Positions 1-64,000 of a DNA stretch of 64,000 nucleotides are shown here, one piece after another. Position 1 is the stretch's first letter. Every line of letters starts with the position of its first letter. The stretch comes from Beijerinckiaceae bacterium (GTDB lineage Bacteria; Pseudomonadota; Alphaproteobacteria; Rhizobiales; Beijerinckiaceae), in assembly GCA_024304885.1 (NCBI GenBank), contig JALJOM010000003.1, positions 902,110 through 966,109 of the forward strand. Reading direction: 5' to 3'. A model generated the notes under the pieces. The model was not told the origin of the DNA, ran no database searches, and worked only from the letters and a program-made list of their open reading frames with translations. A program made the translations under genes and the position numbers.

Positions 1-50
1 AGCTGGATGCGCAAAAGTGCGCAGCGGTTTTCCGCCCGCATCCCGCTCTG
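1..50. repeat. Partial dispersed repeat (module A, short form), cut by the window edge
   Basis: The segment ends in TCCCGCTCT and contains GCGGTTTTCCGCCCGCA, the same string found in the short A module near 56338-56378. It is one arm of the AGAGCGGGA...TCCCGCTCT inverted repeat scattered through the window. It lies just upstream of the first LRV gene, so that gene's promoter may be within or before it. Confidence 0.7.
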
Positions 51-82
51 GCCTTTCCTCGCAATAGACGGGAAGTGATGTC

Positions 83-898
83 GTGGCGTCCATCGAGTCG
101 GAGACCCGATCCTCCAGCGCCGACGAGGCCTTGGATTGGCACGGCCACCCGATCGATTGCGACTCGTGCGTGCATCGCGCGCTGCTGGCGGTAGGCCGAT
201 GCCGCCAAGCCTGGAGCTGCGTCGTCGACCGCCGGATCAAGCATATCGATCGCTTCCTTCGCGCGAACCCGGAGCTCGCCGACGGCTATCTGGATCATCC
301 CTATTTCGAGCTGCGGGCCGTCGCCGTCAAATATGCCGGATTGTTCCGGATTGCACCCTTGATCCACGACCCCGAGCCCGAGGTTCGGTCGGCGTGCGTG
401 GCGCGGCTCCCGCTCGAGCGGGTCAGGGGCCTCGCGAAGGACCCCGACCGGCGCGTCCGGATCGGCGTCGCCCTCAAGATGCAGGGCAAGGATCTTCTCG
501 ACATGCTCGCGGACCCGGATAATCACGTCCGTGTCGTCGTCGTCCGCAAGCTCGCGCCGGACGTCGTCGCGGCGGCCATGCACGATCCCGAGCCGACGGT
601 TCGTCGTTGGGTCGCGCGCAGACTCGTCGAGACGCGGCTCGCCGAGATGAGCCACGACCCCGAGCCCTTGGTGCGCATGGAGGTCGCCGCGCGGCTCGCC
701 CCGGCCGCGCTGACGATCTTCGCCGAGGATCCGGATTTGCGCGTCCGTTTCACCGCGGCCGAGCGGATCCTTCCCGAGTTCCTGCACCTCTTTCTCGAGG
801 ATGCCGATCCTGTCGTTCGCGAGATGGCCGAGAGCCGCAGCGCGGCGATCGCGGACGCGCCGGCCGCAGCCGGGCCGAACGTGCACCGCCTGTCCTGA
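83..898 (+). CDS. Fe-S cluster leucine-rich repeat variant (LRV) protein, copy 1
   Basis: A 271-aa protein with an N-terminal cysteine cluster C-x2-C-x10-C-x5-C (about residues 26-46), followed by seven or eight repeats of about 24 residues with the pattern DPEPxVRxxVAxRL. This is the architecture of the Azotobacter vinelandii LRV protein, which carries a [4Fe-4S] cluster and is encoded near nifB; its biochemical role is unknown. The start is GTG at 83, as no in-frame ATG precedes it; an ATG at 78 is out of frame. It lies directly upstream of nifB, and a second copy follows at 4170-4967 with the same cysteine spacing. A role in nitrogenase maturation or a protein-protein scaffold is inference from position. 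Confidence 0.88.
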   Translation: MASIESETRSSSADEALDWHGHPIDCDSCVHRALLAVGRCRQAWSCVVDRRIKHIDRFLRANPELADGYLDHPYFELRAVAVKYAGLFRIAPLIHDPEPEVRSACVARLPLERVRGLAKDPDRRVRIGVALKMQGKDLLDMLADPDNHVRVVVVRKLAPDVVAAAMHDPEPTVRRWVARRLVETRLAEMSHDPEPLVRMEVAARLAPAALTIFAEDPDLRVRFTAAERILPEFLHLFLEDADPVVREMAESRSAAIADAPAAAGPNVHRLS

Positions 899-1005
899 CC
901 TCGCCTCCGCATTACAATTCTCGACAAATCCAGTCGCATCGTCGCGATGCGACGAGATGCGCCCCGGCGGCGAGATCCCCGGTACTGAAAGAAAGCCGAC
1001 ACCGG

Positions 1006-1044
1006 TGCGCTCGTGACGGGCTCACGAGCGCAGGCGTGACTTTT
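1006..1044 (+). terminator. Candidate terminator after the first LRV gene
   Basis: An 11-bp perfect inverted repeat (TGCGCTCGTGA / TCACGAGCGCA, 5-nt loop) at 1006-1032 is followed by GGCGTGACTTTT. The T run is short and set off from the stem, so the call is tentative. A second hairpin (GTCGCATCG / CGATGCGAC) lies at 933-953. Both sit between the LRV stop and the NifA-dependent nifB promoter. Confidence 0.45.
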
Positions 1045-1131
1045 CCGAAGGGCCTCCCGTTGGCCGGTTACCGACAATTCGGCGGGTTCAGCGGCGATGC
1101 CGGGCAAGCCTCGAGGTCGCGGCAAGATGCC

Positions 1132-1147
1132 TGTCACGTTTGCTACA
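1132..1147 (+). promoter_or_regulatory. NifA upstream activating sequence for nifB
   Basis: Exact TGT-N10-ACA match, the established NifA binding site. It is about 100 bp upstream of the -24/-12 element at 1246-1261, the usual enhancer distance. No other such match was noticed close by. Confidence 0.85.
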
Positions 1148-1245
1148 GGCCGAAAAATGTGGGCGTCCCGCCGACGTCGGCATCACGACAGCCCGCATCC
1201 AAAAAAACTTTCCTAAAGAACAATTACTTAGAACGAGTCTGACCA

Positions 1246-1261
1246 TGGCACGCTAGTTGCT
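1246..1261 (+). promoter_or_regulatory. Sigma-54 (-24/-12) promoter of nifB
   Basis: TGGCAC-N5-TTGCT, an essentially perfect RpoN consensus with GG and GC 10 bp apart. It lies 118 bp upstream of the nifB ATG and downstream of the TGT-N10-ACA site, so NifA/RpoN control of nifB and the genes behind it is well supported. Confidence 0.92.
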
Positions 1262-1378
1262 CCCCTATGGCCCAAGCGATTTTGCCCAGCGAGATCGCAG
1301 TCGAGCTTATCGGCGCAGGGGCGTGACGAGAGCGCGTCCTCGAGACGAATAGGTTCCAGCGCGAAGCGAGGATCGAAC

Positions 1379-2986
1379 ATGGAATTGTCAGAACGCGAGG
1401 TCGCGGAAGCGGCGATCAAGGCGGGCGCCACCAACGTCGACGACATCATGCAGAAGATGGCCGAGCACAAGGGGTGCGAGACCACGAGCGACGGCGGCAA
1501 GAAGGCGAGCTGCGGCACGGCGGCCGGCGAGAACGATCTCCCGCCCGAGATCTGGGACAAGGTCAAGAACCACCCGTGCTACAGCGAGGAAGCGCATCAC
1601 CACTACGCCCGCATGCACGTGTCGGTCGCGCCGGCCTGCAACATCCAGTGCAACTACTGCAACCGCAAGTATGATTGCGCCAACGAATCGCGTCCGGGTG
1701 TCGTCAGCGAGCGTCTGACCCCCGAGCAGGCCGCGAAGAAGGTTCTCGCCGTCGCCTCGACGATCCCGCAAATGACGGTTCTCGGCATCGCCGGCCCCGG
1801 CGATCCGCTCGCGAACCCCGAGAAGACCTTCAAGACCTTCGAGCTGATCTCGCGCACCGCGCCCGACATCAAGCTCTGCCTCTCGACGAACGGCCTGACG
1901 CTTCCCGACCACGTCGACACCATCGCGCGCTACAACGTCGATCACGTCACGATCACCGTGAACATGGTCGATCCCGAGGTCGGCGCGAAGATCTATCCGT
2001 GGATCTTCTACAAGCACAAGCGCTACACCGGCATCGAGGCGGCGCGCATTCTGACCGAGCGTCAGATGCAGGGCCTCGAGATGCTCACCGAGCGCGGCAT
2101 CCTGTCGAAGATCAACTCGGTCATGATCCCCGGCATCAACGACCAGCACCTCAAGGAGGTCAACAAGGCCGTCAAGAGCCGCGGCGCCTTCCTGCACAAC
2201 ATCATGCCGCTGATCTCCTCGGCCGAGCACGGCACCGTCTTCGGCCTCACCGGCCAGCGCGGTCCGACCGCGCAAGAGCTGAAGAAGCTGCAGGACAGCT
2301 GCGAAGGCGAGATGAACATGATGCGTCACTGCCGCCAGTGCCGCGCCGACGCCGTGGGTCTTCTCGGTGAGGACCGCAGCGCCGAGTTCACCACCGAAAA
2401 AATCATGGAGATGGACGTCAACTACGACCTCGCGACTCGCCAAGCCTATCAGGCTCGCGTCGAGGAGGAGAGGCTCGCGGTGTCCGGCGCCAAGGCCAGC
2501 GAGCTGCAGGTTCTCGCTGGTGTCGAGAGCGACATCAAGATCCTGGTCGCGGTCGCGACCAAGGGCAGCGGCCGCATCAACGAGCACTTCGGACATGCGA
2601 CCGAGTTCCAGATCTACGAGCTGAGCACGGCCAAGGGCGCCCATTTCATCGGCCATCGCCGCGTCGATCTCTATTGCCAGGGCGGCTATGGCGAGGAAGA
2701 CGCGCTCGAGACGGTCATTCGCGCGATCAAGGACTGCCATGCGGTCTTCGTCGCCAAGATCGGCGGCTGCCCGAAGAAGGATCTCTCGGCCGCGGGCATC
2801 GAGGCGGTCGACGAGTTCGCTCACGAGTTCATCGAGAAGTCGGCGATTACCTACTTCAAGCGCTATCTCGAGGGCGTCGCGGCCGGCACGATCACCCATG
2901 TCGACAGGGGTGACCTGGTCGCCGAAATCCGTCCCGGCGAGAAGGCGGTCGATGTCGTCGCCGCGGCCGCGGTCCCGGCGGAATAA
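1379..2986 (+). CDS. nifB: Nitrogenase FeMo-cofactor biosynthesis protein NifB
   Basis: A 535-aa radical SAM enzyme that builds NifB-co, the 8Fe-9S-C precursor of nitrogenase cofactors. The N-terminal half carries the radical SAM signature CNIQCNYC (C-x3-C-x2-C, near residue 90), preceded by [10 protein letters not shown], which holds NifB-conserved Cys and His residues. The C-terminal part (about 385-520) is a NifX/NafY-like domain with [11 protein letters not shown]. Length suits two-domain NifB proteins. The ATG lies 118 bp after the RpoN promoter. Ferredoxin, IscA-like, TPR and LRV genes follow closely and probably share the transcript. Confidence 0.98.
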
Positions 2987-3062
2987 GACTTGCACTGACA
3001 AAATCGGTCGGGGCGCCTGTGCGCCCCGACGTCTGGATATCTGTCTCCGCCAGGAGGGCCAA

Positions 3063-3284
3063 ATGGCTTTGAGAATCGCGGCGTCCTGCGTCAACTGCTC
3101 GGCATGCGAGCCGGAATGCCCCAACGAGGCGATCTATCCGACGGAGTCCGCCTTCGCCATCGACCCGGCAAAATGCACCGAGTGCATCGGCTTTCACGAC
3201 GATCCGCAGTGCGCCCTTGTCTGCCCGGTGGAGGAAACCTGCGTAATCGACGAGAGCTACCCTCGCTACCAACCAGCGGCCTGA
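3063..3284 (+). CDS. fdxN: 2[4Fe-4S] ferredoxin, FdxN type
   Basis: A 73-aa ferredoxin with two cluster motifs: C-x2-C-x2-C-x3-CP near residue 9 and C-x2-C-x8-C-x3-CP near residue 39. The longer second loop is typical of nif-linked and Allochromatium-type ferredoxins. The start is the ATG at 3063 behind an AGGAGGG ribosome site; reading the frame further upstream would run into nifB without homology. It follows nifB by 76 bp. FdxN-type proteins supply electrons for NifB or nitrogenase, which fits its place here. Confidence 0.93.
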   Translation: MALRIAASCVNCSACEPECPNEAIYPTESAFAIDPAKCTECIGFHDDPQCALVCPVEETCVIDESYPRYQPAA

Positions 3285-3287
3285 CCC

Positions 3288-3641
3288 ATGCAAGATTTGA
3301 ACGTCACGATCACCCCTGCAGCCGACAAGTTCGTTCGGCGGATGCTGCGTTTCGACGGCGGTCCCGGGAGCGGCCTCAGGCTCCAGGTCTCGCCGGGTGG
3401 TTGCTCGGGCCTGTCGGCCGAGTTCAGCGTCGCCGCCAATCCGGCGCCAGGTGAGACCGTCCACGACGCCAACGGCCTCAAGTTCTTTCTGGGTGCCGAG
3501 AGCCGGGTGCTCCTTCAGGGCGTGACGATGGATTTCGTCGAGACGCCGACCTCGTCCGGCTTCAAATTCCAGGATCCCAAGAACGTATCGACCTGCTCCA
3601 GCCATTCTCACAGCGTTCCAGACGCCGTGCACGAGCATTGA
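3288..3641 (+). CDS. Nif-associated IscA/HesB-type Fe-S assembly protein, atypical cysteines
   Basis: A 117-aa A-type carrier fold of the HesB/IscA family, starting 3 bp after the ferredoxin stop. The first ligand cysteine is present (GGCSGL, C39). The usual C-terminal CGC is replaced by CSSHSH: C103 remains, but the residue two positions later is Ser105, with His106 and His108 next to it. The other A-type carrier in this window (14508-14879) keeps the normal ACGCG motif. The role is presumably Fe-S handling for nitrogenase maturation. Whether the altered site still binds a cluster is unknown. Confidence 0.88.
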   Translation: MQDLNVTITPAADKFVRRMLRFDGGPGSGLRLQVSPGGCSGLSAEFSVAANPAPGETVHDANGLKFFLGAESRVLLQGVTMDFVETPTSSGFKFQDPKNVSTCSSHSHSVPDAVHEH

Positions 3642-4180
3642 GCGGGGTCGGGGTGGAGGTTGGTACGGGCCTCGGCCAAACGGGATCGTTCGAGGCGGAG
3701 GCGGCTCTGCTCGGTGGCGGGCTGCCACCGGAAGCGGAAGGACATTTAGCGTCCGCGGCGATGCTCTACGCCGATGGCGATCGCGCTCTTTGCGAGCTGC
3801 GCGCGGCCGAGGCGATCGCACCGCTACATCCCGCGGTTCTGATCGGCCTCTACCGGTTCTATTTCTACAAGGGACGTCTCGCCGAATGCCTCGAGGTCGC
3901 CCAGGTGTGCCTCGCGGAGGCTGCGCGCCTCAATAAACTCGCAGACAATTGGCGCGAGGTTCAGAGCGGCGACGCCGAGTTCGGCAGCTACGAGGCGATG
4001 ATCCCGCGCTTCTTCCTGTTCGTGCTGAAGGGCTATGCCTATCTGCAGATGCGGCTCGGCAACCTCGACGAAGGCCTCGCGGCGACCATGAAGCTTCTGG
4101 AGCTCGATCCGAGCGACAAGATCGGCGCGACAGTCTTGCTCGAGGTTCATCAGCGCCTGGAGCAGGGTGATGAGGAATGA
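3638..4180 (+). CDS. TPR-containing protein of the nif cluster
   Basis: A protein of about 180 aa with alternating helices resembling tetratricopeptide repeats, for example ALCELRAAEAIAPLHPAVLI and FVLKGYAYLQMRLGNLDEGL. No catalytic motif or signal peptide is visible. The longest reading starts at TTG 3638, overlapping the iscA-like stop (TTGA); an in-frame GTG at 3653 is an alternative. The end overlaps the next LRV gene. Proteins of this type occur beside nifB-fdxN in other diazotrophs. A scaffold role in cofactor maturation is inference. Confidence 0.75.
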   Translation: MSGVGVEVGTGLGQTGSFEAEAALLGGGLPPEAEGHLASAAMLYADGDRALCELRAAEAIAPLHPAVLIGLYRFYFYKGRLAECLEVAQVCLAEAARLNKLADNWREVQSGDAEFGSYEAMIPRFFLFVLKGYAYLQMRLGNLDEGLAATMKLLELDPSDKIGATVLLEVHQRLEQGDEE

Positions 4181-4967
4181 CATAGACGAGGCACGCGATC
4201 ACAACGGCAACGAGATCGACTGCTCGGCCTGCGCCTATATCGCCCTGCAGCGAGACGGCAAGTGCCGACCCAAGCAGGCCTGCGTGAAGGATCGCTACGC
4301 GCGCCGGATCGATCGGTTCTTCGACTGGAATCCCGAGCTCGCCAATAACCACCTCGGCGACGATTATTTCGAGGCGCGCGCCGTCGCCGCGAAGCATGCC
4401 GACGTGTTTCGGCTTCCGCCCATGCTGAACGATCCCGACGAGACCGTGCGCTGGGCTGCGGCCGCGCGACTGCCGGACAGCTATCTTCTGCGGCTCAGGG
4501 ACGATCCCCATCGAGAGGTCCGCATCCGCGTCGCGTCGCGGCTCGACGACGCCGGCCTCGTCTCGATGATCGGCGATTCCGACTATTACGTCCGCACCAT
4601 GATCGCCCGCAAGCTGTCTCCCTCGATGCTGCCGATGATGATCAACGACCCGGAGCCGGAGGTCCGGCGAACCATCGTGCGGCGGATCGATCCTGCCTGG
4701 CTCATGCGCATGGCGCAGGACGAGGATCCGGGCGTTCGGCTGGAGGTGGTGGGTCGCCTGTCCGACGATCAGCTCGCCGCGCTCAGGGACGATCCCGACT
4801 GGCGGGTGCGCTACGAGGTCGCGACACGGATCGATGTCACGGAGCTCACTCGCATGGCGGACGACATTGATCCTCTGGTCCGGGACGTCGTCGCCCAGCG
4901 TTTGACGTCTGCTCGGATGCCGCCTTCTGCCGACAAGGCCGCCGAGGTGGTGAAGCTGCAGAGTTGA
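4170..4967 (+). CDS. Fe-S cluster leucine-rich repeat variant (LRV) protein, copy 2
   Basis: A 265-aa paralogue of the protein at 83-898, with the same N-terminal cysteine spacing C-x2-C-x10-C-x5-C (about residues 18-38) and repeats of the form NDPEPEVRRTIVRRI. The start could be GTG 4167 or the adjacent ATG 4170; the ATG is used here. It overlaps the TPR gene by 11 bp, indicating co-translation. Having one copy before and one five genes after suggests duplication followed by specialisation, perhaps in partner choice. Its function is not known. Confidence 0.88.
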   Translation: MRNDIDEARDHNGNEIDCSACAYIALQRDGKCRPKQACVKDRYARRIDRFFDWNPELANNHLGDDYFEARAVAAKHADVFRLPPMLNDPDETVRWAAAARLPDSYLLRLRDDPHREVRIRVASRLDDAGLVSMIGDSDYYVRTMIARKLSPSMLPMMINDPEPEVRRTIVRRIDPAWLMRMAQDEDPGVRLEVVGRLSDDQLAALRDDPDWRVRYEVATRIDVTELTRMADDIDPLVRDVVAQRLTSARMPPSADKAAEVVKLQS

Positions 4968-4982
4968 TCGGGCGGGCCCGCT

Positions 4983-5268
4983 AGAGCGGGACGAGGAAAA
5001 GTGGATACCGGTTTTCCGGCGCAATCGAGTTTACGCAGATTGCGTAAACTTATCTGCGCATCCCGCTCTGAACTTTTGGAATCGATCACGATGACTTTGG
5101 ATCGATTCGATCCAAAGTCATCGTGATCTAGAGCGAGTTTCAGCGAAGGGGATACCGGCTCGCTTCTCGATCTCGATGTTTCGAGTGACCGACATCGATG
5201 CGAGATTGCGACAAGGCAAGGACGTAGAGGGGGTGGCGCCGATTCCGCGGGATCGGAAGATGCTCTAG
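4983..5268. repeat. Composite dispersed repeat, modules A+B+C
   Basis: Module A, 4983-5069, is bounded by AGAGCGGGA/TCCCGCTCT and holds the hairpin GTTTACGCA-GAT-TGCGTAAAC (5029-5049). Module B, 5084-5128, is a 45-bp palindrome with 22-bp arms around one base. Module C, 5130-5268, runs from an AGAGC end to GCTCTAG. The element separates the nifB transcript genes from nifZ. Confidence 0.9.
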
Positions 5269-5339
5269 CCCGGTTCCGCTCCGTCGAACTGCAGCCTAGT
5301 ATGTGTGCGGTCCCGCACAAGCGGTGAGGTGAAAGTCGA

Positions 5340-5696
5340 ATGACCAACATCAATCGTGACGACGACAGCGGCGTCGAGCTCAACGAGCCGCCGCGCTATA
5401 ATTATGGTCAGCGCGTGCGTACCAAGCGCACGATCCGCAACGATGGAACCTATTGCGGCAAGGATGTCGGCGATGTCCTCGCCAAGAAAGGCGAGGAAGG
5501 CTATGTCTGTAATATCGGCACCTTCCTGCAGCAATATTATATTTTCGGCGTCGAGTTCATCGAGACCGGTAACAAGGTCGGCATGAAGACGAGGGAGCTC
5601 GAGGCTGTCGACGACGACGACGAGGAGGGCGGGAAGCCCAAGAAGAAGAAGGAATGGAAGCAGCCGGCGAGGCCGGCAACAGGAGACGAGCCGTGA
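5340..5696 (+). CDS. nifZ: Nitrogen fixation protein NifZ, copy 1
   Basis: A 118-aa NifZ-family protein. The fold signature is a pair of small beta-barrel-like stretches, with YNYGQRVRTKRTIRNDGTY near the start and VGDVLAKKGEEGYVCNIGTF after it, then a charged D/E-rich and K-rich tail. NifZ works with NifW on P-cluster formation and MoFe-protein maturation. The ATG at 5340 is 71 bp after a composite repeat, and no clear RpoN promoter was found in front of it. A second NifZ gene overlaps its stop. Confidence 0.9.
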   Translation: MTNINRDDDSGVELNEPPRYNYGQRVRTKRTIRNDGTYCGKDVGDVLAKKGEEGYVCNIGTFLQQYYIFGVEFIETGNKVGMKTRELEAVDDDDEEGGKPKKKKEWKQPARPATGDEP

Positions 5697-5950
5697 TCGA
5701 TCCAGATGGTGGGAGCCGCCCGCCGAAATTCCAGTGGGGACAAAGAGTGCAGGCCGTCGAGGATCTCTATAACGACGGCTCCTATCCCGACCAGCCGCTC
5801 GACGTCTTGCTCGTGCGGTCGGGCGATACCGGCGAGATCGTCAATATCGGTACGATCGAGGAGACCAAGCGCCCTCTCTATCTCGTCGAGTTCGACGGGA
5901 CGCGCTTCGTCGTCGGGTGCCTCGAGGAGGAGCTGGCGCCCGCGGACTAG
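5693..5950 (+). CDS. nifZ: NifZ-family protein, copy 2
   Basis: An 85-aa protein with a second, shorter NifZ core: FQWGQRVQAVEDLYNDGSY, then LLVRSGDTGEIVNIGTIEE. The start is GTG 5693, overlapping the first nifZ stop as GTGA; an earlier ATG at 5654 lies inside the first nifZ and adds only a non-homologous extension. It lacks the acidic/basic tail of copy 1. The two copies are translationally coupled and share a layout, so they may form one two-part unit. A strong terminator follows. Confidence 0.87.
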   Translation: MIDPDGGSRPPKFQWGQRVQAVEDLYNDGSYPDQPLDVLLVRSGDTGEIVNIGTIEETKRPLYLVEFDGTRFVVGCLEEELAPAD

Positions 5951-6030
5951 GCATTTACCGCCGGAGCTGTTCTCGGCTCCTGCCGGAGTGGACGGTAGCT
6001 CGGCCAGTTCGAAGGCTCGCGAAATCTCGA

Positions 6031-6074
6031 CGAGGCTCCCCGGTCGGTTTCGACCCGGGGGCCTCGTATTTTTT
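6031..6074 (+). terminator. Rho-independent terminator after the nifZ pair
   Basis: CGAGGC/CCCCGGTCG pairs with CGACCCGGGG/GCCTCG around a GTTT loop (6031-6066), then TATTTTTT. It is a long GC-rich stem with a real T tract, 80 bp after the nifZ2 stop. It implies that nifS and the genes behind it have their own promoter. Confidence 0.88.
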
Positions 6075-6149
6075 GTTGCCGTTGTGTTTCTTTCACGATC
6101 GCAAGAGCGCCCCTCTGTGCGAAATGGTCGCGTGCGAGCAAATCGCGGC

Positions 6150-6165
6150 TTGCACGCATCTTGCG
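6150..6165 (+). promoter_or_regulatory. Possible sigma-54 promoter of the nifS operon
   Basis: TTGCAC-N5-TTGCG has the correct 10-bp gap between the -24 and -12 dinucleotides and an intact -12 GC, but TG instead of GG at -24. It is about 86 bp before nifS and after a strong terminator, where a promoter is needed. No exact TGT-N10-ACA site was found upstream. Confidence 0.35.
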
Positions 6166-6250
6166 TGTACCGTTCTTCGAGGAGCCCTCGATCCGTTCGG
6201 CCCGAGGCTTGCTAATACCGGTCCGGACCCAGTGCCCTGAGTGGAGCGTC

Positions 6251-7387
6251 ATGATCTACCTCGACAATAATGCGACGACCGCCGTCGCCGCCGAGGCCAT
6301 CGAGGCGATGGTCGCGTGCATGTCGAGCGGGCCGACCAATCCGTCGAGCAAGCACAAAGCCGGCGAATGCAGCAAGGAAGCCGTAATGGCCGCTCGCGGG
6401 GAGGTCGCGCGCTTCCTGAATTGCACGCCGCCCGAGGTCGTCTTCACGAGTTGCGGAACCGAGGCGAACCACATGGCGATTCTCGCCGCGCTCGCGCTCG
6501 ATCCGGCCAAGCAGCATATCGTCGCGTCGAGCGTCGAGCACCCTTCTTGCCTCGAGCTCCTCGCTCATCTCGAGAAGAAGGGGGTCCGTGTCACCTATCT
6601 GCCGGTCGATGCGCAAGGACGGCTCGACCCGGAAACGGTTTCCGCGCAGATCGCCCCCGATACGGCGCTCGTCACGGTCATGTGGGCGAACAACGAGACC
6701 GGGGTTCTGTTCCCGATCGAGGCCATCGCCGCGCTCACCCGGGCGAAGGGTGTCCTGTTCCATACCGATGCCGTGCAGGCGGCGGGCAAGGTGGCGATCG
6801 ACCTGAAGAAGGTGCCGGTCGACATGCTGTCTCTCTCCGGGCACAAGATTCATGCCCCTACCGGCGTCGGAGTGCTCTTCGTCCGTAAGGGCATCAAGAT
6901 CGCGCCGCAGATTTTCGGTCATCAGGAGCGCGCGCGCCGCGGCGGCACGGAGAACGTGCCCGGGATCATCGGGCTCGGGAAAGCCGCGGCTCTCGCAGCG
7001 AAGGAACTCGACGCGCAGCAGGTATCCCTTGCCTCTCTCCGCGATCGGCTGGAGGCGGGGATTCTGGAAAGGGTACCCTTTGCGACCGTCAATGGGCGCG
7101 GCGCCGAGCGTGTGGCCAATACCACCAACATAAGGTTCGGCAACCTGGAGGCCGAGCTGCTGCTGGAACGGCTCGACAGGGCCGGAATCTGCGCTTCAGC
7201 CGGTGCCGCGTGCACCTCGTCCGGGACGGAGCCGTCGCATGTTCTCCTGGCCATGGGCCTTGACGAGCGAGGCGCCTTGTCCTCAATACGCTTCTCGCTC
7301 GGGCGGGACAATACCGCGGCAGAGATCGACACGCTCCTCGACGTGCTACCCGGGATCGTGAACGAGGCGGCGGCGATTGCCGCTTGA
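6251..7387 (+). CDS. nifS: Cysteine desulfurase NifS
   Basis: A 378-aa PLP enzyme that releases sulfur from cysteine for nitrogenase Fe-S clusters. The start MIYLDNNATT is typical of NifS/IscS. The PLP lysine lies in LSGHKIHAPTGVG (near residue 200) and the active-site cysteine in GAACTSSG (near residue 320). The ATG at 6251 is chosen because the homology begins exactly there; an upstream in-frame ATG gives an unrelated leader. It is followed by nifT after 52 bp. Confidence 0.96.
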   Translation: MIYLDNNATTAVAAEAIEAMVACMSSGPTNPSSKHKAGECSKEAVMAARGEVARFLNCTPPEVVFTSCGTEANHMAILAALALDPAKQHIVASSVEHPSCLELLAHLEKKGVRVTYLPVDAQGRLDPETVSAQIAPDTALVTVMWANNETGVLFPIEAIAALTRAKGVLFHTDAVQAAGKVAIDLKKVPVDMLSLSGHKIHAPTGVGVLFVRKGIKIAPQIFGHQERARRGGTENVPGIIGLGKAAALAAKELDAQQVSLASLRDRLEAGILERVPFATVNGRGAERVANTTNIRFGNLEAELLLERLDRAGICASAGAACTSSGTEPSHVLLAMGLDERGALSSIRFSLGRDNTAAEIDTLLDVLPGIVNEAAAIAA

Positions 7388-7439
7388 GGCATGGGCGTGA
7401 GACCTGTGGCTCCAGACCTGTGGCACCAGTGAGGACAGA

Positions 7440-7652
7440 ATGAAGATCATGCTTCGTAAGGACGCCGCCGGCACCTTGACCGTCTACGTGCCCAAGAAGG
7501 ACCTCGAGGAGCCCGTCGTGTCGATGGAAAAGCCTGAGATGTGGGGTGGAGTCGTCACTCTCGCCAACGGCTGGCAGCTGGAGCTGCCGCCGTCGGCGCC
7601 CGGCATGGAAATTCCTTGCACGGTCGAAGCCCGTCGGCTGAACGAAGAGTGA
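7440..7652 (+). CDS. nifT: Nitrogen fixation protein NifT/FixU
   Basis: A 70-aa protein of the small NifT/FixU family, with MKIMLRKDAAGTLTVYVPKK at the N-terminus and WGGVVTLANGWQLELP in the middle. The role is undefined; the gene is a standard member of nif operons. The start ATG follows a GAGGACAGA stretch that may act as the ribosome site. It lies between nifS and a small nif-linked gene with short gaps, consistent with one transcript. Confidence 0.92.
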   Translation: MKIMLRKDAAGTLTVYVPKKDLEEPVVSMEKPEMWGGVVTLANGWQLELPPSAPGMEIPCTVEARRLNEE

Positions 7653-7662
7653 GCCCGCGAGG

Positions 7663-7938
7663 ATGAGCAGCCTATCGGCAGACAAGCTGGCGGAAATAGA
7701 GGCGTTGCTGGCCGCCCCCGATGCGGAGCTGGCCGCGTTCGCGGATTTCCGGCAGCGCTTTCCGGGCGTTTCCTACACGCGGTGCGACCCGAGCGACGTT
7801 GACGGCGAGACACCCTACAAGGAGTTCGCTCGGTTCAACTTGTATCTAGTCAGCGCCGTCAATCATTGCGTCACCATGACGCGTGATCCGGCGATCGCCA
7901 CGGGGATCATCGTGGTCGAGAACAAGGCCAAGCCATGA
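7663..7938 (+). CDS. Small conserved nif-cluster protein of unknown function
   Basis: A 91-aa soluble protein without membrane segment or signal peptide. It has a helical N-terminus (DKLAEIEALLAAPDAELAAF) and a stretch VSYTRCDPSDVDGETPY, ending in NHCVTMTRDPAIATGIIV. It resembles the small nif-linked proteins grouped as DUF6129, but that assignment is from memory. It begins 10 bp after nifT, and its stop overlaps the DegT-like gene by 4 bp, so co-translation is likely. Confidence 0.75.
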   Translation: MSSLSADKLAEIEALLAAPDAELAAFADFRQRFPGVSYTRCDPSDVDGETPYKEFARFNLYLVSAVNHCVTMTRDPAIATGIIVVENKAKP

Positions 7939-9083
7939 GCTCGTGGATTCCGCTGTCGGATCCGGATATGACGCAGGCCGAGCTCGATGCGGTCTGCGAG
8001 GTGTTGTCCTCGTCGCAGCTCGGCTTCGGCGAGACGGTCGAGGCTTTCGAGGAAGCGTTCGCAAGCTATATCGGGCGCAAATATGCGATCGCGGTGTCGA
8101 ATGCGACGCTCGGGTTGATGCTCGTCCTTGATGCCTACGAGATCGGTCCGGGGGCGGAGGTGATCACCTCGCCGCATTCCTATCGCGAGATCGCCCACGC
8201 GATCACGCTACGCGGGGCCTTCCCGATCTTCGCCGACATCGACTACTGGTCGGGCGTGCTCGTCCCCGACAAGGCGGAACGAAAGATTTCCGCTAGGACG
8301 CGTGCATTCGTGGTCGGCAACGTGAACGGCCATCCCGCACCCTGGACCGAGTTCCGCGATGTGGCGGAACGCAACAACCTCGTCCTGATCGAGGATTCGA
8401 GCGAGGCGATCGGCTCGACCTACAAAGGCGCTCTCGTCGGGACCTTCGGGGATTGCTCGATCTTCGATTTCTCCCAGCCCGGCCCGCTCACCTGCGGCGA
8501 GGGGGCCATGATCGTGACGGACGATCTCGACGTCGCGATGGCGATACGTCGGTTTCGTATGCATCGTCTCGAGGAGCGCGCCTCCGTCGTGGTGGGCAAG
8601 GCGCCCTCCTACAATGTGGCCATGACCAATGTCGCGGCGGCGATCGGTCTCGTACAGCTGCAGCGGCTCGAGGTGATCCTGGAGCGGCGCAAGCGGACGG
8701 AGTATTGGTACTTCGACTATGTCAAGTCGTTCGAGGGGATCAAGGATCCCTACATCGGTCCCGACGTGACCGAGGTCCATTGGTTCCTCTACACCGTCCA
8801 TCTCGGGACGCGGTTCTCGCGCTCGAGCCGTGACGGAATCATCGAGGACCTGAAGAAGGAAGAGATCGAGGCGGCGGCCTATTCGGTTCCCTTGCACCTG
8901 CAGCCGCATTATTTCGATCTCGGGTATCGCAAGAAGGATTTCCTGGTCACGGAAAAGGTCGCCGACCGCGCGGTCGCGCTGCCCTTCCATGCCCACCTGA
9001 CCGAGGATCAGATCTCCTTCATCGTCGGCACCATGAAGGATGCATCGATCAATATCGGTGCCGGAGCGGAAATCACCTTGTAG
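7935..9083 (+). CDS. DegT/DnrJ/EryC1-family protein lacking the PLP lysine
   Basis: A 382-aa fold-type I aminotransferase-like protein of the sugar aminotransferase family, here embedded in a nif operon. The conserved ED of the PLP pocket is present (IEDSSEA, D154). The segment normally holding the Schiff-base lysine (compare FHPRKVLTTGDGG in the homologue at 48644-49795) aligns without gaps to FSQPGPLTCGEGA, putting Gly183 at the lysine position. The protein therefore should not form an internal aldimine. It may be a binding or regulatory protein, or a PLP/PMP enzyme of the ColD kind. The start overlaps the preceding stop (ATGA). Confidence 0.87.
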   Translation: MSSWIPLSDPDMTQAELDAVCEVLSSSQLGFGETVEAFEEAFASYIGRKYAIAVSNATLGLMLVLDAYEIGPGAEVITSPHSYREIAHAITLRGAFPIFADIDYWSGVLVPDKAERKISARTRAFVVGNVNGHPAPWTEFRDVAERNNLVLIEDSSEAIGSTYKGALVGTFGDCSIFDFSQPGPLTCGEGAMIVTDDLDVAMAIRRFRMHRLEERASVVVGKAPSYNVAMTNVAAAIGLVQLQRLEVILERRKRTEYWYFDYVKSFEGIKDPYIGPDVTEVHWFLYTVHLGTRFSRSSRDGIIEDLKKEEIEAAAYSVPLHLQPHYFDLGYRKKDFLVTEKVADRAVALPFHAHLTEDQISFIVGTMKDASINIGAGAEITL

Positions 9084-9142
9084 AGTCACGGCAAGGCGTG
9101 ACCACCCATCGTGTAACACCGGAAACATAGGATCCGACCCGA

Positions 9143-9448
9143 ATGTCTACTGTCACTATCAAGAACTCTGGCAAGGTCCAGGAAGTCGCCGAAGGCACGA
9201 CGCTTCTCGCTGCTCTACAGGCGGCCGGGGTGCCGATCGAATGTACCTGCGAGACCACGAAGAAGCATGACCCCTGCCACCTTTTTGTTCTCGAGGGCAA
9301 GAAGGGCCTGAGCAAGTTGAAGTCTCCCGAGAGCGATTGGCTCGACGCCATGGTCGGTGTCGGATCCAAGTCCCGTTTCGCTTGCCAATGTGTCATCAAC
9401 GGTACCGAAAACGTCACTGTCGAGCTGCTCGGCGCGCTTTCGGGCTGA
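9143..9448 (+). CDS. [2Fe-2S] ferredoxin-like protein of the nif operon
   Basis: A 101-aa beta-grasp protein with an N-terminus like plant-type ferredoxins (EVAEGTTLLAALQAAGVPIECTC). Cysteines sit at 34, 36, 45, 81 and 83, that is C-x-C-x8-C and a distal CQC, rather than the standard C-x4-C-x2-C spacing. Cluster binding is likely, but the ligand set is unusual. A separate electron donor or protective role in nitrogen fixation is inference from position between the DegT-like and SIR2-like genes. Confidence 0.82.
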   Translation: MSTVTIKNSGKVQEVAEGTTLLAALQAAGVPIECTCETTKKHDPCHLFVLEGKKGLSKLKSPESDWLDAMVGVGSKSRFACQCVINGTENVTVELLGALSG

Positions 9449-9494
9449 TCCCTTCCCGGCCACCGCTCAACCGTAGCAAGAAAGGAGCATTTTG

Positions 9495-9716
9495 ATGCCA
9501 GAGTCCGAAGTGACGATTCAGGTCAAGTACAACCCCGCCGGAGATTGCATCTACTGCGCCGAGGCGCCTGCAGGTGTCAGCGCGCAGGACTGGCACAATC
9601 ATCTCTCCGACAATCTCAAGATCCACCCGCTGTCCGGCGGCCGTGCGGCTTTCTATACGACCCACGAGGACCTGGCGCGGCTCAAGGGCATGGAAGTGAA
9701 GCGCGAGGCCTTCTGA
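9495..9716 (+). CDS. Small unknown protein of the nif operon
   Basis: A 73-aa protein of unknown function. Visible points are a CIYC pair near residue 17, a central DWHNHLSDNL and a basic, charged C-terminus. The start used is ATG 9495, behind AAAGGAGC; a TTG one codon earlier is possible. Its stop overlaps the ATG of the SIR2-like gene (TGATG), suggesting the two products are made together and perhaps interact. Confidence 0.72.
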   Translation: MPESEVTIQVKYNPAGDCIYCAEAPAGVSAQDWHNHLSDNLKIHPLSGGRAAFYTTHEDLARLKGMEVKREAF

Positions 9717-10567
9717 TGAATACGCAGACGTTCGAGGAGATTCATGCGGCGCTCGAGGGCGGGCACCTGATCCCCTACCTGGGGCCAGGCGTGCTGTCGC
9801 TTGCCGGAGCCGACTGCCCACTGCCCGTCGGTCCCGACGTGCTGGTCGAGAAGCTGACCAAGAAGGCGACGGTGCCGCACAAGATCCGCAAGAATCTTTC
9901 GGCGGCTGCGCAGTTCATCGAGAACTTCAAGCATCGCAAGACCATCCATGCGGTCATGACCGATGCCTTCAAGCCCCATGTCGACCCGACGGCGCTCCAT
10001 CACTGGATCGCCTCGTGGCCGAAGCTGCCGCTCGTCGTCCATGCCTGGTATGACGATCTGATGCAGCAGGCGCTCGCCGGACGCGACGACTGGGGCTGCA
10101 TCCAAGGTGTGAGCCAGGCCGAGCATCTCGCGACCTGGGTTCACTACTTCGGCAAGGACTTGTCGGCGATCGAGAAGGACGCCGAACTCGCGACCGCCGA
10201 GGCCTGGGCGACGGTGCTCTACGAGCCTTTGGGCTCCGTCGCGCCGGAAGGAAACTTCCTCGTGTCGGATTCCGACTTCGTCGAGGTCTTGACCGAGATC
10301 GACATCCAGACTCCGATCCCCGAGAAGGTCCAGCAGATCCGTACCGATCGCAACTTCTTGTTCCTCGGCTGCCGCTTCGTGAACCAGGTCGAGCGGATCT
10401 TCGCCTGGCAGATCATGAAGCGCTCGTCCGAGAAGCACTGGGCGGTCCTGCCCGAGACGCCGACCAAGAACGAGCAGAAGTTCCTCGACCGCTACAACGT
10501 CGAGCGCATCGACATGCCGCTCGAGGAGTTCCTGGCGCGCTTCGTCCAGCAGCCTGCGCTCGCCTGA
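9716..10567 (+). CDS. SIR2-like domain protein of the nif cluster
   Basis: A 283-aa protein with a degenerate SIR2-like Rossmann fold: LIPYLGPGVLSLAG near residue 20 in place of GAGxS, a WYDDLMQQ stretch matching the usual NYDxLLE motif, and FLFLGCRFVNQVERIF near the C-terminus. Catalytic deacetylase residues are not obvious. SIR2-like proteins occur in nif clusters, Azotobacter's among them, and elsewhere act as NAD-binding or NADase domains. The ATG overlaps the preceding stop. NAD sensing linked to nitrogenase is only a suggestion. Confidence 0.8.
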   Translation: MNTQTFEEIHAALEGGHLIPYLGPGVLSLAGADCPLPVGPDVLVEKLTKKATVPHKIRKNLSAAAQFIENFKHRKTIHAVMTDAFKPHVDPTALHHWIASWPKLPLVVHAWYDDLMQQALAGRDDWGCIQGVSQAEHLATWVHYFGKDLSAIEKDAELATAEAWATVLYEPLGSVAPEGNFLVSDSDFVEVLTEIDIQTPIPEKVQQIRTDRNFLFLGCRFVNQVERIFAWQIMKRSSEKHWAVLPETPTKNEQKFLDRYNVERIDMPLEEFLARFVQQPALA

Positions 10568-10705
10568 GTCGCGTGCAGCGTCGGCACGGCGACCCGAGAC
10601 TGGCGTGGTTCTAGCTTCCTAGCTTCGATGTGGTAACCTCGCCTACGGACGAGGTTGCATCATCCGGCGGCCGAAGCCGCGGGTTTCGGACAGCGGCTCG
10701 AGACA

Positions 10706-11128
10706 GTGACCTCCGCGAAGGATCCTTCTACCGTTTTCGACCGGATCGGCGGCCAGCCCGTCATCGACGCCCTGGTCGATGCCTTCTACCGGCGCATGGA
10801 CACATCCGCCGAGGCGAAGACGATCCGCGACATGCACACGGATGACCTCGCTCCCCTCGCCGCCGTCCTGAAGCGCTATCTCGGTGAATGGATGGGCGGG
10901 CCCAAGCTCTACTCGCAAGAACGTGGGCATCCGCGCCTGCGCATGCGCCACATGCGATTTGCGATCGGTCCCGCCGAGCGTGACGCCTGGATGGCCTGCA
11001 TGACCGGCGCGCTCGAGGAAGTGGTTGACGACACCGACCTGCGGGTGCAATTGGCGCAATCTTTCTACAAACTGGCGGACTGGGTCCGCAACGACGACGG
11101 AAACCCCCATGACGCTCAGCATAGATAA
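10706..11128 (+). CDS. Group II truncated haemoglobin (TrHbO-type)
   Basis: A 140-aa 2-over-2 globin. Family features are FDRIGGQPVIDALVDAFY at the N-terminus, the segment GGPKLYSQERGHPRLRMRH containing the proximal histidine, and a G-helix tryptophan (DAWMACM). GTG 10706 is chosen because homology starts just after it; TTG 10655 would give a longer form. Next to nif genes, oxygen or NO handling for nitrogenase is a reasonable guess. A loose RpoN-like element (TGGC...TAGCT, 10601-10616, correct 10-bp GG-GC gap) lies upstream, weak at -12. Confidence 0.85.
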   Translation: MTSAKDPSTVFDRIGGQPVIDALVDAFYRRMDTSAEAKTIRDMHTDDLAPLAAVLKRYLGEWMGGPKLYSQERGHPRLRMRHMRFAIGPAERDAWMACMTGALEEVVDDTDLRVQLAQSFYKLADWVRNDDGNPHDAQHR

Positions 11129-11705
11129 GACAGTCTTCGGTCCGCTCGACGCCGAGGGTCGGTTGACCCACGGGATCCTGAAGGAGGAGATCAGCCCTGG
11201 ACGGTTCGGCTTTCGTGGCGAGCTCGCCTTGAAATTCGCGCCCAAGGTCGGAGACGAGGCGCGGCCGCCCGAATTGTCGATCTGGCAGGTGTTCGCCTCG
11301 GCTCGAGAAGGCGCGCCGGGCTTCGAGATGTTCATGTGCTATCTCTTGAGCTTCGAATGGCTGAAGATCATGCTGGAGACTCCGGAGACCGGCAAGCTCT
11401 TCGTGCCGGGTGGCAAATATTTCCTCTATACCAATAACCAGGACTTCCTCGCCAAGTATCGATTCCCGGTTGGCGACGTCATGTTCTACGGCCTCGCGAT
11501 CGGCGAGGCGACCGCCTACAACGAGCTGCTCGAGCTGCTCTTCATCGACAAGAACGACATCAAGAAGCTCAACACCGCCGGGAAGATGGACTACATCATC
11601 GAGGAGGCGATGAAGTTCGATTCCGACTGGGAGATGATCTCGATGGAGGAGGGGCTGAAGCGCATGGGCCCGGTCCGCAACCCGAACGAGGGCCGGCCGG
11701 TCTGA
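11109..11705 (+). CDS. Unknown 198-aa protein overlapping the truncated haemoglobin gene
   Basis: A soluble, acidic protein of 198 aa without recognised domain. It is rich in aromatic residues in the middle (FEMFMCYLLSFEWLKIML, YFLYTNNQDFLAKYRFPVG) and has an acidic C-terminal third. The ATG at 11109 lies 20 bp inside the globin gene, in another frame, so the two are probably co-translated and functionally linked. The composite repeat starting at 11723 follows and marks the end of the nif-linked block. Confidence 0.7.
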   Translation: MTLSIDKTVFGPLDAEGRLTHGILKEEISPGRFGFRGELALKFAPKVGDEARPPELSIWQVFASAREGAPGFEMFMCYLLSFEWLKIMLETPETGKLFVPGGKYFLYTNNQDFLAKYRFPVGDVMFYGLAIGEATAYNELLELLFIDKNDIKKLNTAGKMDYIIEEAMKFDSDWEMISMEEGLKRMGPVRNPNEGRPV

Positions 11706-11722
11706 TGCCTGCCCCGGCGACT

Positions 11723-11974
11723 AGAGCGGGATGAGGAAAAGTGGACAGTGGTTTTCGGCGCAATCGCGTTTACGCAGATTGCGTAAACCTATCTGCCATC
11801 CCGCTCTGAACACTGGGAATCGATCACGTTTCATGACTTCGGATCGATTCGCTCCAAGGTCATCGTGATCTAGAGCGGCTTCCGTTCCGGTGGAATCGGT
11901 AGCCCGCTCTACTTCCTTGTTTTGTCGCGCTCTCGCGACGCGAACCGGTATTCACTTCGCTAAAACTTGCTCTA
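11723..11974. repeat. Composite dispersed repeat, modules A+B+C (C reversed)
   Basis: Module A, 11723-11807, has the GTTTACGCA/TGCGTAAAC hairpin at 11768-11788. A degenerate module B (11822-11870) has TCACG...GGATCGATTCG and ends CATCGTGATC. A reverse module C runs from AGAGCGG to TTGCTCTA. The last CTA is the complement of the nadD stop codon. Confidence 0.88.
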
Positions 11975-12583
11975 TCCCCGATCGACGTGACGGTGCGCAC
12001 GCAGCTCCGTCGACGACAGGTCGGAGCGGGGGCCGTGAAGGAACACGTAGGCCGGCGGAGACCGGAGGGCGAGACGAGGACCCTGCGCTTCGCTCTTCCG
12101 GTAGGGCGCCAGCGCTCGGCCAGCACGCGACTGGGTAGCCTTCAAGGTCGCACCGGGACGGTCGATCACGGCGATCGGCACCAGATCGGCGATTTCTTGC
12201 CAGTGGTTCCAATGGTGAAAGCCGAGAAGGTTGTCGGCGCCCATGATCCACACGAAGCGCACGCCGGGGCAACGGCGTTTCAAGGAGAGAATCGTCTCGT
12301 AGGTGTAGGGGCTGCCGAGATCGGCCTCGAAGCCGGTGACCACGATCCTCGGGTGGTGCGCTACGTTCCTCGCAGCGACGAGACGCGAGCCGAGCGAAGG
12401 CAGATCCCGCGTGTCCTTCAGCGGATTGCCGGGGCTGACCAGCCACCAGACCCGATCCAGCCGCAGGCGGCGCAAGGCGAGGAGGCTCGCCGCGCGATGG
12501 CCTTCGTGGGGCGGGTCGAAGCTGCCGCCGAAGAGCCCGATCCGTTGCCCCGATGCGTGCGGGGGAAGCCTCGCGAAGCTCAA
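11972..12583 (-). CDS. nadD: Nicotinate-nucleotide adenylyltransferase
   Basis: A 203-aa NadD that makes nicotinic acid adenine dinucleotide in NAD synthesis. The nucleotidyltransferase signature [15 protein letters not shown] is near residue 13, with the central [14 protein letters not shown] and the C-terminal DLSSTELR (variant of ISSTxIR) motifs. The start is TTG 12583, overlapping the proA stop as TTGA; no ATG or GTG lies between there and the first motif in this frame. The TAG stop lies in the end of a dispersed repeat. In many alphaproteobacteria rsfS follows nadD; here it does not. Confidence 0.93.
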
Positions 12584-13887
12584 GGGCGAGCTTGCCCGGT
12601 CCCGTGGACGCGATACTTGAACGAGGTCAGTTGCTCGAGCCCGACCGGTCCGCGCGCATGCAGCCGCCCGGTCGCGATCCCGATCTCGGCGCCGAAGCCG
12701 AACTCGCCTCCGTCCGCGAATTGCGTGGAGGCGTTGTGCATCACGATCGCGGAATCCACCTCGCGCAGGAAGCGCTCGGCAGCCGCATGGTTCTCGGTGA
12801 CGATGCAATCGGTGTGGTGCGAGCCATAGGTCTCGATGTGGGCGATCGCCGCATCGAGATCTTCGACCACCCGAACCGAAATGATCCGATCGAGATATTC
12901 GGTGGCCCAATCGACCTCGCTCGCCGGAACCACACGCGGGTCCACCTTGCCCGTAGGCTCGTCGCCGCGGACCTCGCAACCGGCGTCGAGCAACATTCTG
13001 ACGAGCGGCGCGAGGTGGGTCGCCGCGCAGGCGCGATCGACGAGGAGGGTTTCCGTCGCGCCGCAAATGCCGGGCCGGCGGAGCTTCGCGTTGCGGACGA
13101 TCGTCAACGCCTTGCCGAGATCGGCGTCGGGGTGAACATAAGTATGCACGATGCCCTCGAGATGCGCGAAAACCGGCACCCGTGCCTCGGCCTCCACCCT
13201 TGCGACGAGCGCCTTGCCTCCGCGTGGAACGATGACGTCGATAGTGCCGCCGAGCCCTTTCAGCATCTCGCCGACTGCTGCGCGGTCCGTCACGGGAACC
13301 CGCGTGATCGCTGCCTCCGGCAGGCCCGCGGCCCGCAGCCCCGCGACGAGGCAGTCGTGGATGACGCCCGACGAATGGAAGCTCTCCGAGCCGCCGCGCA
13401 GGATGGCCGCATTGCCGCTCTTGAGACACAGCGCGCCCGCGTCTGCCGTCACGGCCGGCCGGCTCTCGTAGACGATCCCGATCACGCCGAGGGGCGTCGC
13501 GACGCGCTCGATGACGAGTCCGTTCGGCCGCTCGAAGGTCGCGAGAATTTTCCCGACTGGATCGGGCAGGGCGGCGATGTCATCGAGGCCTTTGGCCATT
13601 GCGGCGACGCGCGCCGGATCGAGGCGCAGCCGATCGAGGAAGGCGCTCTCCGAGCCGCGCGCCTCGGCTTCCGCCATGTCGCGCGCATTGGCCTCGAGAA
13701 TGTCCTTCTCGCGCGCACGGATCGCGGCGGCTGCGGCGACAATCGCCTGGTTCTTCACGTCGGTCGAGGCGAGCGCGAGGGCACGAGCAGCGTCGTGGGC
13801 CGCGCTCCCCAGTCCCAGCATCAGGGCGGCGACATCCCGGGTCGTGCTGTCCGTGTCGATCAGGCGCAAGCTTTCCGCCATGTCCAA
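12580..13887 (-). CDS. proA: Gamma-glutamyl phosphate reductase
   Basis: A 435-aa NADPH-dependent enzyme of proline synthesis, reducing gamma-glutamyl phosphate to the semialdehyde. The catalytic cysteine is in [11 protein letters not shown] (near residue 270); the N-terminal NAD(P) domain has [12 protein letters not shown]. Length is normal for ProA. Start ATG 13887, with a second ATG two codons in. It is coupled to nadD by a 4-bp overlap, an arrangement common in alphaproteobacteria (proA-nadD). proB is not in the window; proC is at 28677. Confidence 0.96.
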
Positions 13888-14507
13888 GTCCCGTTCCGCG
13901 CTCGATTGAAGCCGACGCGCCGGTCGATCGTCAATGATGGTCGCTCGGTCACGATATTGCTGCCTGCTCCGGCCGGCAAGGTCGAGCGAAACTCGGCAGG
14001 GCCTCGGATCGAGCTTCGCGCTCGGCCACGCGTGGAATTCGGCTTGCGTTAGAGCAATTTCCAGCGAAGCGGATATTGCTTGGCGTCGTGAAATCGCGAC
14101 AAACCAAGGACGTAGAGCCGGTTTCCGATTCAGCCGGATCGAAAACTCGCTCGCTCGTGAAAATAGCCCAGTGCTCGACTGCCAACACAGCTGGTCGGCA
14201 CGTTATTGGGCACCTCACCGCCAAAATCTATCGCAATAGCAATCGCGGCCGAGATCGGAGCTGATCGCTCGCAGAGAAGCGCTCGAAGGTCTGGGTCTTC
14301 GAGATCATCGAGCAGGGGTCCCATAACTGCTCACCCTGGTTCTGTCCGGCGAAGCCGGGTGGAATAGCCGGCGGAGTGGAGGTAGAGCTGGCGATCCTGT
14401 GGCCACGCGCTTTGGATGTCGACTCGGACCTGACAATCGGCGCTCGAGGTGCCATATTGAGAGCGATCGACCCCAGCCGAAGCTTTCGGACCCGCTCGGA
14501 GGCGCCT
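13888..14507. other. Long intergenic stretch with one repeat copy
   Basis: This 620-bp gap separates proA from the A-type carrier gene; proA's promoter must lie at its left end. It holds the module C repeat at 14051-14154. Apart from that, no convincing gene, RNA or terminator was seen; the reading frames here show no recognisable domain. Confidence 0.6.
14051..14154 (+). repeat. Dispersed repeat, module C (short form)
   Basis: Starts AGAGCAATTTCCAGCGAAG, has GGCGTCGTGAAATCGCGAC in the middle and the palindrome-like TTTCCGATTCAGCCGGATCG towards the end, matching the other C copies. Confidence 0.85.
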
Positions 14508-14879
14508 ATGACCAGCTCACCCTTCGCGGTTCTCTCCTTGACCGAGGCCGCTGCAGCGCGTGCGCGTACGATCCTCGCCGGGGCGGGGCGGCCCGTCGCG
14601 GGCATCAAGGTCGGGGTGAAGAAGGGCGGCTGCGCCGGAATGGAATATACGATGACTCTCGCCGACACGGTCGAGCCGGGCGACGAGGTGATCGAGGATC
14701 AGGGCGTGACGCTGCTCGTCTCGCCGGCGGATCTCCTGTTTCTTTTCGGGACCAGGCTCGATTTCGAGACCGACAAGATCAAGGCGAGCTTCACCTTCCG
14801 GAACCCGAACCAGGTCTCCGCCTGCGGCTGCGGCGAATCCGTCTCGATCGCGCCGGCCAGTGGCGCGCCAAGCGCCTGA
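14508..14879 (+). CDS. A-type iron-sulfur carrier (SufA/IscA/ErpA family)
   Basis: A 123-aa HesB/IscA-family carrier that passes Fe-S clusters to apoproteins. All three ligand cysteines are present: GGCAGMEY in the middle and SACGCGES near the C-terminus. The ATG at 14508 is used since homology begins about ten residues later. In alphaproteobacteria such a gene often closes the suf operon, but here no suf genes flank it, so sufA or erpA cannot be told apart. Confidence 0.92.
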   Translation: MTSSPFAVLSLTEAAAARARTILAGAGRPVAGIKVGVKKGGCAGMEYTMTLADTVEPGDEVIEDQGVTLLVSPADLLFLFGTRLDFETDKIKASFTFRNPNQVSACGCGESVSIAPASGAPSA

Positions 14880-15073
14880 GAAGCTTCCCGCCGGCAGTTC
14901 TTCCTGCGCCCTCGAACGAGGACGCGCCTCGGAACATTCGAGGGAGGAATGCCGCCGAGCCCCTCGGTCGCAACCCCTCACCCGGCGGCCATAGCCCGTA
15001 GCTTGCGACGGGCGTCCTTTCCGACGCCGTATGGCCGCCACCCTCTCTCCTCGGGAGAGGGGCTCGACAGCGC

Positions 15074-16564
15074 TCAGCCGGCGTGGGGCACCTCGTCCAG
15101 CTCCTCGTTGGCGGCCGCCTTCAACGGCTTCAGCTTTACCGGCCGCAGCAAGAACATCGGAACGTGATCGCCGAGGCCCACGACGGGGATGTCCTCGTCC
15201 TTGGGCCGGCGCGGCGCTCGGGGGCGCTCCTCCTTGGCGGTCGCGACAGATGCGGGTTCTTGGTCGGCTGGCGCCGTCCTGCCTCGTGGCGCGGCACGCT
15301 TCGGCTCGGCAGCATCTCGCTCGCGCTTGCGCTCTCTGGGCGCCTTGCCGCGTTCGGCGTCCGCATTCCTCGCGGAAGAGGCTCGACGACGGCGATCGTC
15401 GCGCTCGCCGACTACGGCACCTTCCTGCGCCACGCTGTCGAGGGTCTCGCCGCCGATCCATTCGATCTTCTGGCTGATCAGCTTCTCGATCTCGGCGAGA
15501 TGCTTCTCGTCCGCCTGGGTCACGATCGAGAGAGCGACGCCGCTCTTGCCGGCGCGCCCGGTCCGTCCGATGCGATGCACATAATCCTCGGCATGGGTCG
15601 GGACGTCGAAGTTGAAGACATGGCTCACGTCCGGGATGTCGAGGCCGCGCGCGGCGACATCCGAGCAGACGAGGAGCGCGACCTCTCCCGTCTTGAAGTC
15701 CTCGAGCGAGGCCATCCGTGCGCGCTGATCCATGTCGCCATGCAGCGCCCCGGCGTTGAACCCGTGCTTTTGCAGCGACTTGTGCAGTAGCGCGACGTCG
15801 CGCTTGCGGTTGCAGAAGATGATCGCGTTCTTGAATCCTTCGCTTCGGCGCAAGAGGCGCCGGAGCGTCTCGCGCTTGGCCGGCCCAGGGGCCGAGGCCA
15901 CGAGCCCTTGCGCGATCGTCGCCGCGGTGGAGGCCGGCCGGGCCACCTCGATCCGCACCGGGTTGTGCAGGAAGGTCTCGGTGAGCCGCGTGATCTCCGG
16001 CGGCATGGTCGCCGAGAAGAACAAGGTTTGCCGCGTGAACGGGACCAACTTGCAGATGCGCTCGATGTCCGGGATGAAGCCCATGTCGAGCATCCGATCC
16101 GCCTCGTCGATGACGAGAATCTCGATTGCGGTGAGCAGCAGCTTGCCACGCTCGAAGAAGTCGAGGAGCCGCCCCGGCGTCGCGATCAGCACGTCGACTC
16201 CGCGCATGATCTTGGACTCCTGGTCGCCGAAGGAGACCCCACCGATCAGGAGCGCGACGTCGAGCTTGTGGTTGACCCCGTAGCGGGCGAAGCTCTCCTC
16301 GACCTGGGCCGCGAGCTCGCGGGTCGGCTCCAGGATGAGGGTCCGCGGCATCCGCGTGCGTGCGCGGCCTTGCTCGAGCCGCGACAACATGGGCAAGGTG
16401 AAGGCGGCCGTCTTGCCGGTCCCGGTCTGGGCAATGCCCAAGATGTCGCGACCGGCGAGGGCATGTGGAATCGCCTGCGCCTGGATCGGCGTCGGCTCGG
16501 TATAGCCGGACGCCGCCACGGCTCTGAGCACCTTCTCGCTGAGGCCGAGATCGTCAAACTTCAT
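15074..16564 (-). CDS. rhlE: DEAD-box ATP-dependent RNA helicase (RhlE-like)
   Basis: A 496-aa RNA helicase involved in rRNA or mRNA remodelling. Motifs in order: the Q motif PTPIQAQAIPHAL, AQTGTGKT (I), PTREL (Ia), DEADRML (II), SATMP (III) and HRIGRTGRAG (VI). After residue 380 comes a basic, low-complexity tail rich in R, K, E and A, ending in VKLKPLKAAANEELDEVPHAG-like sequence. Such tails in RhlE proteins bind RNA. Monocistronic by position. Confidence 0.94.
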   Translation of the reverse strand: MKFDDLGLSEKVLRAVAASGYTEPTPIQAQAIPHALAGRDILGIAQTGTGKTAAFTLPMLSRLEQGRARTRMPRTLILEPTRELAAQVEESFARYGVNHKLDVALLIGGVSFGDQESKIMRGVDVLIATPGRLLDFFERGKLLLTAIEILVIDEADRMLDMGFIPDIERICKLVPFTRQTLFFSATMPPEITRLTETFLHNPVRIEVARPASTAATIAQGLVASAPGPAKRETLRRLLRRSEGFKNAIIFCNRKRDVALLHKSLQKHGFNAGALHGDMDQRARMASLEDFKTGEVALLVCSDVAARGLDIPDVSHVFNFDVPTHAEDYVHRIGRTGRAGKSGVALSIVTQADEKHLAEIEKLISQKIEWIGGETLDSVAQEGAVVGERDDRRRRASSARNADAERGKAPRERKRERDAAEPKRAAPRGRTAPADQEPASVATAKEERPRAPRRPKDEDIPVVGLGDHVPMFLLRPVKLKPLKAAANEELDEVPHAG

Positions 16565-17039
16565 TTTGTTCCTGAGACATGCGGTTGCATCTGGCAGTCC
16601 GGCGGCTCGAGGTCCTCGATCGTTCGAAAGCGGGTGGTCGCCGACGACCGTCGCCGCTCCGAAGCGCTGACCTGCGAGAGATCTCGTGTCGTATTTGTGG
16701 CCTTACCCGGCAGGCCACAAGCCGGTCGTGCCGGGGGGAGCCCGAACTGAAAGAATCGGCTGCCGCCTCGTGTCGTGACCGAGGACAGGGCTCCGCGTCA
16801 GGCTGGAGCGAAACAGTAAGCAAGAAGCGTGCGCATCACGAGCGTGGCCGACGCCCAGGGTCGCGCGGCAAGCCGCGGGTTCGTTGCTGTCGGGCAACGA
16901 GCCACTCATGCAGCAAAATCGACCGCGAGGCAATGGACTTCGGCATCGGGCGGCAGGATTGGCGTGGCCGCACCGGATGCTGCGCTGAACTGTCGCGGCC
17001 TCGCGTTCGGCACGGCCGCGGCGTGCTCGGGCGTCCCGG
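16565..17039. other. Intergenic region without a clear gene
   Basis: 475 bp upstream of rhlE and behind the FTR1 stop. Several short frames exist on both strands but none shows a domain or ribosome site. A 10-bp hairpin (GGTTCGTTGC / GCAACGAGCC) lies at 16878-16903 without a T tract. No further structure was seen. Confidence 0.5.
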
Positions 17040-17873
17040 TCAATTGGCGACGAGCGGACTCTCTCGGCGCGGCGCAGGCGCCAGCACCCTCATGAGAACG
17101 AGGATCGCCCCGAGCGTCACGAGATAGGCGGCGAGCTGCAATTGGGTCGGACGATCAGTATAGCCGACGAGGACCTGGAGAACTCGTGCCACCCAGCTCG
17201 AATCCGGAAGGATCGCGGACGTGTCCCAGACGATCCGGCCGAGACCGGGAGTGAGATCGGCCTGCTGCAGGAAGCCGACGCATTGAGCCGCCATGCCGGC
17301 AGCCATGAGCGCGATGAGGAGCCCGGTCACGCGGAACAGGTGCCGGACCGGAACGGCGAGAAGCCCGGCATAGGCGAGCAGGCTGATCCCGGCGCCGGCC
17401 GCGAGCCCGAGCAGGCCGCCGGCGAGGAGGCTCGCCGCACCTTCGCGGCTCGAAAGCACGATCCCGTACAAGAAGAGCACGACTTCGGACCCTTCTCGCA
17501 GCACCGCGATCGCGACGACGGTCGCGAGCGCGACGAGCGAGCGCGCGCCGAGGCTCACCTCCTTGCCGAGGCGATGCAGGTCCTCGCTCATCTCGCGGCC
17601 GTGGCGTGCCATCCAGGCATTGTGCCAGCCGAGCAGAACGACGGCGACGGCGAGGACCGCCGCGTTGAAGATTTCCTGGCCCGAACCGTCGAAGGCGCCG
17701 GCGAGCGTCCCGGCGAAAAGCGCGACGATGCCCGCGCCGAGAAGCCCGGCGGCGACCCCGGCGGCGATATAGGCGGCGCGCGACGGAATCGTCCGAGTCG
17801 CCGCGAGCACGATCCCGAGGATGAGCCCGGCCTCGATCGTCTCACGAAGGACAATGACGAGTGCACCGATCAT
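17040..17873 (-). CDS. FTR1-family high-affinity iron permease
   Basis: A 277-aa integral membrane protein with about seven transmembrane segments. It carries two RExxE iron-ligand motifs, LRETIEAG near residue 9 and LREGSEVV near residue 125, the hallmark of FTR1/EfeU permeases. Start ATG at 17873; the first motif is inside the first helix, as in the family. No EfeO, EfeB or P19 partner is visible next to it. Iron supply would suit an organism with abundant Fe-S and copper/iron enzymes. Confidence 0.93.
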   Translation of the reverse strand: MIGALVIVLRETIEAGLILGIVLAATRTIPSRAAYIAAGVAAGLLGAGIVALFAGTLAGAFDGSGQEIFNAAVLAVAVVLLGWHNAWMARHGREMSEDLHRLGKEVSLGARSLVALATVVAIAVLREGSEVVLFLYGIVLSSREGAASLLAGGLLGLAAGAGISLLAYAGLLAVPVRHLFRVTGLLIALMAAGMAAQCVGFLQQADLTPGLGRIVWDTSAILPDSSWVARVLQVLVGYTDRPTQLQLAAYLVTLGAILVLMRVLAPAPRRESPLVAN

Positions 17874-17887
17874 GCGTCGAGGTTCCT

Positions 17888-18058
17888 AGAGCAATTTCCA
17901 GCGAAGTGGACACCGGTTGGCGTCGCGAAATTGCGACAAGACAAGTATGTAGAGCCGGTTTCCGATTCCACCGGATCGGAAACCGCTCGAGAGCAATTTC
18001 CAGCGGAGTGGGCGCCGGTTGGCGTCGCGAGACTGCGACAAGACAATGCCCTCGAGCG
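17888..18058 (+). repeat. Two tandem copies of dispersed repeat module C
   Basis: The first unit (17888-17990) is complete, with AGAGCAATTTCCAGCGAAG, TTGGCGTCGCGAAATTGCGAC and TTTCCGATTCCACCGGATCG. The second (about 17989-18058) repeats the left two thirds and breaks off after GCGACAAGACAATG. This is the only direct tandem of C modules that is clearly visible here. The rest of 18059-18420 shows no gene. Confidence 0.87.
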
Positions 18059-18420
18059 CGTCCGCTGGACCGGTGGCATCCCTGGAGCCCGCTCCGGGGA
18101 ATACGCGTGGCTTCGATGGCGCGGCCGGGTCTGCCGAGACCGGCGATCACCGTGACCTTGCAACGGGCTGCCCCGAGGTGGGAGTCGAGGCTCCCACCCG
18201 GGGACCTGATCGAGGATGCATGCTAACCATAAGTCCGCGCCGCAGAGCAATGCCTTGTTTTTATTTTGGATTGCTTCTAATCACGCGGGCGCATCCGATC
18301 GGCGCTCGATTTCTCCGCGGAACGCCTCGACGGCCGACCGCCAGCGCACCAGGTTGATGGCAGGTCGCGAGCCGAACGCTTGGGTCGGCGGACGCTCTCG
18401 CGAGAGGCCCGGAGCCGACG

Positions 18421-18840
18421 ATGTTCACGAAGATCCTGCACGCCAACGACGGCTCAGAGCACGCGTTTCACGCTCTCGGCTTGGCCTTTGCACTCGCCGA
18501 GCAGAACCGGTCCGAGCTCCACATGGTCTGCGTCGAGGAGGTCCCCTACCTGCCGGAGTTCGTCCTCGACGCCGAGGAGTCCGCCTTGCTGGCGACCGAG
18601 CGCTTCAAGAGCGTTCTGGAGCGCTCCCGCACGATGGCCGAGGAGCGCGGGCTCGAGCTACGGACGCATGTCTTTGCCGGTCATCCGGTCCAGAAGATCA
18701 TCGACCTCGCCGAGACGATTCCAGCGGACTTGCTCGTCATCGGCGCGCGCGGTCATTCCGCGCTCTACGAGCGCATGGTCGGGAGCCGCGCCGACCGGCT
18801 CATGCAGCTCGCGCCCTGCCCGGTCCTCGTCGTGAAATGA
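18421..18840 (+). CDS. Universal stress protein (UspA family)
   Basis: A 139-aa single Usp domain. The ATP-binding signature G-x2-G-x9-G-[ST] appears as GARGHSALYERMVGSRADRL near residue 105, suggesting an ATP-binding Usp. N-terminal KILHANDGSEHA is typical. A TTGTTT-17 bp-TAATCA pair upstream (from about 18259) in a short AT-rich patch could be the promoter, but this is weak. The ATP-binding form is often linked to oxygen or starvation stress. Confidence 0.92.
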   Translation: MFTKILHANDGSEHAFHALGLAFALAEQNRSELHMVCVEEVPYLPEFVLDAEESALLATERFKSVLERSRTMAEERGLELRTHVFAGHPVQKIIDLAETIPADLLVIGARGHSALYERMVGSRADRLMQLAPCPVLVVK

Positions 18841-18892
18841 CGGTTCATGTGCGATGCCGAGTGGGGGCACCGGCGAGCCTGAATTCCTCTCC

Positions 18893-19515
18893 ATGCGTAG
18901 CAACGAGAGGCTGATGGGGGGCGATTTTCACACCCACGCGGCGGAGGACCTTGCCGCGGGCCTCGCGGCGAATCAATGGCAGCGCTTGCCCGTTGGCGAG
19001 GGATCCAAAGGGCCGCGTCGTTACGACTGGGCGCGGCTACGCCTGTTCCGCTTGCAGGCGCCGCCCTGGGACCATTGGCTGTTGATCCGCCGCTCGATCG
19101 CCGCTCCGACCGACATAGCCTTATATGTCACCTTCGGTCCACATACCACCGAGCTGAAGGAGCTCGCCGCGGTCGCGGGCTTGCGCTGGACCATCCATGC
19201 GTGGCATCGGCATATGACCCTGTCGATGCTGGCGCTCGCCTTCCTGGCCTGCCTGCGGGCGATGTTGAAGGAAGCGCAGACCGGCATCGCTCCTGACAAA
19301 GCGAACAAAAGGAGTCTATCCGCCGCCGCGTGACCGAAGCCGCGACGCTCGTCGCCCACAGCGTGCAAGAATTGCGTCGGCTCCTCACATATCTACAATC
19401 AGCGCACCCACCGGACATCGGCTTTCGTTGGGCATGGTCGATCTGGCGACGCCGCCAACAGGCTATCGCCAAGCATTGCCATTATCGAAAAGGAATACAG
19501 AAACTACAAGTGTAG
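18893..19515 (+). pseudogene. Decayed IS701-type transposase
   Basis: The fragment matches the C-terminal part of IS701-family DDE transposases: GPRRYDWARLRLFRL, DHWLLIRRSIAAPTDIALY, LAAVAGLRWTI, then WHRHMTLSMLALAFL. The stretch between RWTI and HAWHRH, which in the family carries the catalytic glutamate (RWxIEECFE) and about 20 residues, is missing. A frameshift near 19330 moves the remaining C-terminus (ELRRLLTYLQSAHPP...WRRRQQAIAKHCHYRK) to another frame. The N-terminal half is absent. It cannot be active; no terminal inverted repeats were found. Confidence 0.85.
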
Positions 19516-19731
19516 TATTGCTGAGCGGATTCCGTGCACCAGCAAGAAACTGTGGCATAGGATATCGCAGGCTCGGCGAATCGAAGCACATCGATCGGCG
19601 TCATGCCGGGCTTGAGGTGACCGCTGCCGGCCGCCAGCGAAATGGACCCGCGACGGGGGACATTTCGCCGTCCTGCGGTCCCGAAATCGGGGGCCATTTC
19701 AGGACGAGGATCGCGCTTTTGAAACTGCGGC

Positions 19732-21837
19732 TCACCCCGCGCCGAGGAGCCGCACCGCCTCGCGCCTCTCGAAAAGGTTGAGCAGGATCCGCAGAGCCTC
19801 CCCGCGCGGCCCTTCGAGACGTGGGTTCTCGGCCACGATGCTCCGCGCCTCGTCTCTCGCCAAGGTGAGCAGGGGGCCGTGGGCGGCAAGGTCGGCGAGG
19901 CGATAGGTGGGAAGTCCCGACTGGCGCGTGCCGAGCACCTCGCCTTCCCCGCGCAGGCGCAGATCCTCCTCGGCGATGCGAAACCCGTCCTCGGTCTCGC
20001 GCATGATCTCGATCCGCGCCTTGGCCGCCTCGCCGAGGGGGGCCTTGTAGAGAAGGATGCAGGACGATTTCGCGGCGCCGCGCCCCACACGACCGCGCAA
20101 TTGATGCAGTTGCGCGAGGCCGAAGCGCTCGGCGTGCTCGATCACCATGATGCTCGCGTTCGGCACGTCGACGCCGACCTCGATCACGGTGGTCGCGACG
20201 AGAATCTTCGTGCGCCCTGCGGCGAAAGCTTCCATGGCCGCGTCCTTGTCGCGGCTCCTCATCTTGCCGTGCACGAGACCCACGTGGGCGCCGAAGAGGC
20301 GCTCGAGCTCGGCGAAGCGCTCCTCCGCGGCCGCCACGTCGAGCGCCTCGCTCTCCTCGACGAGGGGACAGACCCAGAAGGCTTGTGCGCCGGAAAGGAT
20401 CGCGGCGCGAAGCCGCTCGATCAGCTCGTCCAGTCGCTCGTGCGGCAGCGCGCGGGTCTCGATCGGCTTGCGGCCGGCCGGCTTTTCCGTCAGCACCGAG
20501 ACGTCCATGTCGCCGAAGCAGGTGAGCACGAGCGTACGCGGGATGGGCGTTGCGGTCATAACGAGAATATCGGCGGCCTGGCCCTTGTCGCCGAGGGCGA
20601 GGCGCTGGTGCACGCCGAAGCGGTGCTGCTCGTCCACCACCGCGAGGCCGAGGTCGCGAAAGGCAACCGCTTCCTGGAACAGCGCATGGGTCCCGATCAC
20701 GATGTCGATCCCGCCCGCCGCCAGGCCCTCGAGCGTGCGTGCGCGCTCGGCGCTCTTGTCGCCGCCGGTCAGGACCGCGAGGCGCAGCCCCGCTGCCGCC
20801 GCGAAGGGCGCGAGCGCGGAAAAATGCTGGCGGGCGAGGATCTCGGTCGGCACCATCAGCGCGGCTTGACGTCCCGCCTCGACGACATTCGCCATGGCGA
20901 GGAGCGCGACGAGGGTCTTGCCCGATCCGACATCGCCCTGGAGAAGCCGCAGCATGCGGTTCTCGCTCGAGAGATCGGCGCGGATGTCCTCGAGCGCATT
21001 CGCTTGCGAGCCGGTGAGCCGGAAGGGCAGGGCAGCGACGATCTTTTCGGTCAGCCGCCCGTCGCCGCGGTTCACGCGGCCCGCCGGGCGTTTCATCCGC
21101 GCGCGGACGAGAACGAGCGCGAGCTGGCTCGCGAGCAATTCGTCGAGGGCGAGGCGCATCCGCGCCGGACTGTCCGGGGCGATTGCCTCGGGACTCTGCG
21201 GACGGTGGACCGCGCGGAGCGCCTCGGCGAAGCCCGTCAGGCGCCGGAGCGGCAGCCGCGACATGTCATGCCATTCGGGTAGGGCAGGGAGCTTGGCGAG
21301 CGCGGCCTCGACGGCCTTGGCGAGGACTCGCGGCGACAGCCCTTCCGTCGTGCCATAGACCGGCTCGATCGGCGCCATGCGCGCGAGGCCTTCGGCGTCG
21401 AGCACGCGGTCGGGATGGACGATCTGGCGATGCCCGTCCCAGAGCTCGAGCTTGCCCGAGACCCAGCGGGTCGCGCCGACCGGCAATGCCTTCTCGATCC
21501 AGGCGGGATTGGCGAGGAAGAAGACGAGGAGCACGTCGCCGGTCTCGTCCTCGACGAGAACCTTGTAGGGCGCCTTGGAGCGTGGCCCCGGCAGGCGGTG
21601 CTCGGCGACCCTGACCTCGATCGTCACGATCGAGTCGAGCTTCGCCTCGGCGATCTTCGGACGGTTGCGCCGGTCGATCGTCGCATAGGGCAGATGGAAC
21701 AAGAGATCGACCACCCGCGTCCCCGCCTGGGCCTCGGGTCCCGCGAGGAGTTTGTCGAGGAGCTTTGCGATCTTCGCCCCGACGCCTTGCAGATTGGCGG
21801 CCTGGGCGAAGAGCGGGTCGAGGCAGGAGGGCCGCAT
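19732..21837 (-). CDS. recG: ATP-dependent DNA helicase RecG
   Basis: A 701-aa branch-migration helicase for Holliday junctions and stalled forks. An N-terminal wedge/OB region is followed by helicase motifs: LLQGDVGSGKT (I), PTEIL (Ia), VVDEQHRFG (II), MTATPIPRT (III), HGKM (IV region) and QLRGRVGRG (VI). The frame stays open far upstream, but the ATG at 21837 gives the family length and N-terminus (LDPLFAQAANLQGVG). Divergent from sdhE, a usual alphaproteobacterial neighbour. Confidence 0.96.
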   Translation of the reverse strand: MRPSCLDPLFAQAANLQGVGAKIAKLLDKLLAGPEAQAGTRVVDLLFHLPYATIDRRNRPKIAEAKLDSIVTIEVRVAEHRLPGPRSKAPYKVLVEDETGDVLLVFFLANPAWIEKALPVGATRWVSGKLELWDGHRQIVHPDRVLDAEGLARMAPIEPVYGTTEGLSPRVLAKAVEAALAKLPALPEWHDMSRLPLRRLTGFAEALRAVHRPQSPEAIAPDSPARMRLALDELLASQLALVLVRARMKRPAGRVNRGDGRLTEKIVAALPFRLTGSQANALEDIRADLSSENRMLRLLQGDVGSGKTLVALLAMANVVEAGRQAALMVPTEILARQHFSALAPFAAAAGLRLAVLTGGDKSAERARTLEGLAAGGIDIVIGTHALFQEAVAFRDLGLAVVDEQHRFGVHQRLALGDKGQAADILVMTATPIPRTLVLTCFGDMDVSVLTEKPAGRKPIETRALPHERLDELIERLRAAILSGAQAFWVCPLVEESEALDVAAAEERFAELERLFGAHVGLVHGKMRSRDKDAAMEAFAAGRTKILVATTVIEVGVDVPNASIMVIEHAERFGLAQLHQLRGRVGRGAAKSSCILLYKAPLGEAAKARIEIMRETEDGFRIAEEDLRLRGEGEVLGTRQSGLPTYRLADLAAHGPLLTLARDEARSIVAENPRLEGPRGEALRILLNLFERREAVRLLGAG

Positions 21838-21885
21838 CGATAGTTTGGGGCTCGGCGGGCTGACAGGGGCGAAAATGAAGCTTAT

Positions 21886-22236
21886 ATGACCCGGCCGGCC
21901 AACGCAGCGGCCGTGCCGCGGTCCCTTTATGAGTTCGTCATGCCTCATGCGACACAGCCGGAGAACGGGCTCGATGCCCGCCGCCGACGGATCAGGTTTC
22001 GCGCCTGGCATCGCGGCATGCTGGAGACGGACCTGATCTTCGGTCGCTTCGTCGATGCCGAGATCGGGCGCCTCGACGAGGCCGAGATCGCCGACCTCGA
22101 GAAGCTGCTCGACACCGAGGACCGTGACGTACTCGGCTGGGTGACAGGTGAGATAGCGACGCCGCACGACTACGATACGCCGGTCATGCGAAAAATCCGC
22201 GCCTTCTTTGCGGATCGAGCTACGATTCCGCATTAG
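21886..22236 (+). CDS. sdhE: FAD assembly factor SdhE
   Basis: A SdhE/YgfY/Sdh5-family protein that helps flavinylate succinate dehydrogenase. The signature RRRRIRFRAWHRGMLETDLIFGRF is split here as RIRFRAWHRGMLETD and LIFGRF, including the RGxxE core. ATG 21886 gives 116 aa; ATG 21940 gives 98 aa, closer to the family norm, and may be the true start. Divergent from recG. Confidence 0.93.
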   Translation: MTRPANAAAVPRSLYEFVMPHATQPENGLDARRRRIRFRAWHRGMLETDLIFGRFVDAEIGRLDEAEIADLEKLLDTEDRDVLGWVTGEIATPHDYDTPVMRKIRAFFADRATIPH

Positions 22237-22265
22237 GACGAACCCTGCATCCCGCACCCGACAAG

Positions 22266-22664
22266 ATGCCCGACTATCTCTTCGTCTATGGCACGTTGCG
22301 CCGCGATGCGGCGGGAAGCCCACACCCGCTCCTCGCGGGCGCGGCGCAGTTCGTCGGCGCGGCGCAGTGCCGCGGCAGGCTCTACCAGGTTGCCGACTAT
22401 CCCGGCCTCGTCGCGTCGGGAAATCCGCGAGACATGGTGCGTGGCGAAGTCTACGAGCTCGACGAGTCCCTCGCCCTCTTGCCTCGTCTCGACGACTTCG
22501 AAGGATGCGGGCCGGGGTTTCCGCGGCCGACCGAGTTCGTGCGGCGATCTCGCGCCGTCTGGCTCGACGACGGGACGATCGTCGCGGCCTGGGTCTATCT
22601 CTACAACCGCAGCACCGACGGGCTCCTGCGCATCGAGGGTGGTGAATTTCTCCGCCAATCGTGA
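22266..22664 (+). CDS. Gamma-glutamylcyclotransferase-like (AIG2/GGCT fold) protein
   Basis: A 132-aa protein of the GGCT-like superfamily. The N-terminal substrate-loop motif LFVYGTLRRDA is clear; the usual acidic catalytic residue is likely in LDDFEGC (near residue 80). Such proteins cleave gamma-glutamyl amines or act as 5-oxoproline-forming enzymes, but substrates vary. It starts 29 bp after sdhE and may share its transcript. Confidence 0.87.
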   Translation: MPDYLFVYGTLRRDAAGSPHPLLAGAAQFVGAAQCRGRLYQVADYPGLVASGNPRDMVRGEVYELDESLALLPRLDDFEGCGPGFPRPTEFVRRSRAVWLDDGTIVAAWVYLYNRSTDGLLRIEGGEFLRQS

Positions 22665-22722
22665 TGCGTCGGCGAAGTTCGACCCGAGGCCACCCGACTG
22701 CGCCGGACGGCGAGAGCGGGAT

Positions 22723-22763
22723 GCGGGCGGAAGAGCGCTGTACACTGTTCGTCATCCCGCTCT
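22723..22763. repeat. Dispersed repeat, module A (short form)
   Basis: AGAGCGGGA at the left and TCCCGCTCT at the right form a 9-bp inverted repeat about 23 bp apart. The interior differs from the long A copies and lacks the GTTTACGCA hairpin. The rest of 22665-23015 shows no recognisable gene. Confidence 0.8.
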
Positions 22764-23015
22764 AGGCGGGTGCCGGATCATCCCATGCCGAGGGCGCGCG
22801 GGAGCCGGAAGATTGCTTGCTGCCGGGCTGTGGGGCGCCGCGGATCAGCGCCGTTCGCTTCGGCCGATCCTTCGCCGGCGGTGCGCCGAGACGAGCCCCG
22901 GCCTGCCGACGCTCCCGAGGCCGGAGACGCTCGGGCTTGCGCATTGCAGCATTTCCGTCCTCGAACAGCCTTGACGAATGAGATCATCGCTCCTATCGCT
23001 GCCGAGGACAAGCTC

Positions 23016-23158
23016 AGAGCAATTGCCGGCGAAGTGGACCGTTCTGCGGGTTCGCATTTCGATCTCGATGCGTCGAGAGATCGACATCGATGTGAAATCG
23101 CGACAAGTCGAGGATGTAGAGCGGGTTACCGATTCTGCGGGATCGGTAGCCGCTCTAG
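23016..23158 (+). repeat. Dispersed repeat, module C (medium form)
   Basis: AGAGCAATTGCCGGCGAAGTGG at the left (written here in part) and GATCGGTAGCCGCTCTAG at the right. It contains the extra inner block TTTCGATCTCGATG...ATCGACATCGATG not present in the short copies. It lies just upstream of rmlC, so the operon promoter may lie within or right after it. Confidence 0.85.
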
Positions 23159-23196
23159 TCATCCAAAGGTCCAAATGCGGCTATAGGCTTCGTTGC

Positions 23197-23796
23197 ATGA
23201 GCCACCCGGTGGGAAGCGAAAACCAGCCGATGCCCCCAGCCGTATTGGAACCGCACGAGATCGAGGGCCTCGCCGTCTTCCGTCCGAAGAAGTTCGTCGA
23301 CGCCAGGGGCTATTTTATCGAGACCTACAATGCCCGCGCCTATGCGGATGCCGGGGTCCTCGCGACCTTCGTCCAGGACAATCAATCGCTCTCGATCGAT
23401 CGCGGCACCGTGCGGGGCCTGCATTTCCAGACCCCGCCCGAGCCCCAGGCGAAGCTGATTCGCGTCGTCCAGGGCAGAATCTTCGATGTCGCGGTCGATC
23501 TGCGACGCGGCAGCAAGACCTTCGGCCGCTGGTGCGCGGTGACGCTCACGGCCGAGGCCGGCGAGCAGTTCTTCGTCCCGCGCGGCTTCGCGCACGGGTT
23601 CTGCACCCTCGAGCCCGAGACCGTCGTCGCCTACAAGGTGGACGGCTACTACGCGCCCGCCTGCGACTCCGGCCTTAGGTGGGACGATCCAGACCTCGGC
23701 ATTCCCTGGCCGGTCGATCCCGCCGCCGCGATCGTCTCGGACAAGGATGCGAAGCTCGGCCCGTTCAAGGGCTTCGACTCCCCGTTCTCGATGTGA
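23197..23796 (+). CDS. rfbC: dTDP-4-dehydrorhamnose 3,5-epimerase
   Basis: RmlC/RfbC, third step of dTDP-L-rhamnose synthesis. Cupin fold with [27 protein letters not shown] (catalytic His in RGLHFQ) and [10 protein letters not shown]. The ATG at 23197 gives 199 aa; ATG 23230 (189 aa) is also possible. First of four tightly spaced rml genes (C-B-D-A), which together feed O-antigen or exopolysaccharide synthesis. Confidence 0.95.
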
Positions 23797-23806
23797 GGCC
23801 CGTTCG

Positions 23807-24868
23807 ATGGCGCGACGATTTCTGGTGACGGGGGGCGCGGGCTTCATCGGGTCGGCTGTCGTGCGCCATCTCGTCGAGGACACGCCGCACGAGGTCTGCG
23901 TCGTCGACAAGCTGACCTATGCGGGCAATCTCGACAATCTCGCCTGCGTCGCGGGGAGCCCGCGCTATGCCTTCGAGAAAGCGGATATCTGCGACGTGCA
24001 GGCCGTCCGCCGGATCGTCGAGGGCTTCCGGCCGGATATCGTGATGCATCTCGCCGCGGAGAGTCATGTCGATCGCTCGATCGACGGACCGGCCGCCTTC
24101 ATCGAGACCAATGTCACGGGCACCTTCGTGCTGCTGCAATGCGCGCGGGACCATTGGCAGAAGCTCGAGCCCGCGCGGAAGGAACGGTTTCGGTTCCATC
24201 ATGTCTCGACCGACGAGGTCTTCGGCTCGCTCGGCCCGGACGGATTGTTCCACGAGGAGAGCCCCTACCGGCCGAACTCCCCCTATTCCGCGTCGAAGGC
24301 CGCGTCCGACCACCTGGTCAGGGCCTGGCACCACACCTACGGCCTGCCGACGGTCGCCTCCAACTGCTCGAACAACTACGGCCCCTATCATTTTCCCGAG
24401 AAGCTCATCCCGCTCGTGATCTTGAATGCGCTCGAGGGAAAGCCGCTTCCGGTCTATGGCAACGGCGAGAACATCCGCGATTGGCTCTTCGTCGAGGATC
24501 ACGCCCGCGCCCTCGTCCAAATCGCGCTCGAGGGGCGCTGCGGCGAGAGCTACAATGTCGGCGGCGCCTCGGAGCGCACCAACCTCGAGGTCGTGCGCGC
24601 GATCTGCCGGCTCATGGACGAGCTCGCGCCGAATCCCGCGATCGGTCCCCACGAGCGACTGATCACGTATGTGACCGACCGGCCGGGGCACGATCTGCGC
24701 TATGCGATCGATGCCGGCAAGATCACCCGCGAGCTCGGCTGGCGGCCGTTGGAGACCTTCGAGACCGGCCTCTGCAAGACCGTGCGCTGGTATCTCGACA
24801 ATCGGGCCTGGTGGCAGAGGATCCGTTCCGGCGTCTATCGCGGCGAGCGCCTGGGCAGCGTGGCATGA
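23807..24868 (+). CDS. rfbB: dTDP-glucose 4,6-dehydratase
   Basis: RmlB/RfbB, 353 aa, an extended short-chain dehydrogenase. The NAD motif [16 protein letters not shown] is at the N-terminus; active-site residues lie in STDEVFGSL (Thr-Asp-Glu) and [11 protein letters not shown] (YxxxK). The ATG at 23807 is 10 bp after rfbC. Its stop overlaps the rfbD start as ATGA. Confidence 0.97.
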
Positions 24869-25761
24869 CGGGACCGATCCTCGTCCTCGGTGCGCATGGC
24901 CAGGTCGGCGCGGAGCTCATGGAGCTCGCGGCGCGCCGCAACCTCGAGGCGATCGGGCTCGCCCACGCGGATTGCGACATCACCGACCGCGAAGCCGTCG
25001 AGGCCGCCGTGCATGCCGCTCGTCCTCGCCTCGTCGTCAACGCCGCCGCCTATACCGCCGTCGATCACGCCGAGACCGAGGAGGCCCGAGCCTTCGCCGT
25101 CAATGCAGAGGGCGCGGAGAACGCCGCGCGCGCGGCCGCCCGCGCGGAATGCCCGGTCATCCATCTCTCGACCGATTACGTCTTCGACGGCACCAAGACC
25201 GGCGCCTATGTCGAGACCGACAGGATCGCACCGCTCGGGGCCTATGGGCGCAGCAAGGCCGAGGGAGAGGCGCGCGTGCGCGCGGAAAACCCGCGCCACA
25301 TCGTCTTGCGCACGGCCTGGGTCTATGGCCGGTTCGGCGGCAATTTCCTGAAGACCATGCTGCGGCTCGCCCGCGAGCGCGACACGCTGCGGGTCGTCGC
25401 CGACCAGCGCGGCTGCCCGACCGCGGCGATCGACATCGCCGAGGCGATCCTCGCGATCGACCGGGTGAACGCCTCCGGCGGCACCCGCTTCGGGACCTAT
25501 CATTTCGCGGGGACGGGGGTGACGACCTGGCACGGCTTCGCGAGTGCGATCGTCGCGGCGCAGGCGGAGGCGACGGGACGCCGCCCCGTGGTCGAAGCGA
25601 TCACGACCGCGGACTATCCGACCCCCGCGCGACGGCCCGCCAATTCGGAGCTCGACTCGAGCCGCTTCGCCGCGGACTTCGGGCTGCGCGCGCAGGAATG
25701 GCGCACGAGGACGGAGGAGACCGTCGTGGCCCTCCTCGAGGAGGCGAGGGCGCGGGCATGA
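24865..25761 (+). CDS. rfbD: dTDP-4-dehydrorhamnose reductase
   Basis: RmlD/RfbD, 298 aa, last step to dTDP-L-rhamnose. N-terminal nucleotide motif [11 protein letters not shown], then [14 protein letters not shown] and the YGRSKAEGE (YxxxK) catalytic pair. Overlaps rfbB upstream and rfbA downstream by 4 bp each, so the operon is translationally coupled throughout. Confidence 0.97.
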
Positions 25762-26633
25762 AAGGGATCATTCTCGCCGGAGGATCCGGCACGCGGCTCT
25801 ATCCGCTCACGTTGGTGGCCTCGAAGCAATTGCTGCCGGTCTACGACAAGCCGATGATCTACTATCCGCTGTCGGTGCTCATGATGGCGGACATTCGCGA
25901 CATCTTGATCATCACGACGCCGCAGGACCGGCCGCTCTTCGAGCATTTGCTGGGGGACGGGAGCCGCCTCGGGATCCGCCTCTCCTTTGCGATCCAGGAC
26001 GCGCCGCGCGGGCTCGCCGAAGCCTTCGTCATCGGGCGTGACTTCGTCGGCGACGACCGCGCCGCGTTGATCCTCGGCGACAATATCTTCTACGGCCACG
26101 GGCTCCCGGCCTTGCTGCACGAGGCGATCGCGCGCCCGCACGGCGCGACGATCTTCGCTTATGTCGTGTCGGACCCGGAGCGCTACGGTGTCGTCGAGAT
26201 CGATGCCGTAGGACGCGCGGTCTCGATCGAGGAAAAGCCACTGGTACCGAAATCGGACCTCGCGGTCACCGGGCTCTATTTCTACGACAATTCCGTGCTC
26301 GACATCGCGGCCGGCCTGAAACCTTCCGCGCGCGGGGAGCTCGAGATCACCGATGTCAATCGCGCCTTTCTCGAGCAGGGCACGCTCTTCGTCGAGATCA
26401 TGGGCCGAGGCTTCGCCTGGCTCGACACCGGCACGCACGACAGCCTGCTCGAGGCCGGGCAATATGTCGAGATTCTCGAGCGGCGCCAGGGGCTCAAGAT
26501 CTGCTGCCCCGAGGAGATCGCCTTTCACAAGGGCTTCATCGATCGCGAGAGCCTGATCGAGAGTGCCGCCCGATACGGCAAGTCCGGCTACGGCAAGTAT
26601 CTCATGCGCATCGCCCATTCCGGCGGGAATTGA
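25758..26633 (+). CDS. rfbA: Glucose-1-phosphate thymidylyltransferase
   Basis: RmlA/RfbA, 291 aa, first step of the pathway. [16 protein letters not shown] is the nucleotidyltransferase signature; [18 protein letters not shown] and [11 protein letters not shown] follow as in the family. Last gene of the rml operon; a convergent permease gene lies 88 bp beyond. Confidence 0.97.
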
Positions 26634-26721
26634 AACACCCTCCGCCGATACGGCACCTGGCGAGCGGAACCCTCGAGCCTCGGGAACGCACTTTGCCTCA
26701 CGGGCCGGATCGCCTCGAGGA

Positions 26722-27852
26722 TCAGCGCTCGGCTTGCGGGCTGCACTGCCCCTCGGCAGTGCCGGATTCCGCCTCCTGCAGCGACGCGCCCTCCAGGTCC
26801 CGCGGGTAGCGGCGGAAGGTGTAGCGCACGACAACGCCGATCGCTGCCGCCGCCGGCACCGCGATCAGGAGCCCGACGAAACCGAACAAGGTCCCGAAAG
26901 CCGCGATGGCGAACATCATGGAGACCGGACCGAGCTTGATCCGCGACCCGATGAGGATCGGCGCGAGCACGTAGTCGGCGACGATCTGGCCCACGACGAA
27001 AATCGCAGCGACGACGGGGATCATCACCCAGTTCGGCCAGAACTGCAGGATCGCGACGCAAATCGACAGAACGATCCCCGTCAGCGATCCGAGATAGGGA
27101 ATGAAGCTGACGAGGCCCGCGCCGAGGCCGATCAGGATTCCGTGGTCGAGCCCGATCGAGCCGAGCGCGACCGCATAGAAGAGCGCGAGCGCGATGCAAA
27201 TCGCGCCCTGGCCACTGACGAAGGCGGAAATCGTCGTGTCGATCTCGCGTGCGAGCGCTCGCACGGTGTCGCGATGCGCGGCCGGAACCGCGTGGTCGAT
27301 CGAGGCGACGATCGCTTTCCAGTCCTTGACGAGGTAGAACGTGACGATCGGCGTGACGATCAGAAGCGAGAAGATCGAGACGAGGGCCTGCCCTTCGGAC
27401 CAGAGCGAGTCGATCAAGGTGGCGCTCCATCCGGCCCCAAAGCTCGCGAGCTCGCCGATCGATTTCTCCGCCTCACTCAATCCTTCTCCGACGAGAGTTC
27501 TCAACCAGGGGCGGCTCGGATCGTTCACGAACGACGTGATCTGCGCCCCGTAATCGGGCAGCTTGCCGACGAAGGTGACGACCTCCGAGCCGATGATCGG
27601 GACGGCGTAGGCGACGAGCGTGCCGACCGCCAGGTAGAAGAGGCCGATCAAGAAGAGCGCCGCGAGCGATCGGTCGAATCCGAGGCGCTCGAGACGCCCG
27701 ACGAGCGGGTCGAGCAAATACGCGAGCGCGAGGCCGGCGACGAAAGGCAAGAGGATATCGCGCAGCAGGACGACCGCTGCAGCCCCGATCAAAAGCATCG
27801 CGGCCCAGGCGAGGACGGGCCGGCTCGGGCTCGTGAGGCGTGAATCGGGCAC
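26722..27852 (-). CDS. AI-2E/PerM-family membrane transporter
   Basis: A 376-aa inner-membrane protein with about eight transmembrane helices, of the AI-2E (YdiK/PerM/TqsA) family. Family features include LLPFVAGLALAYLLDPLV near the N-terminus, IVTFYLVKDW in the middle and FIPYLGSLTG with QIVADYVLAPILIG later. Substrates differ widely (autoinducer-2, sodium/proton, indole), so none is assigned. Starts with ATG at 27852. Convergent with the rml operon. Confidence 0.9.
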   Translation of the reverse strand: MPDSRLTSPSRPVLAWAAMLLIGAAAVVLLRDILLPFVAGLALAYLLDPLVGRLERLGFDRSLAALFLIGLFYLAVGTLVAYAVPIIGSEVVTFVGKLPDYGAQITSFVNDPSRPWLRTLVGEGLSEAEKSIGELASFGAGWSATLIDSLWSEGQALVSIFSLLIVTPIVTFYLVKDWKAIVASIDHAVPAAHRDTVRALAREIDTTISAFVSGQGAICIALALFYAVALGSIGLDHGILIGLGAGLVSFIPYLGSLTGIVLSICVAILQFWPNWVMIPVVAAIFVVGQIVADYVLAPILIGSRIKLGPVSMMFAIAAFGTLFGFVGLLIAVPAAAAIGVVVRYTFRRYPRDLEGASLQEAESGTAEGQCSPQAER

Positions 27853-28183
27853 GGGGAGTACCTCTGCGGGGGGATTGGACTCACAGTCTCGGCAACGGCA
27901 CGAATGTCAAGTCGGACGTCGATTCGGTCGCAGGCAAGCCCTTTTTCCCGGCAGTCCACCTCCGATCCAGGAAATCGCTCTATAGGGGACAAATCCGCGC
28001 GTCCCTGTTGCGCGAAGGCACTGGGTTGTGATTCCCTCGAATCGTCGATCGGATTGAATCTATTCGAGTCGCGCCGTCTCGCAGTTACGGGCGGCGCGGC
28101 TGCCTCGGTCGTCTTTCGTCGTCTCGTCGCCGCGCGGCTCCGCACGGCGGTCCGTGCCTGCACTGCTCGAGAAAGTCCCCGGA
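27853..28183. other. Intergenic region between divergent genes
   Basis: 330 bp between the AI-2E-type gene and the ybjN-like gene. It should hold both promoters, but no site stands out; no repeat module and no small gene was seen. Confidence 0.5.
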
Positions 28184-28684
28184 ATGTCGCAACCGCACTT
28201 CGCAGCCCCGCGCAACGAGCATCCCGTCGATACGATCGAAAGGCTGGCCACGTTCAACCAATGGTCCTTCGACCGAGAGGACGAGGACGAGATCTCGATC
28301 TCGGTCAAGGGGAGCTGGTCGGATTACGACATCGCTTTCACCTGGCTCGACGAGCTCGAGGCTCTCCATGTCGCCTGTGCCTTCGAGCTCAAGGTGCCGG
28401 AGCCGCGCCGGGCCGATGTCGCCGCCCTCGTCGCGCTCGTCAACGAGCAGCTCTGGATCGGCCATTTCGAGGTCTGGCCGCAGGAGGGGCTCGTCCTGTT
28501 TCGCCATGCTCTGCTCCTTGCCGGAGGCGCCGAGCTGAACGGCCGCCAATGCCAATGCGTCCTGGCGGCGGCAGTCGAGGCCTGCGAGCGCTATTTCCAG
28601 GCCTTCCAATTCGTGGTCTGGGCCGGGAAAGGCGGGCGAGAGGCCATGGACATGGTGATGCTCGAGACCCAAGGTCATGCCTGA
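28184..28684 (+). CDS. YbjN domain-containing protein
   Basis: A 166-aa protein of the YbjN family, a fold related to secretion chaperones (CesT-like). It has a DEDEISISVKGSWSDYDIAF strand region and an AAVEACERYFQAFQFVVWAG helix at the end. The start used is ATG 28184; GTG 28154 is possible. It overlaps proC by 8 bp. This ybjN-proC pairing is usual in alphaproteobacteria; function is unknown, with links to motility and stress in enterics. Confidence 0.87.
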   Translation: MSQPHFAAPRNEHPVDTIERLATFNQWSFDREDEDEISISVKGSWSDYDIAFTWLDELEALHVACAFELKVPEPRRADVAALVALVNEQLWIGHFEVWPQEGLVLFRHALLLAGGAELNGRQCQCVLAAAVEACERYFQAFQFVVWAGKGGREAMDMVMLETQGHA

Positions 28685-29510
28685 CGGGGCGCCGGTGTCG
28701 GGGGGCGGGACGCCCGGGTCCATCCTGCTCGCGGGCGCAGGCAAGATGGGCGGGGCGATGCTGAAGGCCTGGCTCGATCGCGGGCTCGGGGGGTCGGGCC
28801 TGACCGTGATCGAGCCGCAGCCTTCGCCCGAGATCGCCATGCTCGCGCAAACCGGAGCCTTCGCGCTGAACGCGCCCTGCGCGCCTCCCGAGGTCCTCGT
28901 CCTCGCGATCAAGCCGCAGAGCCTCGACGAGGCGGGAGCACTCGCCCCGCTCGCGGCCGCCGGGACGCTCGTGATCTCGATCCTGGCAGGCAAGACGCTC
29001 GGCGATATCGCGGCACGCTTCCCGCAGGCGCGCGCGATCCTCCGCGCCATGCCCAACCTCCCCGCGGCGGTCGGGCGCGGCATCACGGGGGTCGCCGGCA
29101 ACGATGCCGTGACGCCCGCGCAAAGGGACAGGGCGGAAGCTCTGCTGTCGGCCATCGGCCGCGTCGAATGGCTGCCCGACGAGCGCCTGATCGACGCGGT
29201 CACGGCGGTGTCCGGATCCGGCCCGGCCTATGTCTTCTATCTCGCCGAATGCCTGGCGAGCGCCGGCGCGGGCTTGGGGCTGCCGCCCGAGGTCGCGGCG
29301 CGTCTCGCCCGCGCGACCATCGAAGGAGCGGGCGAGCTCCTGTACCGGAGCCCGGAGCTTACCCCCGCGGACTTGCGCGAGAGCGTGACCTCGCGAGGGG
29401 GGACCACGGCAGCTGCGCTCGAGGTGCTCATGGCAGCGGATGGGCTCGCGCCGCTCGTCGCGCGCGCGGTCGCCGCGGCGAAGCGGCGGGCCGACGAGCT
29501 CGCCGGCTGA
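28677..29510 (+). CDS. proC: Pyrroline-5-carboxylate reductase
   Basis: A 277-aa NAD(P)H enzyme, last step of proline synthesis. N-terminal Rossmann motif ILLAGAGKMGGAML, AIKPQSL, then the conserved SGSGPAYVFYLAE and a C-terminal LRESVTSRGGTTAAALEVL. The start ATG 28677 gives a slightly long N-terminus with a GGG-rich leader. Overlaps the ybjN-like gene. Confidence 0.96.
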   Translation: MPDGAPVSGGGTPGSILLAGAGKMGGAMLKAWLDRGLGGSGLTVIEPQPSPEIAMLAQTGAFALNAPCAPPEVLVLAIKPQSLDEAGALAPLAAAGTLVISILAGKTLGDIAARFPQARAILRAMPNLPAAVGRGITGVAGNDAVTPAQRDRAEALLSAIGRVEWLPDERLIDAVTAVSGSGPAYVFYLAECLASAGAGLGLPPEVAARLARATIEGAGELLYRSPELTPADLRESVTSRGGTTAAALEVLMAADGLAPLVARAVAAAKRRADELAG

Positions 29511-29715
29511 CGCTTCTCCGCGTTCCCGCGTGATTCGTCGGCAACCAATGAGACGGATGATCGATTGATGTATGCGAATGGCGCCGCGCGGCACCCGATG
29601 AGCCTTGCGTCGCGTCCGACGACGAGGGCATATCGCGAGCCACGCAGGATCGCGCAGAGGGGCTGGCGCGGCATGTCCGCAACCCCGAGCTCGCGTCGAG
29701 CCGCCGGAGGACGAG

Positions 29716-30474
29716 ATGGTTGACGAGGACGAAGGACGAACCGACCGCGAGCCGGGCCACGAAGCCGAAGGGACCGCGATCGCCGCTCCGCCGAAGGATC
29801 CGAAGGCCGCGATCATCGAGGCCCTGCTGGAGCTAGCGGGGGAGCGCAGCTGGGAAGACATCACGATCTCGGACGTCGCCGCCCGCGCGAATGTCGCGCT
29901 TTCGACCTTTCGCGACTTCTACCCCTCGAAGGGGGCGGTGCTCGCGAGCTTCACGCGCATGATCGACAAGATCGTGCTCGACGGAACGACGGACGAGCTC
30001 GTCGGCGAGCCTGCGAAGGACCGCTTGTTCGACGTGCTCATGCGCCGGCTCGATGCGCTCGCGCCCTACAAGCTCGGGATCGAGGGGATTTTGGACTGGA
30101 CGCGGCATGACCCGCTCGCGGCCGCGGCCATCAACCAGCAGGTCGTCAACTCGATGCGGTTCATGCTCGAGGCTGCGGGCATCGATTCGGAAGGTCCGGT
30201 CGGGGCCTTGAAGCTGCAAGGTCTCGCTCTTGCTTGGACGCGCGTCCTCGACGCGTGGGTGCACGACGACGATCCGGGCCATGCGGAAACGATGGCCACG
30301 CTCGATCGCGAGCTGAGCCGAGGTGAGCAATTCGTCGCTCGGGCCGAGGACATCAATCGCCTGGCCTCGCCTCTCGTGTCCCTGGCCCGAGCCTTGCTCA
30401 CGCGCCGGCGGTCCTCGACCGCCGCGACACGGGGCCATCGTGCCGAAAGGACGGAGGAGTCGCGGAGCTCGTGA
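29716..30474 (+). CDS. TetR-family transcriptional regulator
   Basis: A 252-aa regulator. The HTH lies at about residues 30-75: IIEALLELAGERSWEDITIS, DVAARANVALSTFRDFYPSK. The all-alpha ligand domain shows no known effector signature, and an R/S-rich tail ends the protein. ATG 29716 is used, since the frame upstream (from 29605) is R-rich and non-homologous. Target genes are not evident; it could act on itself or on proC neighbours. Confidence 0.88.
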   Translation: MVDEDEGRTDREPGHEAEGTAIAAPPKDPKAAIIEALLELAGERSWEDITISDVAARANVALSTFRDFYPSKGAVLASFTRMIDKIVLDGTTDELVGEPAKDRLFDVLMRRLDALAPYKLGIEGILDWTRHDPLAAAAINQQVVNSMRFMLEAAGIDSEGPVGALKLQGLALAWTRVLDAWVHDDDPGHAETMATLDRELSRGEQFVARAEDINRLASPLVSLARALLTRRRSSTAATRGHRAERTEESRSS

Positions 30475-30476
30475 TC

Positions 30477-30609
30477 AGAGCATCTTCCAGCGACGTGGAC
30501 GCCGGTTCGCACGTCGCCGGCGATGGTTCGCAATAGCGGCATCGCTGTACGAAAATGCGATGAGGCACAGACTTGGAGCGCTTTCCGATTCGATCGGATC
30601 GGAATGCGC
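30477..30609 (+). repeat. Dispersed repeat, module C (divergent)
   Basis: AGAGCATCTTCCAGCGACG at the left, TTTCCGATTCGATCGGATCG at the right. The interior carries a local expansion around GTCGCCGGCGATGG. It starts 2 bp after the TetR stop. Confidence 0.8.
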
Positions 30610-30641
30610 ACGAGAGAGCTGCCTCGGCGGCGTCCGGAACG

Positions 30642-31124
30642 TCAAGGAATCATGCGTGGCTCGCGTGGCCCCCGTTCGTCGCGGCGGGACCAATCTTGCG
30701 GGGAGAGGTCGACGAGCTCGGGCGCGCCGCGCCGCGGCTTTTGTGCAGCACCCCCGGCGATGAGGGGCAATCGCGCGGCGACCCAGCCTCGGATCGAGGG
30801 CGCGGCCAAGGCCAGGCCCGCGAAGTCCGATACGAACCCGGGGAGAATCAGCAAGATCGATCCGATCGTGGACAAGGCGCCGTCGATGATCGTCTCGCGG
30901 GAGAGCGAGGTGCGTTGCTCGGCCTTCATCGCCAGCGAGCGACGCAGGCGCCAGGCGCCGGCGAGGCTCAGCCGGCGCAGCATGGCGAGGCCGGCGAGGC
31001 TCGTCAGGATGGTGAGGAGGATCGCGCCGGCGAATCCGAGGAGACGAAGGATCAGAGCGTAAGCGACGGCCTCGGATACGACCCAGAGGACGAAGGAGAG
31101 CAGGACCCATGCAGGCAGAGGCAT
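30642..31124 (-). CDS. fxsA: FxsA-family membrane protein
   Basis: A 160-aa inner-membrane protein of the FxsA family, known in E. coli for relieving phage T7 F-exclusion when overproduced. It has two N-terminal membrane segments (WVLLSFVLWVVSEAVAYALI and GFAGAILLTILTSLAGLAML) and a third with GSILLILPGFVSDFAGLAL, the family core. ATG 31124 is chosen because the frame upstream has no homology. Divergent from the Tim44-like gene, as in other alphaproteobacteria. Confidence 0.92.
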   Translation of the reverse strand: MPLPAWVLLSFVLWVVSEAVAYALILRLLGFAGAILLTILTSLAGLAMLRRLSLAGAWRLRRSLAMKAEQRTSLSRETIIDGALSTIGSILLILPGFVSDFAGLALAAPSIRGWVAARLPLIAGGAAQKPRRGAPELVDLSPQDWSRRDERGPREPRMIP

Positions 31125-31264
31125 CAGCGAACCACCCTTCGGGTTGGAGCCAGCCGGGGCCGGGAACCTGGATTTCGGCTGTTTCTCTTCCCAGATAAAA
31201 TTATATGGTAAGGTCCCTCCGTGGCGCAACAGCCTGCGCCTGAACCCGAGCATCCGGCACACCG

Positions 31265-31975
31265 ATGCAAGATTCCTTCGACATGACCACGATCGTCTTC
31301 GCGCTGCTCGCGGTTTTCCTGGTGTGGAAGCTCCGCTCCATGCTCGGGACCCGCAGCGGCAACGAGAAGCCGCCGCGCAACCCGTTCCTCGAGCGGGTCC
31401 GCGGGAAACCGGGGCAGGCCGGTGACGGAAAGGTGGTCACACTGCCCGGCGCCCCCGAGCCCGCGAAAGCGGAGCGGGTCGATCCCGCACAAAGGTGGCA
31501 GGGCTTCGCCGAGCCGGGGTCCAAGGTCTGGTCCGCGCTCGATCGGATCGCGGGAGCCGACCCCGCCTTCTCCGCCCCGGACTTCATCGCCGGTGCGAAG
31601 ACCGCCTACGAGCTCATCATCACCGCCTTTGCCGCCGGAAACCGGGATCTCCTGCAGTCCCTCCTGGCGAAGGACGTGTTCGACAGCTTCGCTGCCGCCA
31701 TCGCCGACCGCGAGAAACGCGGCGACAAGGTCGACACGACCTTCGTGTCGATCGACGAGGCCACGATCGCCGACGCGGACCTCCGCGGCAAGACGGCCGA
31801 GATCACCCTGAGCTTCGCAGCGCAGCTCATCACCTCGACCCATGACCGCGAGGGCGTGCTGATCGAGGGGAGCCCCGACAAGGTCGTCGAGATCAAGGAC
31901 GTCTGGACCTTCGTGCGCGACGTCGGCTCGCGCGATCCGAACTGGCGGCTGGTCGCCACGGGCACGGCGACCTGA
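31265..31975 (+). CDS. Tim44/TimA-domain inner-membrane protein
   Basis: A 236-aa protein with one N-terminal membrane anchor (TIVFALLAVFLVWKLRSML) and a C-terminal Tim44-like domain (about residues 90-235), including FIAGAKTAYELIITAFAAGN and DVWTFVRDVGSRDPNWRLVAT. Alphaproteobacterial relatives of mitochondrial Tim44 sit in this position, between fxsA and mltA. A role in membrane protein handling is inferred from the mitochondrial homologue. Confidence 0.93.
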   Translation: MQDSFDMTTIVFALLAVFLVWKLRSMLGTRSGNEKPPRNPFLERVRGKPGQAGDGKVVTLPGAPEPAKAERVDPAQRWQGFAEPGSKVWSALDRIAGADPAFSAPDFIAGAKTAYELIITAFAAGNRDLLQSLLAKDVFDSFAAAIADREKRGDKVDTTFVSIDEATIADADLRGKTAEITLSFAAQLITSTHDREGVLIEGSPDKVVEIKDVWTFVRDVGSRDPNWRLVATGTAT

Positions 31976-32058
31976 TGCACGGGGCTGCGTCCGCCGCGAA
32001 GGCGCCGGAGGCCGACATCGCTTGCGGTGCCTTGGGGCCGGCCCCGGCCGGCCGCCGG

Positions 32059-32222
32059 AGCATTTTTCAACGAAGCGGAGACAGGTTCGCGTCGCGAAAA
32101 TGCGACACAACAAAGAGCTAGAGCATCTTCCTGCCGAGCGGGCCGTGGCTCGTGTCGAGAAAGTGCCCCAGGGCGCGACCCCGAAGCCACCTTCCGTTTC
32201 GACCCGATCGGACCGCGCTCGA
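32059..32222. repeat. Two dispersed repeat (module C) remnants overlapping the mltA 5' end
   Basis: GAGCATTTTTCAACGAAGCGG...GCGTCGCGAAAATGCGACACAA (in parts, from 32059) matches the left of C. A second copy starts at about 32121 (AGAGCATCTTCCTGCCGAG) and ends TTCCGTTTCGACCCGATCGG near 32212. Both lie inside the open frame that leads into mltA. Confidence 0.75.
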
Positions 32223-33275
32223 GCCCCGGCGGAGCTCGAACCCGCGACCTTCGCCGAGCTCGCCGGGTTCGCCGAGGACGATCACGCCGACGCTTTCCGG
32301 GCGTTCCGACGCTCTTGCGCGGTGATCGTCGCGCAACGGCCGCCCCTTCGTGCCGCCACGCCGCCCTCGGTCGGCCTCCTGTCGGTATGCCGACGCGCGC
32401 TCGACCTGGGGGACCTCGACGCTCCGGCGGCACGGCGCTTCTTCGAAGCCAGTTTCCGGCCACGGCGAATCGTCTCGCGCCCGCCGCAGAGCACCGAGCG
32501 CGGCTTCCTGACCGGCTACTACGAGCCCATGGTCGATGGGTCGCCGACGCGGACGGAAGCCTTTTCCGCGCCCGTGCTCGCCTGGCCTCGAGGACATGAC
32601 CGACACGAGTCCGGCTTGCCGGATCGCGCCGCGATCGAGGCCCTCGTCCGGAGCGGCCGCCTCGAGCCGATCGTCTGGCTCCGCGACCCGGTCGAGGTCT
32701 ACTTCGTCCAGGTGCAAGGCTCGGCTCGTGTCCGCCTGCCGGACGGCACGACGCTGCGTCTCGTCTATGCAGGACGAAACGGCCATCCCTACACATCGAT
32801 CGGCCGGATCCTGGTCGAGACCGGCGTGATCGCCGAGGCCCACATGTCGCTCGCCCGCCTGAAGGCTTGGTTGCGCGATCACGGCCAAGCGCCCGGGGAG
32901 GCCGGAGCCGCGCTGATGCAGCGCAACGCGTCCTATGTGTTCTTTCGCGCGGTGCCGGAGCTCGACCCTACGGACGGACCGATCGGGGGCCAAGGCATCG
33001 GGCTCACGCCATTGCGCTCGATCGCGATCGACCGGACGCTCTATCCCTATGGCCTCCCGTTCTTCGTCTCGGCCGTGCTCCCCTGGCGAGGCGCGGACGC
33101 GATACCGTTCCGACGCCTGATGATCGCTCAGGACACGGGCTCGGCGATCCTCGGTCCGGCGAGGGCCGATATTTTCTTCGGCAGCGGGGATGACGCCGGA
33201 GCCCGCGCGGGCGATATTCGCCATGCGGGCGACCTAGTCGTCCTTTGGCCCGAGGAAGAAGGTCCGGACCCGTGA
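32100..33275 (+). CDS. mltA: Membrane-bound lytic murein transglycosylase A, altered N-terminus
   Basis: A protein of about 391 aa with the MltA barrel and 3D domain: RGFLTGYYEPMVDGS, VEVYFVQVQGSARVRLPDG, then LIAQDTGSAI-like RLMIAQDTGSAILGPARADIFFG holding the catalytic aspartates. Homology starts near residue 42 (ELEPATFAELAGF). The first 40 codons are repeat-derived and code neither a signal peptide nor a lipobox, although MltA acts in the periplasm. ATG 32100 is used; GTG codons at 32143 and 32164 should be weighed. Coupled to the smr gene by GTGA. Confidence 0.88.
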   Translation: MRHNKELEHLPAERAVARVEKVPQGATPKPPSVSTRSDRARAPAELEPATFAELAGFAEDDHADAFRAFRRSCAVIVAQRPPLRAATPPSVGLLSVCRRALDLGDLDAPAARRFFEASFRPRRIVSRPPQSTERGFLTGYYEPMVDGSPTRTEAFSAPVLAWPRGHDRHESGLPDRAAIEALVRSGRLEPIVWLRDPVEVYFVQVQGSARVRLPDGTTLRLVYAGRNGHPYTSIGRILVETGVIAEAHMSLARLKAWLRDHGQAPGEAGAALMQRNASYVFFRAVPELDPTDGPIGGQGIGLTPLRSIAIDRTLYPYGLPFFVSAVLPWRGADAIPFRRLMIAQDTGSAILGPARADIFFGSGDDAGARAGDIRHAGDLVVLWPEEEGPDP

Positions 33276-33862
33276 AGGAGACGCCCCCGCCTCACTTCAA
33301 GGCGCGGCTGCGCCGCCTGAGCACCGAGGAGATCGAGCTTTGGTTGAGCGTGACCAAATCGGTCGCTCGGCGGCCAGGGGCGAGCCTGCCGGAGCTCGCG
33401 CCGCCGGCCCCGGCGCAGACACTTCCGGCTGTGCCCGAGGCTCCTCGGAGCGCGCCGTCCGGGCCTCCGCCGGCCCCGGCCGTATGCGATTCGCGCGCGC
33501 CGGCGAGCCTCGCCCCGCTCGAGCGACGGTTGCGGCAAAGGCTCGCGCGCGGCCAAGCGGCGCCCGATGCCGCGATCGATCTTCACGGAATGAGCCGGCA
33601 GGAGGCTTTCGTGGCGCTGCGGAGCTTCCTTTCTCGGGCGCAGCGAAACGGCGCGAAGCTCGTCCTCGTCGTGACCGGGAAGGGCGAGCGCGGCAGCGGC
33701 ATCGACACCGAGCCGGGTGTCTTGCGCAGGAACGTCCCGCAATGGCTGCACGGGCCGGACTATCGCTCGCTCGTGGTCGGCTTCGAGGAGGCCTCGCGCG
33801 CGCACGGCGGGACCGGCGCGCTCTATGTCCGGATCAGGCGGCGCGACAAGGCGGATCGCTAG
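33272..33862 (+). CDS. Smr/MutS2-C-terminal-domain DNA-binding or nuclease protein
   Basis: A 196-aa protein with a P- and A-rich linker (residues 30-85) and a C-terminal Smr domain: IDLHGMSRQEAFVALRSFL, LVVTGKGERGSG and LRRNVPQWL. Stand-alone Smr proteins bind or nick DNA or RNA. The GTG start overlaps the mltA stop. The TAG stop (33860-33862) is the first triplet of a dispersed repeat. The Tim44-mltA-smr order is conserved in alphaproteobacteria. Confidence 0.92.
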   Translation: MKETPPPHFKARLRRLSTEEIELWLSVTKSVARRPGASLPELAPPAPAQTLPAVPEAPRSAPSGPPPAPAVCDSRAPASLAPLERRLRQRLARGQAAPDAAIDLHGMSRQEAFVALRSFLSRAQRNGAKLVLVVTGKGERGSGIDTEPGVLRRNVPQWLHGPDYRSLVVGFEEASRAHGGTGALYVRIRRRDKADR

Positions 33863-34061
33863 AGCCGGCTTCCGATTCAATTGGATCGGAAACCGTTCTA
33901 TGTTCTTGTTTTGTCGTAATTTCGTATCGATGTCGATCTACCCTCGGCCCCTTCGCGCTTTTCTTTCTCCCCTTCGGGTGAAAGCGCTCGGAGAAGGGCC
34001 TCGCGCAGCATCGAGATCGAAATGCGAACCGGTGTCCGCTTCGCTGGAAGTTGCTCTAGGC
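33863..34061 (-). repeat. Dispersed repeat, module C (long form, reversed)
   Basis: Reads AGAGCCGGCTTCCGATTC at the left and GCTGGAAGTTGCTCTAG at the right, the reverse of the other C copies. It contains a nested block of about 100 bp (TTCGCGCTTTTCTTTCTCC ... CGGAGAAGGGCC) shared, in opposite orientation, with 59720-59919. Confidence 0.85.
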
Positions 34062-34142
34062 CGGCAAAGCAGTACGACGACAATCGGCCGAGGCCTCGCG
34101 AGAGGCCGCACGAGGCCGGGAAAAAATACGCGGGGAAACGCC

Positions 34143-34559
34143 ATGCCGCTCGGAGTCGACTGGACAAACGCCACGGCCCCCACGATCGACGAGATCGACG
34201 AGATCGCCGAACAGGCCTTTGCCGCCCTTCCGGCGAGCTTCCGCCGCCTGTGCGAAGGCCTCGTGATCCAGGTCGAGGATTTTCCCGACGAAGCGACGCT
34301 CGAGGCCCTGGGCTGCGACACCGAGTTCGATCTCCTCGGCCTTTTCCGCGGCCGCGGGCTCGCGCAGTCCGACTCCATGCCGATGACTGGGCAAGTTCCC
34401 AACATGGTCTGGCTCTACAGGCGCCCGATCCTCGATCTCTGGGCGGACCAGGAGGAAAGCCTCGGCTCGATCATCACCCATGTGCTGGTGCACGAGATCG
34501 GGCATCACTTCGGCCTCTCCGACGAGGACATGCTGGCGATCGAGCACACCGTGGAGTGA
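34143..34559 (+). CDS. Zincin-like metallopeptidase family protein
   Basis: A 138-aa protein with the zinc motif HEIGHHFGLSDEDM (HExxHHxGxxD) at the C-terminal end. The family of small, single-domain zincin-like proteins is widespread in alphaproteobacteria, but substrates are unknown. The ATG at 34143 follows a GGGGAAACGCC stretch. No signal peptide, so cytoplasmic. Confidence 0.88.
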   Translation: MPLGVDWTNATAPTIDEIDEIAEQAFAALPASFRRLCEGLVIQVEDFPDEATLEALGCDTEFDLLGLFRGRGLAQSDSMPMTGQVPNMVWLYRRPILDLWADQEESLGSIITHVLVHEIGHHFGLSDEDMLAIEHTVE

Positions 34560-34708
34560 GGCTCCGCCCGCTGATCCGCCACCGTTATGCCAAGTCTCGT
34601 TGACAGCAACCGCTCCGCTTGATGGCTGTCATGGCCGCGCGAAGACGCTGTGGTAAGCGGCGCCGGAGGTTCGACCCGGCCAACCGAGCGCTACGCGGGG
34701 GAGCCTGG

Positions 34709-34748
34709 ATGCCCGGCTCGACCCCCGGGCTTGATCCGGGGTGGGCAT
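34709..34748. repeat. REP-like palindrome
   Basis: Nested stems ATGCCC/GGGCAT and CCCCGG/CCGGGG, with GGGCATGACG at the right end, a form common among alphaproteobacterial intergenic palindromes. It lies in the 245-bp gap between the convergent zincin and NCS2 genes, where it may also stop transcription. It is unrelated to modules A, B and C. Confidence 0.7.
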
Positions 34749-34805
34749 GACGGCGAGAGTCGTGGGTAGCGAGACTTGGAATAAGCAGGATGCGGCCGTG
34801 TCGGC

Positions 34806-36512
34806 TCACAGCCGGAACAGCAGCTTGATCTCGCAGAGCTCGTCTTTTGCGTGGCGCTCGATCGCGTCGGCGTGGAGGTCCGAGAGATAGCCGGTGAGGC
34901 CCGCGACGAAAGCGTGCTCCTCGACGGGCTCGCGGGCGATCTTCCTGTCGGGAAGGCTCGGGAGGTTGCCCGTGTAGGACATCTCGACGGCGACATCGAA
35001 GGAATCGCTCCCGATCCTGAGATGCACCGGCCCTTGCGCGTTGGGCACGACCTGCTCGATCGCTCGATCGACGACCGCACGGATGCGCGCGACATCGTCC
35101 GCCTCGATCTTCCAGTCCTTTGCACGGTCCGCGAAGAAAGCGTCGAAAGCCGCGGCGCTCGAGGGTGCGTCCTCGGCGCCGAGCCGGAGCTGCCTATAGT
35201 CCCAGGTCCCGAGCCGGAACAGCGCATTGAGCGTGACGGCGACCACCACCGTCATGGTGATCTCGGACCCCGTCACCTGACGCGTCCAGTGCGGCAGAGC
35301 GGCGTAGAATTCCGGGTAGCAGAGGACCGAGAAAGCGGCGAGGATCGAGACACCCGTGATCAATGTGGCGCGCAAGGTGACCGGCCGGCTCACGACGATC
35401 TGGAGTCCGGCGACGAGCATCAAGGCGCCGTTGAAGACCAAGGCGGCGCCCATCACCGGGCGCGGCATGTCGACGATGAGAGTCGCGAATCGCGGCATGC
35501 ACGACAGCACGACGAGCCAGCCGGCGATCGACCAAGCGATGATCCGGCTCGTCGCACCGGTGATCCGCTCGAGGCCGACGAGAGTGGGGGAGGCGCTCAT
35601 GCCCGGCGTTCCCAACGCGCCACCGAAGGCACAGCCGAGGCCATCGGCGACGACACCGGAGGAAATGGTCCGCGAGTCCGGACGGCGCCAGGCGGCATCG
35701 TCGAGCTTCTGGCAGGTGGTGAGCACGCCGACGGCTCGTAGGCCCGAGGCGAGCCCTGCAACGGCGAAGGGCAGGACCAGGGACGGCTCGAACCTGTAGG
35801 ACAGGAAACGGGGGTCGGGCAGGGCGAGCCAGGGGCTCTCGGCCATTCGCGCGGTCATGCCTTGCGGAAAGTCACCGAAAAACGCGGCGAGGCCGTAGCC
35901 GACGAGAATGCCGATCAGCACGCAAAGGAGCTTGGGCGGGCCGTTGGCCCAGACCGCGAGACCCGTCATGGTCGCGACGACGACGAAAGCGGTGAGGAAC
36001 CTTGCACCCGCGCCGGGGTCGTGGTGCACTACCGGCTCGAAAACGACGCCGAGCCCGATCTTGCCGAGCTCCAGCCCGACGGCGACGATCACCACCCCGG
36101 AGACGACGGGCGGGAAATATTTCCGGAAGGCATCGAGGCTCCGCCCGATCACGACCTCGCAAAGCCCCGCGAAGATGACCATGCCGCAGACCACGGAAAA
36201 GCCGAAGCTCGAGGCCGTGCTGATCGCCGAGGGCAGATAGATCGCGGAGACGACTGGCGGGCAGAGCGCTCCCGAGCCGACCGGTCCGAGGCGGCGGCTC
36301 TGGAGCACCGTGTGGAACGCGACCGCGATCATGGCGAGGCCCATCGCGTTCTGCGCATCGGCATGGGGTAGCCTCGCCGCGGCGACGACGAGCGCGACCA
36401 TCACGAGATAGGGGCAGATGACTGCGACATGCTGGAAGCCGAGCGCGAGGAGCGCGAGAGCGGGCGGCCTCTCGTCGCGGGCATAGACGAGGTCCGCGGG
36501 TCGCTCGGCCAT
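34806..36512 (-). CDS. NCS2-family nucleobase permease with a C-terminal soluble extension
   Basis: A 568-aa protein. Residues 1 to about 440 form a xanthine/uracil permease (NCS2) with 12-14 membrane segments; GFQHVAVICPYLV and SASPTLVGLERITGATSR are family-like stretches. The last 110 or so residues are hydrophilic: after WDYRQLRLGAEDA comes VDRAIEQVVPNAQGPVHLRI and a further strand/helix pattern reminiscent of small ATPase-like (GHKL) regulatory folds. Most NCS2 proteins end soon after the last helix. The substrate cannot be assigned. Confidence 0.88.
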   Translation of the reverse strand: MAERPADLVYARDERPPALALLALGFQHVAVICPYLVMVALVVAAARLPHADAQNAMGLAMIAVAFHTVLQSRRLGPVGSGALCPPVVSAIYLPSAISTASSFGFSVVCGMVIFAGLCEVVIGRSLDAFRKYFPPVVSGVVIVAVGLELGKIGLGVVFEPVVHHDPGAGARFLTAFVVVATMTGLAVWANGPPKLLCVLIGILVGYGLAAFFGDFPQGMTARMAESPWLALPDPRFLSYRFEPSLVLPFAVAGLASGLRAVGVLTTCQKLDDAAWRRPDSRTISSGVVADGLGCAFGGALGTPGMSASPTLVGLERITGATSRIIAWSIAGWLVVLSCMPRFATLIVDMPRPVMGAALVFNGALMLVAGLQIVVSRPVTLRATLITGVSILAAFSVLCYPEFYAALPHWTRQVTGSEITMTVVVAVTLNALFRLGTWDYRQLRLGAEDAPSSAAAFDAFFADRAKDWKIEADDVARIRAVVDRAIEQVVPNAQGPVHLRIGSDSFDVAVEMSYTGNLPSLPDRKIAREPVEEHAFVAGLTGYLSDLHADAIERHAKDELCEIKLLFRL

Positions 36513-36530
36513 GGCGGACCTTCCCCCCGC

Positions 36531-37460
36531 TCAGTGCTGCATCAGGGTCAGGAGATGCGCCGCGGTGGACCGGGCGAGGCCCTCGAGGTCGTAGCCGCCC
36601 TCGAGGATCGAGACGATGCGGCCCTTCGCGTGCTTGTCGGCGACATCCATGATCCGGCGCGTGACCCAGGAATAATCGTTCTCCACGAGCTCGAGGCCGC
36701 CGAGCGGGTCGCGCTTGTGGCCGTCGAATCCGGCCGAGATCACGACGAGATCGGGCTGGAACTGCTCGACACGGGGCAGGAGCCTGTCCTCCCAGGCCAT
36801 GAGGAACTCCCGGCCGGAGTTGCCGGCCGCGAGCGGCGCATTGACGATGTTGTCGTGCTCGCCGCGCTGGTCCACGGCTCCGGTACCCGGATAGAACGGC
36901 ATCTGATGCGACGAGGCATAGAGGACCGTCGGGTCGGACCAGAAAATCTCCTGCGTGCCGTTGCCGTGATGCACGTCGAAATCGAGGATCGCGACGCGTT
37001 CGGCGCCGTGGACCTTCTGGGCGTGGCGCGCGGCGATCGCGGCGAAGTTGAAGAAGCAGAAGCCCATGGGGACCTCAGTCTCGGCATGATGGCCGGCGGG
37101 GCGCACCGCGACGAAAGCATTGGCCGAGTTGCCGCGCATGACCTCGTTGACGGCCGCGACCGTTCCGCCGACGGCATGGGTGATCGCTTCCCAGGAGCCG
37201 GGGCTCAGCACCGTGTCGGAATCGATCTTGACGAGGCCCTGCTTCGGGACCGCGGCCTCGATCTGATCGACATAACGCTCCGGATGAACGCGCAGGATCG
37301 CGGCGCGGTCGTTGCCCGGCGCGAGCGCGCGATGCAAAAGGCCGAAGCGCTCGTGCTCGACCATCTGGTCTAGGACGCGGACCCGGTCGGGGCGCTCGGG
37401 ATGGCCGGGGCCCGTGTCGTGGCCGAGGCAGGCTGGATGGCTGAGGTAGAGCGTTGTCAC
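36531..37460 (-). CDS. Histone deacetylase-family (acetylpolyamine amidohydrolase-like) protein
   Basis: A 309-aa zinc deacetylase. Active-site segments are all present: RPAGHHAE (His pair), ILDFDVHHGNGTQEIF (zinc Asp and His), SAGFDGHKRDPLGG (zinc Asp) and a C-terminal EGGYDLEGL. This is the bacterial class II-like group (HDAH/AcuC relatives). Natural substrates in bacteria are acetylated amines or proteins. Start ATG 37460. It follows the NCS2 gene by 18 bp on the same strand. Confidence 0.93.
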   Translation of the reverse strand: MTTLYLSHPACLGHDTGPGHPERPDRVRVLDQMVEHERFGLLHRALAPGNDRAAILRVHPERYVDQIEAAVPKQGLVKIDSDTVLSPGSWEAITHAVGGTVAAVNEVMRGNSANAFVAVRPAGHHAETEVPMGFCFFNFAAIAARHAQKVHGAERVAILDFDVHHGNGTQEIFWSDPTVLYASSHQMPFYPGTGAVDQRGEHDNIVNAPLAAGNSGREFLMAWEDRLLPRVEQFQPDLVVISAGFDGHKRDPLGGLELVENDYSWVTRRIMDVADKHAKGRIVSILEGGYDLEGLARSTAAHLLTLMQH

Positions 37461-37600
37461 GGAGTCTCGCTCGTCGAGAGGGCGCCCCGAGGGGCGGCGC
37501 CGGTATCGTCACTTAGAGCGTCCGGCACCTCTCTGTCCAAGCAAAAGGCTCGCCGGGAGAACCCGCGCAGGTGCTCCGCGCGCACGAGGCGGGAGAAGGC

Positions 37601-37906
37601 TCAGCTCGGGGCACGGCGCCGCGCGCGGCCGAGAAGAAGAAGAGCCTTGGCATTTAAGGCGCGGACCTCGCCGCCGAAGCCGAACCAGCGCTGCGGGTTG
37701 CGGCGCTCGGCGTCGAGGCTCTGTCGTGCGACGGCGATCAAGGTCTCGGGAAGCGCGCAGGACAGGCCGGGCAGGACGTGGTCGAGGCTCGCCGGGTCCC
37801 GTGCCAAGGCGCGCGCGCGCCGCTTCACCAGCGCGGCGACGGCGCTGCGCGCGATCGAGTCGAAGGCCGCGGGGCTGCCGGGATCGGGGGTGGGAGTGAT
37901 GCACAT
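37601..37906 (-). CDS. Unknown small basic protein under the island repressor
   Basis: A 101-aa protein with many arginines and alanines (SAVAALVKRRARALARDPAS) and ending LLLLGRARRRAPS. No domain recognised. The ATG at 37906 has a GGAG ribosome site about 9 nt upstream on this strand. Two operator-like palindromes (37945-37976) lie 40-70 bp before the start, which makes repressor control likely and argues that the gene is real. Confidence 0.62.
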   Translation of the reverse strand: MCITPTPDPGSPAAFDSIARSAVAALVKRRARALARDPASLDHVLPGLSCALPETLIAVARQSLDAERRNPQRWFGFGGEVRALNAKALLLLGRARRRAPS

Positions 37907-37944
37907 GGGGGCTGCTCTCCGGTATTTGCCCAGAGAGCATGGCC

Positions 37945-37978
37945 GGTAATAACACCGATCACAAGGTAGAGCTACCTT
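37945..37978. promoter_or_regulatory. Operator pair upstream of the small basic-protein gene
   Basis: GGTAGAGCTACC (37965-37976, extended to AAGGTAG/CTACCTT) and, 20 bp away centre to centre, the weaker GGTAATAACACC (37945-37956). They match the palindromes in front of the S24 repressor gene (consensus GGTAAWWTTACC). Confidence 0.65.
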
Positions 37979-37999
37979 ACAGATCTCGGAGGGATCGCG

Positions 38000-38635
38000 C
38001 TACATTCGGCGCCACTGACCGGATCTGACGACGCCTTGGACCTCGGCGGCCCATTCGATCCTGACGCCGCGAATCGGTGCGGCGTTGTGGCTCTCGAGGT
38101 CGAAGGTGCCGGCGGCGGCGCCGCGCTGGACCCGCTTCAGGTAGCGCTTGCCGTCGGCGGTCCTGACCGCGGCCTCCCATCCGATCACGTCCGAGGCGTC
38201 GGTTCCGTCGCGCCGGCAGATGATCACGTCGCCCGGATCGTAGCGCGGCCACATGCTGTCGCCTTCGACCTGGAAGGCGATCGCGTCGCCAGCGATCGGG
38301 AAGGGGACCTCGATCTCGTAGAGGCCCTCCGGCGGAATCTGCTCGAACTCGGGAGAAATCTCGGCGCCGGCCCCGATGCGCCCGACGACGCTGACCCTCG
38401 AGCCCGGGGTCGGGTCCCCGATCCCCTCGAGGAGCCAGGCCGCGGTCGTCTGCAGCACCGGGGCGAGCGCGCCGAGGGTCTCGGTCGTGATGCCGCGGCG
38501 GTCGCCGTTCCTGACCGCGCGCTTCAGGTTGCGGATTGCGTCCGGCTTCCTGGCGGCGAGGGAGGCGGCATGGGCCGAGATGCCGAGCGCGGCGAGCCGG
38601 CTCTCGATTCTCGTGAGGATGTCGTCGAGCTCCAT
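38000..38635 (-). CDS. Phage-type CI/LexA-like repressor (S24 peptidase)
   Basis: A 211-aa repressor. The N-terminal HTH spans about residues 1-70 (RLAALGISAHAASLAARKPD, LGALAPVLQTTAAWLLEG). The C-terminal S24 domain has the Ser in VEGDSMWPRYDPGDV and the Lys in TADGKRYLKRV, so RecA-stimulated self-cleavage is plausible. The start ATG 38635 is preceded by GGAG 7 nt away. It is divergent from the GcrA-like gene over a region with paired palindromic operators, the layout of a phage immunity switch. Confidence 0.92.
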   Translation of the reverse strand: MELDDILTRIESRLAALGISAHAASLAARKPDAIRNLKRAVRNGDRRGITTETLGALAPVLQTTAAWLLEGIGDPTPGSRVSVVGRIGAGAEISPEFEQIPPEGLYEIEVPFPIAGDAIAFQVEGDSMWPRYDPGDVIICRRDGTDASDVIGWEAAVRTADGKRYLKRVQRGAAAGTFDLESHNAAPIRGVRIEWAAEVQGVVRSGQWRRM

Positions 38636-38680
38636 GTCCGGGCTCCATGGACCGGGCCTCCATGGACCGCACCTCCATGG
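38636..38680 (-). repeat. Tandem ATGGAG units before the repressor start
   Basis: Read on the minus strand, ATGGAG occurs with starts at 38678, 38663, 38648 and 38635 (steps of 15, 15 and 13). Each unit contains GGAG placed 7 to 9 nt before the next ATG, so each carries both a possible ribosome site and a start codon. Only the last ATG is in the repressor frame. Confidence 0.75.
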
Positions 38681-38682
38681 CC

Positions 38683-38750
38683 GGTAGGATAACCGTACAC
38701 CCTCGCGAAAGCATTAGGTAAAATTACCTTGACTTTAAGGTAATATTACC
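38683..38750. promoter_or_regulatory. Divergent operator region of the island repressor
   Basis: GGTAAAATTACC (38717-38728) and GGTAATATTACC (38739-38750) have centres 22 bp apart, about two helical turns. A looser copy, GGTAGGATAACC, is at 38683-38694. TTGACT at 38729-38734 followed after 17 bp by TAAATC (38752-38757) may be the rightward promoter, with the strongest operator between its -35 and -10. Confidence 0.78.
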
Positions 38751-38817
38751 GTAAATCGTCACCCGTTAGCAACCTCGCCGCCGCAAGTGGCGGCCGCCGA
38801 TGCGGGAGGACAAGGCC

Positions 38818-39156
38818 GTGACCATCGAGACTGAAATCCGCAAGTCACGCTGGACAGGAGAACGTATCGCGAGGCTCGGCTTCCTGCTCGGCCTCGGCTG
38901 GGACGCCAAGCGCATCGCCGACGACCCGCTCATCGCCTCGACCCCGAACAACGTGCATCGCCAAGCACAGCGCTTCGGCCTCGCCTTTCGTGCCGCCGCC
39001 GCCGTCGGCCTTCGCCTGCCGCCCGAGGCCGCGAGCCTCTACGATGCCGCAGCCGCCAAGCGCAGCCTCACCCGCGAGGCCATGATTCGCCTCCTCGTCC
39101 TCACCGTCGCCGAGGAACCGACGCTTCTCGACAACATCCTCGACGACGGAGAATGA
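38818..39156 (+). CDS. GcrA-like helix-turn-helix protein
   Basis: A 112-aa protein whose N-terminal half has the GcrA-type pattern WTGERIARLGFLLGLGWDAK, then a recognition-like segment STPNNVHRQAQRFGL. GcrA proteins bind promoters with sigma-70 and respond to methylation; short relatives are common in alphaproteobacterial phages. GTG 38818 behind GGGAGGA is preferred over ATG 38800. It overlaps the next gene by 4 bp (ATGA), and both are probably repressed by the S24 protein. Confidence 0.78.
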   Translation: MTIETEIRKSRWTGERIARLGFLLGLGWDAKRIADDPLIASTPNNVHRQAQRFGLAFRAAAAVGLRLPPEAASLYDAAAAKRSLTREAMIRLLVLTVAEEPTLLDNILDDGE

Positions 39157-39674
39157 GCATGGCCGAGGATATCGAGCTCGCAGCCCTCGACGACCCCGGC
39201 GCGGCGACGAGCGCCGTCCGCCCACCGGCCTGGACCGCCGATCACGTCGGACGGGTCCTGGTGAAGGCCTTCATGACGTTGGACAAGCTTCCCCGCGCCC
39301 GCGGCCCGCGCCCGCCGGGCGGCCACTGGCCGAGCCACATGGTCGAATGGGCCGATCAATTGGCGGTCGCCGAGCTCGGCGAGAGCGAGTGCCGCGACCG
39401 CGAATTTGCGCTCAACCGGGTGACGATCCGCCCGACGGCGCTCGAGATCCGCCAGATGGAAGCGGCCTTCGACTGGCTCCGCGAGCTGCGCGACGAGGAT
39501 CCCGGGATGGCGCTCGTGACCAGCCTCTGGGCCATGCGCTCGGCGCGCGGTCGCTCGGTGAAGCGGCTCATCGCCGAGAAGAAATGGGCGCCGCACACCT
39601 TCTATCGCAAGCGGGCGAAGGCGCTCGACTTCCTGGCGGCGCGGCTCGAGGCCCGCGGCGTCCCGGTGTTCTGA
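39153..39674 (+). CDS. Phage-type protein of unknown function (DUF6362-like)
   Basis: A 173-aa protein with WTADHVGRVLVKAFMTLDKL near the N-terminus, RGPRPPGGHWPSHMVEWAD, and a C-terminal HTH-like end (SVKRLIAEKKWAPHTFYRKR, KALDFLAARL). It resembles small genes next to GcrA-like genes in alphaproteobacterial prophages, which I recall as DUF6362. The start ATG overlaps the stop of the preceding gene. A DNA-binding role is possible from the C-terminal helices. Confidence 0.72.
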   Translation: MSMAEDIELAALDDPGAATSAVRPPAWTADHVGRVLVKAFMTLDKLPRARGPRPPGGHWPSHMVEWADQLAVAELGESECRDREFALNRVTIRPTALEIRQMEAAFDWLRELRDEDPGMALVTSLWAMRSARGRSVKRLIAEKKWAPHTFYRKRAKALDFLAARLEARGVPVF

Positions 39675-40056
39675 GCTGGAAGCAGCTCAGAGGCGTGCGA
39701 GGACCTCGGACGCGGCGCGGCGCCCCGAGGCCGTCGCGCTCTCCACCGACGGAGTGCCTTCGCTGTCCTGGCCCGCGAAGCAGGTCACGCCGCGAGGCCG
39801 AGCCGCTCACGTGCAAGAATCCCTCGCGCGGAGAATCACCTCGTCGGCGCCGAGCGGATTTTGCGGGTGGTGGCTGAGGCACAGCGGCGTGCGGAGCTTC
39901 ACGGGCGTCGGAGCTTTCGCGCGAGTGAGGAGTAGCCTTCTCGACTTCGATTGAAGCTTGACACGAATCGATCGCAGCATGAATTTACCATATCTCAATC
40001 GAGACGCTGAGGGGATTCCTAAGACATCGAATAGAATAAAGGGAGGATCGTTTGCG
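39675..40056. other. Boundary between phage-type genes and AT-richer segment
   Basis: About 380 bp without a convincing gene. Base composition changes visibly near 39950, from the GC-rich background to AT-richer sequence (for example AATTTACCATATCTCAATC). A GGGAGGA ribosome site for the protease is at 40041. No att-like direct repeat was recognised. Confidence 0.5.
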
Positions 40057-41049
40057 ATGCTACATATTCCGGTTGCGCTGGTGGCAATGCTGTTGGGCGG
40101 CGCGCAATGGTATCCTTCAGTAGCGCAAGCGCAGGATTGCTCGGTTGATTCCGAAGGCCGTGTTTGTCGCGTCCAGCAACCCATAGTTGCTGGAACAATC
40201 GTTGACGTCGATACTCAGCGCAAACTCGGCCTTGTTCATGTTAATCAGGTCAACACATTTTATAATTGCTCCGGGACGCTGCTCAATCGGTACTGGGTGT
40301 TGACCGCTCGCCACTGCGTTACCACAAATGGCGGTATTAATGGCCCTCTCTTGCGGCCCGAACAAGTACGTATTGCGGCCGATTGGGCGCCCGGCGGGAA
40401 GTTCGGCGCAGTGGGTATAGCGTCACGCCTGCACGACTTCGCCATCAATACCGCCCCTGGCTCGCTTCATGACCGCGACATCATCCTCGTCTACCTTGGG
40501 GTCGCCGACCTCGGGGAGGTGGACAGCCAGCGGATCTACTCTGTCTTGCAGGGGTCGGTCCTCAGCGGGCGGCTGACAACCACCGATACCGTCACGCAGT
40601 ACGGTCAGGGTTTCGGGTCATTCGCCACTGGTATCTGGCCCGCAGCGACTCCCTCTGGCAGTTTGGGGGTTTTCCGGAGCGCACAGTTCAACCCTTCGAA
40701 CATCACCGATACTCATTACGACCTGGCAATGAATTCTAGCAGCCAAGTGGGGCAGGGCGGCGACAGCGGCGGACCTACCGTCGTCACCGTTGGGGGAGTC
40801 GGGGTCGGCATCGCTGGCGTCCAGTCGACCTGCAGTGGTGCCTCTTATGTGCCCGGCGCGCCTAACGCGCCTGGAGCGAGCAACCCGGGCTGGACCTGGG
40901 CAACGGGGATAGCCTACTGCACCTACGTGTCGACCGAGCCATTCTGGAACGAGATCAGGATCGCCCGGCAAGAGACGCCGTCGTGTGCGGTCGGGGACAC
41001 CTGCGATATTGCAGCCATTGTTCGCGCGGCCATGCGGGCTGCTGACTGA
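40057..41049 (+). CDS. Secreted trypsin-like serine protease (S1 family)
   Basis: A 330-aa protease. The start ATG 40057 follows GGGAGGA and opens a signal peptide (LHIPVALVAMLLGGA, cut likely after QAQ). The catalytic triad is visible: His in LTARHCV, Asp in HDRDIILVYLG and Ser in GQGGDSGGP. Six or more cysteines in the mature part allow disulfides. Codon use is AT-richer than its surroundings, suggesting transfer. It is followed after 31 bp by another exported small protein. Confidence 0.9.
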   Translation: MLHIPVALVAMLLGGAQWYPSVAQAQDCSVDSEGRVCRVQQPIVAGTIVDVDTQRKLGLVHVNQVNTFYNCSGTLLNRYWVLTARHCVTTNGGINGPLLRPEQVRIAADWAPGGKFGAVGIASRLHDFAINTAPGSLHDRDIILVYLGVADLGEVDSQRIYSVLQGSVLSGRLTTTDTVTQYGQGFGSFATGIWPAATPSGSLGVFRSAQFNPSNITDTHYDLAMNSSSQVGQGGDSGGPTVVTVGGVGVGIAGVQSTCSGASYVPGAPNAPGASNPGWTWATGIAYCTYVSTEPFWNEIRIARQETPSCAVGDTCDIAAIVRAAMRAAD

Positions 41050-41080
41050 ACTCACCCCTGCTCATCGATGGAGGGACTTT

Positions 41081-41458
41081 ATGCGCCGAATGGTCATCAT
41101 GTTTACGGTGGCGGCTGCAACCACGTTTCCACTGCCAGCGGCTTCCCAACCACAGATCGGATCTCAGGTAAGCACATTTAATCCGGTAGCGACCGGATCC
41201 GTATCGATCACCGAGATACGGACCGGTTGGAACGCAGACAGCTTTGCTGTGGTTACCGCCGAGACGATTATGAACCCCGCGCGCTGCACAAACCCGGACG
41301 GATACATCTCGGACAAGTCGCTGCCCGGCTATGAGACTTATTATGCCGCAGCTCTCACCGCTATCGCGGCCCGCCGCCGCGCTGTCGTCACTGTAGACAA
41401 TCTCCAGTGTTTCGCGGGGCGGCCCAAGATTGTCGGGATTACCGTAACGTCACAGTAG
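41081..41458 (+). CDS. Small exported protein of unknown function
   Basis: A 125-aa protein with a signal peptide (MRRMVIMFTVAAATTFPLPA, cut near ASQ) and a short mature domain with two cysteines (ARCTNPDG and LQCFAGRP). No family recognised. GGAGGGAC precedes the ATG. It is probably co-transcribed with the protease, and an inhibitor or substrate role is conceivable but unproven. AT-richer than the flanks. Confidence 0.72.
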   Translation: MRRMVIMFTVAAATTFPLPAASQPQIGSQVSTFNPVATGSVSITEIRTGWNADSFAVVTAETIMNPARCTNPDGYISDKSLPGYETYYAAALTAIAARRRAVVTVDNLQCFAGRPKIVGITVTSQ

Positions 41459-41573
41459 GTTCGCATAGCTATTTACGACTGCCTTGGCATGCAGTTTGGC
41501 ATAGATCGCCGCAAGTAGCGACAAGCCGTCCACAAGGCGAGGGTTTGCAAAGGCGTGATCTCGTGCGGCACGG

Positions 41574-42710
41574 TCAGGGGCTCCTTCCGCTCGCGGACAA
41601 GTAGGCGACGACGTCGCGGATCTTGTCGATCGCCTTCTCGACATCCTGATGAACCTCGTCGTTCGCGAGCCGGAGCACCGTGTAGCCGGAGAGCGTCAGC
41701 TCGTAGTCGCGGTGGCGGTCGGAGACGAAGCTGTCGCGGCGGGAATGATCCGCGTAGCCGTCGAGCTCGACGACGAGCCCGCCTTCGCGCCACAGAAGAT
41801 CGACCTTGGGCCGCGAGCCGCGCACCGTCACGACGACCTGGTTGCAGTGAAACAAGGGCGCGAGATCGGGGGCCGCCGCGATCGCCTGCGCGACCCGCTT
41901 CTCTACCGCGCTCAAAGGGTGCGGGCGTCCGGAGACCGGGACGAGACCCACCGCCGCTTGCTCGTCGTCGTCCTCGACCGCGTAGGATCGGACCGGCCGG
42001 CTTGTCGGCCGGACCGTCACGGCATCGCCGAGGATTCGATCATAGGGTGGTACGAAGTCCGGTAGGGTCGCGCAGAGCACGACCACCGCCGCGAGCGCTT
42101 TGGCGGCGACGAGCTCCAGGGCATGGACGAGCGCTTGAGCCTCCGCGGGTCCGGGCAGAGCCTGCGCGTCGAAGACGATCACGAGGCCGCTCGGATGAAT
42201 CGCGAGGCAGAGCTGGATGATCTCGATCGACCAATGCGCCCGCGCCGGCCGCGGCGGCCGCCGATCCTGGGCGAGGGCCACCGCCGCGCGCGCCCATTGC
42301 TGCGACAGCTGCGGCCGATCCACCGCCGCGGCGGCGAGCTTCAGCCGCACCTCGTTGCGGCCGAGCGTGTCGCGCTTCAGCCCGGAGAAATCCACGTCCC
42401 CGTACCAGACCGGCCAGCACCGCAACGCGACGTGGGCGAGGTGCCGCGCCAGGTCCTCGATCAGGGCATCCGCGGGCGCGATGCGCTCGAGCGGCAGAAG
42501 CAAGGCGAGCGGGCCGTCCTCGGCCACGTCCAAAGCGTCGAGGCAGGCCTGCGCCTCGAACGTTCCGATCCCGCCGATCAGGAGAACGCGCCCGGACGCC
42601 GCCTCGAGAATTCTTCGCCCGAGACCGTCCCGGTCCGCGTTCGTCTCCGTGCTGTGCTCTGTCGGTCGGTCCAATGGGCGGGTCGGCACATCGCTCATTT
42701 CCGGATCCAT
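41574..42710 (-). CDS. DUF559 (Vsr-like) nuclease-domain protein with a large N-terminal region
   Basis: A 378-aa protein. The C-terminal 110 residues have the DUF559/restriction-endonuclease-like pattern: PKVDLLWREGGLVVELDGYA (D and E-x-D), RRDSFVSDRHRDYELTLSGY and VLRLANDEV. The N-terminal 250 residues look like a degenerate P-loop-type fold (RVLLIGGIGTFEAQACLDAL) but have no Walker A GK[ST]. DUF559 proteins are usually about 120-300 aa. It sits at the right edge of the island; a defence or mobile-DNA role is inference. Confidence 0.82.
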   Translation of the reverse strand: MDPEMSDVPTRPLDRPTEHSTETNADRDGLGRRILEAASGRVLLIGGIGTFEAQACLDALDVAEDGPLALLLPLERIAPADALIEDLARHLAHVALRCWPVWYGDVDFSGLKRDTLGRNEVRLKLAAAAVDRPQLSQQWARAAVALAQDRRPPRPARAHWSIEIIQLCLAIHPSGLVIVFDAQALPGPAEAQALVHALELVAAKALAAVVVLCATLPDFVPPYDRILGDAVTVRPTSRPVRSYAVEDDDEQAAVGLVPVSGRPHPLSAVEKRVAQAIAAAPDLAPLFHCNQVVVTVRGSRPKVDLLWREGGLVVELDGYADHSRRDSFVSDRHRDYELTLSGYTVLRLANDEVHQDVEKAIDKIRDVVAYLSASGRSP

Positions 42711-42820
42711 AAGTAATTATGGATGAATAATGACGATGGTCGATACTACGCTTTCGAGTTCCAGAGAAGCGGCTTCGGCGTTGCTGGTTATCGGCTCCGC
42801 TATGGATCGCGCCGGAATCG

Positions 42821-43591
42821 TCAGGCACGGTTCTTCCGCGCGCGCAATTCCGCGAACACATCGGCCGGATCGGCTCCTTCCATCCCGATCGCCGCCTGGA
42901 TTTCGGGGGCCTCGGCGCGCAGGAACGGATTGGTCGCGCGCTCGAGCTCGATCGTCGTCGGCAGGGTGAACTTCCCCGCCTCGCGAAGCCGTGCGACCGC
43001 GGCGGCCCGCTCGGCGAGGATCACGTTTTCCGGATCGACCGAGAGCGCGAAGCGCGCATTGGCGAGCGTATATTCGTGCCCGCAATAGACGGCGGTCTCG
43101 CCGGGCAGGGCGGCGAGCTTCTGGAGCGAATGATAGAGGACATGCGCCGGCTCCTCGAAGCCGCGGCCGCAGCCCAAGGAGAAGAGCGTGTCGCCCGAGA
43201 AGAGGATCCCCTCCTCGGTGAACCAATAGGCGACATGGCCGGACGTATGCCCCGGCACCTCGATGACGGTGGCCGCGAGCGCGCCGACCTCGACGACATC
43301 GTCCTCGCCGACCGCGCGATCCAGCCTGCCGATCCTTTCCGCCTCCTTGCTCGGACCGACGACGCAGGCTTGCGGAAAGCGCTCCCGGAGCCCGGCGATG
43401 CCCTGGACATGGTCGTGATGGTGATGCGTGACGAGGATATCGGTCAGCTCCCAGTCCCGTGCGGCGAGCGCGGCGAGGATCGGGGCGGCCTCGGGGGCGT
43501 CGATCGCGGCGGTCGCGCGCCGGTGCGGATCATGGACGAGGACGCCGAAATTGTCCGAAAGGCACAGGAATTGATGGATATGCGCGGCCAT
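42821..43591 (-). CDS. gloB: Hydroxyacylglutathione hydrolase (glyoxalase II)
   Basis: A 256-aa metallo-beta-lactamase-fold enzyme that hydrolyses S-lactoylglutathione. Metal motif THHHHDHVQG near residue 54, then VPGHTSGH, FSGDTLFSLGCGRGFE and YCGHEYT; the C-terminal GloB domain carries RATNPFLR. ATG 43591 is chosen as MAAHIHQFLCLSDN begins the homology; the frame extends upstream without it. Divergent from a methyltransferase, a usual alphaproteobacterial arrangement. Confidence 0.96.
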   Translation of the reverse strand: MAAHIHQFLCLSDNFGVLVHDPHRRATAAIDAPEAAPILAALAARDWELTDILVTHHHHDHVQGIAGLRERFPQACVVGPSKEAERIGRLDRAVGEDDVVEVGALAATVIEVPGHTSGHVAYWFTEEGILFSGDTLFSLGCGRGFEEPAHVLYHSLQKLAALPGETAVYCGHEYTLANARFALSVDPENVILAERAAAVARLREAGKFTLPTTIELERATNPFLRAEAPEIQAAIGMEGADPADVFAELRARKNRA

Positions 43592-43780
43592 GGCGCCTTG
43601 ATCTCCTCGCGGGCGAAAGCTAGCCAAGCGGCGAGATCCGGTCAAATCCTCGAGTGGCCGCCCGGCTCGGACGGGGCGCCGAAACCCGGCCTCGGCGCGA
43701 TGCCGACGCTGCGGCCGCGGCCCGGCACCGCCGTCGCTCGAGTCCCCCGGCACCGGTTCGGACGAAGAGGCTTTCCTCAC

Positions 43781-44605
43781 ATGCCGCTCGACGTCGTCGA
43801 TCTTCGCAGCTTCTACGCCTCGCCGCTCGGCGAGGTGGTGCGCCGGGTCGTCGGCCGTGTCATTCGCGCGCGCTTTGCGAATTGCACCGGATTCTCGATC
43901 CTCGGGATCGGATATGCGACCCCCTATCTCGGGATGTTCCGCGACGAGGCGGTTCGGGTCCTCGCCTTCATGCCGGCCGAGCAAGGGGTCGTGAACTGGC
44001 CCGCGTCCGGCCGTTCGGCGTCGGCCTTGGTCGAGACGACGACGATGCCCTTGCCGGATGCCTCGATCGACCGTGCGATCATCGTCCATGCGCTCGAGAT
44101 CGGTGAGCATCCGCGCGCGTTGCTGGCGGAGGTCTGGCGGGTCCTCACGCCGGGCGGGAGAGTGATGCTGGTGACGCCGAGCCGAGCCGGCCTCTGGGCG
44201 CGGGTCGACAGCACCCCGTTCGGCCATGGGCAACCCTATTCGCGCGGCCAGCTTCGCGAGCTGATGCGAGAAACGCTGTTCTCGCCGACGCATTGGGGCG
44301 AGGCGCTCTATATCCCGCCGTTCCAGGGGCGCACGCTCCTCCACGCCGCGAGCTTCGTCGAGCGGGTCGGCGCATATCTTTCCCTGCCCGGCGCCGGCGT
44401 GCTCGCCGTCGAGGCGACGAAGCAGCTCTATCGACCGATCGGCGTGAGGACCGACAGGGCGCGCCTGCCGCGGCTCGACCCGGTCCTCGTGCCGCAGCCC
44501 GGGACCGTCATGGCGCTCTCGCGGGCGCGTGTCGGCGGCCGGTCGCGACAATGTTTCGCGTCGCGTGGGGTCGGCGTGGCGGGTGCTCGCCCCGTGCCAC
44601 GATGA
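43781..44605 (+). CDS. SAM-dependent methyltransferase (UbiE/type 11-like)
   Basis: A 274-aa class I methyltransferase. [14 protein letters not shown] replaces the usual motif [20 protein letters not shown] is the motif II region and [19 protein letters not shown] motif III. The C-terminus is R-rich. Conserved next to gloB in alphaproteobacteria; substrate unknown. Confidence 0.87.
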
Positions 44606-44729
44606 GGACGGTACTCAATTCGACGGATGTGGCTCGGACTCTTTGCGCTATTTCGTATTCGTGCGTCTCGAGCTAGGGTACAACCCTGGCTTGCCCATCC
44701 AAGCTGCCGTCGACCGACGAGGACGATTG

Positions 44730-45287
44730 ATGCCTGTCAACAACGCTACCTTGGATCACGGAGTCACAATCCTTTATCCGGACCTCGTCAACATCTACGG
44801 CTGCACCATTGGCGAGGGCACGCGTGTCGGGCCATTCGTCGAGATCCAACGCGACGTGACCATCGGAGCCCGCTGCAAGATCTCCTCGCATGCCTTCATC
44901 TGCGAGGGCGTCGCGATCGAGGACGGCGTGTTCGTCGGCCACGGCGTGATGTTCACCAACGACCTCTACCCGAGAGCGGTCACCGAGACCGGCGAGCTCC
45001 AAGGGAGCGAGGATTGGGAGCTGGTTCGGACCCTCGTCCGGCAGCGGGCCTCGATCGGCTCCAACGCCACGATCCTCGCCGGGGTCACGATCGGTCACGG
45101 AGCGCTCGTCGGCGCAGGTGCGCTCGTGACCAAGGACGTGCCGGACCATGCGATCGTGGCCGGGAATCCCGCACGCGTCATCGGTGACGCGCGTCGGCGT
45201 GCCGCGGCTCGGGTCGATGCCGCACGTGGCGATGCGGCGATAGGTGCGAATCCGCACAGCAGTTCCGAACACCGAAAAGTGAAATAA
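44730..45287 (+). CDS. Left-handed beta-helix (hexapeptide) acyltransferase, WbpD/FdtC-like
   Basis: A 185-aa protein with hexapeptide repeats: [40 protein letters not shown] and [20 protein letters not shown]. This fits sugar N-acetyltransferases acting on UDP- or dTDP-amino sugars. ATG 44730 is used, as the frame upstream is unrelated. First of a five-gene nucleotide-sugar cluster with the oxidoreductase 133 bp downstream. Confidence 0.88.
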
Positions 45288-45419
45288 GTGACAAGTCCGA
45301 ACGGCGATTTCGAACGTAATTCGAACGGCCGTGCCCGCGGCTGATCGAGTGCGTGGGATCGATTGATTTCTCTAGAGCGCCCGGCCGTTCGCGCCGTGGC
45401 TGCACCCAGGAGTGATTGA

Positions 45420-46448
45420 ATGGTTGGCGTCGGAATCGTCGGCTACGGCTATTGGGGTCCGAACCTCGCACGTTGCGTAGCCGAGAGCGAAGGGTGCAAG
45501 CTCTCGGCGATCGCCGATATGTCTCCTGCCGCACTCGCGAAAGCAGGGAAACGGCATCCGGAAGCTGCGCTCTTTGCCGACTGGCGGAGCGCGATCGCCG
45601 CTCCGGACGTCGACGCCGTGCTTATCGCCACTCCCGTGAAGTTTCATTTCGAGATCGCGCTCGCGGCCCTCCATGCGGGAAAGCATGTCTTCGTCGAGAA
45701 GCCGATCACGCAAACCTCCACCGAGGCGGCGATCCTCATCGGCGAAGCCCAGAAGCGAAACCTCGTGCTGATGGTCGACCATACGTTCGTCTATACGGGG
45801 GCCGTCCGCAAAATCCACGAGCTCGTCACCGACGGGACGCTCGGCGATATCTATTATTACGATTCGACACGCATCAACCTCGGCCTGTTCCAGCGCGATG
45901 TGAACGTGATCTGGGACCTCGCGGTCCACGACCTCGCCATCCTCGACTTTCTCATGGACACGGTCCCGGCCGCTGTTTCCGCCAACGGAGCGAACCATGT
46001 CACGCGTGGGCCGGACAACATGGCCTACATGACCGTCTATTTCGAGAACGGCATGCTCGCTCACATCAACGTGAACTGGCTGGCGCCGGTCAAGATCCGG
46101 CAGGTGTTGATCGGGGGCAGCAAGCGTATGATCGTCTACGACGACGTGCAGCCGAGCGAGAAGGTCAAGGTCTACGATCGCGGCGTCACCCTTTCATCCG
46201 GTCCCGACGAGAGCTACAAGGAGCTCGTGTCCTACCGGCTCGGCGACATGTTCGGCCCAGAGCTGTCGAACCGGGAAGCGCTCTTGACAGAGATCGAGCA
46301 TTTCGTCGATTGCATCGAGCACAAGAAGGTTCCGGTGACGAGCGGCGAATGCGGCCTGCGGGTCGTCAAGACCCTCGAAGCCGCGTCGCTTTCCCTGCGG
46401 CAGCAAGGTCATCCGATCGAGTTCGCCCCTTTGAGCAAGGCATCATGA
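45420..46448 (+). CDS. Gfo/Idh/MocA-family oxidoreductase, WlbA/WbpB-like
   Basis: A 342-aa NAD-dependent sugar dehydrogenase. The N-terminal Rossmann motif is GIVGYGYWGPNLAR; EKPITQTSTEAA contains the family EKP signature, and DLAVHDLAILDFL the catalytic His. WlbA-type enzymes oxidise C3 of UDP-GlcNAc-uronate before amination. Overlaps the following aminotransferase (ATGA), so enzyme pair coupling is clear. Confidence 0.9.
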   Translation: MVGVGIVGYGYWGPNLARCVAESEGCKLSAIADMSPAALAKAGKRHPEAALFADWRSAIAAPDVDAVLIATPVKFHFEIALAALHAGKHVFVEKPITQTSTEAAILIGEAQKRNLVLMVDHTFVYTGAVRKIHELVTDGTLGDIYYYDSTRINLGLFQRDVNVIWDLAVHDLAILDFLMDTVPAAVSANGANHVTRGPDNMAYMTVYFENGMLAHINVNWLAPVKIRQVLIGGSKRMIVYDDVQPSEKVKVYDRGVTLSSGPDESYKELVSYRLGDMFGPELSNREALLTEIEHFVDCIEHKKVPVTSGECGLRVVKTLEAASLSLRQQGHPIEFAPLSKAS

Positions 46449-47563
46449 TTCCATTTCTCGATTTGCAGGCACAATACGCGGTGGTCGGTCCGGAGATCGA
46501 GGCCGCGGTTCTCGCGGTGCTCCGACGCGGCGACTATATTCTCGGCAAGCCTGTCGCCGAGTTCGAGCAAAGGTTTGCCGCGTTCTGCGGGACGAAAGAC
46601 GCGGTCGCCGTCAATACCGGGACCTCCGCCCTTCATCTCGCGCTTCTCGCGGCAGGCGTCGGTCCGGGCGACGAGGTCGTGACCGTGCCGATGACCTTCG
46701 TCGCCACGGTCGCCGCCATCCTCTATACCGGCGCGACCCCGGTTTTCGTCGATATCGACCGCGACACCTTGACGATGGATACGCATGCGATCGAGGCGGT
46801 CCTGACCCCCCGCACGAAGGCGATCCTGCCCGTCCATTTGCACGGACGCCTGGCCGACATGGATGCGATCCTTAAGATTGCCCGGGCGCGTGGGATCGCC
46901 GTGATCGAGGACGCGGCCCAGGCCCATGGCGCGTCGAGGGACGGTCGTCTCGCCGGGAGCTTCGGCGACATCGGTTGCTTCAGCTTCTACCCGGGCAAGA
47001 ATCTCGGCGCCTGTGGCGAAGGCGGAGCGATCGTCACCGACAACCCCGACTACGCGACCGCGATTCGGCAGCTGCGGGATTGGGGCCAGGCCGGCAAGTA
47101 CAATCATGTCCGCCGAGGCTACAACTACCGTCTCGACACGATCCAGGCCGCGGCGCTCACGGTGAAGCTCGCTCACCTCGCGGCCTGGACCGAGGCGCGC
47201 CGTAAGGTGGCCGCGACCTATGACGCGTTGCTCGCGGGCGGTCCCGCGGCACCACCCCTGCCGGCGCGCGGCTCGGAGCACGCCTATCACGTCTATGCTG
47301 TGCGTGTCGCCGAGCGCGACCGTGTCCAGGCGGAGCTGAAAGAGCAGGGAATTCCGACGCTCATCCATTATCCGAAACCGGTCCATCTTCAGCCGGCCTA
47401 TGCCGATCTCGGCTATGGCGCCGGCCGGTTTCCCGTCTCCGAAAGCTATGCGGCGGAGACCCTGTCCCTGCCGATCTATCCCGAGCTGACCGAAGCTCAG
47501 GCGGGGGAGGTCGCGGCCGCATTGCGGCAAGCCTGTGAGGTGCGTGATGTGCGGGTTGCCTGA
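46445..47563 (+). CDS. DegT/DnrJ/EryC1 aminotransferase, WlbC/WbpE-like
   Basis: A 372-aa PLP-dependent sugar aminotransferase. IPFLDLQAQY opens it, IEDAAQAHGA carries the PLP Asp, and CFSFYPGKNLGACGEGGA has the Schiff-base lysine. RRGYNYRLDTIQAA is the conserved C-terminal segment. With the preceding oxidoreductase and acyltransferase it matches the wlb/wbp route to 3-amino sugars. It provides an intact comparison for the lysine-less homologue at 7935-9083. Confidence 0.93.
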   Translation: MIPFLDLQAQYAVVGPEIEAAVLAVLRRGDYILGKPVAEFEQRFAAFCGTKDAVAVNTGTSALHLALLAAGVGPGDEVVTVPMTFVATVAAILYTGATPVFVDIDRDTLTMDTHAIEAVLTPRTKAILPVHLHGRLADMDAILKIARARGIAVIEDAAQAHGASRDGRLAGSFGDIGCFSFYPGKNLGACGEGGAIVTDNPDYATAIRQLRDWGQAGKYNHVRRGYNYRLDTIQAAALTVKLAHLAAWTEARRKVAATYDALLAGGPAAPPLPARGSEHAYHVYAVRVAERDRVQAELKEQGIPTLIHYPKPVHLQPAYADLGYGAGRFPVSESYAAETLSLPIYPELTEAQAGEVAAALRQACEVRDVRVA

Positions 47564-48647
47564 AGGCTGTCTGGAGCCCGCCGTCGCCGAGAGGGCGCGC
47601 GCTGTCCTTTCGGGCAAGCGTGTCCTCATGACCGGCGGCGCCGGCTTCGTCGGGTCCCACATCGCCGACCTCCTAGTCGATGCGGGCTGTTCCGAGATCA
47701 CCATCATCGACAACATGGTGCGTGGGCGTCCCGCCAACCTCGCCACGGCGAATGCGCGCGGCAACATTCGCCTGGTCGAGGGAGACATTCGAGACAAGGC
47801 CTTGATGGCGACGCTCGTCAAGGGAGCGGACACGGTCTTTCATCAAGCCGCCTTGCGCATCACCCAATGTGCCGCAGAGCCGCGCGAAGCGCTCGAGGTG
47901 ATGGTGGACGCGACCTACGACCTCGTCGAGCTCTGCCTCGCCGAAGGTGTTCGCAAGCTCGTCGCCGCGTCCTCCGCTTCGGTCTACGGCATGGCCGACG
48001 CATTCCCGACGACGGAAAGCAGCCACCCCTACAACAACAGGACTCTCTACGGCGCCGCGAAGGCCTTCAACGAAGGACTCTATCGCGCCTTCGCCGACAT
48101 GAAGGGCCTCGACTACATCGCCATGCGCTACTTCAACGTCTATGGCACGCGCATGGACATCCACGGTCGCTATACCGAGGTCATGATCCGCTGGATGGAA
48201 CGGCTCGCCGCCGGTCAGCCGCCGATCATCTTCGGCGACGGGCTGCAGACCATGGACATGATCAACGTCAAGGATGTCGCGCGCGCCAATATCCTCGCCG
48301 CGATCTCGCCCGCGACCGATGTCGTACTCAACATCGGCAGCGGCACCGAGACCTCCTTGAAAGAGGTCGCACGGCTCTTGTCCTCGGCGATGGGGCGGCC
48401 CGACCTCGTTCCTGTCCACGAGGCCGAACGTGCCGTCAATCCGGTGCCGCGACGTCTCGCCGACGTGAGCGCCGCGCGCGACCTGATCGGCTTCAGCGCG
48501 ACCATTCTTCTGGAGCCAGGGATCGAGGAGCTCGTCGCCTGGTGGCGCGCCGAGCGCCAGAGCCCCGACATGCCGCAGGTCGTCGCCGACTTGGCGCAGG
48601 TCCCAGACTTGGCGCAGGTCCCCGATTTGGCGAATGCCGCGGAATGA
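47547..48647 (+). CDS. NAD-dependent nucleotide-sugar epimerase/dehydratase
   Basis: A 366-aa extended SDR. VLMTGGAGFVGSHIADLLVD is the NAD motif; AASSASVYGMAD and NRTLYGAAKAFNEGL give the Ser and YxxxK catalytic residues. It resembles UDP-GlcNAc C4-epimerases. ATG 47547 is taken; GTG 47535 is an option. The start overlaps the previous gene by 17 bp. Its C-terminus ends in a short tandem repeat (VPDLAQVPDLA). Confidence 0.9.
   Translation: MCGLPEGCLEPAVAERARAVLSGKRVLMTGGAGFVGSHIADLLVDAGCSEITIIDNMVRGRPANLATANARGNIRLVEGDIRDKALMATLVKGADTVFHQAALRITQCAAEPREALEVMVDATYDLVELCLAEGVRKLVAASSASVYGMADAFPTTESSHPYNNRTLYGAAKAFNEGLYRAFADMKGLDYIAMRYFNVYGTRMDIHGRYTEVMIRWMERLAAGQPPIIFGDGLQTMDMINVKDVARANILAAISPATDVVLNIGSGTETSLKEVARLLSSAMGRPDLVPVHEAERAVNPVPRRLADVSAARDLIGFSATILLEPGIEELVAWWRAERQSPDMPQVVADLAQVPDLAQVPDLANAAE
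48588..48632 (+). repeat. 18-bp tandem repeat in the epimerase C-terminus
   Basis: GACTTGGCGCAGGTCCCA occurs two and a half times in frame (units begin at 48588, 48606 and 48624), coding DLAQVP repeats after the end of the conserved domain. Differences between units are single bases. Confidence 0.8.
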
Positions 48648-49795
48648 TCCCGATCGCCCAGCCGCTTGTCGGCACGGAGGAGGCGGACGCCGCGGCCAAG
48701 GTGGTGCTTTCCGGCTGGCTGACGCAAGGTCCGCAGGTCGCCGCCTTCGAGACCGAGTTCGCCGCGTTCGTCGGCGCCCCGCATGCGTGCGCCGTCGCCA
48801 ATTGCACCGTCGCCCTGCATCTCGCGCTGCTCGCTGTCGGGGTCGAGCCCGGTGACGAGGTCGTCACCGTCAGCCACACCTATATCGCGACAGCCAATGC
48901 CGTGCGCTATTGCGGCGCCGTTCCGGTCTTCGTCGATATCGAGCCTGCCACATTCAACATGGATCCGCGCGCGATCGAGGCTGCGATCACGCCGCGTACC
49001 AAAGCGATCCTCGCGGTGCATCAGATCGGCATGCCCTGCGACCTCGCGGCAATCCTGCCGATCGCCCGCGCTCACGGACTGCCCCTGATCGAGGACGCCG
49101 CCTGCGCGATCGGCTCCGAGATCTCGATCGACGGCCGATGGGAGAGGATCGGCAAGCCGCACGGCGACATCGCCTGCTTCTCGTTTCATCCGCGCAAGGT
49201 CCTCACCACCGGCGACGGCGGGATGATCACCACGAGCAATCCGGAATGGGACTCGAGGTTCCGGCTCTGGCGCCAGCACGGCATGAGCGTCTCGGATCGG
49301 GTACGCCACGCCAGCCGGCAGGTCGTCGTCGAGGATTATCCGATCGTCGGCTACAACTACCGCATGACCGACATACAGGCCGCGGTGGGGCGCGAGCAGT
49401 TGAAGCGCCTGCCCGGGATTATCGCCAAGCGTCGCGCCCTCGCCGACAGCTACAGCCGCCTGCTCGCCGCGATTCCCGGTGTCGTTGCCCCGATCGAGCC
49501 GGTTTGGGCACGGTCGAACTGGCAGGCCTATGCCGTCCGCCTGCCCGAGGGCGTGCGCCAGATCGACGTCATGCAACACATGCTCGACAAGGAGATCGCC
49601 ACACGGCGGGGCATCATGTGCATCCATCTCGAGCCGGCCTATGCCGATCTCGAATTGCGCTTTCCCTTGCCGCATTCGGAGCGCGCCCGCGACGAGGCGA
49701 TCCTGCTGCCCCTTTTCGCGCAGATGACGGAAGACATGCAGCACGAGGTCGTCGGTGCACTGAAGGCTGCGGTCCACGGCCTCGTGGGTGCCTAG
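48644..49795 (+). CDS. DegT/DnrJ/EryC1 aminotransferase, second copy
   Basis: A 383-aa sugar aminotransferase. IEDAACAIGSE and CFSFHPRKVLTTGDGGM (with the PLP lysine) are intact, as is VGYNYRMTDIQAAVG. It differs from the first DegT gene enough to suggest another sugar substrate. It overlaps the epimerase stop (ATGA). With the epimerase it could make a 4-amino sugar, alongside the 3-amino route upstream. Confidence 0.92.
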   Translation: MIPIAQPLVGTEEADAAAKVVLSGWLTQGPQVAAFETEFAAFVGAPHACAVANCTVALHLALLAVGVEPGDEVVTVSHTYIATANAVRYCGAVPVFVDIEPATFNMDPRAIEAAITPRTKAILAVHQIGMPCDLAAILPIARAHGLPLIEDAACAIGSEISIDGRWERIGKPHGDIACFSFHPRKVLTTGDGGMITTSNPEWDSRFRLWRQHGMSVSDRVRHASRQVVVEDYPIVGYNYRMTDIQAAVGREQLKRLPGIIAKRRALADSYSRLLAAIPGVVAPIEPVWARSNWQAYAVRLPEGVRQIDVMQHMLDKEIATRRGIMCIHLEPAYADLELRFPLPHSERARDEAILLPLFAQMTEDMQHEVVGALKAAVHGLVGA

Positions 49796-49828
49796 CGCCC
49801 TCCCCGAGCCCGACATTTTCCGCGCGTC

Positions 49829-50593
49829 TCACGGCGTGAAGCCCTCGAACACGATCTGGTCCACCCATGGCGCGACCCGGGCGCGTTCCGATTCCGAGCG
49901 CACCGTCCAGGTCATGACCGGCATGCCGATCCCGCGCCGGCAGAGCAGGGGCACGGCATGGGGCAGGTCGGCGGCGTTCCAGGACAGGAAGTCCGGCTCG
50001 ACCCTCGGGTAGTCGCGCCAGTCGGTGAGCGCTGCCCGCTGCTCGTCGGAGAGCGCGGCCCAATATTTTCCGATGTAGACCGCCTCGGCGACGAGGCCGA
50101 GCGGGCAGGTGACGCCTGTTGCACGGAGATAGGCCATGGGCTCGGGATCGAAGCTTTTCAAGGCGATCGGACCCGGATAGGCTGCGGCGAGGGTAAGGGC
50201 ACGCTCGGCGAGCCGCAGATCGCCGTCGAAGTTGCCCTTGAGCTCGACGATGACGGGGACGCGGCCGGCAACCGCCGAGAGAAAGTCCGCCAGCGAGGTG
50301 ATCGTCTCGCCGCACTCCTGATAGGTGATCTTGCCGATTTCGTGGGCGTCCAAGGCGTCGAGCCGGCCTTGCGCTCGGGTCAGGCGGTCCAGCGTATCGT
50401 CGTGAAAGACCATCGCCTCGCCGTCGCGCGTCAGCTGGATGTCGCATTCGATCGCATAATTTTCGGCGATCGCTGCGCGCGCCGCGGCGAGCGTATTCTC
50501 GACGATCCCCTTCTCCCCGGAGTGCAAGCCGCGATGCGCGATCGGCCGGGCCGTCAACCAATCGGGCGCGTGGATCGATCTTTGCGCGGTCAA
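49829..50593 (-). CDS. Glycerophosphodiester phosphodiesterase
   Basis: A 254-aa GDPD-family TIM-barrel. The signature AHRGLHSGEKGIVENTLAA has the His-Arg pair, followed by ECDIQLTRDGEAMVFHDDTL (Glu, Asp, His) and VIVELKG. The start is TTG 50593, overlapping the ridA stop as TTGA; no ATG or GTG lies closer. Releases glycerol-3-phosphate from phospholipid head groups. Coupled to ridA. Confidence 0.92.
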   Translation of the reverse strand: MTAQRSIHAPDWLTARPIAHRGLHSGEKGIVENTLAAARAAIAENYAIECDIQLTRDGEAMVFHDDTLDRLTRAQGRLDALDAHEIGKITYQECGETITSLADFLSAVAGRVPVIVELKGNFDGDLRLAERALTLAAAYPGPIALKSFDPEPMAYLRATGVTCPLGLVAEAVYIGKYWAALSDEQRAALTDWRDYPRVEPDFLSWNAADLPHAVPLLCRRGIGMPVMTWTVRSESERARVAPWVDQIVFEGFTP

Positions 50594-51063
50594 GACGCGA
50601 TTTCGAGCATGGCATCGACCTCGACCGCGCAATCGAAGGGCAGCTCGGCGACACCGACGGTCGATCGCGCATGGCGTCCCTTCTCGCCGAGAACCTCGAC
50701 GACGAGATCGGAGGCTCCGTTCATCACCGCCGCGACGGTGGAGAAGCCCGGCGCCGTGTTGATGAAGCCGCCGAGCCGGACGCAGCGCGAAATCTTGTCG
50801 AGATCGCCGAGGGCGGCCTTGGCCTGAGCCAGGATGTTGATCGCGCAGAGGCGCGCCGCGGCCTTTCCCGCCTCGACAGAGACTGCGGCGCCGACCTTGC
50901 CGACATGAGCCGGGTCGAGCTTGCCGTCGGCCCCGAAGGCGAGCTGGCCCGAGACGACGAGCAAGCGGCCCGAGACGACGAAAGGAACGTAATTGGCGAC
51001 CGGTGCCGCGGCCGTGGGCAGGACGATCCCGAGCGCTGCCAATCTCGCCTCGACCTCGCTCAT
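50590..51063 (-). CDS. RidA/YjgF-family protein
   Basis: A 157-aa member of the longer RidA group (YjgF/YER057c/UK114), with LVVSGQLAFGADGKL near residue 35 and LGGFINTAPGFSTVAAVMNG, then ARSTVGVAELPFDCAVEVDA. The Arg in ARSTVG matches the imine-deaminase active-site arginine. ATG 51063. Likely 2-aminoacrylate or related enamine hydrolysis. Confidence 0.93.
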   Translation of the reverse strand: MSEVEARLAALGIVLPTAAAPVANYVPFVVSGRLLVVSGQLAFGADGKLDPAHVGKVGAAVSVEAGKAAARLCAINILAQAKAALGDLDKISRCVRLGGFINTAPGFSTVAAVMNGASDLVVEVLGEKGRHARSTVGVAELPFDCAVEVDAMLEIAS

Positions 51064-51240
51064 CGTCCGCTCTCCCGATATATAGCCGGAGCGGAATCGT
51101 TAGCCCGGCTGCACGCCCGGCTCAACCGCCAAATCGCCATGGCTGTTGCAAGCGCGTCGCGCCGACCCTAACCTCGCTCTGCCGCCGACCCGCCATGTCC
51201 GGACCGACATGCGGGCCGCGGCTCGTGCAAAGGACGACAG

Positions 51241-52146
51241 ATGACGCGTGTACTCGATGCCATTCCGACGTGCTGCCGGTTCCTGTCGGCGGCCTTCGCC
51301 GTCGCCTTTGTGACGGCCGGGCCGGTACTCGCCGCGGGCTCGCTCTCGACGCGAGCCCCTGCGCATTCCGCCTCGACCGTCGCCGTTTCGTCGGCTGTCT
51401 CCCTCGCGTCCCATCGCGCGGTCTACGAGCTGTCGCTCGCGAGATCGACCGGGTCCAAGAGCCCGACCGCGGCGCATGGCCGGATCGCCTTCGACTTCTC
51501 TAGCTCGCCCTGCGAGGGCTACGTCCAGAACTTCCGGCAATTGACCGAGTTGCAGCCCGCAGAAGGGCCGGCACGCGTCTCCGACATGTCGTCTGCGACC
51601 TACGAGGATTCCGAGGGCAAGACCTACGACTTCAAGGTAAAGTCCAAGATAGACGACGGCGCGGCCGAGACCGTGGACGGCAAGGCGTCGCGCTCGGACG
51701 GCGGCGGTCCCATGTCCGTGCAGCTCGCCAAGCCGAAGAAGGCCAAGCTCGTGCTGGGCTCCGGCGTCCTGTTTCCGACCGCCCATCTGAAACGCATCCT
51801 CGCCGCCGCCAAGGCGGGCGAGCACCTTCTCGAGGTCAAGGTCTTCGATGGCGCGGAAACCGGCGAGAAGGTCTATGAGACGACGACCGTCATCGGACGC
51901 CCGATCGCGTCGCCTCCGGCAGAGCCCGCGGCGCGTATTCCAGCGCTCCTGAACATGCGCCGCTGGCCGGTGTCGATCGCCTATTTCGACGGCGGGAAGC
52001 CGGACAGCGGTCCGAGCTACACGCTCTCGTTCGACCTCTACGAGAATGGAATCTCCCGCGCGCTGAGGCTCGACTACGGCGATTTCGTCCTGTCGGGGGA
52101 GATGTCGAGCCTCGAAATCCTGCCCGAGCCCGCCTGCGCCAAATAG
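51241..52146 (+). CDS. eipB: Cell envelope integrity protein EipB (DUF1849)
   Basis: A 301-aa periplasmic protein with a signal peptide (FLSAAFAVAFVTAGPVLA) and the DUF1849 pattern SHRAVYELSLARSTGSKSP, GRIAFDFSSSPCEGYVQNF. Brucella EipB is a beta-spiral protein needed for envelope integrity. The two family cysteines are at CEGY and the C-terminal PEPACAK, able to form a disulfide. ATG 51241 gives full signal length. Confidence 0.92.
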   Translation: MTRVLDAIPTCCRFLSAAFAVAFVTAGPVLAAGSLSTRAPAHSASTVAVSSAVSLASHRAVYELSLARSTGSKSPTAAHGRIAFDFSSSPCEGYVQNFRQLTELQPAEGPARVSDMSSATYEDSEGKTYDFKVKSKIDDGAAETVDGKASRSDGGGPMSVQLAKPKKAKLVLGSGVLFPTAHLKRILAAAKAGEHLLEVKVFDGAETGEKVYETTTVIGRPIASPPAEPAARIPALLNMRRWPVSIAYFDGGKPDSGPSYTLSFDLYENGISRALRLDYGDFVLSGEMSSLEILPEPACAK

Positions 52147-52254
52147 GCACCCCATCGAGCCAGCGGTGTCGGGCGCCCCCTCTCGATCACATTTTTGTTC
52201 CGACACCCTCGTGGAGCTCGGCGCGCACGCGCGGCGGAGATCAAATAAGGAGGG

Positions 52255-52292
52255 CTTATGTAGTAGATAAGAACAAACGATTTCAGTTATTT
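52255..52292 (+). promoter_or_regulatory. 38-bp LysR-type element upstream of pmoC
   Basis: CTTAT-N7-ATAAG (T-N11-A, LTTR box geometry) is followed directly by ACAAACGATTTC-A-GTTA. The same 38-bp layout, without gaps, is at 54293-54330. It lies 92-129 bp before the pmoC ATG. AGGAGGGC precedes it, probably by chance. Confidence 0.75.
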
Positions 52293-52383
52293 TGCAGCCT
52301 CGCATAGCCTCTGCGGTGCCCTTGCGGCAAAGCGCGAAGCTCTCCGAGCTTCACGAGCCTTCAACGCAACAACGAGGCACACA

Positions 52384-53205
52384 ATGAGCCTAGTCACCGA
52401 AACAGCAGGCGCGGGCGCCCTCGAGGCCTCCGCCGCCAAGCCGATCTTCGACTGGAAGCCCTCTGTCTTCTTCGCCGTGGCGATCTGCGTCTACTACGTG
52501 ATCGTCCGCATCTACGAGCAGTACTACGGCTGGTATGCTGGGCTCGACTCGTTCGATCCCAAGTTCAACCAGTACTGGATGACGATCCTGTGGACCGAGC
52601 TGCCGCTCGAGGCCATCTGCTTCCTCGCCCTCTGCGGCTATCTGTGGAAGACCCGCGACAAGGACCTCGCCAACGTCGCTCCCCGCGAGGAGCTGCGCCG
52701 GCTCTTCTATCTCCTCGGCTGGATTGTCGTCTACGGCGTGGCGATCTACTGGGGTGCCAGCTACTTCACCGAACAGGACGGCACCTGGCACCAGACCGTC
52801 ATCCGTGACAACGACTTCACGCCGAGCCACATCATCGAGTTCTACATGAGCTACCCGATGTACATCGTCGTGGGCGTCGGCGGCTTCATGTTCGCTCGGA
52901 CCCGTCTCCCGATCTTCGCCTTGAAGGGCTACTCGATCTCCTACCTGCTGCTCTTCATCGGCCCGTTCATGATCTTCCCGAACGTCGCGCTCAACGAGTG
53001 GGGCCACACGTTCTGGTTCATGGAAGAGCTGTTCGTCGCGCCGCTGCACTGGATGTTCGTGTTCTTCGGCTGGTTCGCGCTCTCGGTGTTCGGCGTGTCG
53101 CTGCAGATCCTCGGCCGGATAGGCGAGCTCTACAAGGGCCACGAGGACCTCTGCGGACTCGAGCCGACCACCGGCCCGATTCCGGCAGTCGTGGCTGCGC
53201 GGTAA
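52384..53205 (+). CDS. pmoC: Particulate methane monooxygenase subunit C (lone copy)
   Basis: A 273-aa PmoC, a membrane protein with six or so helices, part of pMMO, which oxidises methane to methanol in intracytoplasmic membranes. Family stretches include YYGWYAGLDSFDPKF, WTELPLEAICF, VIRDNDFTPSHIIEFYMSY (with conserved Asp and His of the PmoC metal region) and LNEWGHTFWFMEELFVAPLH. No pmoA or pmoB follows: the next gene is a reversed lysR. Single pmoC copies are known in methanotrophs and at least some are needed for growth. ATG after GAGG. Confidence 0.97.
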   Translation: MSLVTETAGAGALEASAAKPIFDWKPSVFFAVAICVYYVIVRIYEQYYGWYAGLDSFDPKFNQYWMTILWTELPLEAICFLALCGYLWKTRDKDLANVAPREELRRLFYLLGWIVVYGVAIYWGASYFTEQDGTWHQTVIRDNDFTPSHIIEFYMSYPMYIVVGVGGFMFARTRLPIFALKGYSISYLLLFIGPFMIFPNVALNEWGHTFWFMEELFVAPLHWMFVFFGWFALSVFGVSLQILGRIGELYKGHEDLCGLEPTTGPIPAVVAAR

Positions 53206-53291
53206 TCGGTTCGAGACAGTGATGATGACGACTCTCGGAATGACGACCAACTGAAGCCCGCTCCACTGATCCGGCGCCGAGCAATCGGAAA

Positions 53292-54212
53292 TTATGTCCG
53301 GGGAGCACTCCCACGATCTTGCTCCGCGAGGGTTCGGGGCAACCGCGATGACGGTGTCCACGGATGGCTGTCGGCGAACCGCGCCAAATCGTGCAGATAG
53401 TCATCGTTGCGATCCGCGAGCCATCTGAGGGCGATCGTGCGCTTGACTTCGAAGTCCGCCACCGGAACCTGGGTAACGCCGGGTACTTCGAAATGGGCAG
53501 GTGTAAACGCGATTCCGATTCCGGCTGCGACCAGCGCGAAGGCTCGATCGTCTTGATCGGTACGATACACGACGCGAATCCGAACCCCATGCCGGTCGAG
53601 CGCCTCGGTCACGTTCCGATAGCATTCGCATCTGGTCCTCAAGACGAAAGGCTCGTTGTCGAGCTCGACGAGACTGACCGACTGTCGGAGCGCGAAGCGA
53701 TGACGGCTCGGGACCGCGAGCACGTAAGGCTCTTCGAAGAGAACGCGAGTCACGAGCTTGGTAGAGTCGTTATCCGAAATCGTCAGGATCGCATCGAGCT
53801 GTCCATCGGCCAGCAAGTCGAGCAATTGGCCGCAAGGACCGTCGAAGACCTCTATCGTCACATGAGGATAGGATCGCCGAAACGAGGCGAGGAGCTCGGA
53901 AACCTGTCCGCTCGAGAGCGACAGAAGGACGCCCAATCTCAAGATGTCCGGCCCCGTCAGCGCTCTGAGCTCGGCCTTCACCGAATTGCCGAGAAGCAAC
54001 ATGGTTTTACCGATTTCGAGAAGACGCACCCCGGCCAGCGTCGGAACGACCGATGAACGCCGCCGATCCAACAGCCTGACGCCGATCTCGGCCTCGAGCT
54101 TTGCGATGCTCGCCGAGATCGCAGGTTGTGAAACGGCTTCGCGTTGGGCGCCTTTCGTGAAGCTGCCGGTCTCCACGACTGCAACGAAATGCCTGATCTG
54201 ATGGAACTCCAT
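53292..54212 (-). CDS. LysR-family regulator, copy 1 (next to pmoC)
   Basis: A 306-aa LTTR. The wHTH is at residues 1-60 (IRHFVAVVETGSFTKGAQRE, AVSQPAISASIAKLEAEIG), then a linker helix and a periplasmic-binding-like effector domain. ATG 54212. The N-terminal 40 residues are nearly identical to copy 2 (55266-56129), suggesting duplication and shared DNA targets. It converges on pmoC and is divergent from the bitopic protein gene at 54576, with a LysR-type box in between. Confidence 0.95.
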   Translation of the reverse strand: MEFHQIRHFVAVVETGSFTKGAQREAVSQPAISASIAKLEAEIGVRLLDRRRSSVVPTLAGVRLLEIGKTMLLLGNSVKAELRALTGPDILRLGVLLSLSSGQVSELLASFRRSYPHVTIEVFDGPCGQLLDLLADGQLDAILTISDNDSTKLVTRVLFEEPYVLAVPSRHRFALRQSVSLVELDNEPFVLRTRCECYRNVTEALDRHGVRIRVVYRTDQDDRAFALVAAGIGIAFTPAHFEVPGVTQVPVADFEVKRTIALRWLADRNDDYLHDLARFADSHPWTPSSRLPRTLAEQDRGSAPRT

Positions 54213-54292
54213 CTATAAGCGATGCCATGAACCGGCGGAGCCGAGAAAGGTTCTCGTGATGGATGCGACGCCTGCGGATCGAATAACCGGAA

Positions 54293-54330
54293 TTTATGCA
54301 TGCTATAAGCACAAACGATTTCGGTTACTT
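54293..54330 (+). promoter_or_regulatory. 38-bp LysR-type element between lysR and the bitopic protein gene
   Basis: TTTAT-N7-ATAAG followed by ACAAACGATTTC-G-GTTA, matching the pmoC element at 52255-52292 at most positions with no gaps and in the same orientation. It is 81 bp before the lysR start and about 246 bp before GTG 54576, the classic autoregulatory position for an LTTR. Confidence 0.75.
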
Positions 54331-54575
54331 GGTGTGATCGTCTAGGTTCCGCGATACTCGAACGGCAAATCACGAAATCCCCCGGGCATGGAACCGAACA
54401 AAACGTCACATCGTGTCACGACGGCAAGACGAGAATGCTGGCATGCCACGGTCCGGCTCGCGCCGCCGCTCGGCAGAGATCGAGTTCTCGGCTCGGTTCA
54501 TGCTCCGCAAATCGTGAAAGACCCGGGCAGAATCGTGCGATAATCGAGAGCGAGCCAATCGAGGAGGATCGAAGC

Positions 54576-55220
54576 GTGAGTATTCGAGCTTGGGGCGTGG
54601 TCGTCCTGGCCGTCGTGCTCATCGCGATCGCCTATGTGACCACGGTGGTTCCGCGGCCGGTGACCCATGGTCATCACGCCTCGGCGTCCGACCGGGAGAA
54701 GTGCGTCGCCCGCATCGGACCGAGCTTCGTGCAGTTCAGCGTCTATCAACCCGGGGAGCCGCGGGCCCGCTATTGCAAGGACATTCCGGAGGTCGGCCCG
54801 GCCACGATCGTCATCGATCAAGGCGATACGGAATTGCGCGAGATGACGACCGACGTCCGAATCATCCGGGAAGTCGGCGGGGGCCCGGAGCTGGCGCAAT
54901 TGGCCGATGATGCCGTGGTGGCGTCCGAGGTGCTCGACCCGTTCACCGAGAAGCATGTTGCGCCCGAGCGCTACCCTACGGGAATTATCGAGTTCGCGCA
55001 TCGGTTCACGAGCCCGGGCCTCTACCATGCGATGGTCACGGCCAGGAACGATCACGGTCAGGTCTTCGTGTCCGAGTTCCCGTTCCGCGTCGGGCAATCC
55101 GGCCGCACGACGGTCCTCCTCTGGGGTGGCGTGGCCTTGGCCTTCATCGCCGCCGCCATGGCGCTCGCCTGGAAATATGCAGATCTCGCGAGACTCTGGT
55201 CGCATCGCGGACACGGGTGA
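54576..55220 (+). CDS. Periplasmic protein with N- and C-terminal membrane helices, possible PmoD-like
   Basis: A 214-aa protein. GTG 54576 follows GAGGAGGA. An N-terminal helix or signal (GVVVLAVVLIAIAYVTTVV) leads to a periplasmic domain with GHHASASDREKC and a second cysteine (RARYC) 24 residues after the first, then an Ig/YtkA-like strand region (GLYHAMVTARNDHGQVFVS). A C-terminal helix (TTVLLWGGVALAFIAAAMAL) closes it. PmoD proteins, encoded with pmoCAB, bind copper in such an exported, C-anchored domain. The PmoD assignment is inference from topology and position only. Confidence 0.6.
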   Translation: MSIRAWGVVVLAVVLIAIAYVTTVVPRPVTHGHHASASDREKCVARIGPSFVQFSVYQPGEPRARYCKDIPEVGPATIVIDQGDTELREMTTDVRIIREVGGGPELAQLADDAVVASEVLDPFTEKHVAPERYPTGIIEFAHRFTSPGLYHAMVTARNDHGQVFVSEFPFRVGQSGRTTVLLWGGVALAFIAAAMALAWKYADLARLWSHRGHG

Positions 55221-55265
55221 CGCGGCGAAGGCGTCGAGGACGTCGCGCTCCGTTGCCGAAGCGCG

Positions 55266-56129
55266 TCACGGCGTCCAGCCGTGGGCCTCGGCGAAGGTGA
55301 TGAACTCTCCGAGGTCCCCGACTTCGCTGTCGGTCGACCACAAGAGACCGTAGCGTCGGACGATGCTCAAGCCCGTGACCGGAACGAGCTTCACGGCAGT
55401 GGTCTCGAACCGGGCGGGAACCAAGGCGAGACCCACCCCGGCGGCGACCAGCGCGAGCGCCCTGTCGAACTGGTCGGTTTGATAGACGACGTGGATCCTG
55501 ATTCCCGCCGCGACGAGCGCGTTGGCGCCCTCCTGGAAGCGGTCGGTTCCGGTCCTCACGATAAAGGCTTCGTCGTGAAGATCGGCGAGCTCGACCGAGG
55601 GCTGCCGCGCGAGGCGGTGACCCTCGGGAACCGCCAAGGAATAGGGTTCCTCGAAGAGAACCCGGCTCGCGAACCTCGCGGTATCGCCGTCGATGATCGT
55701 AAGCACCGTGTCGAGGCGTCGATCGGCGAGCAACTCGTTCAGCTGCTCGCTTGATCCGTCCATGACCTCGATCTCCACATGTGGATTGGCGTGCCGGAAC
55801 GCGCCGAGAAGCTTCGACACCCGGCGGCTCGAGAGCGATTGCAAGATGCCGATCCGCAGGAGCTCCGGCGCGCTCAAAGCTTTGAGCTCGGCCTTGATTC
55901 TATTCGCAGTCGAAAGCATGGCCTTGGCCGCATCGTGAAGCCGTTGGCCGGCAGGAGTGGGCACGACCGAGGTTCGACGGCGCTCAAGCAGCTTGACCTC
56001 GAGCTCGGCCTCGAGCTTCGCGATGCTCGCCGAGATCGCCGGTTGCGACACGGCCTCGCGTTGGGCGCCTTTCGTGAAGCTCCCCGTTTCCACGACCGCG
56101 ACGAAATGCCTGAGCTGGTAGAGTTCCAT
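55266..56129 (-). CDS. LysR-family regulator, copy 2
   Basis: A 287-aa LTTR with the same DNA-binding region as copy 1 (LRHFVAVVETGSFTKGAQRE). The effector domain is clearly related (LLRIGILQSLSSRRVSKLL; ALALVAAGVGLALVPARFE) but diverged. ATG 56129 begins homology, though the frame runs upstream to 56471. No copy of the 38-bp element was found before this gene. It is convergent with the bitopic protein gene. Confidence 0.94.
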   Translation of the reverse strand: MELYQLRHFVAVVETGSFTKGAQREAVSQPAISASIAKLEAELEVKLLERRRTSVVPTPAGQRLHDAAKAMLSTANRIKAELKALSAPELLRIGILQSLSSRRVSKLLGAFRHANPHVEIEVMDGSSEQLNELLADRRLDTVLTIIDGDTARFASRVLFEEPYSLAVPEGHRLARQPSVELADLHDEAFIVRTGTDRFQEGANALVAAGIRIHVVYQTDQFDRALALVAAGVGLALVPARFETTAVKLVPVTGLSIVRRYGLLWSTDSEVGDLGEFITFAEAHGWTP

Positions 56130-56337
56130 GTCGCGATTTACCTCGACGAACGAGAGGTGCTTTCGGCGTCCCTCGTTCGAGCATGTCCAGCGAAACGGGT
56201 GCAGGGGCATCGAGCGCGATCCGATCCAGCGCGAGTGGATGCTGTCTCCACACCTTGTGCTTTGTCGCATTTGCTCGACCGGAGCGGGCGTCCGGGTCCT
56301 TGGAGAATGCGCCAGGGCAGGCGAGCTAGAGTGGGAT

Positions 56338-56547
56338 GAGGAAAAGCGTACTGCGGTTTTCCGCCCGCACCACGCGCTAAGGTTTTGAATTCGATCACAT
56401 TTCACGACTTTGGATCGATTCGATCCAAAGTCGTCGTGATCTAGTGCAATTTCCAGCGAAGTGGATACCACTTCGCGTCGCGAAATTGCGATAAAACAAG
56501 AGTGTAGAGCGGGTTTCCGATTCAGCCGGATCGGAAACCAGCTCTAG
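56338..56547. repeat. Composite dispersed repeat, modules A(short)+B+C
   Basis: Short A (56338-56378) with GCGGTTTTCCGCCCGCA; B (about 56391-56442) with GACTTTGGATCGATTCGATC and its mirror; short C (56443-56547) ending GGAAACCAGCTCTAG. Same module order as at 4983-5268. Confidence 0.88.
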
Positions 56548-56704
56548 GGCGAGTCTGGGCGTTGCGACGGCCGCCGTGGCCTCGGGTCGAGAGTGCTCTG
56601 GCGGCGCGAGAGCGCGGATCGAAAGAGTCGAATGGTAAGAACCATCTCGAGTTCGGCTCGAATGCGCCAGTTCGAGAATATCTGTTGTTCAGCGTTTGAC
56701 TTAA

Positions 56705-56720
56705 ACTCGTTTTCACGAGT
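56705..56720. promoter_or_regulatory. Inverted repeat in the ldtR promoter region
   Basis: ACTCGT-N4-ACGAGT, just after TTGACT (56696-56701). It lies about 160 bp before the ldtR start. It could be an operator, but no matching copy was found before ldtP, so the assignment is weak. Confidence 0.3.
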
Positions 56721-56881
56721 GCCGCTTATTTTCTCCGATCGGTTCGATGAAATCAGCTCGAGGCAAGGAAGCAATGGCAAAGGACGCAGATGTACCGAAC
56801 CGCCTGGCCGGGCCCGCATCCGAGAGCACGGGACGAGGCAGGAAAGGGTGAGCGCGACGCCACATGAAAGGACGAGCACGG

Positions 56882-57439
56882 ATGAGCACGCACGAAAGCT
56901 GTAGGACGGACGAACGGCAACGGGCCATGCTCACGACGCCGCGGTGCGATCGACCGTCCGGGTACTCCGAGCACGTGGCCGAGGTGCGGCCGGCCTATCT
57001 CGAAGCCTTGACATTGGTCGAGCGGCTGCATCGCCGCCTCCTCGACGTCATCAAGGACGAGTTCGACCGGCGCGGACGCAGCGACGTGAACGCGATCCAA
57101 GCCCTGCTCCTCTACAATATCGCCGACAAGGAGCTGACCGCCGGTGAGCTGCGCACGCGTGGTTACTACCTCGGCTCGAACGTCTCCTACAATGTGAAGA
57201 AGCTCGTCGAGACCGGCTATCTTCATCATGCCCGCTCGCGGGTCGACCGGCGTGCCGTGCGGATCAGCCTGACCGAGAAGGGCCACGACGTCCACAATCT
57301 CGTTGCCGGCCTCTACGACAAGCATGTCGCCACCGTCGAGCAGATCGGCGGGATCTCCTGCGACGAATTCACGAGGCTCAACCAGTCCCTCGCTCGGCTC
57401 GAGAGGTTCTGGACCGACCAGATTCGTTTCAGGCTCTGA
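56882..57439 (+). CDS. ldtR: MarR-family regulator LdtR
   Basis: A 185-aa MarR-type winged-helix protein. The core is YLEALTLVERLHRRLLDVIK, ALLLYNIADKELTAGELRTR, GSNVSYNVKKLVETGYLHHA and RSRVDRRAVRISLTEKG. This matches LdtR of Liberibacter and rhizobia, which controls L,D-transpeptidase expression and stress tolerance. ATG 56882 is used; a later ATG at 56927 is possible. The transpeptidase gene lies downstream on the same strand, as in those bacteria. Confidence 0.9.
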   Translation: MSTHESCRTDERQRAMLTTPRCDRPSGYSEHVAEVRPAYLEALTLVERLHRRLLDVIKDEFDRRGRSDVNAIQALLLYNIADKELTAGELRTRGYYLGSNVSYNVKKLVETGYLHHARSRVDRRAVRISLTEKGHDVHNLVAGLYDKHVATVEQIGGISCDEFTRLNQSLARLERFWTDQIRFRL

Positions 57440-58008
57440 CACGGCCGCCTCGTGCGTGTGTTCCGATCCGAGCCGAGCAAGTCGCAGCTCTCGTAATCTT
57501 GGTTCGTCGCGATCTTGGTTCGTCGCATGGTCGCGACGCGAACCCTGGTGCGGCTCGCGAGGGGTGCACGATCGTGGATTTGCCGCGTATTCGGTCCCGG
57601 CGGCGTCGCCGCGCCGCGGCCCGCATACGCAGGGCTTCGGCTCACCCCGTAAGACGCTTCGACGAGCAAGCTGCGTCGCCGCCGGGACCGCTCCGGATCT
57701 TTCGCGTCTGCTCGCACCGTCTTTTCGGGGCGGCCGGTCGGCACGCGGCGGCCTTAAAAATGCCTAGTGTTTGCATATTTTTAATCACGATCATGCTTGG
57801 GTTCTGCCGTCCGCGCGGGACATGCGGCCTGACGGCCGGCAGGAAATGCCCTCGTGGGCGGCCGGCGATGCCCTTCTGTTGCGGCCGATCGCGACCACCG
57901 AGGTCGGGGCGCCCGGATCCGTCCGAGACGTGGAGAGGCTCTCGCTGCCGCTCGCCGGACTCGGCCCGAGGCGCGCGCGGCGACCTTCGAGATTTGGAGT
58001 CCACATTG
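57440..58008. other. Leader region of ldtP
   Basis: About 570 bp. The reading frame is open through it but has no homology and is R-rich. A short AT-rich patch with TTTGCATATTTTTAATCACG near 57773 is the likely promoter area and possible LdtR target. The rest shows no gene. Confidence 0.5.
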
Positions 58009-59388
58009 GTGAAGACCTCTGCTCTTGCCGCACCGGCCGTGCTCTCGCAGCACCTGGCTCACGCCGCAGCCCTTGCGCTCGCAGGCGCGTTCGCCGCGTC
58101 GACCTCGGCTCTCGCGGCGGGTTCGGCCGACGGGCTCTTCGGCGCGCAGGCCGAATGGGCGCAACGCTACGATCCGGCGCCGAGCCTCGCGATCGCGCGA
58201 TCGAGCACTCCGCTCCTCTCGGTCCAGACTCTCGCCGCGACAGAGCAGGCGATCGAGACCTATCGCGGGATCGTCGAGTCCGGAGGCTGGGGCTCGGTTC
58301 CGGCAGCCCAGCAGATGAGGCTCGGCGCCAGCGGCCCGGCGGTCGTCGCGCTCCGCCGGCGGCTCGCCGCCTCGGGGGATCTCGATCCGTCGGTCGGGAC
58401 TTCCCCGATCTTCGATTCCTACGTCGATGCAGGGGTCAAGCATTTTCAGGCCCGCCATGGCCTGCTCGAGACCGGTGTCGTCGCGAAGGAGACGCTCGCC
58501 GCCTTGAATGTGCCGGCCGAGGTGCGCCTGCAGCAGCTCGAGGTCAACCTCGTCCGGCTGCGCTCCTATTCCGGCATGCTCGGGGATCGCTTCGTGGTCG
58601 CCAATATTCCCGCCATGGCGGTCGAGACGGTCGAGAACGGGGTCGTCGCGACCCGCCACGCCGCAGGCGTCGGAAAGATCGATCGGCAGTCCCCGGTCAT
58701 GATGACCAAGGCCATCGACATCAACTTCAATCCCTACTGGACCGTGCCGCCTTCGATCATCCGCAAGGACTTGATCCCGCGCATGCGCAAGGATCCGAAC
58801 TACCTGAGCAACCACAAGATCCGGATCTTCACCAAGGACGGGCAGGAATTGGCTCCGGCACAGGTCGATTGGAACTCGCTCGAGGCGGTGAACTACAAGT
58901 TTCGTCAAGATCCCGGCGGCGACGTGAACTCGCTCGGTGTCGTGCGCATCAACATCAACAATCCCTATGGGGTCTATATGCACGACACGCCGGAGAAAGG
59001 CGTCTTCGGCGACGACGACCGTTTCGTCTCGTCCGGCTGCATCAGGGTCCAGAACGTTCGCGACTACGTGACCTGGCTCCTCGCCGCGACACCCGGTTGG
59101 GGCCGCGAGCAGATCGACGAGGCGATCCGCTCGGGCGAGCGAATCGATGCCAAGCTCGCGACACCCGTGCCGGTCTACTGGGTCTACGTCACCGCATGGG
59201 GCACGCCGGACGGGCGGGTTCAGTTTCGCGAGGACATCTACCAGCGCGACGGCATCACTACGCCCGGGCCGCAAGCCGGGGCCGCGCCGGTGCGGCAGCA
59301 GCAGGTCGCGTCCCCCTACGACGGCGAGGGGTATTCTCACCGCGCGATCCTCGAGCCGTTCAACGGCGACTGGACCAGCCAGAGGTAG
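58009..59388 (+). CDS. ldtP: L,D-transpeptidase LdtP (YkuD domain)
   Basis: A 459-aa periplasmic enzyme that makes 3-3 peptidoglycan cross-links or anchors proteins. A signal peptide (AAALALAGAFAASTSALA) follows GTG 58009; a PG-binding domain (residues 100-165, SYVDAGVKHFQARHGLLETG) precedes the YkuD domain. The active site reads YMHDTPEKGVFG and RFVSSGCIRVQN (His, Ser-x-Gly-Cys). TTG 58006 is the neighbouring alternative start. Paired with ldtR upstream. Confidence 0.94.
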   Translation: MKTSALAAPAVLSQHLAHAAALALAGAFAASTSALAAGSADGLFGAQAEWAQRYDPAPSLAIARSSTPLLSVQTLAATEQAIETYRGIVESGGWGSVPAAQQMRLGASGPAVVALRRRLAASGDLDPSVGTSPIFDSYVDAGVKHFQARHGLLETGVVAKETLAALNVPAEVRLQQLEVNLVRLRSYSGMLGDRFVVANIPAMAVETVENGVVATRHAAGVGKIDRQSPVMMTKAIDINFNPYWTVPPSIIRKDLIPRMRKDPNYLSNHKIRIFTKDGQELAPAQVDWNSLEAVNYKFRQDPGGDVNSLGVVRININNPYGVYMHDTPEKGVFGDDDRFVSSGCIRVQNVRDYVTWLLAATPGWGREQIDEAIRSGERIDAKLATPVPVYWVYVTAWGTPDGRVQFREDIYQRDGITTPGPQAGAAPVRQQQVASPYDGEGYSHRAILEPFNGDWTSQR

Positions 59389-59570
59389 ATGCCGGGGTCG
59401 GCACGACGCCATCCACCATGGCGGTCCTCCCGGGCGAGGCGTCGGCCATGCAGTCGTGCTCGCGCCACCTTGCGCACGACCCGAGAGAATATCGACGGGC
59501 GGACGAAAAGGTGGCTCGACATGTCGCGTGCGTTTCCCGGCGAGCCGGGCCCGCTCCGCGTTGCGCGCAT

Positions 59571-59919
59571 CTAGATCACGATGACTTTGGATCGAACCGA
59601 TCCAAAGTCATCGTGATCGATTCCTAAAGTTTAGAGCGGGATAGGCAGATAAGTTTACGCAGTCTGCGTAAACTCGATTGCGCCGGAAAACCGGTGTCCA
59701 CTTTTCCTCATCCCGCTCTAGAGCAATTTCCAACGAAGTGGACGCCGCTTCGCACATTCGATCTCGATGTTGCGCGAGACCCTTCTCCGAGCGTTTTTGG
59801 CCCGAAGGGGAGAAAGAAAAGCGCGAAGGGACGCGGAAGCCTACGAGGGCGAGGGTAGATCGACATCGATGCGAAATTGCGACACGAAGTTGTTGCCGCT
59901 TCGCTGGAAGTCGTTCTAG
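59571..59919. repeat. Composite dispersed repeat, modules B+A+C(long)
   Basis: B (59574-59618) is a 45-bp palindrome with 21-bp arms. A (59633-59719, reversed) has the GTTTACGCA/TGCGTAAAC hairpin at 59653-59673. Long C (59720-59919) has a nested block matching 33863-34061. The closing CTA (59916-59918) is the complement of the stop codon of the next gene. Confidence 0.9.
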
Positions 59920-60311
59920 GCGCGCGGCTTCGCGAGCATCCAATTGCCATCGGAGGCCTTGACGCGCCCCTGCTTCTTCATCGCCTGCAGCGAATAGGAG
60001 ATGCTGCGCTTGTCGATGGAGCGTCCCGTCGCCTCGATCCTCGCGGCGATCTCTGCTACGCTGAGCGCACTCTGGTCACCGAGGGCATCGGTGATCGCTG
60101 CGCCGATCGTCTGGCGCGGCCCCGGCGCTGCTTTCGGCTTGCGGCCGGGCTTGCCCTTGGTCTCTCGCGCCGGTGTGGGCGCCGGCGCAGGTGCCGGTGC
60201 TCGTGAGGGAGCCGACCCGAGAGCGAGGAGCTCGCGTTCGGCGATCTTGAGATCGGCGAGCTTCGCTTCGACCTCGGCTATCTTGGCACGTATGCGTTCG
60301 AGTGTATCCAT
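59916..60311 (-). CDS. Small coiled-coil/winged-helix-like protein
   Basis: A 131-aa protein. An N-terminal coiled coil (IRAKIAEVEAKLADLKIAER), a P/A-rich linker with lysines (PGRKPKAAPG), then a winged-helix-like segment (LSVAEIAARIEATGRSIDKR, SISYSLQAMKKQGRVKASDG). It is probably a DNA-binding protein, but no family is assigned. ATG 60311. Its TAG stop is supplied by the end of the adjacent dispersed repeat. Confidence 0.78.
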   Translation of the reverse strand: MDTLERIRAKIAEVEAKLADLKIAERELLALGSAPSRAPAPAPAPTPARETKGKPGRKPKAAPGPRQTIGAAITDALGDQSALSVAEIAARIEATGRSIDKRSISYSLQAMKKQGRVKASDGNWMLAKPRA

Positions 60312-60734
60312 GATGCTTTTGCCTCTTGCGGCAGGTAGAGCCTGCCGATTCGATCGATCTGACCGGTCGCTCGATCACGGGGATGCCGGATCGATTCGAT
60401 CCGTTTCGATCTCGATCGTTCGGATGATCGATCCCGATACCATGAACGTGACCCTTCTCGAGGGCTTCGAGCGGGGGTGGAAAACAGGTCCACGCATTCC
60501 CCGTAAGCCCGATTCCTGCGGCGAGCCGGTGACCGACCTGCCGCATCCCGATCTCGACTCCGACCGAGACGCTACCACGAATCGGACGGTCGATGTTGCT
60601 TGTTGTATAGTGTTCCCGATAAAAGTTGAAGACGCAATATCGGCCTCGTGTGGGCAGGCCATAGGGGATCTCCAGAGGTCGCGCCTGTTGCACCGAGATC
60701 GGGCCTCACGCGCGCCTTCGGGCGCCGCCTCGTG
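60312..60734. other. Intergenic region between divergent genes
   Basis: 423 bp that should carry the promoters of the small wHTH-like gene and the helicase gene. It is rich in GATCGA-type words near 60350-60430. An AT-richer piece with TTGCTTGTTGTATAGTG near 60596 is a possible promoter. No gene seen. Confidence 0.5.
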
Positions 60735-63700
60735 ATGCCCGCGCAGATCCTGCATCCGGCTGTTGCGGCCTGGCTCACCCGTGATCTCGGTGAGCCGACT
60801 GCGGCACAGGCTCGAGCATGGCCGGCTATCGCGGCCGGCGAGCACGTACTGGTCGCCGCGCCCACGGGTTCCGGCAAGACTCTCGCGGCCTTCCTCGCCG
60901 CCATCGATCTCCTGGTGCGTAGCGGGCTCGACGGCACATTGCGGGACGAGACCCGGATCGTCTATGTCTCGCCGTTGAAGGCTTTGTCGAACGACATCGA
61001 GAAGAACCTCGTGGCTCCGCTCGCCGGGATCCGCGAGGCCCTACGCGCGCGAAACCTCCCCGATGTCGAGATCCGCACCATGGTGCGCACCGGGGATACA
61101 CCGCAACCTGCGCGCGTCCAGATGCGCCGGCGTCCGCCCCATATTCTCGTCACCACGCCCGAGTCGCTCTATATCCTGCTCGGATCCCGGTCCGGGCGAT
61201 CGATGCTGGCTTCGACGAGGTCCGTCATCATCGACGAGATCCATGCATTGGCGCCGACGAAGCGCGGCACCCACCTCGCCTTGTCGCTCGAGCGACTCTC
61301 GGCCCTTTGTGGCGATCGGTTGCTCCGTATCGGCCTGTCGGCGACGCAGAAGCCGGTGGAGGAAATCGCGCATTTCCTGGTCGGCACCGGATCCGCCACG
61401 TCGCCACGCGCCGGCTGCAGGATCATCGACCTCGGGCATCGGCGCCGGCGCGACCTCGCGATCGAGCTTCCACCGGCGCCGCTCGACGCCGTGATGTCGG
61501 GCGAGGTCAAGGATCAGGTCTACGACAAGCTCACCCGCCTGATCGAGGCACATCGCACCACGCTGATCTTCGTCAACACGCGGCGCATGGCCGAGCGGGT
61601 GGCGCGGGCCTTGTCCGACCGCCTCGGCGGCGAGCGCGTCACCGCGCATCACGGCAGCCTGGCCAAGGAGCAGAGGCTCGACGCCGAGCAGCGACTGAAG
61701 CAGGGCAAGCTCGCCGCCCTCGTCGCAACCGCCTCACTGGAGCTCGGTATCGACATCGGCGACGTCGATCTCGTCTGCCAGCTCGGCTCACCCCGCTCGA
61801 TCGCGAGCTTCCTGCAGCGGGTCGGCCGGTCCGGCCATGCGATCGACGGCGTGCCCAAGGGCCGGCTTTTTCCCTTCTCGCGCGACGATCTCGTCGAGTG
61901 CGCGGCGCTCCTCGACAGCGTAGGACGTGGGGAGCTCGACCGGCTCGAGATCCCCAGCCGGCCTCTCGATGTGCTCTCCCAGCAGATCGTGGCCGAGGTG
62001 GCCGCGCAGGAATGGCAGGACGACGAGCTTTTCGCCCTGCTGCGCCGTGCCTGGCCCTATCATACGCTCGATCGTCGCGACTTTTCGGCCGTCGTCCGGA
62101 TGCTCGCCGAAGGCTTCAGCACGCGGCGCGGGCGGCGGGGTGCGCTCGTCCACCATGATGCCGTCAACCACGTGCTGCGGGGCCGCCGGGGGGCGCAATT
62201 GACCGCGCTGACCTCGGGCGGCGCCATCCCCGAGACCGCCGACTACCGAGTCGTGCTCGAGCCCGACGATCAGTTCATCGGGACCGTGCACGAGGATTTC
62301 GCGGTCGAGAGCCTCGCCGGCGACGTGTTCCAGCTCGGCAATCGATCCTACCGAATCTTGCGTGTCGCACGCGGGACTGTCCGCGTCGCCGACGCACCGG
62401 GCATGCCCCCCACCATACCTTTCTGGCTCGGCGAGGCACCCGGGCGCACCGACGAGCTGTCGGCTGCCGTGTCGAGGCTGCGGCACGAGATCGCCATACG
62501 CCTCGAGCAAGGCGGCGCAGAGGGTGCCGCATGTTGGATCCGCGACGCGGTCGGCCTCGATGACGCCGCGACGACCGACCTCGTGGAATATCTCGTCGCG
62601 GGCCATGCAGCCCTCGGCTGCCTGCCGACGCAGGGCACGCTGGTTTTCGAGCGATTCTTCGACGAATCCGGTGGCATGCAGCTCGTCATCCATTCGCCGT
62701 TCGGCAGCCGCATCAACCGTGCTTTCGGCCTCGCGCTGCGCAAGCGCTTTTGCCGCAAGTTCAACTTCGAGCTTCAGGCCGCGGCGACCGACGACAACAT
62801 CCTATTGTCGCTGACGGCGGCGCACAGCTTCGAGCTCGCCGAGGTCAAATCCTACCTCCATTCGGCGAGCGTGCGCGCCGTGCTGGTCCAGGCGTTGCTC
62901 GATGCCCCGATGTTCCTCACCCGTTGGCGTTGGGTGGCGGGCATCGCGCTCGCCCTGTCGAGGTTCCGCGGCGGCAAGAAGGTCTCGGCCCCGTTGGCGC
63001 GGATGGATGCCGAGGATCTCCTCGCGGCGATCTTCCCCGATCAAATCGCTTGCGCCGAGAACCTCGTCGGCGAGCGCGAGATTCCCGATCATCCGCTCGT
63101 GCGCCAGACCATCGCCGATTGCCTGACCGAGGCCATGGATATCGAGGGGCTCGAACGGCTGCTGCGCGGCCTCGAATCGGGCGCCATCCGGGTCGTCGCG
63201 CGCGATCTCACCGCCCCGTCTCCCCTCGCGCTCGAGGTGCTCTCGGCGCGGCCCTATGCTTTCCTCGACGATGCGCCGCTCGAGGAGCGTCGCGCCCAAG
63301 CGGTCCTGGCGCGGCGCTGGCTCGCTCCGGAAACCGCCGCCGATCTCGGCCGTCTGGATCCGCAGGCCATAGCGCGCGTGCGCGCGGAGGCCTGGCCCGT
63401 CGCCGAGAGCGCCGACGAGGTCCAGGATGCGCTCGTCTCGCTCGGCTTTCTCGCTGCGGACGATCTCGCGCAAGAGCCGACCTGGTCCCCCTGGCTCGAG
63501 ACACTTTCGGCCGAGCGGCGCGCCACGAAGCTCTCGACGGGAGAGCGCAGGCTCTGGGTCGCGGCCGAGCGCCTGCCCTTGCTCACGAGCCTCTGGCCCG
63601 AGGCGACGCTCGAGCCCGTGATCGCCGGGCCGGACGGATTCGCCGCAGAAAGTCTGCCGCCCGAGCGCGCGCTCGTCGAGATTTTGCGGGGACGGCTCGA

Positions 63701-64000
63701 GAGCCTCGGCCCCATGACCGTCGAGGCACTCGCGCTCCCGCTCGGGCTGGGCCCGGCGCAAGTCCGCGCTGCGCTCGTCGCGCTCGAGACCGAAGGTTTT
63801 GCCCTGCGCGGGCGGTTCACGCCGGACGCACCCGACGAGGAATGGTGCGACCGCCGCCTCCTCGCCCGGATCCACCGCTACACGATCGAGCGCCTGCGCG
63901 CCGAGATCGAGCCTGTCTCCGCCCGCGATTTCCTGCGCTTTCTCCTCGACTGGCAGCACGTGACGCGCGAGACGCGCATGGACGGACCCGAAGCCGTCGC
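60735..64000 (+). CDS. lhr: Lhr-type large DEAD/DEAH helicase (3' end outside window)
   Basis: At least 1088 codons read open from ATG 60735 to the window end. Superfamily 2 motifs: [13 protein letters not shown] (I), [10 protein letters not shown] (Ib region), [14 protein letters not shown] (II, DEIH), LSATQKP (III), [14 protein letters not shown] (IV) and QRVGRSGH (VI). The long C-terminal part (Lhr core and winged-helix regions) includes [15 protein letters not shown] and [19 protein letters not shown]. These enzymes act in DNA repair, some as ligase-associated helicases. GTG 60732 is a neighbouring start option. Confidence 0.95.

Follow-up and report, generated by a model that had tools for sequence, protein, structure and literature searches.

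A predicted LysR-type operator-promoter shared by a stand-alone pmoC and a neighbouring pmoD homologue in the Methylocapsa group

Background

LysR-type regulators act from a T-N11-A site near position -65 and a second site near -35 of their target promoters (PMC5603801). By sequence, the closest solved relatives of the LysR proteins described in this work are BenM and CatM (95 bits to BenM over query residues 1-243). The sites of NodD, the nod boxes, are of the ATC-N9-GAT type.

Besides complete pmoCAB operons, methanotrophs carry orphan or monocistronic pmoC genes (PMC9145241, PMC3794950, PMC3615186), whose role has been described as unknown (PMC3615186, PMC3794950). Some of the monocistronic copies of Methylocystis lie beside ftsH (PMC3794950). 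The lone pmoC2 of Methylosinus trichosporium is expressed at a low level, and a regulatory or sensing role has been suggested for it (PMC3615186); in Methylocystis bryophila one monocistronic pmoC is raised at ambient oxygen (PMC12319191). The pmoD product of the operons has a Cx7MxH motif, the family also holds members with other motifs, and some pmoD genes are located near a lone pmoC (PMC6189053). The Methylocapsa group, to which the present locus belongs, stands close to the soil bacteria that oxidise atmospheric methane (PMC10672854).

The pmoC gene studied here resembles the orphan copies in standing alone besides a complete operon elsewhere in the genome. It differs from them in its linkage to lysR and pmoD genes; the available parts of PMC9145241, PMC3794950 and PMC3615186 name no LysR neighbour. 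The open-access literature searched, as far as its text was accessible, assigns no LysR regulator to pmo genes.

Results and discussion

Genes and promoter features of the locus

The window, i.e. the whole stretch of 64,000 nucleotides that was analysed, comes from a genome of eight contigs and 3,818,827 bases (3.8 Mb). The features discussed below are the following.

52245..52259, plus strand: box 1 of the pmoC promoter, ATAAGGAGGGCTTAT (AT-N11-AT, ATAAG-N5-CTTAT), proposed LysR recognition site at about -65
52267..52281, plus strand: box 2 of the pmoC promoter, ATAAGAACAAACGAT (AT-N11-AT), proposed activation site at about -43
52282..52287, plus strand: weak -35 of pmoC, TTCAGT, 17 bp ahead of the -10
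52305..52310, plus strand: -10 of pmoC, TAGCCT, with the predicted transcription start at about 52317
52384..53205, plus strand: stand-alone pmoC (AmoC/PmoC, PF04896, 347 bits)
53292..54212, minus strand: lysR copy 1, member of the pmo-linked LysR clade
54283..54297, plus strand: box 1 of the pmoD promoter, ATAACCGGAATTTAT
54305..54319, plus strand: box 2 of the pmoD promoter, ATAAGCACAAACGAT
54320..54325, plus strand: weak -35 of pmoD, TTCGGT
54343..54348, plus strand: -10 of pmoD, TAGGTT, with the predicted start at about 54355
54576..55220, plus strand: pmoD homologue (bitopic protein gene), matching PmoD 6cpd at E 1.3e-13
55266..56129, minus strand: lysR copy 2, of the same LysR clade and 57% identical to copy 1

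The stand-alone pmoC scores above the cut-off of the AmoC profile, and its frame is intact and free of stops. It had been described in a first-pass annotation as the only pmo gene, a description that has to be abandoned because the bitopic protein gene is a pmoD homologue and two further pmoC genes exist in the genome, one of them at the head of a pmoCABD operon. The element described below is absent before both of these other copies, the operon head included.

At its default threshold Pfam gives no match for the protein encoded at 54576-55220 (a PKD match appears at E 0.017), which is 41% identical to the PmoD of the genome's own operon. It resembles PmoD, the copper protein of methane and ammonia oxidisers, in its match to the periplasmic domain, in two invariant cysteines (C43 and C67, constant across 10 aligned sequences) and in a C-terminal hydrophobic stretch, seen by eye. 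Unlike the described PmoD it has Phe and Gln in place of the Met and His of Cx7MxH, and the described CuA ligand set is therefore incomplete. In the operon PmoD of the same genome, Thr replaces the Met of this motif. A second, diverged PmoD-like gene (L007:4499-4888, at about 94.5 kb of contig C3 of the same genome; 31% identity over 148 residues) directly precedes the pmoCABD operon and is encoded on the other strand.

Two copies of the element in one genome

The 38-bp segments 52255-52292 and 54293-54330, which the first-pass annotation had paired, indeed align without gaps and are identical at 29 of 38 bases; the former lies 92-129 bp ahead of the pmoC start at 52384, the latter 81 bp ahead of lysR copy 1 (start at 54212, minus strand). 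The similarity extends beyond these limits, 42 of 66 positions being identical between 52245-52310 and 54283-54348. Both elements have one orientation and read towards pmoC and pmoD; the second of them has lysR copy 1 at its back. The second site, at first regarded as mainly a lysR site, is thus better described as the promoter of pmoD, and with the bitopic gene being a pmoD homologue, both elements precede pmo genes and point in their direction.

The element is rare. A 29-bp core with up to 3 mismatches matched exactly twice in the 3,818,827 bases of the genome (reversed-pattern control, 0), and a 34-bp form with up to 3 mismatches matched twice in the window, compared with a mean of 0.00 in shuffled sequence. 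A looser 18-bp pattern (up to 2 mismatches) gave one additional place in the genome, C3:138498, which is at chance level because the control also gave one. As no more than two sites appear within 3 mismatches, the idea of a wide regulon here was rejected.

Two copies 2 kb apart in one genome might be alike merely through a recent local duplication, without having any function. This is extremely improbable: the flanks of the two elements are identical at just 17 of 60 positions on the left (28 of 60 on the right), and the element is conserved in relatives, where the contact positions are kept more than the filler between them (see below).

Anatomy of the conserved unit

The 18-bp pattern, which covers box 2 only, was run on 99 genomes. 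It matched 24 places in 18 of them, against 17 for the reversed control, and from these only the 8 places ahead of pmoC or pmoD were taken as the test set. ATAA precedes box 2 by exactly 22 bp in all 8 test sites, and no other offset accounts for more than 1 of the 8. A complete AT-N11-AT is found at -22 from box 2 in 7 of the 8 (best other offset, 1), and TA-N3-T follows TTTY at exactly 20 bp in 7 of the 8 (best other offset, 1). From the positions common to the 8 test sites, the conserved unit is therefore about 66 bp long and consists, in this order, of AT-N11-AT, 7 bp, a second AT-N11-AT ending in AACGAT, TTY, 20 bp and TA-N3-T. The two boxes are thereby 22 bp apart, or 21 bp in some relatives.

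Box 1 of the window's pmoC, ATAAG-N5-CTTAT, is a true inverted repeat. AT is present at both ends of box 1 in 17 of 18 collected sites, a number that includes an unsure 3-mismatch match at the end of G006:C238 and some sites found with patterns containing this very feature. The TTAT-N7-ATAA motif, originally proposed as the T-N11-A box, was rejected as the element: it is in the wrong phase, running from the second half of box 1 into the first half of box 2, and its own first half, TTAT, is found in only 4 of the 18 sites.

If transcription starts 7 bp past the -10, as assumed here, the centres of box 1 and box 2 lie at -65 and -43 in both window promoters, so that each has a T-N11-A box near -65 of its predicted start, where a LysR regulon should have one. 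In this layout, with the AT-N11-AT centred at -65, a second box near -35, nearby targets and regulators composed of HTH_1 and LysR_substrate domains, the system resembles LysR-type activators such as BenM and CatM. It differs from them in that the second box is conserved in sequence (AACGAT) and in that the targets are pmoC and pmoD. The AT-N11-AT spacing also recalls the nod boxes of NodD, and ATC-N9-GAT itself occurs in box 1 of three sites of relatives (before pmoC in G007, before a DUF938 gene in G004 and at the contig end in G006). The genes are different here, and this is a resemblance only.

A LysR protein bound to these sites might repress the promoters or bind mainly to control its own gene. 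An element located behind a divergent lysR, as the second element is, 81 bp from copy 1, is a common arrangement for self-control of LysR genes. On the other hand, the weak -35 and the placement of the boxes at -65 and -43 suit activation, and both elements read towards pmoC and pmoD; repression, or binding mainly for self-control, appears unlikely, though it deserves more weight than any of the other alternatives considered here.

Conservation and linkage in the genus

Whether the element is kept before orthologous pmoC and lysR genes, one of the two checks on which the first-pass proposal was to stand or fall, was determined in 15 genomes of the genus (Methylocapsa group). PF04896 gave 27 matches in 9 of these genomes; 21 were scored, the other six, fragments or cut pieces, being left out. 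The element was found at all 9 scored pmoC genes with a LysR neighbour, which belongs to the clade described below, and at 2 of the 12 without one (Fisher p 2.2e-4, to be taken as a description and not as a strict probability since the loci share ancestry). This also gives the second feature expected of a LysR regulon, targets near the regulator gene with conserved linkage. Counts of collected sites are likewise not independent, the sites being related by descent.

At the nine linked genes a gap of 90-115 bp separates the end of the element from the point where the pmoC match begins. The gene order varies among pmoC-pmoD-lysR, lysR-pmoC-pmoD, pmoC-lysR, pmoC-lysR-lysR and the interleaved order of the window. 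Six of the nine sites have the 22-bp form, with 0-4 mismatches on the 22 specified bases. The remaining three have the 21-bp form: they show 7-8 mismatches out of 22 on the ungapped 22-bp motif and were recognised by inspection, and in the genome-wide 21-bp scan, the pattern of which was written after they had been seen, they have 0-2 mismatches out of 19. Scanning the whole regions for both forms gave an identical split; every linked region had a single element except the window, which had two. In the four regions in which pmoD directly follows a LysR-linked pmoC, the single element is ahead of pmoC; in the window, where lysR copy 1 lies between the two genes, pmoD has its own element.

The two unlinked pmoC genes preceded by an element are the head of a pmoCABD operon in G013, a 77%-complete draft, and a pmoC of G005 that is cut by a contig end. 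The cultured species M. palsarum and M. aurea each have a pmoC-lysR pair with the element. In Methylocapsa aurea the end of a contig carrying the element and the 5' part of pmoC shares a 348-bp overlap (99.4%) with the beginning of a pmoCABD contig, but another contig also begins in the 3' end of a pmoC, followed by pmoD, so that either may be its continuation.

Outside the genus, five genomes belonging to two other genera of the family contributed 20 pmoC regions, part of more than 150 listed pmoC places. None of the 20 showed the element (limits of 4/22 mismatches for the 22-bp form and 3/19 for the 21-bp form) or a match to the LysR proteins of the window at E 1e-4. The possibility that the element is a general mark of pmoC promoters was rejected on these grounds. 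An exact-pattern scan of the contigs of the wider genome set gave 17 loci. Three are in Methylocapsa; two of them precede pmoC (tblastn), and the third is on the contig of the G013 pmoCABD site. The other 14 loci, without any match to the pmo or LysR queries, were taken as chance.

The LysR regulators

Both LysR proteins of the window match PF00126 and PF03466 (HTH_1 and LysR_substrate) far above the cut-off. Relatives were sought in 397 genomes of the family, drawn evenly from a larger group, with the copy 2 protein as query (E 1e-55). The search yielded 17 proteins in nine genomes of the genus and two distant ones (43-45% identity) outside it; up to 6 LysR candidates per genome were scored, so that clade members outside the genus could be missed. 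The 17 proteins group in a single clade (100/100). Their recognition helix hardly varies, and their mean identity is 79% in the DNA-binding columns compared with 62% beyond column 90.

No clade LysR was found (E 1e-40, all candidates scored) in five near-complete genomes of the genus that lack pmoC. G004 has a clade LysR and no pmoC match, and the G013 draft has pmoC and no clade LysR at E 1e-40. An element is present in the region surrounding 14 of the 17 clade genes, if the 4-mismatch site of G012 is counted. None was found in the DNA around the other three, which are in G005, on G006:C443 (a 3.7-kb contig) and on G007:C148 (a 4.5-kb contig). The G005 gene adjoins an aminotransferase gene. 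Beside the clade LysR of G007:C148 there is an open frame (L204:2347-4032) that by eye resembles a cation/proton antiporter, with a PmoD C-terminal stretch at its end; it looks like a pmoD remnant.

Five of the LysR proteins (one in G004, three copies in G007, one in G011) have GADR instead of GAQR in the helix-turn-helix, and all four elements found in these genomes are of the 21-bp form with TCAAACGAT. This pairing, which was noticed afterwards and rests on few genomes, hints that protein and site may have changed together. Counter-examples are G006 and one pmoC of G012, which combine 21-bp sites with GAQR proteins.

A different regulator, for instance the LdtR-type MarR protein encoded at 56864-57439, about 2.5 kb away, might be considered as the binding protein. 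The T-N11-A box is a hallmark of LysR and not of MarR proteins; we regard binding by such a protein as highly implausible.

Proposed regulation

Taken together, the two elements are very probably the operator-promoters of a small LysR regulon, with the stand-alone pmoC and the neighbouring pmoD as targets. A LysR regulon for the stand-alone pmoC, as put forward in the first-pass annotation, is supported by the conservation of the element, the geometry and position of its boxes and its restriction to genomes with one LysR clade. Binding by LysR is inferred from conservation, geometry, linkage and the clade, and the bound protein would most likely activate on meeting a ligand. Against the regulon stand the pmoCABD operon of G013, which has an element in a draft without clade LysR, as well as the three clade genes without an element and the 4 mismatches of the carbonic anhydrase site of G012 (see below). 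The 21-bp spacing of three of the nine linked sites, the clade LysR of G004 in a genome with no pmoC match and the absence of the element from the other two pmoC copies of the window's genome also weigh on that side.

In the proposed mechanism, a LysR tetramer would occupy both boxes, centred at about -65 and -43. The promoter would be of the sigma-70 class and combine a weak -35 with a TA-N3-T type -10. When ligand-bound, the tetramer would recruit polymerase to pmoC and, in the window, also to pmoD through the second element. Of the two adjacent LysR paralogues, the DNA-binding domains of which are much alike, one or both could be the regulator. The purpose would be to provide an alternative PmoC and a PmoD partner for methane monooxygenase under particular conditions.

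In kind the system is a LysR regulon, and its novelty lies in the targets. The stand-alone pmoC gains a candidate regulator, a predicted operator, a predicted start site and a small list of targets, and the pmoC-lysR pair with its element is available in the two cultured species named above. The identity of the ligand would reveal which condition calls for the extra PmoC and PmoD.

Other targets of the element

A 62-bp pattern with 22 specified bases (up to 3 mismatches) gave 10 matches in the 15 genomes of the genus and 0 with the reversed control: eight before pmoC, one before the pmoD of the window and one before a beta-carbonic anhydrase gene (PF00484) in G001, where a clade LysR lies 2.1 kb beyond the gene end. 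Between these two genes there is an insertion-sequence-like gene with HTH domains (L199:7317-8440), which we take to be of the IS630 type; it may explain why the clade LysR of G001 looks unlinked. In G012 a beta-carbonic anhydrase gene and another clade LysR gene point away from each other, and the DNA separating them holds an element with 4 mismatches. Altogether, 11 carbonic anhydrase copies were found in 9 of the 15 genomes, and 2 of the 11 have the element. A possible degenerate element (4/19 mismatches, with TAGGAT at the right distance) was also seen at the beta-carbonic anhydrase gene of the window's own genome (G000:C3:2257048-2257620, L233); this look-alike was left uncounted.

The 21-bp pattern gave 9 matches (control, 1). 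The loci gained in this way were an Ldi-like gene (PF18566), present in both G004 and G006, and a DUF938-SDR-lysR cluster of G004. Matches in G008 and G009, genomes without pmoC and without clade LysR, were taken as chance. In G006 (L231:1452-4694, contig C238) the linalool dehydratase/isomerase-like gene is followed by a radical SAM gene and has the 21-bp element in front; in G004 the Ldi-like gene is partly present.

These loci bear on another alternative, namely that the unit is a plain constitutive or alternative-sigma promoter in which the AAACGATTT core serves as an extended -35, the LysR genes being passengers that happen to lie nearby. The core does abut the -35 position, its spacing to the -10 is fixed and one operon has the element without a nearby LysR. 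However, the gap of 20 between core and -10 is long for a sigma-70 -35 located at the core, and the two AT-N11-AT boxes at about -65 and -43 have the layout of LysR sites and reach past the usual sigma contacts. Moreover, element and clade LysR also occur together at carbonic anhydrase genes in two genomes (one site with 4 mismatches) and at the DUF938-SDR cluster in one. A plain promoter is accordingly improbable.

Under the LysR regulon, the additional targets allow a more tentative suggestion. A dedicated LysR switch, seen among the searched genomes in Methylocapsa-type methanotrophs alone, might exchange or supplement PmoC, together with a non-canonical PmoD, in response to a small molecule reporting carbon status. 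This reading, which we consider possible but well short of an even prospect, is suggested by the element and clade LysR at beta-carbonic anhydrase in two relatives and by the element before the Ldi-like enzyme in two others. If it is true, our searches indicate that no ligand-responsive transcription factor has been assigned to pmo genes before.

A dispersed repeat in the window

Apart from the elements, the window contains a palindromic repeat with the core ATTTCCAGCGAAGTGGA, present in 7 copies at up to 2 mismatches compared with 0.01 expected. It is located at 56406-56481 and 59571-59753, and also at 14057, 17894, 17996, 23022 and 34035. At two places it is accompanied by a hairpin of the GACTTTGGATCGA type.
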